From the NCBI GenBank assembly GCA_007280935.1, contig QYQK01000035.1, forward strand, positions 1-42,727: a stretch of DNA of 42,727 nt, written 5' to 3'. A program made the translations under genes and the position numbers. The DNA comes from Opitutales bacterium. GTDB lineage: Bacteria; Verrucomicrobiota; Verrucomicrobiia; Opitutales; UBA953. The notes under the pieces are model-generated. The model was not told where the DNA came from and made no database searches. It saw only the letters and a list, made by a program, of their open reading frames with translations. Shown here piece by piece: positions 1 to 42,727 of this stretch (within the stretch, counting starts at the first letter, position 1; the number at the start of each line of letters is the position of its first letter).

Positions 1-55
1 GAGCCGTCACCACGAACCCCTGCGTTACCGCCGAATCATGGGGAGGAAAACTCAT
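1..55 (-). CDS. possible 5' end of a gene cut by the left edge
   Basis: An ATG on the minus strand at 55 opens a frame with no stop to the window edge (18 codons, starting MSFPPHDSAV). It would diverge from the hydrolase gene on the right. There is too little sequence to recognise a family, and an 18-codon open frame can occur by chance, so this is only a candidate. The rest of 56-206 shows no gene and probably holds the promoter region of the hydrolase. Confidence 0.25.
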   Translation of the reverse strand, partial: MSFPPHDSAVTQGFVVTA

Positions 56-206
56 GCACGCGGAATGGCGGGGCTACCAATCATCTTCCGCTCAACCTAT
101 GACGCGAAAATGATTGGGCAAGACCAGACCCAATCGCCGAGGTTTAGTTTGCTCACTGTGGTTTATCGGAAATTATCAAATCAAGCCCGCCCCGCCTACT
201 CTAACC

Positions 207-1499
207 ATGCACCTTATCCGCTGGTCGCTCACCACCGTCCTACTGACGCTTAGCCTTCATGCCTCCGCCGGGCTACCCGCGGGCTGGAGCGAGATCTCGC
301 CCCGAGATGAAATCCGGCCGGTCTTCGCCTACGACGAAAAGGCCTCCGCCTTCTCCATCGTCCATGATGACCGGCAAGGCCTGGACGGTTGGTTCCAGAA
401 AACCTTTCCTGTCACCGGCGGCGACTTCGTAAAGTTTTCAGCCCTACGCAAAACACAGGATGTCGAAAACCCCCGCCATAGCGGACTGTCTCGGGTCGTC
501 TGGAAGGATGCCAAAGGCAAAGCCGTCGCCTCCGACACGCCGGGTGCGAGCGCCGAACCAGAACATCCGATGGACGGCACGACGAATGGCCAAGGCCGCA
601 CCTTGATTTCAGGCATCTACCACGTGCCAGCGAAAGCCACGCAAGCAATCATCGAGCTACACCTCCAGCACGCGCCGAAGGGACGCGTCGAATGGAGCGA
701 GGTTGTCTTCGAAAAAACCTCGGCTCCCGTGGCCCGCAAAGTACGACTCGCGACGGTGCAGTACGTTCCGACCGGCAAATCGCCGCGACAGAACTGCGAA
801 GAATACGCCCCAATGATCGCCGAGGCCGCCAAGCAGAAGGCCGACCTCATCGTACTCGGAGAAACCGTCCCTTACGTCCATACCAAGCTATCCCCGGCCG
901 AATCTGCTGAGCCTATTCCCGGTCCGACGACAGAATATTTCAGCGACCTCGCCGCCAAGCTTTCCATTCATATCGCCCTGAGCCTTTACGAACGCGAAGG
1001 CCATCTGGTCTACAATACCGCCGTACTCTTGAGCCCAGAAGGCAAACTGATCGGGAAGTATCGCAAGGTCTGCCTACCACACGGCGAGGTCGAAAAAGGC
1101 GTGGCGCCAGGCGCAGACTATCCTGTCTTTGACACAAAGTTCGGCAAAGTCGGCCTGATGATCTGCTACGACGGCTTCTATCCCGAAGTTGCACGTGCGC
1201 TGACCGCCAACGGTGCCGAGGTCATCGCGTGGCCGGTCTGGGGCTGCGATCCCCTGCTCGCTCGTGCTCGCGCCTGCGAAAACCGCGTCTTCATCGTGAG
1301 CAGCACTTTCACCGACCCAAAAAGCAACTGGATGATTTCCGCCGTCATCAATCGCACCGGGAAGGTCTTAGCCCAGGCGAAGGAAAGCGGCAGCATCGTC
1401 GTCTCCGAAGTCGATCTAGCCGAAGCGAACGTAGGCCCCTATAATCTCGGGGATTTCCACGCCATCGTCCAACGGCACCGCCCGGGAGCGCCGAAGTAA
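207..1499 (+). CDS. exported carbon-nitrogen hydrolase (nitrilase superfamily)
   Basis: The protein (430 aa from the ATG at 207) should hydrolyse a non-peptide C-N bond (amide or nitrile), substrate unknown. A signal peptide covers about residues 1-21, ending in ASA, so it acts outside the cytoplasm. Residues 25-175 form a beta-rich N-terminal region that is not part of the catalytic fold and may bind carbohydrate or another ligand. The nitrilase domain runs from about 178 to 425 with the expected Glu-Lys-Cys triad: E219 in LGET, K287 in KYRKVCLPHGE and C320 in MICYDG. The frame is open further upstream to 114, but only the ATG at 207 puts the hydrophobic signal at the N terminus. It stands alone; the next gene converges on it. 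Confidence 0.85.
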   Translation: MHLIRWSLTTVLLTLSLHASAGLPAGWSEISPRDEIRPVFAYDEKASAFSIVHDDRQGLDGWFQKTFPVTGGDFVKFSALRKTQDVENPRHSGLSRVVWKDAKGKAVASDTPGASAEPEHPMDGTTNGQGRTLISGIYHVPAKATQAIIELHLQHAPKGRVEWSEVVFEKTSAPVARKVRLATVQYVPTGKSPRQNCEEYAPMIAEAAKQKADLIVLGETVPYVHTKLSPAESAEPIPGPTTEYFSDLAAKLSIHIALSLYEREGHLVYNTAVLLSPEGKLIGKYRKVCLPHGEVEKGVAPGADYPVFDTKFGKVGLMICYDGFYPEVARALTANGAEVIAWPVWGCDPLLARARACENRVFIVSSTFTDPKSNWMISAVINRTGKVLAQAKESGSIVVSEVDLAEANVGPYNLGDFHAIVQRHRPGAPK

Positions 1500-1507
1500 G
1501 CCCGAGG

Positions 1508-2323
1508 CTAGGCGAGCTCCGTCAAAATCGCATCCCAGAGTGCGATCCGTGACTCAATGGCGGCGACGGCCGCTTCGGCCGCTTCAGCCCATTTGCGATC
1601 GTCGTCACCGCAGAGTAGCTCGACCATGCGAAGCGAGATGGCGCCATGGTGGCCGCCGTCGACCTCGATGTGTCGTTCCAGATAATAACGGAAGGTATCG
1701 AGCTTACCTGGGTATTCATGGCTGAGTCGCGTGACCAGTTCGGTGAACATGTCTGGAATCAAGTCTTCTCGCCCAAAGGTGAAAGCCGCGGCGACCTCGT
1801 GCGATTTGCCGTTCGCCGCCAGGGCGAAGGTCGCGCCGGAGAAAGCGGCGGCACCGGACGGAACGCCGGCGGAGACCAGCGCGGCGGCGGTCGAGCCACC
1901 CGCGCGGACGGACGCGAGTGCCTTATCCACCGCGGCCGTATCGGAGCCAGCCTCATGCATCGCCCGCAGATAGAGATCGAAGTGCGCGATCCGCCCACCG
2001 CGCGGGTCGACGTCGGATTCCTCGCCGCAGACGATTTCATTGATCAGGAAACGCACCTCGGCGTCGCCGACCGGGACCCAAGGCACGGTCACGCAGGTAA
2101 GGTCGCGCTGGAGCCGCTTCAACAATGACATGAAATCCCAGACCGCAAAGACATGCGAACGCATGAAGGTGCGCACGTCGTCGAGCGAGGCCATGCGCGC
2201 ATAGAGCGGATGAACAAGCAAGCGTTGGCGGGCAGGCGCAATGCGGGAGCGGATGATGTCGAGGCGTGGCACCTCCCCTAAATTAACAGATTCCGCACAA
2301 AAGCAAGTGGGGGAATCACTCAT
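1508..2323 (-). CDS. DUF3050-like (heme-oxygenase-fold) protein
   Basis: A protein of 271 aa from the ATG at 2323; the frame is open 14 codons further upstream but MSDSPTCF is the more natural start. The sequence is helical and resembles the DUF3050 family, placed in the heme oxygenase / TenA-like superfamily. Motifs that fit are an early HPLYARM segment, FMRSHVFAVWDFMSLLKRLQ, an acidic EIVCGEESDVD stretch and YYLERHIEVDGGHHG near residue 225. The His and Glu residues in these segments could bind a metal or a cofactor, but no function is established for the family, and I do not assign one. It lies alone, between the convergent hydrolase and a divergent small membrane protein whose start is only 45 bases away, so the two share a promoter region. 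Confidence 0.65.
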   Translation of the reverse strand: MSDSPTCFCAESVNLGEVPRLDIIRSRIAPARQRLLVHPLYARMASLDDVRTFMRSHVFAVWDFMSLLKRLQRDLTCVTVPWVPVGDAEVRFLINEIVCGEESDVDPRGGRIAHFDLYLRAMHEAGSDTAAVDKALASVRAGGSTAAALVSAGVPSGAAAFSGATFALAANGKSHEVAAAFTFGREDLIPDMFTELVTRLSHEYPGKLDTFRYYLERHIEVDGGHHGAISLRMVELLCGDDDRKWAEAAEAAVAAIESRIALWDAILTELA

Positions 2324-2368
2324 GATTTTTCGCCTTCCATTAAGTCGTCGCCCTTTTAATCTCACGGG

Positions 2369-2689
2369 ATGAGAGACAGCCCAAGCGTGGAAAAAATCCT
2401 GGCCGAAAACCTTTCTCCTTCGGAGCAGTGGGAGTATAAGTTTTTCAAGCCCTTGGTATGGGGCGCCTCGCTTTCTTACGTGGTCCTTTCGGTCTTCATC
2501 ATATTTTTCTGCAACAAGGAATATTTCTTTTTCTTGCTCCTCTCATTGATACCCGTCAGCTCCCTCTTGTGCGGCCTAGCGATCAGACGCCTGTGCGACC
2601 GACACCATGCCATCGCCAGGAAAGCCCTGGCCAACCTGAAAGCCAAGCACGCTACAGAAGCCGGAATGACTCCTACTTCGCCCGCTTGA
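2369..2689 (+). CDS. small two-helix membrane protein, unknown
   Basis: A 106-aa protein with two hydrophobic segments, about residues 28-48 (VWGASLSYVVLSVFIIFF) and 52-72 (FFFLLLSLIPVSSLLCGLAI), joined by a tight turn. A charged N-terminal region (EKILAENLSPSEQWEYKFF) and a basic C-terminal tail (RRLCDRHHAIARKAL) would both face the cytoplasm. I recognise no family. Its 3' end overlaps the convergent trmL gene by 17 bases. That it is a real gene rests on the membrane pattern, the ATG start and the absence of a better frame. Confidence 0.55.
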   Translation: MRDSPSVEKILAENLSPSEQWEYKFFKPLVWGASLSYVVLSVFIIFFCNKEYFFFLLLSLIPVSSLLCGLAIRRLCDRHHAIARKALANLKAKHATEAGMTPTSPA

Positions 2690-3146
2690 TCTGACGGAGC
2701 GCCTCGTAAGTCGCGATTCCGCAGGCGGTCGAGAGATTCAACGAACGTGTCTTGTCGTTGAAGTGCGGGATTTTCACTTCGCGATCCGCGCCGAACCAGG
2801 CGTGGATCTCGTCGGGCGTACCGGAGCCTTCGTTGCCGAAGACGAGCCCGTCGCCTTCCTGGAACTGCGCGTCCCATAGCCCGCGCGTCGTCTTGGTAGT
2901 GAAGAGCCAGAGGCGTTCCGGACGTCCGGACGAGGCGAGGAAGGCCTCCCAGTTGTCGTGATGACGGACGTCGAGCTCGTGCCAGTAATCCATGCCGGCG
3001 CGACGCAGCTTGGCGTCGTCGATCTTGAAGCCCAACGGGTGGACGAGGTGTAGCACGCAACCCGTCACGGCGCACATGCGACCGACATTACCCGTGTTAG
3101 GCGGGATTTCCGGACGGAGCAGGACGAGATGCAGGGGCGGCTTCAC
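2673..3146 (-). CDS. trmL: tRNA (cytidine/uridine-34 2'-O)-methyltransferase, TrmL type
   Basis: A SPOUT methyltransferase of 157 aa, the usual length of TrmL, which 2'-O-methylates the wobble base of certain tRNA-Leu using S-adenosylmethionine through a trefoil-knot fold. Visible family motifs are RPEIPPNTGNVGR (about residues 11-23), RRAGMDYWHEL, VFGNEGSGTP (about 102) and the C-terminal knot motif with RSLNLSTACGIATYEALRQ. The start is a GTG at 3146 that overlaps the smpB stop codon (GTGA), so translation is probably coupled to smpB. It is the last gene of the rpoZ-smpB-trmL group. Confidence 0.9.
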   Translation of the reverse strand: MKPPLHLVLLRPEIPPNTGNVGRMCAVTGCVLHLVHPLGFKIDDAKLRRAGMDYWHELDVRHHDNWEAFLASSGRPERLWLFTTKTTRGLWDAQFQEGDGLVFGNEGSGTPDEIHAWFGADREVKIPHFNDKTRSLNLSTACGIATYEALRQIKRAK

Positions 3147-3610
3147 CGGCGGCGGCTCATCGCACGGGAGATCTCGCGCTTGGATTCACGTTCCTTGATG
3201 TCCTGCCGCTTATCGTGCTGCTTCTTGCCCTTGCCCACGGCGAGCAGGCATTTGGCCAGGCCGTGCTTGAAATAAATCTTGAGCGGAACGATCGCATGGC
3301 CTCCGGACTGGATTTCCGCCACGATCTTATCGACCTCGGACTTCTTGAGAAGCAGGGGCCGCGTCCGATAGGTGTCATGGTTATTGTGACTCCCGAAATC
3401 ATATTCCGCGATATGCGCGTGGTAGAGCATCACACCCTTGGGACTGATCTTGATGAAAGCGTCGGCGATATTAGCCCGACCGGCCCGCAAGGCCTTCACC
3501 TCGGTGCCCAGCAAAATCATGCCTGCTTCGTAGGTCTGGCCAATAAAGTAATCCCTGCCAGCCTTAGGATTGCTGACTTCGGGAAGAGTATGCTCTCGGC
3601 GGGCGGCCAT
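3143..3610 (-). CDS. smpB: SsrA-binding protein SmpB
   Basis: SmpB (155 aa) binds tmRNA and brings it to stalled ribosomes for trans-translation. The sequence shows the typical features: NPKAGRDYFIGQTYEAGMIL at the N terminus, GTEVKALRAGRANI with the conserved Glu-Val-Lys, the DFGSHNNHDTYRTRPLLL loop, and a basic disordered tail (KGKKQHDKRQDIKERESKREI) that enters the empty mRNA channel. Length and order match the family. The ATG at 3610 follows rpoZ by 51 bases, and the stop overlaps trmL. No tmRNA gene is visible in this window. Confidence 0.95.
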   Translation of the reverse strand: MAARREHTLPEVSNPKAGRDYFIGQTYEAGMILLGTEVKALRAGRANIADAFIKISPKGVMLYHAHIAEYDFGSHNNHDTYRTRPLLLKKSEVDKIVAEIQSGGHAIVPLKIYFKHGLAKCLLAVGKGKKQHDKRQDIKERESKREISRAMSRRR

Positions 3611-3661
3611 CGGAAACGAAAAGACTACGCGCCGGGAAAACCGGCTGGAGCGGACCGGCGC

Positions 3662-3907
3662 TTAGGTAGGCAGGCGATCTTCGGGACGGAACTCCCAAGT
3701 GATGCGGCCTTCGATGATTTCGCGCAAAGCCACGTCTTCCGGTGAGAGTTTTTCGAAAACGTCGCCCAAGAGGTGGTTAAATTTAGGAGGGATGACGGAA
3801 TAGTCAGCCGTCGCCCGGAGCTGCTTCACGCGCTTGGAGACGACATTGATGAGAATGTTCGCATCTGGGATGACTTTACGGGCTTCCTGGAGGTATTCGT
3901 CGCGCAT
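3662..3907 (-). CDS. rpoZ: RNA polymerase omega subunit (RpoZ-like)
   Basis: An 81-aa protein that fits the omega subunit, which helps fold and hold the beta' subunit. The key segment is ILINVVSKRVKQL (about residues 18-30), matching the family's helix with its Arg/Lys-rich end. It is followed by the acidic/hydrophobic segment ALREIIEGRITWEF near the C terminus, where omega proteins carry a similar AL.EI..GKI pattern. It lacks the long acidic tail of enterobacterial omega. It heads a minus-strand group with smpB and trmL. The start is the ATG at 3907, directly next to a strong inverted repeat (separate entry). A small DUF protein is a less likely alternative. Confidence 0.8.
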   Translation of the reverse strand: MRDEYLQEARKVIPDANILINVVSKRVKQLRATADYSVIPPKFNHLLGDVFEKLSPEDVALREIIEGRITWEFRPEDRLPT

Positions 3908-3933
3908 GGTGGTTTCCCGACTAGGGAACCACC
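3908..3933 (-). promoter_or_regulatory. inverted repeat abutting the rpoZ start codon
   Basis: GGTGGTTTCCC and GGGAACCACC form a 10-bp stem with one bulged T and a 5-base loop, ending at the base just before the rpoZ ATG. It may be an operator, or a hairpin in the mRNA that controls access to the start codon. The pairing is seen directly; the role is inferred. Confidence 0.55.
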
Positions 3934-3934
3934 G

Positions 3935-3962
3935 AACCTAGGGTAGCACCCCCCTCTGGCAA
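3935..3962 (-). promoter_or_regulatory. candidate rpoZ promoter
   Basis: Read on the minus strand, TTGCCA (3962-3957) and TAGGTT (3940-3935) are separated by 16 bases, a passable sigma70-type pair. Transcription would then begin inside or just before the inverted repeat at 3908-3933. The match is partial and no start site is known. Confidence 0.35.
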
Positions 3963-4026
3963 GCGATTTTTGGGGGTAAATTTGCCTTTGCTCTCTCCTT
4001 TAACCGCCAATAACACTCCTTAGCGC

Positions 4027-4428
4027 ATGCAAAACCCGACGCCTTACGGTAAAACCATGAAATCAAAGGGGGGCCTGTTTCGTCTGTTCAACGCTCTTCG
4101 TTACACCTGGGACGGACTTCGGGCAGCGGCCAAACACGAGGAGGCCTTCAAGCAGGAGCTCATGATCGTCATACCCTTGTCAGTCCTCGCGTGGCTCATC
4201 CCTGGCATCAGCTTGCTCGAGCACGCCCTCCTCTTTTCGGTCCTGCAACTCATCCTCATCGTCGAACTCATCAACTCGGCCATCGAAGCGAATACAGATC
4301 ATATTTCGCTCGAGCGCCACCCTTTGGCCAAACGCGCCAAAGACATGGGCAGCGCCGCCGTCTTCCTGACGATTGTGATCGCCGTGGCCATCTGGGGCAC
4401 GGTGCTCTGGCAGCGGTTTGCCAACTAA
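4027..4428 (+). CDS. dgkA: diacylglycerol kinase, DgkA family
   Basis: An integral-membrane lipid kinase of 133 aa that phosphorylates diacylglycerol (or undecaprenol in some bacteria) to recycle lipid. After a short cytoplasmic amphipathic region (FRLFNALRYTWDGLRAAAKHEEAFKQE) come three membrane helices, about residues 48-65, 66-85 and 110-130. The family signature is clear: VELINSAIEANTD (catalytic Glu and metal ligands) followed by RAKDMGSAAVFL. I kept the ATG at 4027; a second ATG at 4057 (MKSKGGLF) is equally possible and would remove 10 residues. It diverges from rpoZ and converges on the EIIA gene, whose stop is 6 bases away. Confidence 0.93.
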   Translation: MQNPTPYGKTMKSKGGLFRLFNALRYTWDGLRAAAKHEEAFKQELMIVIPLSVLAWLIPGISLLEHALLFSVLQLILIVELINSAIEANTDHISLERHPLAKRAKDMGSAAVFLTIVIAVAIWGTVLWQRFAN

Positions 4429-4434
4429 ATAACT

Positions 4435-4986
4435 TTAGGCTTTCGGAGCAGAGTCATCGCTGGCCGACGGCTTGGCACTCAGGCGAAGCATGCGGGCGCG
4501 CGCATCCGGCGACGATTCGTTAAGTGCGACGGTCACCCAATCAAGCAAGCCGTGGCGGACTTCACCGAGCGTCTCGCACTTACGAAGCGATTCGATGCCG
4601 CCCGATGCCGTGATCGCCTTGGCTAACCCGGACATCTCCTTGAGAAAACCGACGCGCTGACAGTCAGGAATCCAGTAGGCTACGACCAAGTGGACGCGGT
4701 TGCCATCCTCCGCGGCGTAATCGATGCCAGAAGCCGACCAACCCAACGCGCAAAATATTTCGGCATTGATGCCTTCGACGCGGGCATGCGGACAGGCTAC
4801 GCCTGGCGCGATGGCGGTGTTGCCGGTCTCCTCGCGAGCGAACATGGCCTCGACCACGCCAGAGTCGTCGGGAATCTCAGGAATAGCTTCGAGCACGCGG
4901 CCCAGGAATTCGAAAGCTCCGCGCTTGGAAGTCTCAGTAAGCTCGAACAGACGGCCGGCTTGGAGGGCCTCAAGAAGGATGCGCAT
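4435..4986 (-). CDS. PTS EIIA-type protein (fructose/nitrogen family)
   Basis: A 183-aa single-domain EIIA protein. It carries the phosphoacceptor context NTAIAPGVACPHARV, with H67 as the likely phosphorylated histidine, in the place of the GIAIPHG motif of PtsN and EIIA-Fru. The C-terminal part (VHLVVAYWIPD, then a helical region) fits the fold. The ATG at 4986 lies 14 bases after the mgtA stop, so the two are probably one transcript; the frame is open upstream into mgtA but that extension has no domain content. No EIIB, EIIC, HPr or EI lies nearby, so a regulatory role like that of PtsN is more likely than sugar uptake. A link to magnesium transport is inferred only from position. Confidence 0.8.
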   Translation of the reverse strand: MRILLEALQAGRLFELTETSKRGAFEFLGRVLEAIPEIPDDSGVVEAMFAREETGNTAIAPGVACPHARVEGINAEIFCALGWSASGIDYAAEDGNRVHLVVAYWIPDCQRVGFLKEMSGLAKAITASGGIESLRKCETLGEVRHGLLDWVTVALNESSPDARARMLRLSAKPSASDDSAPKA

Positions 4987-4999
4987 GGAAGGGTTTGGG

Positions 5000-7642
5000 T
5001 CAGGCGGCCTGAAGGCGCGGACGAGCAATCAAGTGAGCGAGGGTCACGTAGGCAACCGTCATCAGCGCGAGGGCGGCCCAATAGGTCGCACCCAAGGACG
5101 CACCCGCAAGCCCAAGCCCCTTGGTCCAAGGCGAGAAGGTCAGCCAACAAGCGAAGCAGATTGCGGCGCAGGTGGTCAGCGTAAGCTGCCAAGAGGCTCG
5201 GGAACGGATGAAGGGCATCTGCGCCGAACGGATGACGTGCACGACGAGCGTCTGGGTGATGTTCGACTCGATGAACCAGCCGGTATGGAAGAGGATCACG
5301 AACTGAAGCCGGCCGGCCTCATCGAGCTGACCCCAAGCGCCGCCGCAGGCGGCCGGGCAGACCACAAAAAACATTAGCGCGAAGGTGAGATAATCGAAAA
5401 GCGAAGACACCGGACCAAGCCAGACCATGAAACCGCGGATACCGCTGATATTCCACTGACGCGGCTTGGAAATCTGGTCGCTCTCCACCCGGTCGAACGG
5501 AATCGCCGTCTGCGAAAAATCGTAGATGAAATTGTTGAGTAGGATCAGGATCGGGCTGAGCGGCTGGAACGGCAGGAGTATCGCAGCGCCCAAGACCGAG
5601 AACATGTTGCCAAAGTTGGAGGAGGCGCCCATCCGGATATATTTTTCAATATTACAGAAGATGCGCCGGCCCTCATCGATGCCATCAACCAAGACCAGAA
5701 GCGATTTTTCAAGCAGGACGGCGTCGGCGGATTCCTTGGCGACATCGACGGCCGTATCGACGGAGATGCCGACGTCGGCGGCCTTAAGGGCGAGCACGTC
5801 ATTAATCCCGTCGCCCATGAAGCCGACCGTATGCCCTTGGGCCTTGAGCGAACGGATGACCTGCTCCTTCTGCGAGGGCGTCAAGCGGGCCATGATGTCA
5901 GCCTCGAGCACGGCGGCGTCAAAGGTCGTCTTATCCATCGCAGCCAACTGAGCTCCCGTGAGGATGCGCCCCACGGGCATGCCGACATCCGCGCAGACCT
6001 TGCGGGAAACCAGTTCGTTATCACCCGTCAGGATTTTCGCCCGGACGCCACGGGCACGGAGCCCGGCAAGAGCCGTAGCGGCGGTTTCTTTGGGCGGATC
6101 AAAGAAGGCAAGGTAACCGAGCAAGACCAGACTGGCTTCATCGGCCGTGCCGAAAACTTCCTTCGAACGATCGAACTCCCGATAACCAAGCGCGATGACC
6201 CGGAATCCTTGAGAGGAAAGCGAGCGATATTCCTCCATGACTTCGTCCTTGATCAACGGAATCATGGTGTGGATTTCGTCGTCGATCTGATAGCGATCGC
6301 AGACGGAAAGAATTTCTTCCACGGCACCTTTGCAGATCAGCAAGTGGTCGCCTTCGTGGTCGACGACGACCGACATCCGTCGGCGCTGGAAGTCAAAGGG
6401 AATTTCGTCGACCTTACGGCAGCTCCGCTCGACGTCGAGGTCGGTCCGGTTAAGAATCGCACGGTCGAGCAGATTGCGGAGGCCCGTCTGGTAATAGGAA
6501 TTCATCCACGCGTAACGCAGAACGTCTTCGGAGTCGCGGCCGATGACGTCGACATGGCGCTGAAGCACGATATGGTCCTGCGTGAGCGTGCCGGTCTTAT
6601 CCGTACAGAAGATATCCATCGCCCCTAGGTTCTGAATGGCATCAAGCCGTTTCATTACGACCTTGAGCCGGGCGAGCGAACGGGCGCCTTTCGAAAGACA
6701 GGCCGCCAGGATCATCGGCAACATTTCCGGCGTAAGACCGACTGCGACCGTCAGGGAGAAAAGGAAAGCGTCAGTTAAATAACCATTGGGATTTGAGTTA
6801 TGCGTACGCCAGGCGCTGAACCCGAAAGTCAAAGTGACCATCACGAGCATCATGCGGATCATCATCCACACGAACTCGCGAGTCCCGCGCTCGAAGGCCG
6901 TGGCATCCTTACGTTCGACCAGCCGGGCGGACATCGCGCCGAACTGCGTATCGCGGCCGGTGGCGAGCACGAGGGCCTTGGCCGAACCGCTTTGCACATT
7001 GCTCCCCATCAGGCAACCGTTGGGGCACTCTTGGGCGGAAACATCTCCCGTGACCGTCGCCATCACCACACGCTCGACCGGCATGGATTCGCCCGTGAGC
7101 GCCGACTGCGAAAGGAAAAAGTCCTTAGCCTGAATCACGCGGCAATCCGCCGGAATGATTGAACCCGCCGCCAGCACCACGATATCCCCGGGGACGATTT
7201 CGTCGATGGGCACGGTGATTTCGACTCCGTCGCGGATGACATCGCAGGTCGATTTCACCATCGCCTGCAACTTCGCGATCGTCGCGGCGGAGCGGCTTTC
7301 CTGGAAATAAGAAAGGAAGACCGAGAAGAACACCATGCCGCCGACTAGCGTAGTGCTAAGGATACGCTTAGTTTCGTCGTCCTCGAAGATGAACGAGAGT
7401 ACGCAGATCACGATCAGCTGTACGACCAGCGGCTCCTTGAACTTGCGGAGCAATTCGATGATTGGGCGCGGGCGAGGAGCGGTGACCGAATTGGGCCCGA
7501 AAGCTTCCAGACGCTCAGCGACCTCGGCCGCCGTCAGGCCCTCCCGACGTGCGTTTAAGGCGACAAATGCCTCTTCCTCCGGACCACATAGCAATCTGGC
7601 TGTGCGGAGCGGGGCTTCCGCGATGGGCTTCTTTTCGGGCAT
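5000..7642 (-). CDS. mgtA: magnesium-translocating P-type ATPase (MgtA/MgtB type)
   Basis: An inner-membrane P-type (type IIIB) ATPase of 880 aa that imports Mg2+. The N-terminal cation-ATPase region has GLTAAEVAERLEAFGPNSV. Next come the actuator motif TGES (about residues 183-186), the PEGLP-like TPEMLP, the phosphorylation site DKTGT with D348, the KGAVEEIL nucleotide-binding segment, TGD, and the hinge GDGINDVLALKAADVGIS. About ten membrane helices are visible, with NNFIYDFSQTAIPFD in the C-terminal half as in MgtA. Length is close to E. coli MgtA. A TTG would give 7 extra residues from 7663; I prefer the ATG at 7642. The upstream leader to the rpmB terminator is only about 125 bases, and I see no Mg2+ riboswitch in it. 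Confidence 0.93.
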   Translation of the reverse strand: MPEKKPIAEAPLRTARLLCGPEEEAFVALNARREGLTAAEVAERLEAFGPNSVTAPRPRPIIELLRKFKEPLVVQLIVICVLSFIFEDDETKRILSTTLVGGMVFFSVFLSYFQESRSAATIAKLQAMVKSTCDVIRDGVEITVPIDEIVPGDIVVLAAGSIIPADCRVIQAKDFFLSQSALTGESMPVERVVMATVTGDVSAQECPNGCLMGSNVQSGSAKALVLATGRDTQFGAMSARLVERKDATAFERGTREFVWMMIRMMLVMVTLTFGFSAWRTHNSNPNGYLTDAFLFSLTVAVGLTPEMLPMILAACLSKGARSLARLKVVMKRLDAIQNLGAMDIFCTDKTGTLTQDHIVLQRHVDVIGRDSEDVLRYAWMNSYYQTGLRNLLDRAILNRTDLDVERSCRKVDEIPFDFQRRRMSVVVDHEGDHLLICKGAVEEILSVCDRYQIDDEIHTMIPLIKDEVMEEYRSLSSQGFRVIALGYREFDRSKEVFGTADEASLVLLGYLAFFDPPKETAATALAGLRARGVRAKILTGDNELVSRKVCADVGMPVGRILTGAQLAAMDKTTFDAAVLEADIMARLTPSQKEQVIRSLKAQGHTVGFMGDGINDVLALKAADVGISVDTAVDVAKESADAVLLEKSLLVLVDGIDEGRRIFCNIEKYIRMGASSNFGNMFSVLGAAILLPFQPLSPILILLNNFIYDFSQTAIPFDRVESDQISKPRQWNISGIRGFMVWLGPVSSLFDYLTFALMFFVVCPAACGGAWGQLDEAGRLQFVILFHTGWFIESNITQTLVVHVIRSAQMPFIRSRASWQLTLTTCAAICFACWLTFSPWTKGLGLAGASLGATYWAALALMTVAYVTLAHLIARPRLQAA

Positions 7643-7766
7643 GACGACAAAAGAGAGGCTCAAGCGTAGGTAGCGCCTTGTCGACCAGCCAGCCCATACT
7701 CACCGACCTCCCCCACTTTGAGTAGCAAGAGCGTTACGGACAGGTGACCGGCGGAGGCCTAAGGCA

Positions 7767-7791
7767 CAAAAAAACCCGCCAGGTGGCGGGT
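7767..7791 (-). terminator. intrinsic terminator after rpmB
   Basis: On the minus strand ACCCGCC, a 4-base loop and GGCGGGT form a 7-bp GC-rich stem followed by a run of seven T. It lies 29 bases beyond the rpmB stop and separates rpmB from mgtA. Confidence 0.9.
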
Positions 7792-7819
7792 CTCTATTTC
7801 TCCTTTAAGGGGAGGGGTC

Positions 7820-8050
7820 TTAGGCTTTGGTGACGAGACCAGCCTTGATCGCCTTGACGGACACCCATTGACGCTTCACCGAGCCGTTAGGCTGGAGCAC
7901 GCGGATGCGTTGGACGTTAGGACGGAAAACGCGCTTGGTCTGTTTGACCAGCTGGAAGCCAATACCGCCGCTCTTCTTAGATTGGCCGCGGTGAATGATA
8001 CGACGGCCTTTGTGAGGGCGCTTGCCGGTGACGCTGCAGATACGGGACAT
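7820..8050 (-). CDS. rpmB: 50S ribosomal protein bL28
   Basis: A 76-aa, strongly basic protein of the large ribosomal subunit. The N terminus MSRICSVTGKRPHKGRRI and the later RVFRPNVQRIRV and WVSVKAIKAGLV segments are typical of bL28; the family's paired zinc cysteines are not present (one Cys, C5). The frame is open upstream to 8251, but the ATG at 8050 is preceded by a good ribosome-binding site, AAGGAG (8066-8061), 10 bases away, and starts exactly where the family starts. A short palindrome at 8096-8110 (CCGCTTG g CAAGCGG) lies in the gap before it and may mark the end of the aminotransferase transcript or part of the rpmB promoter. The gene ends in its own terminator. Confidence 0.96.
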   Translation of the reverse strand: MSRICSVTGKRPHKGRRIIHRGQSKKSGGIGFQLVKQTKRVFRPNVQRIRVLQPNGSVKRQWVSVKAIKAGLVTKA

Positions 8051-8121
8051 AGTGTTCGAGCTCCTTTTGGAAAGTCGGAGCAAAGGAGTGCTGAGCCGCT
8101 TGGCAAGCGGTAATTGGTCGC

Positions 8122-9291
8122 CTAACTCCGTTTCAAAGCTCGATCCAAGGCCTGGAGCCCTGCCGAAAGCATGTCTGGCGGGGTCAAAAGGCTTAAAACG
8201 ACACTCGGCGTGATCGGCGCCATTCCGTAAAAATAACCCGGGTGAGCCCAAACCCCCTCATCAATCGCATTAAGGAGGAGCTTCTCCTCCGAAACCCCGG
8301 GCGGGAGGGTGACGATCGCCGACCAGCCCGAGGCCCGAGGTAAAACGGTACAACGGTTGGCTGAATTAATCGCCCATAAGCGCACAGCCGCATCGCCTTG
8401 GGCGACCCGCGCCCGCACGGAAGCCCGCAAGGGCTCGGCCCGGCGAAGCAAATCTGGCAGGGCTAACTGAGCTGGCGTATTTACCGAAAGAAAAGCGTCC
8501 GCGATATGCTCCAATCGACGACAGGCTTCCATCGCGAAATCAATCGGCCCGGCGACGGCAATCCAGCCGAGCTTCAATTGGGGGGTCAGGGCGACCTTGG
8601 AAAGCCCGCTCAAAACAAACGTGGCGACTTGCGCCTCCCCTGCCCACGTGCCTGGCGAGGCGACTCCTTCCGCCGGATAATCCAGAAAAACCTCATCGCA
8701 CAAAATGGCCAAGCCGTGTTTTTGGGCAAAACCACGTAAGACATCACGATCGCGGCGGCTTACGAAAGAACCCGTGGGGTTGGAGGGATTGATACAGACG
8801 ATGGCCTTGGTCTGCCGTGTCACGGAAAGACTGGCGGTGTCGATGACCCACTCGCCGGCCAGTTGCACCACCTGATACGGCCTTAACGTCACACCTTCGA
8901 GAGCGGCAATGACTTCGAGCAACGGATAAGCGGGCTCCGGCACGAGAACTTCGTCGCCAGGGTTGCACAATAATTTAAATAGCCAGCTGTAGCTTTCGCT
9001 GGTGCTCGCCGAAATAAATAACCGATCCGTGGGCACGCGGGCTCCGCGCACGGTATAATAATCGGAAATCGCCGTGCGCGTCACGGCCAGGCCATGCGGA
9101 TCGGGATCTTGGCGCTGGATACCCTCACGACGCAGCAAGGTTCCCAGATCGGCGACCGACCAGGAGAACCCCGCGTTGGCCGGATTGGAGTCGGATAAAT
9201 CAATCGTCGTCTGCCCTGCCACTTTACGCCGATCACGCGCCTTGCTTAAGGCGTTGGTGGTATCTGCAAAATCAAGCCTGGAGCTGAACAT
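8122..9291 (-). CDS. PLP-dependent aminotransferase, class I/II
   Basis: A fold-type I, pyridoxal-phosphate aminotransferase of 389 aa from the ATG at 9291 (a TTG at 9309 would add 6 residues). Motifs: the substrate/cofactor segments SASTSESYSWLFKLL and PEPAYPLLE; VCINPSNPTGSF, with the conserved Asn-Pro-Thr-Gly; ILCDEVFLDYP, with the Asp that holds the pyridine nitrogen; and SGLSKVALTPQLKLGW, where K232 should form the Schiff base. The amino acid substrate cannot be read from the sequence; the closest general resemblance is to alanine/aspartate-type enzymes of family I-gamma. It is the gene upstream of rpmB on the same strand, 71 bases away, and diverges from fabV. Confidence 0.85.
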   Translation of the reverse strand: MFSSRLDFADTTNALSKARDRRKVAGQTTIDLSDSNPANAGFSWSVADLGTLLRREGIQRQDPDPHGLAVTRTAISDYYTVRGARVPTDRLFISASTSESYSWLFKLLCNPGDEVLVPEPAYPLLEVIAALEGVTLRPYQVVQLAGEWVIDTASLSVTRQTKAIVCINPSNPTGSFVSRRDRDVLRGFAQKHGLAILCDEVFLDYPAEGVASPGTWAGEAQVATFVLSGLSKVALTPQLKLGWIAVAGPIDFAMEACRRLEHIADAFLSVNTPAQLALPDLLRRAEPLRASVRARVAQGDAAVRLWAINSANRCTVLPRASGWSAIVTLPPGVSEEKLLLNAIDEGVWAHPGYFYGMAPITPSVVLSLLTPPDMLSAGLQALDRALKRS

Positions 9292-9425
9292 GCCCAGAAG
9301 AGACGGCAAGAAAGCGGCACAAGCGAGCGGAAACCATACGGGCGCGGTCCACTGACCCTCGTAGCCATCTCGACCCCTCTTACTTACGGATTGAACTCAG
9401 TATCCGCCTCTTCAAAGGTGGAGTC

Positions 9426-10628
9426 ATGTCCCAGCAAGTCGTGAAGCCCCGTGTCCGTGGGTTCATCTGCATCACCTCCCACCCCGACGGCTGTGCCGCC
9501 GCGGTCCGCGAGCAGATTGCCTATGTGAAATCCCGCCAACCCCTCCAAGGCGGACCCAAATCGGTCTTGGTCATCGGCGCCTCCACGGGTTACGGACTCT
9601 CTTCGCGTATCGCCGCCGCCTTCGGTTCCGGGGCCGCAACGCTCGGCGTATTTTTCGAACGCAACGGCGAAGGTGACAAGCCTGGTTCGCCCGGCTGGTA
9701 TAATACCACGGGGTTTCACGCCGAAGCCAAGCAGGCGGGCATCAAGGCAGTCTCCATCAATGGCGATGCGTTTTCCGCTGAATTAAAAACCCAAGTCATC
9801 GACGCCATCAAAGCCAAGATGCCTGGGGGCAAGATCGACCTCGTCATCTACTCGCTCGCCTCTCCTCGTCGTACCGCCCCCGACGGCGTGACGTACAAGT
9901 CCGTACTTAAACCGACGGGCGCTGCTTTCCACGCCAAGAATCTCGATACCGATCGTAAAATCGTGAACGATGTCGCGCTCGAAACCGCCTCCGCCGACGA
10001 TATCGTGCAGACCATCAAGGTCATGGGCGGCGAAGATTGGGAAATCTGGATGAACGCGCTCGACCAAGCAGGCGTAATCAAGGAAGGCTGCCAGACCGTC
10101 GCCTACTCCTATATCGGACCTCAAGTCACTTGGCCCATCTACAAGGACGGCACCATCGGTAAGGCCAAGGAAGATCTCGAGAGCGCCGGTCGCAAGATTG
10201 ACAGCCTGATGAAGCTCCATCGCGGCCGCGCCTTCGTCTCAGTCAACAAGGCCGTCGTCACGCAGGCCAGCTCCGCCATCCCCGTCGTCCCCCTTTACGT
10301 TTCGTTACTCTTCAAAATCATGAAGGCTAAGGGCACCCATGAAGGTTGTATCGAGCAGATTCAACGCCTCTTTGAAAAGCAGATGTACAACGGCAACGCC
10401 CTCGACTTCGATGAGAATGGTCGCGTCCGCATCGACGACTGGGAGATGGCGCCTGACGTCCAAAAGGCCGTCTTCGACATTTGGCCGACGATCACGACGG
10501 AAACCTTCGATGCGCACGCCGACTTCGCCGGCTACCAGACCGACTTCCATAAGAACTTCGGGTTCGGCCTCGCCGGGATTGATTACGAAGCCCCGACCGA
10601 AGTCGAACGCCCGATTGAGGACGTTTAA
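9426..10628 (+). CDS. fabV: enoyl-ACP/enoyl-CoA reductase FabV
   Basis: The NADH-dependent reductase of the last step in each fatty acid elongation cycle, of the triclosan-tolerant FabV type (about 400 aa, exactly the length here). The N terminus VVKPRVRGFICITSHPDGC is characteristic. The Rossmann glycine motif is VIGASTGYGLSS (49-60), and the FabV Tyr-x8-Lys catalytic pair is Y239 and K248 in PIYKDGTIGKAK. YSLASPRRT and the C-terminal FGFGLAGIDYE also fit. A ribosome-binding site GGTGGAG lies just before the ATG. The stop is immediately followed by the parA start with no gap. A FabI could exist elsewhere in the genome. Confidence 0.97.
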   Translation: MSQQVVKPRVRGFICITSHPDGCAAAVREQIAYVKSRQPLQGGPKSVLVIGASTGYGLSSRIAAAFGSGAATLGVFFERNGEGDKPGSPGWYNTTGFHAEAKQAGIKAVSINGDAFSAELKTQVIDAIKAKMPGGKIDLVIYSLASPRRTAPDGVTYKSVLKPTGAAFHAKNLDTDRKIVNDVALETASADDIVQTIKVMGGEDWEIWMNALDQAGVIKEGCQTVAYSYIGPQVTWPIYKDGTIGKAKEDLESAGRKIDSLMKLHRGRAFVSVNKAVVTQASSAIPVVPLYVSLLFKIMKAKGTHEGCIEQIQRLFEKQMYNGNALDFDENGRVRIDDWEMAPDVQKAVFDIWPTITTETFDAHADFAGYQTDFHKNFGFGLAGIDYEAPTEVERPIEDV

Positions 10629-11405
10629 ATGTCTAAAATATTCTCCATTGCGAACCAGAAAGGCGGCGTCGGCAAGACGACGACGACGATTAACCTCGGC
10701 GCTGGCCTCGCCCGACTCGGCATCCCCACCCTCGTCATCGACCTCGACGCGCAAGCCAACGCCACCAGTGCGCTCGGTATCGAAAAGACCGAAGGTAAAT
10801 CGCTTTATAAAGTGCTACACGGCGAAGCAAACGCCGCTGACATGGTCGTCGCGACCTCCACCGACAAGCTCGACCTGATTCCCTCCGAGGTCGATCTCGC
10901 CGCCGTCGAATCTGAACTCGCTCAAGCCGAAAACTACCTGACCCGCCTCCGCGATGCGCTCGCTCCGCTCATCGCCGCTGGCAAATACAAGGCCATCCTC
11001 ATCGACTGCCCACCCGCCCTCGGCATGCTGTCGATGAACGCCCTTGCCGCCTCGGACCACCTTATCGTCACCCTGCAAACCGAATACCTTGCCATGGAAG
11101 GCCTCGGCCAGATTCTCGGCGTGGTCGATCAGCTCAAGGCCGCGGGAGCTGGCGACAAGCTGACCGTCGGCGCGATTGTGATGACGATGTACGACGCGCG
11201 TACAAATCTTTCTCGGCAAGTCGTTGAAGAAGTGAAGACCCACTTTCCGGAGCTTGTCATGAAGGCGATGATTCCGCGGACGATTCGGCTTTCGGAAGCC
11301 CCCAGTCACGGCAAGACCATCTTCCAATACGATATTCATTCCCCGGGCGCCGTCGCTTACAACGCGCTCGCCAAGGAATTCGCCGTACGCTTCGCGCTGA
11401 AGTGA
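10629..11405 (+). CDS. parA: ParA/Soj-family ATPase
   Basis: A 258-aa Walker-type ATPase of the chromosome-partitioning ParA/Soj/MinD class. The deviant Walker A box is KGGVGKTT (residues 11-18), the switch region is VIDLDAQANAT, Walker B is ILIDCPPALGMLS, and the C-terminal part contains TIRLSEAPSHGKTI, which is typical of chromosomal Soj. It lacks an N-terminal DNA-binding domain, as chromosomal ParA proteins do. It should bind DNA in the ATP state and be stimulated by a ParB partner, but no parB is adjacent: the next gene, with a GTG start overlapping this stop by 3 bases, is unrelated to ParB. Its start touches the fabV stop, so it is co-transcribed with fabV. Confidence 0.93.
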   Translation: MSKIFSIANQKGGVGKTTTTINLGAGLARLGIPTLVIDLDAQANATSALGIEKTEGKSLYKVLHGEANAADMVVATSTDKLDLIPSEVDLAAVESELAQAENYLTRLRDALAPLIAAGKYKAILIDCPPALGMLSMNALAASDHLIVTLQTEYLAMEGLGQILGVVDQLKAAGAGDKLTVGAIVMTMYDARTNLSRQVVEEVKTHFPELVMKAMIPRTIRLSEAPSHGKTIFQYDIHSPGAVAYNALAKEFAVRFALK

Positions 11406-12097
11406 GCGCGTCCGGCCAGCTGCGCGTCCGCCAGGTCCGGAGTTTCGAAGAACTCAGGACCACGCGCTTCGCCGACGGCGTCAACGCGCTCTACTGGGAG
11501 CGCACGCTGCCTGGCGATTACGCCGAGGTCATCGCGAAGCTTGGGCCCGGCGAAGGTATCGTGCCGCTCGACGACGAACGCATCCGCGGCCTCGACCTGA
11601 CGCCGGCTGGCCGACTCGCCGCTGAAGCGATGCTTGCGGACCAGCAGCTCCTCCGTGACCACGACCTCGCCCCGTCACTCAACTGCGTCTACGACTGCGT
11701 GCGCAATCCGGATGCCGGTACCGTACCGACGGACGTGACGTCGTTCCACGTCGACAGCGCGCCCGTCGAGGTCGACACGTGGCTCTGCACCTACCAGGGA
11801 GCCTGCAGCGAAGGCCTCCGCAACGAGGATGCTCTGCTCAAGATCGAGATTCCCGAGATCCGCGCGGCACTGCTCAAGGAATACGGCGGCGCGGACGACG
11901 CGGGGTTCGCCGAGTTCCTCCACGAACATAGCTACGACTCGCATTACGCGCCCAAGCCCGGTGCGACGCCCTACTCTTTCGGAACATTCGCGCTGTGGCG
12001 TATCGCCACGCGCTGGCCTGGCAGCCCGGTGCCTCCCTGCATCCACCGCGCTCCGGAAAACCGCCCTGACTCACCGCGCCTGCTGCTGATCAGCTGA
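11402..12097 (+). CDS. unknown protein with a possible Fe(II)/2-oxoglutarate-type HxD...H pattern
   Basis: A 231-aa protein, GTG start, translationally coupled to parA (GTGA). I do not recognise it securely; it may belong to the DUF1826 group. What can be seen: an N-terminal region of about 90 residues without clear features, then SFHVDSAPVEVDTWLCTYQG with H116 and D118, and near the C terminus IHRAPENRPDSPRLLLIS with H215 and R226. An HxD, a distal His and an Arg about ten residues later, set on short hydrophobic strands, is the arrangement of the metal and 2-oxoglutarate ligands in double-stranded beta-helix oxygenases. That fold is an inference; no homology is shown. The order fabV-parA-this gene gives no clear functional link. 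Confidence 0.6.
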   Translation: MSASGQLRVRQVRSFEELRTTRFADGVNALYWERTLPGDYAEVIAKLGPGEGIVPLDDERIRGLDLTPAGRLAAEAMLADQQLLRDHDLAPSLNCVYDCVRNPDAGTVPTDVTSFHVDSAPVEVDTWLCTYQGACSEGLRNEDALLKIEIPEIRAALLKEYGGADDAGFAEFLHEHSYDSHYAPKPGATPYSFGTFALWRIATRWPGSPVPPCIHRAPENRPDSPRLLLIS

Positions 12098-12098
12098 G

Positions 12099-13160
12099 TT
12101 ACTTCACCAAGGTCAGCTTGGAAGGATAGCGACGGTCGGCGTTCCATTCGCCGAGGTAGATGTCGCCGGCGGAATCCACGAAGAGGTCGTGGCCGTGCTT
12201 GAAGACCAGCTGGGCCTGGCTAAGCGGCTGGAGCTTACCGTCGACATATTTGGGCTCATTGCCGCCGGGCGCGCTGAGGACCTTCTTCGTGGCGCGATCC
12301 AGCACGAGCAGGAAGCCCGACTGCGCGAGGCGCTTGCCCTTGGCATCCTTGCTCCAGCAGACGGCGGTATAAATCTTGTCACCACGGAAGAACAGCTGCC
12401 CCGCGAAAGCGCCGGGCAGATCAAGGGTGTCGACATGCTTGCCGTCCAAGGTGAACGCCTTGATCTGGTTCTGGCTGCGCGAAGGTACCCAGACGAGCGG
12501 ACCGCGCGGATCCGTGGTATCAATCGAGATACCGTGCGCATTGCTGAGACTCGCGCCATCCTTCGTGGGGCCGCCCCATTTCTTGAGCAGTTTTCCCTCG
12601 AGAGAGAATTCGTAGATGAGGTTTGATCCGTAGCCATCGGCGACGAGCAACGTGCCTGCTGGCGTCCAGGCCACGTCGCAAGGCATGAACTTACCGTCGC
12701 TCAATCCGAGCTCCTTCGGCGTCGGGAACTTACGCACGACCTTGCCCTCGGTCGTCAGCAGCGTAATCCGACCTTCCACCGCGGAAGGATTCCAGCCCTC
12801 GGCCGCCATGTGCCAGCCAGAGTCAACGTGTACAAGATACTCCACGCCGTCTTTCTCGAAGATCTCCAGGCCGTGACCGCCACCGAGGCCGGCGCTGATT
12901 GAGCAGACATAGCGGCCGTCCTTCTCGAAGACGATGAAGTCGTTCTTCGGGTGGTCGGTGACGAGATAGATACGACCGGCCTTATCCTCGGCAAGCGCGT
13001 GGGAGTTGACCACCGGGGCGACCTTAGGGTCAGCCTTCGCCCAATTGAAATCGACCGAGTAACGGAGGGTACCGTGCCCCAAGATAGGGGAACCTTTTTC
13101 CTGCGAGAAGAGGGTCGCGCAAATAAACAGCAAGGCGATATGTATAGTATGCGTGTTCAT
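12099..13160 (-). CDS. exported six-bladed beta-propeller (NHL-like) protein
   Basis: A 353-aa protein with a short signal peptide (about residues 1-19, hydrophobic IHIALLFICATLF), so it works in the periplasm or outside. The rest shows repeated propeller blades of the NHL / peptidyl-amidating-lyase-like type: AEDKAGRIYLVTD, GHGLEIFEKDGVEYLVHVD, PCDVAWTPAGTLLVADGYGSNLIYEFS, NAHGISIDTTD, and DLFVDSAGDIYLGEWNADRRYPSKL at the end. Such proteins bind ligands or act as lyases, but the active-site residues cannot be assigned here. The ATG overlaps the stop of the small gene upstream (ATGA), so the two are coupled. Confidence 0.75.
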   Translation of the reverse strand: MNTHTIHIALLFICATLFSQEKGSPILGHGTLRYSVDFNWAKADPKVAPVVNSHALAEDKAGRIYLVTDHPKNDFIVFEKDGRYVCSISAGLGGGHGLEIFEKDGVEYLVHVDSGWHMAAEGWNPSAVEGRITLLTTEGKVVRKFPTPKELGLSDGKFMPCDVAWTPAGTLLVADGYGSNLIYEFSLEGKLLKKWGGPTKDGASLSNAHGISIDTTDPRGPLVWVPSRSQNQIKAFTLDGKHVDTLDLPGAFAGQLFFRGDKIYTAVCWSKDAKGKRLAQSGFLLVLDRATKKVLSAPGGNEPKYVDGKLQPLSQAQLVFKHGHDLFVDSAGDIYLGEWNADRRYPSKLTLVK

Positions 13161-13447
13161 AAAATTTCTTTGGCAATTTCATCCCAAAGCTGATCGACCT
13201 GCGACAGCTTTTGTACCGGGCGGCCAGCTTCCACAAACCAGTAACGGGCGTTCCCGAGGTCGCCCTCGATGAGGTGCAGCAACGCATGCAGCCAAGATCC
13301 CATCGGCGTCTCCATGTCTTGGGCGATATCATGCGCCGCCTCCCATTCGCCTTTCTTAATAAACCAGAGTGCCCTCGCTTCCAGCGAAAGGCTCTTAGGC
13401 GGCACAGCGTCCTTAATCGCTGATGCTTTCAGTTCAGCCAACGTCAT
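13157..13447 (-). CDS. small helical protein, unknown
   Basis: A 96-aa protein, predicted almost wholly helical and acidic to neutral, with a repeat-like pattern (ARALWFIKKGEWEAAHDIAQD, then WLHALLHLIEGDLGNARYWF) that looks like one or two TPR-type helical hairpins. Similar short proteins are common as conserved hypotheticals, but no function is known to me. It starts at the ATG at 13447, shares its promoter region with mfd on the other strand, and overlaps the beta-propeller gene by 4 bases. Confidence 0.65.
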   Translation of the reverse strand: MTLAELKASAIKDAVPPKSLSLEARALWFIKKGEWEAAHDIAQDMETPMGSWLHALLHLIEGDLGNARYWFVEAGRPVQKLSQVDQLWDEIAKEIL

Positions 13448-13506
13448 ACGGCCACCCTAATGACGGGATACCTTGACGCAAGAAGGCTTCCCAACTCGAT
13501 AGCGTC

Positions 13507-16500
13507 ATGTCCGCTCAGCCACGCCGTGCCCTGACCGGCGTGCCCGCGCACGCTTGGGCGGCCTGCGCCTGCTCGGAAGGCGCCGACCGCAGCGTCCTCG
13601 TATTACTTGCTTCAAATCTCGGCGCAGCCGAAACCCTGGCCGAAGAAACCGCCCAACTCCTGAGCGAGATCAACGGTAGCCAGCCCACCGCGCGCACGCT
13701 CACCGAAGCTGATGCCGCGGTGCCCGCCTTCGAAGCCGACTGTGATTTGCTGGGCGTTCTTTCCGCCCTCCGTCACGGCCAACATACCGCGCAACGACCG
13801 TTGCTCATCGCCTGCACTCCGGGCTCGCTCGTTCGCCGGGCACCTGCCCTCGCATCGACTGCCGAACGCGAACTTGTCGTGCGTAAGGGCGGCAAACTTT
13901 CCATTCAAAAATTTGCCCAACGGTTGGCCGAAGATTTTGGCTATGCTCACGAAGCACTCTGCGAACAACCCGGAGAGTTCGCACTCCGCGGCGGCATCCT
14001 CGATGTCTATCCGCTCAACGCGCAGATGCCCGTGCGCATCGACCTCTTCGGCGACACGGTCGAGTCGCTCCGCCCTTTCGATCCCGCGACCCAGCGCAGC
14101 GAAGGCGAAGTCGAAGGCCTCGTTATCTGTGCGCCGCGCGATGATTCGGGCCAAGCCAACGAAGTCTCCTTTTTTGATCACCTGCCACCCGAGACTCTGA
14201 TCATCGCCGTCGATCAAAGCCTGGAAGACCCTGCCTGCGTGGCCGTACACGCGAGCGGCCTGGCGGAATTACTACTCGAAGAAACCGACGAAGCCCCGGC
14301 CGACTATCTCGCCCAGGCCCTGGATTCAGCCCCAGCGGAATCGCTCTTAATCGGTGCCGCGGAAGATCCGGCACACGCCCGAGCGACCCTCCTCCGTGGC
14401 GCAGCCGCGCTCGCCAAAGACGGCCGCCTTTGCCTATTAGCCGGCGACACCGACGGTTCAGTGGAACGGCTGTCAACCGACGTAGCGGCGATTCAAGTGC
14501 GGGGTTTCAATCCGCGGATTATTCATGCGCGCTTCGGTGGCGGCATCATCATTCCCCCCGGCGCGTTGTCGGGTCTATTAAAGAGCGGCCTCGTGCTGTT
14601 GACCGAACGCGAACTATTTGGCCGCCGCAAAAGACCTCTCGCCTCCCTGCCCCGTCGCCGTACTGCCGTCCGCGCTGCGGTGGGTAGAGCACTCGACTTC
14701 GGCGAAGTCGTCGATGGCGATGCCTTAGTGCACGCGACCCAAGGCGTCTGTCTCTTTAAGGGAATCCGTCCGTTTGAAAATGACGGCCGCACCGAAGATT
14801 ATATCTCGCTGGAATTTGCGGAGAAATCGATGCTCCACTTGCCGCTGCGAGAGTCGCATCTCCTGACGCGCTACATCGGTATCGGTCGGGCGCATCCCAA
14901 GCTTTCGAAACTCGGGGGCGGCGGTTGGGAAAAATCGCGGAGAGCTGCGGAAAAAGCGACCGGCGATCTTGCGGCCCAATTGCTCGCCATGCAGGCTGAG
15001 CGTTCGTCTCGTCCGGGCATCGCCCATCCCAAGGACGAAGATAATCCTTGGATGGGTGAGTTTGAACGCTCCTTCCCGCACCGCGAGACACCCGACCAAG
15101 CCCGGGCCATCGAAGAATGTAAACGCGACATGGAACGGCCAGCGGCGATGGATCGCTTGGTGAGCGGCGACGTCGGCTTCGGTAAGACTGAGGTAGCCTT
15201 ACGAGCGGCCTTCAAATCCGTTCTCGGTGGCCGACAGGTCGCGATTCTCGCGCCGACCACGGTGCTCGCACAGCAGCATTTCGAAAGCTTTAAGGAGCGC
15301 CTCGCCCGCTGGCCGGTTTCCGTCGAACTCCTCAGCGGCTATCGTACGGCTAAACAGAAAGCGGAAGTCCGCGCCCGCGCTGCGGCGGGCACCGTTGATA
15401 TCGTCGTCGGCACGCATGCCTTGCTTTCGGATGGAACCAGCTTCGGCCGACTCGGCCTCGTCATCATCGACGAAGAGCACCGCTTTGGCGTGCGGCACAA
15501 AGAACGGCTCAAGCAATTACGGGCGGAAGTTGACGTGCTCGCCATGAGCGCGACCCCCATCCCCCGGACGCTCTACCTCGCACTCGTCGGCGCCCGCGAC
15601 CTTAGCGTGATTGAAACGCCCCCGCGCGAGCGGCTGCCCATCCGCACCATCGTGCGTAGCTACGATGAGCGTCTGGTCCGCGATGCCGTCAAGGCCGAGC
15701 TCGCCCGGGGCGGCCAAGTTTTCTACCTGCACAACCGCGTCGAAACCATCCAAGCCGTGGCCGAACGCCTCGCCGCCCTACTCCCCAAGGCGCGCATCAT
15801 CGTCGGGCATGGTCAGATGGGAGCCGGGGAACTGGAGGAGACCATGTCGGCCTTTGTCGCCGGGGAATACGATGTTCTGGTGTGCACGACCATCATTGAG
15901 ACCGGATTGGATATTCCGAATTGCAATACCCTCATCATCGAAGGCGCGGACCGCTTTGGCCTAGCGCAACTCTACCAACTCCGCGGTCGCGTCGGACGCT
16001 TTAACCGACAGGCCTACGCTTACCTCTTCCTCCATCGTCACGCCAACCTCGTGGGCACGGCGCACCGTCGGCTTTCTGCCATCCGCCAATACAACCAGCT
16101 TGGTGCCGGTTTCCGCATCGCCATGCGCGACTTGGAACTTCGCGGCGCCGGCAACATCCTCGGCTCCGAACAAAGCGGGCACGTGGCCACCGTCGGGTTT
16201 GATTTATATTGTCAATTATTACGCCGGAGCGTGGCCAAACTCCGGGGCGACAAAGGCGCGGCGGTCGACCGCTGCGAGATTCAACTGGATTTCGTCATGC
16301 ATACTCAAGGGCCCTTGGGCGTCGCATCCGACAAGTCAGGCGACGGCGAAGCCCCCATTCTCACCGCCACGCTCCCGGCGGACTGGATACCCGAAACCCG
16401 ATTGCGCATCGAAGCCTTCCGCAAGATCGCCCTCGCGGTCGATGGCTCAGAGGTCGCTGAATTACGCAGTTCCTTGCTGGATCGCTATGGACGACTGCCC

Positions 16501-16740
16501 CCCGAAGCGGACGCCCTCTTACAACTGGCTGATATCCGCTGCCTGGCTGAGCAAAAAGGCGTCACCTCGATTTCGACCGAAGATAGCATTCTTAAGTGCT
16601 TGGCCGTAGGGAAAAAGAACTTTGCCGAGCCAATCCTCATCGGGAACCGCTTTCCCCGCTTGACCGTAAGGGACCCCCTGCGGAAACTTAAAGAAATCCG
16701 TGGCTTTTTATCCCGGATACCTGAACCTACCGGAAAATGA
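13507..16740 (+). CDS. mfd: transcription-repair coupling factor Mfd
   Basis: Mfd (1077 aa, slightly short of the usual 1150) removes RNA polymerase stalled at DNA damage and recruits UvrA. In order: a UvrB-like N-terminal module (FALRGGILDVYPL around residue 160), a CarD-like RNA-polymerase-interacting domain (about 395-490, FGEVVDGDALVHATQGVCLF), then the RecG-like helicase with Walker A GDVGFGKTEVA (about 552-562), DEEHRFGV (about 655), SATPIPRTLYLAL, IIETGLDIPNCNT and QLYQLRGRVGR, and a C-terminal TRCF domain. The stop overlaps the start of the next gene (ATGA), so mfd and the isomerase are coupled. Confidence 0.97.
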   Translation: MSAQPRRALTGVPAHAWAACACSEGADRSVLVLLASNLGAAETLAEETAQLLSEINGSQPTARTLTEADAAVPAFEADCDLLGVLSALRHGQHTAQRPLLIACTPGSLVRRAPALASTAERELVVRKGGKLSIQKFAQRLAEDFGYAHEALCEQPGEFALRGGILDVYPLNAQMPVRIDLFGDTVESLRPFDPATQRSEGEVEGLVICAPRDDSGQANEVSFFDHLPPETLIIAVDQSLEDPACVAVHASGLAELLLEETDEAPADYLAQALDSAPAESLLIGAAEDPAHARATLLRGAAALAKDGRLCLLAGDTDGSVERLSTDVAAIQVRGFNPRIIHARFGGGIIIPPGALSGLLKSGLVLLTERELFGRRKRPLASLPRRRTAVRAAVGRALDFGEVVDGDALVHATQGVCLFKGIRPFENDGRTEDYISLEFAEKSMLHLPLRESHLLTRYIGIGRAHPKLSKLGGGGWEKSRRAAEKATGDLAAQLLAMQAERSSRPGIAHPKDEDNPWMGEFERSFPHRETPDQARAIEECKRDMERPAAMDRLVSGDVGFGKTEVALRAAFKSVLGGRQVAILAPTTVLAQQHFESFKERLARWPVSVELLSGYRTAKQKAEVRARAAAGTVDIVVGTHALLSDGTSFGRLGLVIIDEEHRFGVRHKERLKQLRAEVDVLAMSATPIPRTLYLALVGARDLSVIETPPRERLPIRTIVRSYDERLVRDAVKAELARGGQVFYLHNRVETIQAVAERLAALLPKARIIVGHGQMGAGELEETMSAFVAGEYDVLVCTTIIETGLDIPNCNTLIIEGADRFGLAQLYQLRGRVGRFNRQAYAYLFLHRHANLVGTAHRRLSAIRQYNQLGAGFRIAMRDLELRGAGNILGSEQSGHVATVGFDLYCQLLRRSVAKLRGDKGAAVDRCEIQLDFVMHTQGPLGVASDKSGDGEAPILTATLPADWIPETRLRIEAFRKIALAVDGSEVAELRSSLLDRYGRLPPEADALLQLADIRCLAEQKGVTSISTEDSILKCLAVGKKNFAEPILIGNRFPRLTVRDPLRKLKEIRGFLSRIPEPTGK

Positions 16741-17819
16741 AAGCCCACTTGACCACCGTTACCTTAACGCTGACCGCCGTCTTGACGTTCGCGCAAAACG
16801 CTTCGCCAACCCTCGAAGAAATGGCCGCCAAACGTTGGTCGGAGATGCATGCAGATCGCATCGCCGCTACCGCCGACGGCCAGGGCATCACCCTTTCCGA
16901 TATCCGACGTCAAATCGAACCGGTAATCGGACAGATTCGTGCCTCCGTGCGTACTGATTCAGAATTCGAAAAAGCCCTCGGGGCCGAGGCAGAAAACACC
17001 TTGCGGACGATGACCGAGCGGCAGCTTGTCATCGCAGATTTCCGTGCCGGGACCGGTAAACTACCAGCGATGTACATCGACGCGGATATCGAGGAAACCA
17101 TTCGCCGTGATTTCTCTGGCGACCGAAACCGCTTTGTCGCTTCCCTGCGGAGCGCAGGGATGACACCCTTGGCACACCGCAAACTCATCGAAGATCGTAT
17201 CATCTTCGAATATATGTTGGGCCAGATCCGCCGGACAGCCACGGAAGTAAGCCCAGGGAAAATCCAAACCTACTACGAGGCTCACCGTTCTGAGTTTGAG
17301 CGCAAAGAGCAGATTCAGGTCCGCCAGATCACCTTGGCCCAAGGAGCTGCCGAGACCCTGGCCGAAGCCAAAGCCCGAGCCGATACCTGGGCCGAGGCCT
17401 TACGCCACCCGGAGAAAATCAACGAAGCTGTGGCGATATTCAAACTCACGGGTCCAAAAATGTCCGCCACCCCTTCCTTTGCCGAAATCGCCGAACGCAT
17501 TAGCACCGACGACTACGCTAAAAAGGGCGGTGATGCCGGCTGGCATAATTGCGATGAACTCAACGAACGCGTGATAACGACGCTCAAAGCCATGGGCGAT
17601 AAAGACATTTCCGCCCCCCTGCAATTTGACATTCCTGGAAGCAAGTCCGTCTGGTTTATCTTCTGTCGCGAAGGCTATCGGCCTAAAGGCTTTGCCACCA
17701 TCGCCGACCCTGAAGTCCTGAACGAAATCGAAGACAAAGTCCGAACCGAAAGCATGAAAGAAGCGGTAAAGAATTGGCTCGGCGAACTGCGCGATAAGCA
17801 TCTCGTCGAAATTCGCTAA
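16737..17819 (+). CDS. exported peptidyl-prolyl isomerase / SurA-like chaperone
   Basis: A 360-aa secreted protein with a signal peptide (about residues 1-20). The N-terminal helical part (ADGQGITLSDIRRQIEPVIG, then RQLVIADFR) and the segment VSPGKIQTYYEAHRSEFERKEQIQVRQITL are the SurA/PrsA hallmarks that lead into a parvulin domain (about 190-320; VRQITLAQG...EALRHPEKI...GDAGWHNCDELNERV). It probably assists folding of outer-membrane or exported proteins. The domain is divergent, so isomerase activity itself is uncertain. It is translationally coupled to mfd and followed by malQ after 1 base. Confidence 0.85.
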   Translation: MKAHLTTVTLTLTAVLTFAQNASPTLEEMAAKRWSEMHADRIAATADGQGITLSDIRRQIEPVIGQIRASVRTDSEFEKALGAEAENTLRTMTERQLVIADFRAGTGKLPAMYIDADIEETIRRDFSGDRNRFVASLRSAGMTPLAHRKLIEDRIIFEYMLGQIRRTATEVSPGKIQTYYEAHRSEFERKEQIQVRQITLAQGAAETLAEAKARADTWAEALRHPEKINEAVAIFKLTGPKMSATPSFAEIAERISTDDYAKKGGDAGWHNCDELNERVITTLKAMGDKDISAPLQFDIPGSKSVWFIFCREGYRPKGFATIADPEVLNEIEDKVRTESMKEAVKNWLGELRDKHLVEIR

Positions 17820-17820
17820 G

Positions 17821-19311
17821 ATGAAGTCCGAGGGCCGCGAAGAAGCCGCGACTTTCAGCTGCCAGGCATTCCCGCGCCGCAGCGCTGGCCTGCTGCTTCA
17901 TATCAGCGCCCTGCCAGGCAAGGGGCCAATTGGTGCGCTCGGTGAAGGTGCCCGTCGCTTCATCGACGCGCTGCAAGTCGCCGGTTTTAGCTGGTGGCAA
18001 GTCTGCCCACTTGGCCCGACAGGCTATGGCGATTCTCCTTATCAGGCGCTATCGGTCTTCGCCGGCAACCCATACCTGCTCGACCTCGACGACCTCGTTG
18101 CACGCGGCATGCTGACGGCCGCCGAAATCGCCCCGCTTCATCGCCACGGAGACGAAGGCACTGATTACGGCCGACTTTGGAATGACCTAAGACCGCTTTT
18201 ACGCCGTGCGGCCGGACGCGGAGCTGTGCTATTAAAAGACGATTCGACGTTCGAAGCTTTCCGCCGAGAGGAGGCTTACTGGCTCGACCCCTGGACGCGC
18301 TTCTCGGCTCTGCGTGAGATCCATGGTTTTACGGCCCCGACTTCATGGACAAAACAAACGGTCGACGACGGTTTAATAACCGAAGCCGCTGTCTTGCAGT
18401 TCTTGTTCAGTCAACAATGGCAGGCCCTTCGGATATATGCGCGCCAACGGGGTGTCTCCCTGTTTGGCGATGAGCCCATCTATGTCTCGGCCGATGGCTG
18501 TGATGCGAAGTTCAGGCCTGAACTCTTTCAGCTTGATGCGAGCGGGCGACCGACCGCTGTCGCCGGCGTCCCGCCTGACTACTTCTGCGAAGACGGGCAG
18601 CTTTGGGGCAATCCCCTCTATCTCTGGGAACGACATGCTGCCGATGGTTACCAATGGTGGAAATCGCGCGTGCACCACGACCTAAAATTATTCGACGCCA
18701 TTCGCATCGATCATTTTCGCGGCCTGCATGACTACTGGAGCGTGCCCGCAGACTCGCCCAACGCGCGGGTCGGCGAATGGATGCCGGGGCCGGACTTGGA
18801 TTTCACCCGTGCGCTCGGAGATCTCCCGCTGGTCGCCGAGGACCTTGGCCTACTCTCTCCCGGGGTCGAGGTCTTGCGCGAAACTGCCGGCCTTCCAGGC
18901 ATGTCCGTTCTCCAATTCGGTTTTGGCGGCCCGCCCAAAGGCAACCCGCATTTCCCGGCCAACATCACTCCGGATCGCATCGTCTATACAGGCACGCACG
19001 ATAATGATACGGTCGTGGGATGGTTCGCCCAAGCGCAGCCGCAAGAACTTGAACGGCTTGAGCAGTTTTTCGGACCGATGGCAGATCCTCACGTCACCTT
19101 AGCGGAAGCGGCTCTAGCCTCGCCCGCCGTCGGTGCCTTCATTCCCGTCCAAGACCTGCTCGGCCTTGGTACCGAAGCCCGTTTCAACACGCCTGGGAAT
19201 CCGCAGGGGAACTGGACGTGGCGGATGACGGAGAGCCAAATGGAAAAGCTTATCGCTCAAATGCCCGCTTGGCGCGAACGCCTCAAGGCTTCGGGAAGAA
19301 TTAACGCGTGA
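17821..19311 (+). CDS. malQ: 4-alpha-glucanotransferase (amylomaltase, GH77)
   Basis: A cytoplasmic glycoside hydrolase family 77 enzyme of 496 aa that transfers alpha-1,4-glucan chains in maltodextrin or glycogen metabolism. The N-terminal RRSAGLLLHISALPGKGPIG and GPTGYGDSPYQALSVFAGNPYLLDLD are typical. Catalytic residues: D297 in RIDHFRGLHDYW (nucleophile), E340 in LVAEDLG (acid/base) and D394 in GTHDND (transition-state stabiliser). Length matches the bacterial amylomaltases. The ATG lies 1 base after the upstream stop, and the 3' end overlaps the convergent ettA by 11 bases. No other glycogen gene is in the window. Confidence 0.96.
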   Translation: MKSEGREEAATFSCQAFPRRSAGLLLHISALPGKGPIGALGEGARRFIDALQVAGFSWWQVCPLGPTGYGDSPYQALSVFAGNPYLLDLDDLVARGMLTAAEIAPLHRHGDEGTDYGRLWNDLRPLLRRAAGRGAVLLKDDSTFEAFRREEAYWLDPWTRFSALREIHGFTAPTSWTKQTVDDGLITEAAVLQFLFSQQWQALRIYARQRGVSLFGDEPIYVSADGCDAKFRPELFQLDASGRPTAVAGVPPDYFCEDGQLWGNPLYLWERHAADGYQWWKSRVHHDLKLFDAIRIDHFRGLHDYWSVPADSPNARVGEWMPGPDLDFTRALGDLPLVAEDLGLLSPGVEVLRETAGLPGMSVLQFGFGGPPKGNPHFPANITPDRIVYTGTHDNDTVVGWFAQAQPQELERLEQFFGPMADPHVTLAEAALASPAVGAFIPVQDLLGLGTEARFNTPGNPQGNWTWRMTESQMEKLIAQMPAWRERLKASGRINA

Positions 19312-20977
19312 GTCGGCGATACTTCGGTCGGCGCGGCGTATCGGAGTCGAGCCCGAGCCGCTTCCGGCGGTCTTCCAGGTAGTCGCCGTAATTACCCTCG
19401 TGCCAGACCACGCGGCTATCACCTTCGAAGGCGAGGATGTGCGTCGCCACGCGATCAAGGAACCAGCGGTCGTGCGTCACGATCACCGCGCAACCCGCAA
19501 AACCTTCAAGAGCGTCTTCCAAGGCGCGAATCGTATTCACGTCTAAATCATTAGTCGGTTCGTCCAGCAACAAGACATTGGCACCGGCCTTGATGAGGCG
19601 AGCGAGGTGGATGCGATTACGCTCACCTCCGGACATGATGCCGACCTTGCGCTGTTGCACATCGCCGGTGAAACCAAAGCGCGCCGCGTAAGCGCGAGCC
19701 GGCACCATAATCTTACCGAGGTGTACCATGTCTTGGCCGTCGGAAATCGCCGACCATAGAGGCGCTTCCGCCGGCAAGGAATCGCGCGACTGATCGACGT
19801 AAGCGAGCTTGACCGTATCCCCTAAGGTCAAAGTTCCGCGATCAGGCTTTTCCTGCCCCGTGATCATGCGGAACAACGTCGTCTTGCCGGCGCCATTAGG
19901 GCCGACCACGCCGACGATACCACCGGCAGGTAACGAGAAATTGACTTCTTCCATCAGCACCCGGTCGCCATAGGCTTTCATGAGACCGCGTGCTTCGATA
20001 ACGGCACCACCGAGACGGGGGCCAGGCGGAATCCAAATTTCCGCCAGTTTTTCCTGCAGGTTCTGATCTTGGGTCAGCATCTGCTCGTAGGCTCGGATGC
20101 GGGCTTTGTTCTTCGCGACACGCGCCTTAGGTGAGGCGCTAGCCCATTCTCGTTCGCGCTCCATGGAACGCGAACGGGCCACCGATTGCTTTTCTTCCAT
20201 CTCCACCCGGGCGCGCTTCTGGCCGAGCCAGGATGAGTAATTACCCTTCCAAGGAATACCTCGGCCGCGATCGAGCTCCAAGATCCAGCCCGCCACGTTA
20301 TCAAGGAAGTAGCGGTCGTGCGTAATGGCGATGACCGTGCCCTTATAACTTTGCAAATGACGTTCGAGCCAGGCGACCGTATCGGCGTCCAAATGGTTGG
20401 TCGGCTCATCCAGGAGAAGGATGTCCGGCTCCATCAGGAGTAATCGACATAAAGCCACGCGACGCTTTTCGCCGCCGGAAAGCGAGGACACGATCGCCTC
20501 AGCGGGAGGACAGCGCAGGGCTTCCATCGCCATGTCGATACGGGCGTCGAGGTCCCAGCCGCCACGCGTATCGAGGATCGCCTGAATCTCGCCTTGGCGC
20601 GCGAGAATTTTTTCCTGCTCCTTGGCATCATCCGTCTCGGACACCTTAACGAACGTATCGTCATATTCTTCTAACAAAGCCTTCATGGCGGCCGCGGCCT
20701 GCATCACGCATTCGTGGACGGTGAGATGTTCATCGAGCCGTGGTTCTTGCGCCAGATAGCCTAGAGTATACCCGGGCACCTGACTGATGGTGCCGTCGAA
20801 GTCCGCATCCTCGCCGGCCATGATTTTAAGCAAAGTGGACTTACCCGAGCCATTTAGGCCCAAAACACCGATTTTAGCCCCAAAGAAGTAAGAAAGTGAA
20901 ATATCGCGGAAAATCGGCTTCTTTTCAAAAGACTTGGTCACCCCTGTCATCGTGAAGATTACCTTTTCGTCAGCCAT
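19301..20977 (-). CDS. ettA: energy-dependent translational throttle protein EttA (ABC-F ATPase)
   Basis: A soluble ABC-F protein of 558 aa (family length about 555) that binds the ribosomal E site and gates the first elongation step according to ATP/ADP level. It has two ABC domains: the first with Walker A GLNGSGKS (40-47), signature LSGGEKRR and LLDEPTNHLD; the second with GPNGAGKTT, MSGGERNR and LLDEPTNDLD. The linker carries the EttA-specific arm region and MEREREWASASPKARVAKNKARI. There are no membrane segments. The gene is single, divergent from nusA. Confidence 0.95.
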   Translation of the reverse strand: MADEKVIFTMTGVTKSFEKKPIFRDISLSYFFGAKIGVLGLNGSGKSTLLKIMAGEDADFDGTISQVPGYTLGYLAQEPRLDEHLTVHECVMQAAAAMKALLEEYDDTFVKVSETDDAKEQEKILARQGEIQAILDTRGGWDLDARIDMAMEALRCPPAEAIVSSLSGGEKRRVALCRLLLMEPDILLLDEPTNHLDADTVAWLERHLQSYKGTVIAITHDRYFLDNVAGWILELDRGRGIPWKGNYSSWLGQKRARVEMEEKQSVARSRSMEREREWASASPKARVAKNKARIRAYEQMLTQDQNLQEKLAEIWIPPGPRLGGAVIEARGLMKAYGDRVLMEEVNFSLPAGGIVGVVGPNGAGKTTLFRMITGQEKPDRGTLTLGDTVKLAYVDQSRDSLPAEAPLWSAISDGQDMVHLGKIMVPARAYAARFGFTGDVQQRKVGIMSGGERNRIHLARLIKAGANVLLLDEPTNDLDVNTIRALEDALEGFAGCAVIVTHDRWFLDRVATHILAFEGDSRVVWHEGNYGDYLEDRRKRLGLDSDTPRRPKYRRLTR

Positions 20978-21045
20978 AGGGAGAGATTTCTAAGTTCGGG
21001 GGCGGGGCGCAAGCGGAACCCACGACCCTGAAAACTTTACCGCTC

Positions 21046-21079
21046 TTGACAAGAAAGGGGGCGTGCCCAAGGTAAAACG
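21046..21079 (+). promoter_or_regulatory. candidate promoter of the nusA operon
   Basis: A perfect TTGACA at 21046-21051 lies in the divergent ettA/nusA gap. No good TATAAT follows at 17 bases (best are AAGGTA or GGTAAA at 21069-21076), so only the -35 half is convincing. If used, the transcript would contain the hairpin at 21098-21124. Confidence 0.4.
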
Positions 21080-21097
21080 CAGTTCACCTTTACCGAG

Positions 21098-21124
21098 GTG
21101 GGCCCGTCTGGGCCCGCTTTTTTT
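21098..21124 (+). terminator. terminator-like hairpin in the nusA leader (probable attenuator)
   Basis: GTGGGCCC, loop GTCT, GGGCCCGC (8 bp, one G-T pair) followed by seven T is a textbook intrinsic terminator on the plus strand. The nearest upstream plus-strand gene, malQ, ends 1.8 kb away, and the intervening ettA is on the other strand, so the hairpin sits in the leader of nusA-infB-rbfA, 38 bases before the nusA ATG. The region just upstream can pair in other ways (21071-21076 with 21089-21094; 21085-21089 with 21096-21100), the second competing with the base of the terminator stem. Regulation by attenuation is inferred. Confidence 0.7.
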
Positions 21125-21161
21125 GTCCCTAAATCATTTCACCGCCAACACCGCATATACC

Positions 21162-22409
21162 ATGAGCGTCGACATCAAACAATTCCTCCAATACCTCGAA
21201 AAAGAGAAGCACATCCCCAAGGATGAAGCCTGCGCTCTCATCGTCGAGGCCATCAAATCCTCCGTCGAAAAGTCGGTCATGTCGGGACAAAACGTCGACA
21301 TCACCGCCGACCCCGCCTCCGGGAAGCTCGAGGCCTACGTCATCTATAAGGTGACCGATGCCGTCTCGGACCCCCTCCAGGAGATGAACCCAGTCTCAGC
21401 CGTGGCCTTCCGCGCCGACGCCAAGGTCGGCGAAGAGATCCGCAAGCCCATCAACGTCGCTGACCTCGGTCGGATTGCGGCCAAGACCACGCAGCAGCTT
21501 CTCAATCAACGCTTCCGCAAGATCGAGAAAGACCAAGTCTTCCAAGAGTATAAGGATAAGGTCGGCGATATCGTCACCGGCATCGTGCGTCGCACCGAGC
21601 GCGGTAACGTCATCATCGAACTCGGCACCGCCGAGGCCGTACTCACTCACAAGGAACGCTGCCACGGCGACGAGTTCCGCACGGGTGATCGCATCCGTTG
21701 CCTCCTGCTGGAAATCCGCGACGACCCACAGCGTGGTCGCGAGTTCGTCCTCTCCCGCGCCAACCCGCAATTCGTCCGCCGCCTCCTCGAGCTCGAAGTC
21801 GCAGAAATCGCCGACAAGACCGTCACCATTGCCGCCATGGCGCGCGACCCTGGTTACCGCACGAAAATCGCCGTTGATTCGCGCGACCCTAAGGTCGACC
21901 CCGTGGGCGCCTGCGTGGGTGCTCGTGGCGCTCGGGTGCGTAATATCGTCAAGGAGTTGGGCGGAGAAAAGATCGATATCATCCGCTACCATCCTGAGCC
22001 GCTCAAGCTCTTGGAAGAAGCCATCCGCCCGGCCCGTCCGCGCAATGTCCGCATCGACGAACGTACGCGTTCAATCTTCTTCGAAGTAGACGAAGACGAC
22101 ATGCGCATCGCCATCGGCAGCAAAGGCCGCAACGCCCGCCTGACCTCCAAACTCATAGGCTGGGGCCTCAACATCTCCAAGTCCACCCACAGCGAACAAA
22201 GCTTCGAAGCCAAAGCTGGCGATGTCGCCGTTCGTCTGGCCGAACAATTGGGCGTCAGCCCGGAGCTAATCGCGAAGTTCGTCGGCTTGGGCATCTCCGG
22301 ACTTGAAGCCTTTGAAGGCACCACGGTTGAAGACTTTAAGGAAAGCGGCATCCCGACCGAAGAAGTCGAAGCCGTCCTCGCCGCCGTCGCCCAGACGCGT
22401 AAGGCCTAA
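21162..22409 (+). CDS. nusA: transcription termination/antitermination factor NusA
   Basis: NusA (415 aa) binds RNA polymerase and nascent RNA and affects pausing, termination and antitermination. The N-terminal polymerase-binding domain is followed by an S1 domain (about residues 130-200: GDIVTGIVRRTERGNVIIELG), then two KH domains (DPVGACVGARGARVRNIVKELGGEKIDII, and AIGSKGRNARLTSKLIGW). A short C-terminal helix-hairpin-helix piece follows (ELIAKFVGLGISGLEAF). The frame extends upstream through the leader, but MSVDIKQFL at 21162 is the natural start. rimP, which usually precedes nusA, is absent here. It is followed by infB after 48 bases. Confidence 0.96.
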   Translation: MSVDIKQFLQYLEKEKHIPKDEACALIVEAIKSSVEKSVMSGQNVDITADPASGKLEAYVIYKVTDAVSDPLQEMNPVSAVAFRADAKVGEEIRKPINVADLGRIAAKTTQQLLNQRFRKIEKDQVFQEYKDKVGDIVTGIVRRTERGNVIIELGTAEAVLTHKERCHGDEFRTGDRIRCLLLEIRDDPQRGREFVLSRANPQFVRRLLELEVAEIADKTVTIAAMARDPGYRTKIAVDSRDPKVDPVGACVGARGARVRNIVKELGGEKIDIIRYHPEPLKLLEEAIRPARPRNVRIDERTRSIFFEVDEDDMRIAIGSKGRNARLTSKLIGWGLNISKSTHSEQSFEAKAGDVAVRLAEQLGVSPELIAKFVGLGISGLEAFEGTTVEDFKESGIPTEEVEAVLAAVAQTRKA

Positions 22410-22457
22410 TTTCCTTATTTTTTAAAAAACCCATCGCCGCAACTATCGAACGAGCAC

Positions 22458-24860
22458 ATGACCGAGAAGAAGAAAAAGCCCGAAGCTAAGAAAGCAGTTG
22501 CGCCCCAACGTTACAGCGACGTCGCCAAAGATCTAGGACTCGAGGTCAAGGCCCTGATTGCTTTGGTTGATCAATTCGTAGAAGTACAGCCAGAGTGGAG
22601 AGACTACGTTTACTCCGAAGGAAAAAAGCCCGCCGCCTCGAGTAATTTCGGCAAGACCTATCGAGAGGCGTTTATGACCTTCGCGGAAGATAAGTTACCG
22701 AAGAAGGCACCGGAACCGGAAATCATCGTAGTTCCCGAGCCGATCACGCCAGTCGCAGTTGAAGCCCCGAAGCCAGTTGCGCCGAAGGCGAACACGCCCA
22801 CGCCGGTCAGTTTGCCCCCTCGCCCGACGATGGCTCCGCCGCCCGTCAGCTTGCCGCCGCGCTCTCCGGTCATTCCAGCGCGCCCGATTGCGCCAACGCC
22901 GAACCGCGCTGACTTCCCTCCCGTCGTCATCAATTCGCCGACACCGCCCCCCGTTCGCCCGCCGAACGTGCCGCCCGTGCGCTCACCCATGACGGCCCCC
23001 GTGGTAAATCGTCCTGCCGCCACCAGCAGTCAAGTCGCTCCAGGCAGCAAGGGTACCATCACGGTTCGCCCGCCCATCGTCGTGCGCGACTTCGCCATCG
23101 CCCTCAACCTCAAGCCATTTCAGGTCATCGGTAATCTGATGGAATTGAACAAAGTCGTCAGCGTAACTTCCGTCATCGAAGAAGCCGACGCCCGCAAGGT
23201 GGCCGAGCGCCATGGTTATACTTTAGAAATTCGCCACCGCGGTGAAGGCGTCCAAGCCGTTAAGAAAGTCGAGAAGCCCGCCGAAGACGATCCGGCACTG
23301 CTAACCGTGCGTCCGCCGGTAGTTTGCGTACTGGGTCACGTCGACCACGGTAAAACGACCCTGCTCGACTATTTCCGCAAGACCAACGTCGTCGCCGGCG
23401 AAGCTGGCGGCATCACTCAGCACATCGGTGCTTACTCCGTAACCTACCAGGGCGAAAAGCCCGAGTACAAAGGACGGACCGTCACTTTCCTCGACACCCC
23501 GGGTCACGCCGCTTTCGCTAAAATGCGCGAGCGTGGTGCCAGTGTGACCGATATCGCCGTTCTCGTTGTCGCCGCGGATGACGGCTTCATGCCCCAGACC
23601 GAAGAAGCTTTGAAATTTGCGCAGAAGCATGCGGGCTCCATCGTGGCGGCCATCAATAAGGTCGACGCCAAAGGTGCCAACATCGATCGCGTCAAACAGC
23701 AGATGCAGCAGCGCGGCATCACCCCGGAAGACTGGGGCGGCGAAGTCATCACGAGTCCCGTCTCCGCACTTAAGGGAACGGGAATGAACGAACTGATTGA
23801 ATCCATTCTTCTGCAGGCCGAAGTCCTCGACCTGAAAGCTAATCCGAAATGTCCCGCCCAAGGCGTGGTCATCGAATCACAGATGGAAACGGGCCGCGGA
23901 CCAACCGCGACCGTCATCGTCCAAAAGGGCACCCTGAAAACGGGCGACTCTTTTGTCTGCGGCGAAACCTGGTGCAAAGTCCGCGCCCTCATGGATGAGC
24001 ATGGCACCCGGATGCCCAGCGTCAGTCCCGGCCGCCCAGCTCTCGTCTTAGGCTGGGACGCCGTCCCCGCACCCGGTACCAAATTCCAAACCGTTAAGAA
24101 CGACCGCGAAGCCCGCGAGATCGCCGAAGAGGCTGCTCTCGCCGGACGCAAGCTCGCCGAATCCCAACAGTTGGCGCCTAACACGGGTGCCCGCCCTGGC
24201 ATGTCAGACCTCGAGCGCTTGATGGCGGCACTCGACAAAGATAAAGAAAAGATTCTCCGCGTCCTCCTTAAGGCCGATGTCAATGGTACCCTCGAAGCTC
24301 TCGAAGGTTGCTTGATTGAAATCAAGTCGACCAAGGTGCGCCTCGAGATTGTCGGTGGTTCCGTCGGACCAGTCACCCAAAGCGATGCCGATTTGGCTGC
24401 CGCAGCGAAGGCCTCGATTGTCGCCTTCGACACCAAAGTGGACAACGGCGTGCAGGCTCAACTCAAGCGCACTGCCGTCCGCCTGATCACGCACGATATT
24501 ATTTACGAACTCATCACCCTTGTGAAAGAGGCGATGGCTGAGATGCTCGACCCCGAAGTCCGCGAAAGCAAGCTGGGCGCCGCCGAAGTGCGTGCCGTCT
24601 TCCCGCAGGGCAAGGAACACAAGGTCGCCGGTTGTATGGTCACCGAAGGCCTTATCCGCCGTGCCGCCAAGGCGCGCGTGTTACGCAACGGCAAGATTAT
24701 CCATAACGGACCGGTCGAAACCTTACGTCGTTTCAAGGACGACGCCTCCGAAGTCAAAGCTGGCTTCGAATGCGGCATCAAGCTCGGCGGTTACGACGAA
24801 TATCAGCCGGGTGACATCATCGAGGCCGTCGAGATGCTCCAGATCCGTCCCAGCCTTTAA
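22458..24860 (+). CDS. infB: translation initiation factor IF-2
   Basis: The GTPase (800 aa) that places initiator tRNA on the 30S subunit and promotes subunit joining. Residues 1-85 are a charged N-terminal region, about 90-200 a Pro/Ala/Val-rich disordered linker with repeated PPP and PPRP-like units, then an IF2-N module (VVRDFAIALNLKPFQVIGNLM). The G domain has G1 GHVDHGKTTL (about 293), G3 DTPGHAAF and G4 NKVD, followed by domains II-IV ending in YDEYQPGDIIEAVEM. It is co-transcribed with nusA and rbfA, whose ATG is 5 bases after the stop. The linker composition is species-specific and explains its low similarity to reference proteins. Confidence 0.97.
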   Translation: MTEKKKKPEAKKAVAPQRYSDVAKDLGLEVKALIALVDQFVEVQPEWRDYVYSEGKKPAASSNFGKTYREAFMTFAEDKLPKKAPEPEIIVVPEPITPVAVEAPKPVAPKANTPTPVSLPPRPTMAPPPVSLPPRSPVIPARPIAPTPNRADFPPVVINSPTPPPVRPPNVPPVRSPMTAPVVNRPAATSSQVAPGSKGTITVRPPIVVRDFAIALNLKPFQVIGNLMELNKVVSVTSVIEEADARKVAERHGYTLEIRHRGEGVQAVKKVEKPAEDDPALLTVRPPVVCVLGHVDHGKTTLLDYFRKTNVVAGEAGGITQHIGAYSVTYQGEKPEYKGRTVTFLDTPGHAAFAKMRERGASVTDIAVLVVAADDGFMPQTEEALKFAQKHAGSIVAAINKVDAKGANIDRVKQQMQQRGITPEDWGGEVITSPVSALKGTGMNELIESILLQAEVLDLKANPKCPAQGVVIESQMETGRGPTATVIVQKGTLKTGDSFVCGETWCKVRALMDEHGTRMPSVSPGRPALVLGWDAVPAPGTKFQTVKNDREAREIAEEAALAGRKLAESQQLAPNTGARPGMSDLERLMAALDKDKEKILRVLLKADVNGTLEALEGCLIEIKSTKVRLEIVGGSVGPVTQSDADLAAAAKASIVAFDTKVDNGVQAQLKRTAVRLITHDIIYELITLVKEAMAEMLDPEVRESKLGAAEVRAVFPQGKEHKVAGCMVTEGLIRRAAKARVLRNGKIIHNGPVETLRRFKDDASEVKAGFECGIKLGGYDEYQPGDIIEAVEMLQIRPSL

Positions 24861-24865
24861 TCGAA

Positions 24866-25228
24866 ATGTCGCAACGTCAGCTCCGGGTCGCCGAATTGGT
24901 CCAACGCGAAGTGTCTTCCGCGTTGCGCCAAGGCTGGGGCAACGAAGCGGCGCTGATCACGATCACGCGCGCCAACGTCTCGCCTGACCTCCGTCAGGTA
25001 CGCGTCGGCTTTGCGGTCGCCGGCGATGACGCCGCGAAAAAGGCCGCTCGCACTTTGCTCAAACGTATCCGCAACGAGATTCGCGCCAAGGTCGGCGGCA
25101 TCTTGCAGATGAAGAATACGCCGGAACTCAGTTTCGCCGAAGATGATGTGACGGGCGGAGTCGCCCGCGTCCAAGCCATGCTCGATGACTTATCGCGCAA
25201 GGATGGGACGACCCCGAAATACGACTAA
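24866..25228 (+). CDS. rbfA: 30S ribosome-binding factor RbfA
   Basis: A 120-aa KH-like protein needed for maturation of the 16S rRNA 5' end and for cold adaptation. Family pattern: RVAELVQREVSSALRQG at the N terminus, ITITRANVSPDLRQVRVGFAV in the central strands, and IRAKVGGILQMKNTPELSFAEDD near the C terminus, where the family has a KL...PEL.F..D motif. It ends the nusA-infB-rbfA operon; the stop overlaps the convergent mcsB by 4 bases. The usual following genes (nrnA, truB, ribF) are found about 11 kb downstream. Confidence 0.94.
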   Translation: MSQRQLRVAELVQREVSSALRQGWGNEAALITITRANVSPDLRQVRVGFAVAGDDAAKKAARTLLKRIRNEIRAKVGGILQMKNTPELSFAEDDVTGGVARVQAMLDDLSRKDGTTPKYD

Positions 25229-26298
25229 GCCGTCGGCGGTCCGAGTTCCGGGAAGTCGCGTAAGGCCTCGCGGACGACGGAAGCCCGACGCACATCCCGA
25301 CCGTCACTGTCCAGTTCACACCCCTGCCGCATCTGCACGTGGGCCGGCTGGCCCTCAATCATCAGACGGTCCACGATATGACGACGCTCTTCGGGCAGGC
25401 AGCCCATATCGCAGGCCAGGCGAAGGTGAGATAACATGTTCATCGACTCCGCGCTCGTGAGCAGACGGGCATAACGCAATACGCCTAAGGAACGCGAGAG
25501 CCGGTCGACAAACTTATCGCCCTCTTCCGTCGCGAGCTTCCGACGCGCATTCCATTCCTGTTCGACGACATTTTTAATCCAGCCGCCGAGGTGGCGCAGG
25601 ATGGCATCTTCGGAAAGCCCTAAGGTCTGCTGATTAGATATTTGGAAAATGTTGCCAGCGGCCTCCGTGCCCTCGCCCAGCCAACCACGGACGGCGAGTC
25701 CATCCTGACTCAAGGCGCGCGAAACTTTTTCCATATGGCCGGCCAAGCAAAGCCCGGGCAGATGCACCATAGCGGAGGCCCGCAAACCCGTGCCGACATT
25801 GGTCGGGCAGGCGGTCAAGTAGCCCAGCTTTTCCGAGAAAGCGAATTTGAGATCAGGCCCGAGGGCATCGTCCAGTTGCTCGGCGATATTCCACGTACCG
25901 CGCAGATGCCAGCCGGCCTTCACGACCTGGATGCGGAGATGGTCCTCTTCGTTGATCATCACCGAACACGTCTGATCTTTGCTGATCACCGCCGCACCGA
26001 ATTTACCGGAAGCAAGCTCCTTGGAAACCAGATGGCGTTCGACCAATACCGCTCGATCCAAGTCCGTCAATTCTCCCATCCGTAAGACATGGCCGCGCCT
26101 AAATTTTGGTAAGTGGTTAAGCGCCTCGACGCAGCGTTCGGCAATCTCCTTCCGTTGCGGCACTTTCGCCCAACCCGGGAATGGCATCCCGTCCAGATTG
26201 CGGGCCAGCCGGATACGTGTACTGAGCACGACCGCCTGCTGCGCACCCAGCATATGGGTGAGCTCATTTTCTGCGGAAAGGATATCTTGGACGGACAT
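25225..26298 (-). CDS. mcsB: protein arginine kinase McsB
   Basis: A phosphagen-kinase-fold enzyme (357 aa, family length) that phosphorylates arginine residues on proteins and so marks them for ClpC-ClpP degradation. Evidence: VLSTRIRLARNLDGMPFPGWA for the nucleotide site, INEEDHLRIQV (115-125) with the conserved acidic pair, and CPTNVGTGLRAS (from C164), the loop corresponding to the essential cysteine region. A C-terminal RDVRRA (334-339) matches the RDxxRA phospho-arginine-binding motif of true McsB, which separates it from creatine-kinase-like paralogues. It follows mcsA with a 1-base gap. ClpC is encoded in this window but about 8 kb away; no ctsR is seen. Confidence 0.95.
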   Translation of the reverse strand: MSVQDILSAENELTHMLGAQQAVVLSTRIRLARNLDGMPFPGWAKVPQRKEIAERCVEALNHLPKFRRGHVLRMGELTDLDRAVLVERHLVSKELASGKFGAAVISKDQTCSVMINEEDHLRIQVVKAGWHLRGTWNIAEQLDDALGPDLKFAFSEKLGYLTACPTNVGTGLRASAMVHLPGLCLAGHMEKVSRALSQDGLAVRGWLGEGTEAAGNIFQISNQQTLGLSEDAILRHLGGWIKNVVEQEWNARRKLATEEGDKFVDRLSRSLGVLRYARLLTSAESMNMLSHLRLACDMGCLPEERRHIVDRLMIEGQPAHVQMRQGCELDSDGRDVRRASVVREALRDFPELGPPTA

Positions 26299-26299
26299 A

Positions 26300-26782
26300 T
26301 CAAGAATTGCGGAGTTGAAGTTCTAATTGGGCGATTTCGTCTCGTAAGCGAGCGGCACCTTCAAAATCTTCGGCGGCGATAGCGGCCGCCATCTCGGAGC
26401 GAGCGGCTTCGAGTCGATGGCGCATCTGCCCGACGGGGGCGATGCCCACGGGCGATCGTCCGACGTGAGTGGCTTCATGTTGCACTTTGATTAGCAGACC
26501 GCCGAGCGCGTCGCCGAAAGTCTTCCAGCAATCTGGGCAACCCAGCCGACCGCGCTTACGAAAATCAATATCCGTAAACCCGCAATGCGGACAGATTAGC
26601 GACGGCGCTACGACCGGAGCGGTCAAGGCATCGGCCAATTGGAATATCGCCGGATCGGTGGCGCCGCCCTTTTGCGCACAGGCCTCGCAAAGATGCACCT
26701 TCGTGACCTTCCCCTGAACGACCTGGGAAAGGTGAACGGTGGCGGCCTCCTCGCAAAGTGAACACTTGAGCGGCTGGGACAT
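26300..26782 (-). CDS. mcsA: McsA-type zinc protein, activator of McsB
   Basis: A 160-aa protein with two zinc-binding units: C7-x2-C10 with C32-x2-C35, and C64-x2-C67 with C82-x2-C85. A C-terminal UVR (UvrB/UvrC) motif helical hairpin follows (about 121-158, RLEAARSEMAAAIAAEDFEGAARLRDEIAQLE). This is the McsA arrangement. McsA binds and stimulates the arginine kinase McsB, and the UVR motif is the type that pairs with ClpC-like partners. The ATG at 26782 is the natural start. It is translated before mcsB in a two-gene operon that diverges from the ketosynthase gene. Confidence 0.93.
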   Translation of the reverse strand: MSQPLKCSLCEEAATVHLSQVVQGKVTKVHLCEACAQKGGATDPAIFQLADALTAPVVAPSLICPHCGFTDIDFRKRGRLGCPDCWKTFGDALGGLLIKVQHEATHVGRSPVGIAPVGQMRHRLEAARSEMAAAIAAEDFEGAARLRDEIAQLELQLRNS

Positions 26783-26879
26783 CTACAAGCTCAGAAAACA
26801 CCCCAAGATAGATTGGCAAGGGCAAGCGGGGAGCGGGGTTTGACTTCATGCCCATGGGTCACTTGATTGAGCTAGTCAG

Positions 26880-28121
26880 ATGTCCTCCAAACCCCGCATT
26901 GTCATCACTGGGCTGGGCCTAACCGCCCCCAACGGCAACTCCCTCCTAGAGTTTCGGGCCAACCTGCTGGCCGGTAAGGCGCGAATCGCCGAAATCGAGG
27001 TCCGCCACATGGGCAAACACCCTGCCGGTGTCTGCGACTTTGATGCGACCAAATGGCAGAAGCGGAAAGAGATTCGGAATGGCACCCGCGTCGGTTCGAT
27101 TTCAATTTTCTGTGCCCGCGAAGCCCTCGGCAGTTCCGGACTTGATTGGGACAAGGTCGATAAATCCCGTGTTGGTGTCTACCTTGGCATCACCGAGCAC
27201 GGTAACGTCGAGACCGAGAATGAGATCTTTAATATCTCCCAATTCGGTAACGACACGAAATATTGGACCCACCACCACAACCCCCGGACGGTGGCGAATA
27301 ATCCTGCAGGTGAAGTAACGATGAACATGGGCATCACCGGACCGCACTACACCATCGGTGCCGCCTGTGCGGCAGGTAATGCCGGTCTGATCCAGGCCGC
27401 ACAAATGCTCCAGCTCGGGGAAGTCGACCTCGCCTTTGCAGGCGGCGTCTCCGAGTCCATCCACACCTTCGGCATTTTTGCCGGCTTCAAGAACCAAGGG
27501 GCCCTCGGCGCGCACGAAGACCCCAACAAGGCTTCACGGCCTTTTGATAAAAACCGCAACGGCATCGTCATTTCAGAAGGAGGCGCAATTTACATTTTGG
27601 AACGCCTCGACGACGCCCTGGCCCGCGGCGCGCCTATCATCGCTGAAATCGCTGGCTGGTGCATCAACTCCGACGCTACTGACGCCGTGCTCCCGAATCC
27701 GGAACGCCAGGCTGAATGCGTGCAGATGGCCCTCAAACGGGCTGGCATGAAGCCGCAGGACATTCAGATTGTCTCCACCCACGCCACGGCGACCGCCTTA
27801 GGCGACATCCAGGAGTGCACCGCCTTAAGATCGGTCTTCGCCGGCTGCCCCGAAACCAAGGTCAACAATACCAAGAGCTTTATCGGCCATTGCATGGGTG
27901 CGGCGGGCGCGCTCGAATTAGCGGGCAATATACCCTCTTTTGAGGATAATTGGGTACATCCGACCATCAATATCGACGAATTAGACCCCGAATGCGACAT
28001 GCCGGGGCTGGTTATTAACCATCCCATCAAAGTTGAGAAGGTAAACGCCATCCTGAATAACTCCTTTGGCATGCTTGGAATCAATTCTGCCCTCATCGTT
28101 AAGAAATATGGGGTTGCCTGA
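26880..28121 (+). CDS. beta-ketoacyl-ACP synthase, FabF-like but divergent
   Basis: A 413-aa thiolase-fold condensing enzyme. The Cys-His-His triad is complete: C163 in TIGAACAAGNAG, H301 in VSTHATATALGD and H337 in FIGHCMGAAGA, with the KSFIGH lysine present. Two differences from ordinary FabF: the loop after the first active-site His reads HATAT where HGT is usual, and the region 108-140 (FGNDTKYWTHHHNPRT) is unusual, so substrate range may differ. It is followed at 36 bases by its own acyl carrier protein, and a terminator closes the pair. It may make a specialised acyl chain rather than general fatty acids; that is inferred from position and the divergence. Confidence 0.85.
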   Translation: MSSKPRIVITGLGLTAPNGNSLLEFRANLLAGKARIAEIEVRHMGKHPAGVCDFDATKWQKRKEIRNGTRVGSISIFCAREALGSSGLDWDKVDKSRVGVYLGITEHGNVETENEIFNISQFGNDTKYWTHHHNPRTVANNPAGEVTMNMGITGPHYTIGAACAAGNAGLIQAAQMLQLGEVDLAFAGGVSESIHTFGIFAGFKNQGALGAHEDPNKASRPFDKNRNGIVISEGGAIYILERLDDALARGAPIIAEIAGWCINSDATDAVLPNPERQAECVQMALKRAGMKPQDIQIVSTHATATALGDIQECTALRSVFAGCPETKVNNTKSFIGHCMGAAGALELAGNIPSFEDNWVHPTINIDELDPECDMPGLVINHPIKVEKVNAILNNSFGMLGINSALIVKKYGVA

Positions 28122-28156
28122 CGGGCCCAGCCTGTTTGAAACAAGTCCCTGACCAT

Positions 28157-28417
28157 ATGACCAAGGAAACCATCAAACAGGTCGTTCTCGACATCATCTC
28201 CGACATCGCGCCGGACGAGGACCTATCCATTGTTAAACCCGAGGTTCGCCTTCGCGACCAACTTTCCCTGGATTCCATGGATTTCCTCGATATCGTAATG
28301 GAATTACGCAAAAAGCACGGGATTGAAGTACCGGAAGCTGATTACGTTCAGCTGGCCTCCCTTGATTCGTGTGCCGACTACTTGCTCCCAAAATTCTTGG
28401 CCAAGGCCAGCAAATAA
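28157..28417 (+). CDS. acyl carrier protein
   Basis: An 86-aa acidic four-helix carrier protein. The phosphopantetheine attachment site is the Ser in LSLDSMDFLDIVMEL (about residue 40), a good match to the family DSL motif with Met in place of Leu. MTKETIKQVVLDIISDIAPDEDLS forms helix 1. The ATG at 28157 is preferred; an upstream TTG at 28136 would add 7 residues without family support. It lies 35 bases after the ketosynthase stop and ends in a strong terminator, so the two genes form a small unit dedicated to one another. Confidence 0.92.
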   Translation: MTKETIKQVVLDIISDIAPDEDLSIVKPEVRLRDQLSLDSMDFLDIVMELRKKHGIEVPEADYVQLASLDSCADYLLPKFLAKASK

Positions 28418-28436
28418 GCCTCCACACAGGCACCCG

Positions 28437-28467
28437 AAGACCGCCCAACCGGGCGGTCTTTTGTTTT
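28437..28467 (+). terminator. intrinsic terminator after the KS-ACP pair
   Basis: AAGACCGCCC and GGGCGGTCTT form a 10-bp perfect stem with loop AACC, followed by TTGTTTT. It is 20 bases after the ACP stop. Confidence 0.93.
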
Positions 28468-28547
28468 AACCCAAACCTTAAGAAATTGAGCGGTATTCTG
28501 GATTTACTCCCCCTTCATTCCGTTCAGATTAGCCCTAGGCCACCCCT

Positions 28548-29510
28548 GTGAGAAACCTCCTCGCCCTAGTCTGCTTAAGCACTGTCATCGCCCAAGCGGA
28601 AACAGTCCAATTGCGACGTACCGGTAACCCCACCGTGATTACCTTTGAGTATATCACTCAGGACGAGCTTACGGTCATGGTAAAATTGGCGGACAAGGAC
28701 AACGTGCTCACCTACCGATGGGAAGACCTTGACCAAGATTGGATCAAGAAAAACAACCCCAAACTTTGGGCCGAACGGGAGCTACTCCTGACGCCCGTCG
28801 AAGTCAGCGACAAGAAAATGGGCAAGAAAGAGGAAGAGCTCGACCCCTTTGCCGTGGTCATCGTTCCCACTGACGTAAAAAGCTTACTTAAAATCCTAAA
28901 TACCGCCCTTTACGACGGGCTAAAGGGTCTGCCGATCGAAAAAAATATCGTCGCCGCCTGCAAGGAAGTAGAACTCGATGAGACTCTTTTTTGGAAAGGC
29001 TATGAAGAACTGAAACGGGCCAGCGCCAGCGACCCTTCCAAGATAGTCGAAGCTCCCGTGGTGGAAAAAGAACGTGAAGTGAAAGCCAAACCCACCGTTA
29101 AGACCAAAAACTCTGCCCCCGTCGCAGTTGCGACCCGGAGCTTGGCTAATATCGAAAAAGAGACCAACGCCAAAAAAGACTTAGCCGACGACCTGAAACC
29201 TTTCACCGGCTTTGGCTACCTCAAGCACGCAGCCGAAGGGAATTCTAAGATGAAGATTTCCTGGATGATTCTTCGTCGCGCGCCAGAGGACCGTAAGACC
29301 ATCGTCGCCTGTCTTCGAAAGCATGAAGCGATGGCCAGCGAACTAGCCGATAAAACTGAATCCAAATCCATCAAGAGCGACGCCTTGGTCTTAAAGAAGA
29401 TCATCTCGAACGTCGCCGAAGATATTGAGAAGATCAGCCGCGAAAACCTCACGATGGAGGTTAAGTTTCAGAACGACTGCCAGGCCCTCATCAGCCGGAT
29501 GAGTCGGTAG
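28548..29510 (+). CDS. exported Lys/Glu-rich protein, unknown
   Basis: A 320-aa protein from a GTG start, with a signal peptide (about residues 1-17, ending AQA). I do not recognise a family. Residues 20-75 form a beta-rich segment with a strand-like pattern (VQLRRTGNPTVITFEYITQDELTVMVKL...VLTYRWEDLDQDWIKKNNPKLW), loosely reminiscent of the SHD1-type modules frequent in Planctomycetes/Verrucomicrobia; that is a weak impression. The remainder is a charged helical region (about 95-160), a Lys/Pro/Ala/Val linker (170-200), and two long amphipathic helices to the end, perhaps a coiled coil. It stands alone between two terminators. Confidence 0.7.
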   Translation: MRNLLALVCLSTVIAQAETVQLRRTGNPTVITFEYITQDELTVMVKLADKDNVLTYRWEDLDQDWIKKNNPKLWAERELLLTPVEVSDKKMGKKEEELDPFAVVIVPTDVKSLLKILNTALYDGLKGLPIEKNIVAACKEVELDETLFWKGYEELKRASASDPSKIVEAPVVEKEREVKAKPTVKTKNSAPVAVATRSLANIEKETNAKKDLADDLKPFTGFGYLKHAAEGNSKMKISWMILRRAPEDRKTIVACLRKHEAMASELADKTESKSIKSDALVLKKIISNVAEDIEKISRENLTMEVKFQNDCQALISRMSR

Positions 29511-29541
29511 GCCGCAAGGCTTCCCTAAAAGTGCAAGAGGT

Positions 29542-29577
29542 CCAGCCGCCTCCCCGAAGGAAGACGGCTGGTTTTTT
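29542..29577 (+). terminator. intrinsic terminator
   Basis: CCAGCCG (29542-29548) and CGGCTGG (29565-29571) form a 7-bp stem with a 16-base loop, followed by TTTTTT. It ends the transcript of the unknown exported protein and lies only 2 bases from the CCA end of the convergent tRNA gene. Confidence 0.85.
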
Positions 29578-29579
29578 AA

Positions 29580-29655
<76 letters not shown>

Positions 29656-29765
29656 TTAAAGGGAAAGTAGAACAAAGGTCTCGATAGGGGCACGGTCAAC
29701 GCTTTTTTCCCTTATAAACCAAGTCTCGCGTTGCCAAAGGACAGCGGTACGGTTGCCCTTTCTGC

Positions 29766-30407
29766 GTGGAAGAACCTGAAGAACAGCCAACCGAGCCCAG
29801 CCGGGCCAATTCCTGGGGTATCCGCATCGAAAAGGAATTCATCGAGACCTTGCCCGTAGGCGAATGGACGGGTCCCATCGACCTCATCGAAAACGAAAAA
29901 GATGCCGAACGCGCAGTCGCGGCGCTTCTTCGTGACCGCGTCCTGGGCTTCGACACGGAGACCAAACCCTCCCACACCCGGGGCGAATATAACCTGCCGT
30001 CCATCCTTCAGCTGGCCGGCGAGCACCATATTTTCATCTTCCGTCTCGACCATTGCGGCGGCATTCCGCTGACCTTTCCGCTCCTCTGCAACGACCGCCA
30101 AGCGAAAGTCGGCGTGGCGGTCCGCGATGACGTCAAAAACCTCCGCGCCCGCGCCCCCTTCGACGACCGGAGCTTCATCGATATTTCCGATCACACCAAG
30201 AAAGCCGGAGTCGAAAATACCGGCCTCCGCGCCCTCGCAGCCCATTACCTGGGATTGCAGATGAAGAAGTCCAAGAAAGTCCAGACTTCCAACTGGGCCA
30301 AGCCCCTTGATGAACGCCAGATTCAATACGCCGCCAATGATGCGTGGTTTGGTCGGGAGCTCTTCATCAAGCTCGAGAAAGATGGTCTGGTTCCAAGATT
30401 CGAATGA
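29766..30407 (+). CDS. RNase D-like 3'-5' exonuclease (DEDDy)
   Basis: A 213-aa protein consisting of just the exonuclease domain of the RNase D/WRN family, without HRDC domains. The DEDDy metal ligands are visible: D63 and E65 in LGFDTET, the Asp at 121/122 in VAVRDDVKNL, and Y188 with D192 in YAANDAW. LRALAAHYLGLQMKKSKKVQTSNWAKPLDERQIQYAAND is a typical C-terminal core. It should process or degrade RNA (or act on DNA ends) from the 3' end. The start is a GTG at 29766. It is coupled by a 4-base overlap to the ferredoxin gene, which is an unexplained pairing. Confidence 0.88.
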   Translation: MEEPEEQPTEPSRANSWGIRIEKEFIETLPVGEWTGPIDLIENEKDAERAVAALLRDRVLGFDTETKPSHTRGEYNLPSILQLAGEHHIFIFRLDHCGGIPLTFPLLCNDRQAKVGVAVRDDVKNLRARAPFDDRSFIDISDHTKKAGVENTGLRALAAHYLGLQMKKSKKVQTSNWAKPLDERQIQYAANDAWFGRELFIKLEKDGLVPRFE

Positions 30408-30778
30408 GCGCCGAAGCCTCCCGCGCCGCTAACGCGTTGAGCCTCGACTCCACTCAACGGCACATCTTCCTGTGCGTAAAATCTTCCGAGCAGGCCTGCT
30501 GCGCCGGAGAACTCGCGCTGGAATCTTGGGAGCATTTAAAGCTACGGCTGAAGCAACTTGGGCTTTCAGAAAAAGGGGGCGTCCAACGCACCAAGGCAGA
30601 CTGCCTCCGGATTTGCGTCGATGGGCCTATTGCCGTCATCTACCCGGAAGGCATTTGGTACCGCAATTGCACTCCGGAAAATCTCGACCGCATCATCACC
30701 CAGCACCTCCTCGGCGGCAAGATAGTCGAGGAACTCAGGTTCGCCGGACCTACTTCGCCTTCGTCTCTTTCCTCTTAG
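30404..30778 (+). CDS. thioredoxin-like [2Fe-2S] ferredoxin
   Basis: A 124-aa protein of the thioredoxin-fold [2Fe-2S] ferredoxin family (as in Aquifex ferredoxin 4 and the NuoE C-terminal domain). Cysteines: C24 in HIFLCVKSSEQACC, C32 and C33, then C67-x3-C71 in ADCLRICVDGPIAVIYPEG. Two cysteines in the first part and a CxxxC in the second are the expected four ligands. The ATG at 30404 overlaps the exonuclease stop (ATGA); an earlier in-frame start lies inside the previous gene and is not favoured. Its 3' end overlaps the convergent FAD oxidoreductase gene by 29 bases. Electron-transfer partner unknown. Confidence 0.88.
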   Translation: MSAEASRAANALSLDSTQRHIFLCVKSSEQACCAGELALESWEHLKLRLKQLGLSEKGGVQRTKADCLRICVDGPIAVIYPEGIWYRNCTPENLDRIITQHLLGGKIVEELRFAGPTSPSSLSS

Positions 30779-32366
30779 GGATATCGACCTTCTGGGCGAG
30801 TGCGCGAAGTTTCGGATAAAGTTCGGCGTAAGGGACATCTTGGACGGCTGTCCCTGACTTGATGGCCATCGCCGCCGCAACCCCGGCCGATTCACCAAGG
30901 ATCATCCAGACGGGCTCCATCCGGATGGAAGTCATGGCGATATGGCTCGCCGAGACGCAGACCGGAACGAGCAGATTCGCGCACTGCGCCTTCTTCGGGA
31001 CAATCGCTCGGTACGGAATCTTGTAAATACCGCGATGCTCATCCTCAAGGTAGAGCATGGAGTAATAACCACCCATCAGCGCGACTTTACCATCCAACGC
31101 GACCGTGGCATAAGGCCATTCGTCGACACCATAAGAGGCCAAGCCGACAGAATCAGCCGGCGCGGTCTTCCCTTCCATGTCTTTTTGGGTGACGACGTAG
31201 TCGGAGACCATTCGACGAGCTTCACGCACATAGAGCTGATGGGGATAGCCCTTGGTGTCGTCGAACGCACCCTTCTCCAGGCCGGCGCTGAGGGCGATCT
31301 CCTTCTGCTTCGCGGGGACGCTGGGGTCGGTGCGCAGGAAGTGGGTCATGCCGCGGACGAAGTCCTGCTGTTCTTTCCAAATGCGCGCCCGGGTAGCGTA
31401 ATCGCCATCGGCGTAGTCGGCATTATGGCCGTAATTGGTCGGAGCAAAAAGCGCCCGGGCGAGATTACCCGCGCCACCGGAATAAATCCGCCCACCAGAC
31501 TTTTCCCAACCATCGACTTTGCCCCGCATCACGCGGCCGGAAAGGATATCGACCCCCTGCTGGAACGCTCGGCGATAAAGTTCGAATTGCTTTGGGTCAT
31601 AATGGGCCGGCGGCTCGATTGGCAGACCCTCTCCCTTGAAGACAAAACGCCAGCGGAAACCGTAACCCATCGTAAGTTTATCGGCCTCGCTGACAGGAGC
31701 GACCGGTGTCGATTGTAGTCCCGGCAAGAGACCGCTTTGCGGGTCGCCCGCCTTAACGTAGGGGTCGATCGCGTAGACCGACATCGGCGGCTGCGCCCCG
31801 GCCAAGCTCTCGCCATAAGTTGACTGTGCTTCGCGACCGTAAGCGTAGTCGACGCCGGCACGTGCCATGAGATCGCCTTCATAAGAACAATCGATGTAGA
31901 CCTTCGCACGAACGGTACGCGCGGCCGCTTTTGTCGGCAAAGCCGGCGGGCAGCCGCATTCATCGAATGGGGCAAAGTCCAAAATAATCGAACGAATGAC
32001 TCCGTCGGTCTTTTCAATGGAGCTCACCCGATGTTCGCATAACACCGGAACCCCAGCGGCCTTAAGCAGATCGCCAAACGCCGAGCGATATTGCGCATCG
32101 TTATAATCCTTCTTCAGAATCGGGCGGGTCGAACCACTGACCGCCTCTTCGCGGCCCCAGTCGACATGCATCAAGCCTCCACCGGTCATGCCTCCCAGCC
32201 AGCGGCTCGGTTCGACCACGATAACCTTGGCCCCTTCCTTCGCGGCGGCGCAGGCGGCCATCACGCCGCTGGCGTTGCCGCCATAGATGCAGACGTCGTA
32301 AAGCTCGGGCTTTTCGGCGCGAAGGACCGTTAATCCAAGGAGAAAGGCGGAGGCGAGGCGCATCAT
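30750..32366 (-). CDS. exported FAD-dependent oxidoreductase (xanthan-lyase-like family)
   Basis: A 538-aa flavoprotein with a signal peptide (about residues 1-17) and a Rossmann dinucleotide motif VCIYGGNASGVMAACAAAK (GGNASG at 29-34). EPSRWLGGMTGGGL comes next, the pattern of the FAD_oxidored family that is abundant in Verrucomicrobiota and Planctomycetes. Later segments include YIDCSYEGDLMARAGVDYAYGREA (with a Tyr-Glu-Gly-Asp motif typical of the family) and VPVCVSASHIAMTSIRMEPVWMILGESAGVAAAMA at the C-terminal end of the FAD fold. Substrate unknown. It lies between the ferredoxin (convergent) and glutathione peroxidase, on the same strand as the latter with a 47-base gap. Confidence 0.88.
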   Translation of the reverse strand: MMRLASAFLLGLTVLRAEKPELYDVCIYGGNASGVMAACAAAKEGAKVIVVEPSRWLGGMTGGGLMHVDWGREEAVSGSTRPILKKDYNDAQYRSAFGDLLKAAGVPVLCEHRVSSIEKTDGVIRSIILDFAPFDECGCPPALPTKAAARTVRAKVYIDCSYEGDLMARAGVDYAYGREAQSTYGESLAGAQPPMSVYAIDPYVKAGDPQSGLLPGLQSTPVAPVSEADKLTMGYGFRWRFVFKGEGLPIEPPAHYDPKQFELYRRAFQQGVDILSGRVMRGKVDGWEKSGGRIYSGGAGNLARALFAPTNYGHNADYADGDYATRARIWKEQQDFVRGMTHFLRTDPSVPAKQKEIALSAGLEKGAFDDTKGYPHQLYVREARRMVSDYVVTQKDMEGKTAPADSVGLASYGVDEWPYATVALDGKVALMGGYYSMLYLEDEHRGIYKIPYRAIVPKKAQCANLLVPVCVSASHIAMTSIRMEPVWMILGESAGVAAAMAIKSGTAVQDVPYAELYPKLRALAQKVDIPKRKETKAK

Positions 32367-32413
32367 AGGGATGACCCTTTGCTAGGCCGCCCCGACCAAA
32401 AGTCAAAGCGGGC

Positions 32414-32950
32414 TTACTTCAATGCCTTCTCGATGGCCTTCGCAAGCTCTGCGGAGTCGGGCTCAACGTCGGAACTAAAACGGGCGAGCAACTTACCGTC
32501 GGCGCCGATGAGGAATTTATTGAAGTTCCAGGTCACGGGTCCGGGATGCCCTTCCGCTTTGCTCGTCAGTTTTTCGAAAAGTGGGTGCGCGTCGCCCTTG
32601 ATTGCGACCTTGGCGTACATCGGGAAGGTCACCTTGAACTCGGCCGAACAGAACTTCTTGATCTGCGCTTCCGAGCCGGGCTCCTGTCCGCCGAAATCGT
32701 TGGACGGGAAACCTGCGACGATGAGTCCCTTGGATTTATAAGTTTCATACAACGACTGCAGACCGGCATATTGGCGAGTATAACCACATTCGCTGGCGAC
32801 ATTGACAACCAAGACTGCTTGGGGTTTGGCGGCGCCAAGCGTCGTGTCGTGGCCATCGATATCCCGGACGGTGACGCCGAGCAGGCCAGGGGCGAAAGCA
32901 GCATGGAGCGAAGTCATAAGAAGAGTCGAAATCAGAAAGCGATAAACCAT
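32414..32950 (-). CDS. glutathione peroxidase-family protein, exported
   Basis: A 178-aa thiol peroxidase with a signal peptide (about residues 1-18), so it acts in the periplasm. Catalytic Cys is C55 in VVNVASECGYTRQY, with Q89 in FPSNDFGGQEPG and the Trp in VTWNFNKFLI completing the tetrad. It reduces hydroperoxides, in bacteria usually with thioredoxin rather than glutathione. Length and motif order fit the family. It precedes the FAD oxidoreductase on the same strand and may be transcribed with it. Confidence 0.93.
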   Translation of the reverse strand: MVYRFLISTLLMTSLHAAFAPGLLGVTVRDIDGHDTTLGAAKPQAVLVVNVASECGYTRQYAGLQSLYETYKSKGLIVAGFPSNDFGGQEPGSEAQIKKFCSAEFKVTFPMYAKVAIKGDAHPLFEKLTSKAEGHPGPVTWNFNKFLIGADGKLLARFSSDVEPDSAELAKAIEKALK

Positions 32951-32994
32951 TTTAGAAATGAAGCCCTTTCCGTTCAGAGGTCAAGCGGTCGGAC

Positions 32995-33135
32995 TCAGAA
33001 CATCTCGGTGCCAAACGCCACCGTGACGAGGTGATACCATTCCTGGCGGGTCAGTTCCATCTCGACCGCGGAGGCCAGTTTAAGAATCTGGGCCGGGTCG
33101 GTGCTACCGACAACCGGTATCATCTGAAACCCGAA
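32995..33135 (-). pseudogene. C-terminal remnant of an aldo/keto reductase
   Basis: Reading the minus strand up to the TGA at 32997-32995, the frame gives about 46 residues: FQMIPVVGSTDPAQI, LKLASAVEMELTRQEWYHL, and an end VTVAFGTEMF. This matches the last turn of YdhF-type aldo/keto reductases, where the IPV.GST NADPH-binding loop is followed by A...V.L.R.EWY. The catalytic barrel that should precede it is missing: just upstream lies the end of an unrelated gene in another frame. It is therefore a truncated remnant, most likely from a deletion. No start codon serves it. Confidence 0.7.
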
Positions 33136-33136
33136 G

Positions 33137-33550
33137 CTACGCGTCGGCGTCTGAATCGCTCTCGTCAGCAGGCCAGACGGCGGCCAACACCGCCCGAAAA
33201 GCTTCGACTTCGATCACGGCGGCAGGGTTATCGAAGATTTCGATGCATTCATAATTATCCCACATCTCTCCCACTTTCTTGACGTTCCAATAAGCTAAAG
33301 CGAGTGACTGCCATAGTTCAAAACCGTCCATCTCCCCGCGGGGCAACCAAGCGACCGCAACGAGGACTTCTTCGGTCAGGTCAGACTCCTCCCAAAGCAC
33401 ATCGAAGCCGCCGCAAACGCTCGGACCGATATACTGTGAAATGAATTCCGTATTCTCGATGCCGGCCTCCAGATAATATTGGCAGACTAACTGCTTTGAT
33501 TCCGGCTCCAGCTCATCGCCGCCGTCGTGATAGGTACATGGCTCAACCAT
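33137..33550 (-). CDS. small acidic protein, unknown
   Basis: A 137-aa, strongly acidic protein from the ATG at 33550. I recognise no family. Visible features: a central segment LTEEVLVAVAWLPRGEMDGFELWQSLALAYWNVKKVGEMWDNYECIEIF, rich in aromatic residues, and an Asp/Ser-rich C-terminal tail (ADESDSDADA). The frame is open upstream to 33673, but that part overlaps the DUF423 gene. It lies 35 bases after DUF423 on the same strand, and its stop touches the aldo/keto reductase remnant, so its C terminus may have been changed by the event that truncated that gene. Confidence 0.6.
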   Translation of the reverse strand: MVEPCTYHDGGDELEPESKQLVCQYYLEAGIENTEFISQYIGPSVCGGFDVLWEESDLTEEVLVAVAWLPRGEMDGFELWQSLALAYWNVKKVGEMWDNYECIEIFDNPAAVIEVEAFRAVLAAVWPADESDSDADA

Positions 33551-33585
33551 GCCCCACCGTTTAACGGTTACGGCCTCCCCGCAAG

Positions 33586-33948
33586 TCAGGATTCCTTGCG
33601 GCCAGCCCAAGCCAACAGCACCCAGCCGACGATTAATAACAGGCCGCCTAACGGAGTGATCGCGCCCAACCAACGCGGCGCACCCAAGGCCATCGCATAC
33701 AGCGTCCCGCTAAAGATAATCGAGCCCCAACCCCAGCAATGAACTGGCCAAGAAGCCAATCGACCGCCTGGCGGCAAGACGATGGCCCCTAAGGCCACGG
33801 CATGAATCAAAAGATAGAAGGTGGCCGTTTGCCACCATCCTGGGGCGTCCGGAAGCAACGCCAGCCGCTCTTTGAGGCCATGGGCACCGAAGGCCCCCAG
33901 GGCAACGGCGGTCGCACCCAGGAGTCCGGCAAGGACGTGACGGTTCAT
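33586..33948 (-). CDS. DUF423-family membrane protein
   Basis: A 120-aa integral membrane protein with four hydrophobic segments and the family pattern LGATAVALGAFGAHGLKERL at the N terminus. Then come WQTATFYLLIHAVAL, IIFSGTLYAMAL and ITPLGGLLLIVGWVLLAW. DUF423 proteins (such as YwdK) are widespread and of unknown function. The ATG at 33948 starts 3 bases after the clpC stop, so it is probably read from the clpC transcript. Confidence 0.92.
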   Translation of the reverse strand: MNRHVLAGLLGATAVALGAFGAHGLKERLALLPDAPGWWQTATFYLLIHAVALGAIVLPPGGRLASWPVHCWGWGSIIFSGTLYAMALGAPRWLGAITPLGGLLLIVGWVLLAWAGRKES

Positions 33949-33951
33949 CGC

Positions 33952-36501
33952 TTACGTCCCCGCGTCGGCACCGCTCTTTTTCTGCGTAAAGACGAGCCCC
34001 TTGTCGCCCACCGACACGATGACGGGCTCTTCCTTATTGAATTCAGAACGTAGGATAGATTCGGCCAACGGATCTTCCAGCAAACGCTCGACGGCACGAC
34101 GCAATGGGCGGGCCCCATATTTTTCGTCCCAGCCGTTTTCGACCAAGTAACCGCGCGCGGCTTCATTGACCACAAGCTTGACGCCGAGATCGAGCAGACG
34201 CTTGGCCACTTTCGCGACCTCGATATCGACGATCTTGGTCATATGCTCCTTTGCGAGCTGTTGGAAAATGACGATGTCCGTAAGGCGGTTAAGGAACTCG
34301 GGCTTAAAGGCCCGCTTGGTTTCTTCCATGATGCGCTCCTTGAGCTTCTCGTAGTCGCGCGTCGAACTGACGCCGACATCGAACCCGACGGAGTTATTAC
34401 GCTGTAGGACATCGGCTCCAACGTTCGAAGTCATGATGATGATCGTATTCCGGAAATCCACCACCCGGCCCAAGGAGTCGGTCAAACGACCGTCTTCCAA
34501 GGCCTGCAGCAAAAGCTGGATGACATCAGGGTGGGCTTTTTCGATTTCGTCGAAAAGCACCACGGAATAGGGCTTCCGCCGCACCGCTTCCGTGAGCTGA
34601 CCGCCTTCGTCGTGACCGACGTAGCCGGGAGGCGAGCCGATGAGACGCGAGACGGTGAACTTCTCCATGTACTCGGACATATCGATCTGGATGACAGCTT
34701 CGCTTTCGCCGAACATGCGCTCCGCCAACGAACGAGCCAGAAGCGTCTTACCCACGCCGGTCGGGCCCAGGAAGAGGAAGGAGCCGATGGGACGGCGAGG
34801 GTCTTTCAGGTCGGCACGCGAACGACGGAGGGCACGAGATACAACCTCACAGGCGCGCTCTTGTCCGATGACCGCAAGCTGCAGGTCTTTTTCGAGGTCG
34901 AGCAGCTTTTGGGTTTCCTTCTTCTCCAGGCGATTCAGCGGGACGCCGGTCCAATCCGCGACGATGTGCATCATCTCATCCTCACCCACCGTAATGCGCT
35001 TTTCGTCACGTTTCTTACGCCACTCTTCGAGCATCTTCTCGCGCTTCGCGCGGAACTTCTTCTCTTGATCACGCAAGTTCGCGGCTTCTTCAAACTTCTG
35101 GTGACGGGACGCGTCTTCCTTTTCTTTGACCACGCGGTCGATTTCGACCTGGACGGCATCGATGTCGGGCGGAACGTTCAGCGAACGGATACGGGCCCGG
35201 GCTCCAGCCTCATCCATCACGTCGATCGCCTTATCCGGAAGGTGCCGCGCGGTGATGTAGCGATGCGAAAGACGGACCGCGGCTTCGATGGCCGCATCCG
35301 TATACTCGCACTTGTGGTGCTCCTCGTACTTGTGACGGATACCGCGCAGGATAAGCACCGCATCTTCGGGCGACGGATCGTCGATTTTGACGGACTGGAA
35401 ACGGCGTTCGAGGGCCGCATCCTTTTCGATATGCTTGCGATATTCGGAAAGCGTCGTGGCGCCCACGCACTGGATTTCGCCGCGCGACAAAGCGGGTTTC
35501 AGGATATTGGAAGCATCCATGGCCCCTTCGGCGGCGCCGGCTCCGACGATGGTATGCATCTCATCGATGAAGAGAATGATATTCTTGGCGCGCTTAATCT
35601 CGTCCATGATACCCTTGATGCGTTCTTCGAACTGGCCGCGATACTTCGTGCCCGCGACCATCAAGGCGAGATCGAGGGTGATGACTTTGCGGTCGAGTAA
35701 TATTTCTGGTACGATACCGGCGGCGATTTCTTGGGCCAAGCCTTCGACGATCGCGGTCTTGCCGACGCCTGCTTCACCAATCAACACGGGGTTATTCTTC
35801 GTCCGGCGGCAAAGGATCTGGACGACGCGGCGGATTTCTTCTTTACGCCCGATCACGGGATCCAATTCACCGGCCCGCGCGAGTTCGGTCAAATCGCGGC
35901 CAAAAGTCTTGAGCAATGACAGACGTTCGCCGCGACCAGGACGACCGCTTTCTTCCGAAGACTTACGCGAGGAAGGAGGTTCGTCGCCTTGCGACTCTTC
36001 GCTGGCCGGCGGTTCATCTCCTTTTTCCGTAGCTTCCGAGGCGGAAGCCGCCGGATCGATATCGGCGAGGATTTCTTTGCGGCAACGCTCTAGATCGACG
36101 TCGAGCGATTGTAATACGCGTGCCGCTACGCCCTCCCCTTCTTTCAAAAGACCCAGTAAGATATGCTCGGTACCGACGTAAGCATGACCCAGACTACGAG
36201 CCTCGGTCACCGCATGAGACATCACCTTTTGTACGCGCGGCGTCAGGGGAATCGTTTCCGATGCTTTGGCTTCTTCGGGACCTGGCCCGACTTGTTTCTC
36301 CACGGCAGCCCGGACCGTCTTGAGGTCGAGCCCCATGCGACCGAGCACATTTACGGCGACGCCTTCGCCCAGCTTAATGAGACCGAGCAGGATGTGCTCG
36401 GTGCCTACGTAACCGTGATTGAAGCGGCGAGCTTCGGCACGGGCGAGTTCCACGACCTTACGGGCGCGGGGAGTAAAGTTGTTGTTTTTGTCCTTATCCA
36501 T
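33952..36501 (-). CDS. clpC: ATP-dependent Clp protease ATPase subunit ClpC
   Basis: An AAA+ unfoldase (849 aa) that feeds ClpP. The N-terminal Clp_N double repeat covers about residues 1-145 ([11 protein letters not shown] occurs twice, near 31 and 109). A charged Ser/Glu linker (150-190) leads to AAA domain 1 with Walker A GEAGVGKT (242-249). The middle region holds a UVR motif (about 455-480, [17 protein letters not shown]), and AAA domain 2 has GPTGVGKT (about 580) and [13 protein letters not shown] motif and Clp_N repeats identify ClpC rather than ClpA or ClpB. It is expected to degrade phosphoarginine-marked proteins made by the McsA/McsB pair in this window. A small GC hairpin lies in its leader. 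Confidence 0.96.
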
Positions 36502-36537
36502 AGTGGTGGGGTAGCCCCGAGGGGTTATTAAGCAGGG

Positions 36538-36565
36538 ACTATGCCCGAAGCGGGCTGGTGTTCAA
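36538..36565 (-). promoter_or_regulatory. candidate clpC promoter
   Basis: On the minus strand TTGAAC (36565-36560) and CATAGT (36543-36538) are 16 bases apart, 4 of 6 matches each to sigma70 boxes. The leader after it contains CCCCTCGGGGCTACCCC, which can fold into two exclusive small hairpins. No CIRCE or CtsR-type operator is visible. Confidence 0.3.
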
Positions 36566-36645
36566 GCGTTCCCCCACGGTTGGCAATAACCCCAGCTTTT
36601 GACTTTGCCAGCGACCGCGACCGGGTCTTTCTATCTATCATCAAT

Positions 36646-37647
36646 ATGGGAATCAGTATGCCAGCGGCCGGAGAGGCTATCCGCGACCTCGTGAACGGCC
36701 TCCAAGGCCGTAAAATAGCCGTATTGGGCCATATGCGGCCCGATGGAGACTGCGTCGGCTCCCAAGTCGCCCTCTGTCGCATGCTGCTCGCTGCGGGGGT
36801 AGATGCCCTGTGCGTTAACCGAGATCGAGTCCCTCCCAATCTCACCCCTTATGTCGAAGGGGTGAGATTCCTGACCAACGAAGAATACACAGCCGACGGA
36901 CGCGAAGCCATTACCGTCGACTGTGCCGATGCGTCACGGGTAGGGACAGAGCTGCTCGGCAAGTTTTCCGGCGGCGTCTTGGCTAACATCGATCACCACG
37001 CCTCCAATCCGGATTACGCTAAAATCAATATCGTCGTCCGGGAAGCGGCGGCGACTTGTCATATCCTCGCCGACGCCGCCCTTCGCCAAGGCCTTGCCTG
37101 CGATGCGATCACGGCTAAATGTCTCCACCTGGGCATCCTGACCGACACCGGACGCTTTTGTTATTCCAGCGCGACCGCCAGCGTCTTTGAAATCATCGCG
37201 CAACTCGTCCGTCGCGGCGCCAACCCCGCCGAAGCCAATTTCCGCGTCTTCGAACAAGAGAGCCGGGGCAAGCTTGAGCTCACGCGACGCTTTCTGAACA
37301 GCATCCGTTTTCATGAAGATGGCAAAATCTGCTCGGGCGAACTAACGCCGGCCGATTATGCGGCCACGGGCACCAGCAAAGAAGACAAAGAAGGCCTGGT
37401 TGAATTCCCCCGTTCCGTCGAAGGCGTGGAAATCGCGGTGCTCATGGAAGAAGGTAAAGACGGCGTGCGGGGAAGTTTACGCGGGCGCGACCCGAAGCTC
37501 CGCTTGGACTTACTGGCCGGCAAACTCAACGGAGGCGGCCACGTGCTCGCGGCTGGGTTCAATATGTTGGGTTATAAACTTGCCGCTGACCGGGAAAAAA
37601 TCCTGGCGATTGTCGTGGCGCATTACCGTGAATACTCCACCCGATGA
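36646..37647 (+). CDS. nrnA: DHH-family phosphoesterase, NrnA-like
   Basis: A DHH-DHHA1 protein of 333 aa that degrades short oligoribonucleotides (nanoRNA) and/or dephosphorylates pAp. The metal site is seen in [14 protein letters not shown] (H29, D33, D35) and [10 protein letters not shown] (DHH 116-118), with [16 protein letters not shown] as the third DHH motif. The DHHA1 end has [30 protein letters not shown], with the GGGH substrate motif. The frame is open from 36541, but [11 protein letters not shown] at 36646 is the better start (36658 is also possible). A perfect inverted repeat lies inside the gene. Its stop overlaps truB by 4 bases. Confidence 0.93.
36838..36869. repeat. perfect 13-bp inverted repeat inside nrnA
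   Basis: AATCTCACCCCTT (36838-36850), six bases, then AAGGGGTGAGATT (36857-36869) are exact reverse complements. In frame it encodes [11 protein letters not shown] (from N65), a sensible protein segment. It could fold as a strong hairpin in mRNA or act as a binding site in DNA. Confidence 0.9.
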
Positions 37648-38372
37648 GCGACGTCGTCGTCGAACCAGAAGGCGTGCTGCTGGTAGATAAACCCCAAGGC
37701 ATCACTTCCCATGATGTCGTCGATAGCATCCGCCGACTTTATCAAACCCGCCGCGTCGGTCATGCGGGCACGCTCGACCCGATGGCGACGGGTCTACTGA
37801 TTATCTTGGTCGGGAAGGCCACCAAAGCCTCGCAATACCTGATGTCGCAAGAGAAAGAATACTTGGGAGAGTCTACATTAGGAGCCGTGACAGATTCACA
37901 AGATGCCGACGGCGTGATCGTCGAGACGACGCCCGTGCCCGAACTAACCTCCGAACAGATTCAAGCCGCGATGGATACAATGTTGGGAGACCAATATCAA
38001 ACCCCACCGATGCATTCGGCCAAGAAAGTCGGAGGCAAGAAACTTTATGAGCTCGCCCGCAAGGGTATCGAAATCGAGCGCGAACCTCGCTTCATCCGCA
38101 TCAACGCCTTCGTCCTCACCTCGTGGGTCAGTCCTAAGATTACCTTCCGCATTCATTGCACCAAGGGCACCTATATCCGGACGATTTCGCATGACCTTGG
38201 CCGGAAATTAGGTCCCGGCGCACATCTGTCCGCCTTACGCCGCACCCTCTCTGGAAACTTAAATGTCGCCCAGGCTGCCACGCTCCAAGAACTCGGCGCC
38301 TGTTCTCGTGAACAATTGCACGAACGGCTGATTCCCGTGCGGGACGCCGTCCCCAGCATCGCCCTTGGATGA
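37644..38372 (+). CDS. truB: tRNA pseudouridine-55 synthase TruB
   Basis: The enzyme (242 aa) that makes pseudouridine 55 in the T loop of nearly all tRNAs. The catalytic Asp is D45 in [31 protein letters not shown] is the N-terminal motif and [15 protein letters not shown] the later one. It is on the short side because the C-terminal PUA-like domain is absent or very small. The ATG overlaps the nrnA stop and its own stop overlaps ribF (ATGA), giving a coupled nrnA-truB-ribF operon. Confidence 0.96.
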
Positions 38373-39274
38373 GTCAGAGCCGCCCACTCCACCTCGCCAT
38401 TGGCGCATTTGACGGCGTCCACCTCGGTCATCGCGCGGTGCTTCATTCCGCCCGGGCGGCCGCAAGGCAGGATGGTGGAGTTGTGGGTGTGCTCACCTAC
38501 GACCCACATCCAAGCAAAATCCTCCGGCCAGACGCACCCGTTCCGTTGATTTTTAACCGCAGCCAGAAAGACGAGCGGCTTACCGAAGCAGGCGCTCAGA
38601 TGATTCATCATGAGAAGTTCGATCGCCATCATGCCGCCATCGAAGCGGACGATTTCCCGGCTTGGCTCAAGAATACATTCCCTCACCTGAAATCGATCCA
38701 CGTTGGTTCAAATTTTCAGTATGGCTGCGGACGGACTGGAAATGGAGAGAGCCTGATTGCGCACGGAGCACAAGCCGGCTTGAACGTTCGCCTCATCGCC
38801 GCCGTCCAGCTGGGGAGCGAAACCGTGAGCAGTTCTCGGATCAGACAATGTCTCGCCGAGGGCGAACTTGATCTCGCCAATGCCATGCTCCTGCGACCCT
38901 ATGAAGCCGAAGGCGTGATCATCAGCGGCCGACAAATCGGCCGAACCATCAACTTTCCGACGGTCAATGTCGCCTGGGAGCCTGAACTCCAACCCGCCTA
39001 CGGCGTGTATGCCGTCGAAGTCATCTTCAAGGGCGAGGCCCTGCCTGCCGTGGCTAATTACGGCATCCGACCCACGATTGAAACCGGTAAAGTCTCTCCC
39101 CTGCTCGAGGCGCATATCCTTAGCGGCACGGCACCGACCACCGGTGAAACCGTGCGCATCCGCTTTATTCGCCGCCTGCGCACCGAACAAAAATTCGCCG
39201 ACCTAACGGCGCTCCAGGCGCAGATCGCCAAGGACTCGGCAGCGGCCAAGAAAATATTGGGCCTGCTCGAATAG
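38369..39274 (+). CDS. ribF: bifunctional riboflavin kinase / FAD synthetase RibF
   Basis: RibF (301 aa) makes FMN and then FAD from riboflavin. The N-terminal adenylyltransferase half has [16 protein letters not shown] (FDGVHLGH at 14-21) and [22 protein letters not shown]. The C-terminal riboflavin kinase half (about 180-300) has [11 protein letters not shown], with the Asn and Thr that bind Mg-ATP, and YGVYAVEV. Length and domain order match the family. It ends the nrnA-truB-ribF operon; I see no clear terminator in the 59 bases before the convergent mpl. Confidence 0.96.
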
Positions 39275-39333
39275 GTTATCAACTGACTGCATGAGTCCAT
39301 CAGACCGTTGCGAAAGCTGGAAGGTTTCCCCGG

Positions 39334-40746
39334 TCAGATGCTCTCGGCGAATTTTTTGATGATGCCGCCGAAGGCGCCGTTGGAGAAGAAAACGACGCAG
39401 CGTGGAGATTTATCTGACTTCACGAGGGCGGTCAGTTCGCTTAAAAGCTCGTCGTTCGAAGCCGGAGCGAAACCCTTCTTGCCGGCGGCGGTGATGGCGG
39501 CGGCCACACCCGCACTATCGAAACGCTCTTCGCCCAGCTTGTCGGCGCGATGAGGCGGAGCCAGAAAGACCTCGTCGGCCTGCTTGAGCGCCTCGCGAAA
39601 ACCATCCTGCATCACCTTGCGGGCGGCGGTATTGCTCCGCGGCTCAAAGCAGGCGACCAGGCGGTGCTTGGGATAGCGGTCGCGCAGGGATTCGAGCGTC
39701 AGGTCGAGGGCCGTCGGGTGGTGGCCAAAATCTTCGATCACCGTTAGGTCGGGACGGTCAACAAGCACCTGCTGGCGGCGCTGCACGCCATGGAACGTGT
39801 TGAGCGCATCGAGCTTCAGCTTAGTCGGATCCTGGGCGTCGAGCAGCAACCCCGCGGAGACGGCGGCCATCGCCGCGTTGCGGGCATTGAAGAGGCCGGG
39901 CAAGGCCCACTTCACCCTACCCCACTCCTTGCCCTTCCAGAGCAAAGTGAATGACGAGCCATGCGCCGACTCCTTGAAGTCGGCGATGACCGCATCGTTA
40001 GCCGGGCCGACGCCCACCCGGACGACCGGAGCCCAGGTGATATTCTTTACCAGCCCAAGCACATTGGCGTCATCACCATTGGCCACGATGGCGCCGTCGC
40101 GCGGGACGATTCGAAGCACGTGAGAAAACGTGCGAAGCACATCATCGAGGTCGCGGAAGATGTCCGCGTGATCGAACTCACAATTATTAACCGCCAGGAC
40201 TTGCGGTAGATACTGAATAAACTTACTCCGTTTATCGAAAAACGCTGTATCATATTCGTCGCCCTCGATGACAAAGGGGCCGTCCTTGATTCCCGGGTCG
40301 GAAGAATCTGGCAAATCGCGTGGAACTCCGCCGACAAGCCAGCCGGGCTTGCTGCCGTTTGCTTTCAACAAGACCGCCGCCATGCACGTCGTCGTCGTCT
40401 TTCCGTGTGTCCCAGCCACCACGAGATTACGGCGCTCATTGAGGAGACGCGTCCGAAGAAGCTCCGGCAACGACAGGTAGGGTTGTGTGCGAACCTCCAG
40501 GAGCCATTCGACCTCCGGGTGTCCGCGTGAAGCGATATTCCCTACGACGACCAGGTCGGGCTTGATTGACGCTAACCGTTCCGCCGACCAGCCCTCTAGG
40601 ATATCTATCCCCGCGCTCCGCAGATGGTCTGACATCGGAGGGTAGATGCCCGTATCCGAGCCCATGACTTCATGGCCAAGCGCCCGCATGAGCAAAGCCG
40701 CGTTGCCCATGGCCGTCCCGCAGATGCCCATGAAATATATCCGCAT
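39334..40746 (-). CDS. mpl: UDP-MurNAc:tripeptide ligase Mpl (murein recycling)
   Basis: A Mur-ligase family enzyme (470 aa, family length about 455) that joins the recycled tripeptide L-Ala-gamma-D-Glu-meso-DAP to UDP-MurNAc. The Mpl-specific N terminus MRIYFMGICGTAMGNAALL and SRGHPEVEWLLE help separate it from MurC. The P-loop is GTHGKTTTT (112-120), and VIEGDEYDTAFFDKRSKFIQYLP contains the Mpl hallmark. A central domain with NNCEFDHADIF and a C-terminal domain with IEDFGHHPTAL follow. Mpl implies a DAP-containing, Gram-negative-type wall. The gene stands alone on the minus strand between the noncoding region and ribF. Confidence 0.95.
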   Translation of the reverse strand: MRIYFMGICGTAMGNAALLMRALGHEVMGSDTGIYPPMSDHLRSAGIDILEGWSAERLASIKPDLVVVGNIASRGHPEVEWLLEVRTQPYLSLPELLRTRLLNERRNLVVAGTHGKTTTTCMAAVLLKANGSKPGWLVGGVPRDLPDSSDPGIKDGPFVIEGDEYDTAFFDKRSKFIQYLPQVLAVNNCEFDHADIFRDLDDVLRTFSHVLRIVPRDGAIVANGDDANVLGLVKNITWAPVVRVGVGPANDAVIADFKESAHGSSFTLLWKGKEWGRVKWALPGLFNARNAAMAAVSAGLLLDAQDPTKLKLDALNTFHGVQRRQQVLVDRPDLTVIEDFGHHPTALDLTLESLRDRYPKHRLVACFEPRSNTAARKVMQDGFREALKQADEVFLAPPHRADKLGEERFDSAGVAAAITAAGKKGFAPASNDELLSELTALVKSDKSPRCVVFFSNGAFGGIIKKFAESI

Positions 40747-40822
40747 GAGGCGATAAAAGAGGAGATGGGACCAAGGGCGAGAAAGTTACGTGAGGAACTC
40801 AGGCGGCCCTTGCTTACCTCCC

Positions 40823-40858
40823 AAAAAGAAGGCCCCCAACTGACTTCAGTTGAGGGCC
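40823..40858 (-). terminator. intrinsic terminator of the hpf transcript
   Basis: On the minus strand GGCCCTCAACTGA and TCAGTTGGGGGCC form a nearly perfect 13-bp stem with a 2-base core and a mismatch, followed by TTCTTTTT. It is 186 bases beyond the hpf stop, so the transcript would carry a long 3' tail. Confidence 0.85.
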
Positions 40859-41043
40859 TGTACCTACTTCTTCCGACGGTGCTAACTTGGGCTTTGCTGC
40901 CTGCTGATGACTGACCGTCCGTTACTCACCGACGTCCTCACCGGCTTTCCATCTGTTTTACCCTGATTTCCAGCCCGTTCTGACTTCGTGCTTTCACCGA
41001 TTTATCGAGCCCTCACCAGCAACCGGCTTACTACGCACCGTCC
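40859..41043 (-). other. noncoding interval, long 3' tail of hpf or small RNA candidate
   Basis: Between the hpf stop and the terminator lie 185 bases with no credible open frame on either strand. Read on the minus strand it is purine-rich with several related short words (GGTGAGGACG, GGTGAGTAACGGACGG, GTAAGGACGGTGCG), which may form hairpins. It could be an unusually long 3' untranslated region or hold a small RNA ending at the terminator. The rest of the gap to mpl (40747-40822) is featureless. Confidence 0.3.
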
Positions 41044-41403
41044 TTACGCCGCCCGCCCTAATTCGCCTAGATCTGTCGGATGCGGATGATTCCTTTTTTC
41101 TTTTTCTAGACGATGGCGCCGACGAAGTTGGCGGTCGACCTTATCGACCAGAAAATCAATGGATTTATATAAATCTTCAGACTCTTCCCGGACCACGATA
41201 TCCGGACCCGGCAGCTCCAACCGGATTTGGGCCGCAAACTCGCGACTATGGTCGCTACAGCGGGTATGGACGAGCTCGACATGCACGCGGACGATTCGCG
41301 GGTTGTGGCGCAAGAGTCTCTCGACTTTGGCGCACACGGTTTCTTTCAGGGCATCGGTGAGGTCCATATGGATTCCTGACACGACGATTGGAGCACTTGT
41401 CAT
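41044..41403 (-). CDS. hpf: ribosome hibernation promoting factor, short form
   Basis: A 119-aa protein of the HPF/RaiA (YfiA) family, which binds 30S subunits and silences ribosomes in stationary phase. The fold is shown by VSGIHMDLTDALKETVCAKVERLLRHNPRIVRVHVEL in the first half and EFAAQIRLELPGPDIVVREESEDLYKSIDFLVDKVDRQLRRRHRLE in the second. There is no long C-terminal dimerisation domain, so it is the short type. The frame is open to 41625, but MTSAPIVV at 41403 is the family start. It diverges from the SDR gene with only 40 bases between start codons. Confidence 0.92.
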   Translation of the reverse strand: MTSAPIVVSGIHMDLTDALKETVCAKVERLLRHNPRIVRVHVELVHTRCSDHSREFAAQIRLELPGPDIVVREESEDLYKSIDFLVDKVDRQLRRRHRLEKEKRNHPHPTDLGELGRAA

Positions 41404-41443
41404 GTGTGTTGTGTTATTGGGGTTAACGTGAGATTCTGCGGCC

Positions 41444-42259
41444 ATGTCAAAGAACGACACCATCGATAGATTTTTCAGAAGTTTTTCCTGTATCATCATT
41501 TCGGGAGCTTCGTCGGGGATTGGACGCGCAATACTCTCACGCATCGGTGATTCTGGAGTCGCCGCGGCCGTGTTCAACCTTTCCCGAACCGCCCCCCAAG
41601 GGGTTTCTAATACTCTTAACTTCACTCATCTTACCTGCGACCTCTCACAACCGACTGACATCACGAAGGTTGTCGGTGAATTACGAAAACTAATGCCACG
41701 TGATGGCAGAATACTGCTTATTAATAATAGCGGGTTTGGAGCTTACGGCGAATTTCCAGCCCCGGGATTAGCTCACACGCTCATGATGATTGACGTGAAT
41801 GTCCGCGCACCCGTTGAACTTACAGGATTGCTCTGGTCGGAATTAAAACAACGAGGAGGCATGGTCGCGAACGTGGCTTCACTGGCGGGCTACCAACCCA
41901 CTCCGCTCATGACGACCTATGCAGCCACCAAATCATTCCTGCTTAACTGGAGTATCGCACTTGATGCGGAGGCCAAAGCTCATGGCATCCGCTGCGTCGC
42001 GATTTGCCCTGGTCCAGTCTCGACCAACTTCTCGCAAGCCGCCGGCTTCACGGGACCCACCGGCCTCGGCGGACAAACGGCGGACGAATGCGTTGACGAA
42101 GCCCTGATCGCAATGGCCCATCACAAGCCCCACGTCATCACCGGATGGAAGAATAATCTTGTTGGCATCTTTTCGGCGCGCCTCCCCAAGCCCTGGGCTG
42201 CTGCGATTGGGCTCAAAATGATCAAGCGGCTCCGCCTCGATCGTTTTATTCAGAAGTGA
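41444..42259 (+). CDS. short-chain dehydrogenase/reductase (SDR)
   Basis: An NAD(P)-binding oxidoreductase of 271 aa. Classical SDR motifs: GASSGIG (21-27), NNSG in LLINNSGFGAYGEF (in place of NNAG), and the catalytic S146 in VASLAG with Y159 and K163 in YAATK. CPGPVSTNF follows at the substrate side. The Ser-Tyr-Lys set is complete, so it should be active; the substrate cannot be read. It resembles the DltE/YqjQ-type subgroup with a C-terminal tail (LPKPWAAAIGLKMIKRL) that may touch the membrane. It converges on recN. Confidence 0.9.
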   Translation: MSKNDTIDRFFRSFSCIIISGASSGIGRAILSRIGDSGVAAAVFNLSRTAPQGVSNTLNFTHLTCDLSQPTDITKVVGELRKLMPRDGRILLINNSGFGAYGEFPAPGLAHTLMMIDVNVRAPVELTGLLWSELKQRGGMVANVASLAGYQPTPLMTTYAATKSFLLNWSIALDAEAKAHGIRCVAICPGPVSTNFSQAAGFTGPTGLGGQTADECVDEALIAMAHHKPHVITGWKNNLVGIFSARLPKPWAAAIGLKMIKRLRLDRFIQK

Positions 42260-42262
42260 GTC

Positions 42263-42727
42263 TTACTTAGCGCCGTCTAACAGTTCACGCGCATGCGAGA
42301 GCGCCACCTTACTGGAGCGATCTCCCAGCATCCGGGCCAGCTCCGATTCCCGTTCTTTACGCTTCCTATGCACGGGAGTGATTTCGATCATTGTCGATTT
42401 ATCATCCTGGGTCTTCGTCACGACAAGGTGGGCATGGCCCAGCGCGGCTACCTGCGGCAGGTGCGTCACGCAGAATACTTGATGCCCCTTACCCAAGGCG
42501 GCTAATTCTTGCCCGACCTGAGCACCGATCTCACCGCCGACATTGGCGTCGACCTCGTCGAAGACCAAGACCGGCGTCCGATCGACCGCTGCCAGAACGG
42601 TCTTAAGCGCGAGCATGACGCGGGCGGCCTCACCACTGGATGCTATTTGATCGAGCGGTAATAAGTCCTGGCCAGCATTGGGGCAGAATAAGAAGCGAAC
42701 GGCATCCGCTCCCGTTGGACCAAGCGA
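42263..42727 (-). CDS. recN: DNA repair protein RecN, 3' part (cut by window edge)
   Basis: The C-terminal 154 residues of RecN, an SMC-like ATPase that acts in double-strand break repair. The frame is open to the right edge. Motifs: FLFCPNAGQDLLPLDQIASSGEAARVMLALK, the ABC signature region (here ASSGEAAR, where the family has ASGGELSR), then Walker B PVLVFDEVDANVGGEIG, and CVTHLPQVAALGHAHLVVTK with the H-loop. The ATP-binding N-terminal half and coiled coil lie outside. The first visible residues are not the protein start. Confidence 0.95.
   Translation of the reverse strand, partial: SLGPTGADAVRFLFCPNAGQDLLPLDQIASSGEAARVMLALKTVLAAVDRTPVLVFDEVDANVGGEIGAQVGQELAALGKGHQVFCVTHLPQVAALGHAHLVVTKTQDDKSTMIEITPVHRKRKERESELARMLGDRSSKVALSHARELLDGAK

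Follow-up and report, generated by a model that had tools for sequence, protein, structure and literature searches.

Identification of a probable leader attenuator ahead of nusA-infB-rbfA

The window (the whole stretch of DNA analysed, 42,727 nucleotides) carries a strong terminator hairpin shortly before the nusA-infB-rbfA operon. At a probability of roughly 0.75 for the explanation as a whole, we read it as a leader attenuator of this operon, the Verrucomicrobiota counterpart of the rimP-leader, through which NusA would exert feedback. Taken by itself, the assignment of the hairpin to the leader attenuators of the rimP-leader kind is, from sequence comparison, very probably correct. We regard the layout as that of an attenuator because a predicted promoter, a short leader, a strong terminator and an essential operon follow one another. 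The features are as follows (window coordinates).

17821–19311, plus strand, 4-alpha-glucanotransferase gene, the nearest plus-strand gene upstream
19301–20977, minus strand, ABC-F type ATPase gene, between the glucanotransferase gene and the hairpin
21046–21051, plus strand, −35 box TTGACA
21068–21073, plus strand, predicted −10 box CAAGGT, 16 nt past the −35 box and a weak match to consensus
21081–21124, plus strand, predicted leader RNA of about 44 nt, placed by promoter spacing and terminator and ending with the U-tract
21084–21101, plus strand, candidate 5′ hairpin (21084–21090 with 21095–21101), which excludes the lower terminator stem
21095–21124, plus strand, terminator hairpin and U-tract (core GUGGG...CCCGC), supported by fold z, covariation and model R1
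21125–21161, plus strand, remaining nusA 5′ untranslated region, read from the sequence
21162–22409, plus strand, nusA (Pfam NusA_N, KH_5)
22458–24860, plus strand, infB, translation initiation factor IF-2 (Pfam GTP_EFTU, IF-2, others)
24866–25228, plus strand, rbfA (Pfam RBFA)

The stem-loop (21095–21120) has 11 base pairs and a loop of 4 nt, with seven T at 21118–21124, and the ATG of nusA at 21162 lies 37 nt past the end of the T run. As RNA the hairpin folds at −20.0 kcal/mol compared to −9.2 for shuffles (z −4.35), a value equalled by none of 200 shuffles, and among 19 terminator-like sites between 15 and 27 kb it ranks first in pairs and in GC pairs. A reading of this DNA made from its sequence only had described such a GC-rich stem with seven T before nusA and had noted that there was no upstream gene for it to terminate; both observations hold, the nearest plus-strand gene ending at 19311, about 1.8 kb away, with a minus-strand gene in between. 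The stem includes GUGGGC...GCCCGC (21098–21117), an instance of a GGGc...gCCC motif that a pattern search finds only once in the genome to which the window belongs. Rfam returned nothing relevant, whether for the window or, at lax thresholds, for the region, and no Shine-Dalgarno-like sequence was seen ahead of the nusA start in the window (21125–21161) or in the genus.

The TTGACA box that the sequence-only reading had placed ahead of the hairpin is found again across the order, as TTGAC, in 48 of 49 nusA leaders. At a spacing of 16–18 after TTGACA, the −10 signal of 27 order leaders scores 6.93 on average compared to 5.02 (sd 0.34) for shuffled spacers. CAAGGT puts the predicted transcription start near 21081 (21080–21082), upstream of the hairpin, so the terminated RNA would be about 44 nt long. 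Most of the genus also keeps a GGGGGCAAGCGGAACCC-like block (21003–21022) in the gap separating the divergent ABC-F gene from the nusA promoter; it may be a binding site or the promoter from which the ABC-F gene is read. Two other elements were considered and rejected. An outer stem formed in one fold by GGGGGC (21057–21062) and GUCCC is situated 5′ of the predicted start, and its G run is not retained in relatives such as L020; a leader peptide, or a GTG-extended nusA, from 21063 would likewise begin upstream of the predicted transcription start.

Conservation of the hairpin within the order

NusA was detected in 52 of 57 related genomes. Judged by NusA matches in named genomes, the nearest relatives of the window fall in Opitutae (Verrucomicrobiota). 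The arrangement of TTGAC followed by a hairpin with a T run is found ahead of nusA in 33 leaders from the same genus; of 16 leaders from the order's other families, 15 have it and L042 does not. Changes on both sides of the stem are seen within the order in 7 of 10 pairs, GGGCCC/GGGCCC becoming GGGUCC/GGACCC in one example, and no shuffles reached this. Covariation and presence in close relatives, two points on which the sequence-only reading had proposed that its hairpin be judged, both speak for it. We also built a 30-nt covariance model of the hairpin (R1) from order sequences and searched it over 51 order genomes. In 48 of these R1 matches at a distance of 12–75 nt before nusA, as the top match of the genome in 42, and it finds nothing before nusA in the remaining three (G048, G192 and G224). 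In the window's own genome the best match is the nusA-leader hairpin, at 34.6 bits. Seventeen of the 51 genomes supplied sequences to the model; among the other 34, which include some close relatives of the window, R1 matches before nusA in 31. The gap from the match to the start codon is only 12–25 nt in many order genomes. Judging from a reading of the leaders rather than a tally, the genes upstream appear to differ between families, suggesting that the hairpin belongs to nusA and not to the upstream gene. In one genome of the same genus (G020:C2:258539-259574), the NusA matches are at most about 52% identical, carry several in-frame stops and meet a contig end; a degraded gene, contamination or an assembly error are the alternatives here.

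The leader in the rest of Verrucomicrobiota

Beyond the order, we inspected 59 nusA regions from 38 families of the phylum. In 44 of them, spread over 28 of the families, a terminator hairpin scores above the 95th percentile of shuffles, a cut-off that 5% of shuffles pass and that makes 44 of 59 a lower bound, since several others show the motif by eye. A clear hairpin is absent in some members. The usual form in the phylum is (A)GAGUGGG...CCCACUC-U(n), and GUGGG and CCC are invariant in an alignment of 18 regions picked for having the motif. On this comparison, the nusA leader hairpin is the Verrucomicrobiota form of the rimP-leader, rimP-less and apparently general in the phylum. We found no description of a nusA leader from Verrucomicrobiota in the open-access literature searched, so the kind of attenuator would here be extended to a phylum for which that literature offers none.

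Several departures from the usual form were seen. Limisphaerales and some others (L077, L080, L081, L082, L085) have the variant AAGUCGG...CCGACUU-U(n) ahead of nusA, with a CUGG...CCAG-like hairpin 5′ of it. In the Spartobacteria leaders L071 and L072, an inverted repeat, CCCGACACAC...GUGCGUCGGG, replaces the terminator and has no U-tract. In L073, L074, L174, L175, L191 and L201 the terminator hairpin and its U-tract lie inside a further, outer stem; in L175, for example, GAUAGGCAAAC before the hairpin pairs with UUUGUCUAUC after it. Such an outer stem reaches p ≤ 0.06 against shuffles in about a dozen of 49 regions and was not seen in the genus of the window.

The leader persists where rimP is undetectable

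The gene rimP, the absence of which from this operon the sequence-only reading had remarked on, was detected neither in the window's own genome (83.5% complete) nor in the phylum genomes searched. With working controls, RimP_N was found in none of 194 phylum genomes and the RimP C-terminal domain in none of 96, in domain searches that would miss a very diverged RimP. It is the lack of any detectable rimP in these 194 genomes that leaves the leader sitting directly on nusA. In other phyla, R1 at E up to 1 matches 37 of 53 nusA loci, each time just ahead of an open reading frame of at least 120 aa, which is RimP in all three cases tested by Pfam; 29 of the 37 matched loci carry G(U/C)GGG. At one locus from candidate division FCPU426 (L122), the hairpin stands directly before a 505-aa open reading frame at the NusA start position, with no rimP-sized frame between.

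That a phylum without detectable RimP nevertheless keeps the leader on nusA argues against RimP as its reader and makes NusA the simplest candidate. The proposal that NusA regulates the rimP-leader likewise fits a leader that persists without rimP.

A candidate 5′ hairpin in the genus

The sequence-only reading had also suggested a second hairpin that would break the terminator stem. Such a hairpin can form: UCACCUU (21084–21090) pairs with GAGGUGG (21095–21101), bases that belong to the 5′ arm of the terminator, and once it has formed the leftover GC stem no longer adjoins the U-tract. For a leader beginning at the predicted start, the two folds are nearly isoenergetic (−17.2 kcal/mol with the 5′ hairpin, −20.5 with the terminator). 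All 33 genus leaders retain both arms, around a loop that comes in 7 distinct forms of varying sequence and length. The competition envisaged fared less well as a general feature, however: the complementarity is not above that of shuffles and shows no compensatory change, and in other families of the order the hairpin is inconsistent, with CACUU/AAGUG in single members such as L036 and L068. An order-wide antiterminator is therefore not supported, and for the genus we consider a real antiterminator a tentative proposal, with the odds somewhat against it.

Proposed mechanism and alternative explanations

We propose that RNA polymerase starts near 21081, transcribes the leader of about 44 nt and then either stops at the U-tract (21118–21124) or continues into nusA-infB-rbfA. 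The order of promoter, hairpin and gene, and how deeply it is conserved, are shown directly; termination in the cell is the step that we infer, and premature termination of transcription of this operon, already suggested by the sequence-only reading, is strongly supported by the comparison of genomes. NusA would raise termination, so that high NusA would lower expression of its own operon. We lean towards NusA as the main regulator, by analogy with the systems described below; at −20 kcal/mol the terminator is strong and may also work without it. In the genus of the window, the 5′ hairpin (21084–21101) could hold the 5′ arm of the terminator and so permit read-through, which is the least certain step. 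If start and stop are as predicted, some 44 nt apart, the Verrucomicrobiota leader would represent a minimal form of attenuator.

A factor other than NusA could act on the stem or on the 5′ hairpin, for example NusG, a ribosomal protein, another RNA-binding protein or a ligand. Conservation of the stem sequence beyond what pairing requires would suit such a factor, as would the small energy difference between the two folds in the genus. However, no Rfam family matches, no conserved sensor domain was seen beyond the hairpin in the order and the experimental precedent belongs to NusA, and we consider such a factor unlikely; RimP in particular is an unlikely regulator since it was not detected in the phylum. 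A little less likely again is a fixed partial terminator that is unregulated and merely holds expression of the operon low and constant. It would account for the terminator itself being the conserved part, with neither a larger sensor nor a consistent antiterminator conserved in the order. Yet the stem sequence is kept beyond pairing, both in the 18 motif-chosen regions and in the matches of R1 across phyla, which suggests recognition, and feedback at such leaders is reported for B. subtilis (review PMC12288461) and cited for E. coli (PMC6511841).

Two further explanations place the role of the hairpin outside regulation of nusA by its own leader. Since the gene upstream is divergent, stray plus-strand transcription could enter nusA, and the hairpin might insulate the operon from it, with the true nusA promoter downstream. 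We reject a downstream promoter in view of the position of the conserved −35/−10 pair, upstream of the hairpin, and of the gap of 12–25 nt between hairpin model and start codon in many order genomes, which is too short for a promoter; we give insulation hardly any credence. Termination would yield an RNA of about 44 nt that could have a further role, as a trans-acting small RNA, or the hairpin could stabilise the 5′ end, termination control being secondary. The hairpin tracks the start of nusA or of rimP-nusA in all groups seen, as expected of a cis element, and the leader outside it varies, making this very improbable, if marginally less so than insulation. We thus prefer the leader attenuator with NusA feedback. 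A bolder version, which we put forward tentatively and at rather less than even odds, holds that (A)GAGUGGG...CCCACUC-U(n) is a sequence-specific attenuator common to several phyla and read by NusA (or RNA polymerase) and not by RimP, that Verrucomicrobiota, having no detectable rimP and retaining the leader, would be the natural experiment showing so, and that a small antiterminator hairpin was added in the genus of the window.

Comparison with known systems

In its 2010 description the rimP-leader ranked as the most ubiquitous of the predicted attenuators (Naville & Gautheret 2010, PMC2965389). It consists of a GGGc...gCCC hairpin followed by a U run, 4–130 nt ahead of the first gene of the operon and with no larger conserved element, and NusA was proposed as its likeliest regulator; Verrucomicrobia go unmentioned in the main text of that paper. 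The window shares with it the GGGc...gCCC stem, the U run directly after and the short distance to the first gene (37 nt to nusA; 12–75 nt in the order), and the order-derived R1 matches leaders that precede rimP in other phyla. Unlike in the rimP-leader operons, the first gene here is nusA. Since the published family takes its definition from rimP operons, and this operon lacks rimP, we treat the window's leader as a variant, not an ordinary member.

The Rfam family RF01770 (rimP) concerns the same operon and the same general idea, with a model of 102 positions. At a gathering score of 47 it has no match in the window or in its genome, and among 14 control genomes it matches E. coli only; it therefore describes a narrower, longer form, and its miss does not decide membership of the broader kind. 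In E. coli, the metY-rimP-nusA-infB leader has GGGCTTTAGGCCC-T7 just ahead of rimP, comparable to the terminator hairpin of the window, although R1 gives no match to this leader at E up to 1 and, unlike the window, the region has a tRNA gene, tandem terminators and rimP. NusA feedback on the metY-nusA-infB operon is cited in PMC6511841. The nusA leader of B. subtilis, where termination is reported to be stimulated by NusA in a feedback loop (Mondal et al. 2016, as cited in the review PMC12288461), resembles that of the window in that an intrinsic terminator lies in the 5′ leader, downstream of a promoter (here predicted). The two are likened by description, not by sequence, and the first gene is rimP (ylxS) in the B. 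subtilis operon and nusA in that of the window; the effect of NusA on termination is a feature of B. subtilis, whereas the leader of the window is known from its sequence. NusA feedback is here plausible rather than new, given the B. subtilis report and the citation for E. coli. The kind of attenuator was likewise already known, and the leader here is a rimP-less form of it, directly on nusA.
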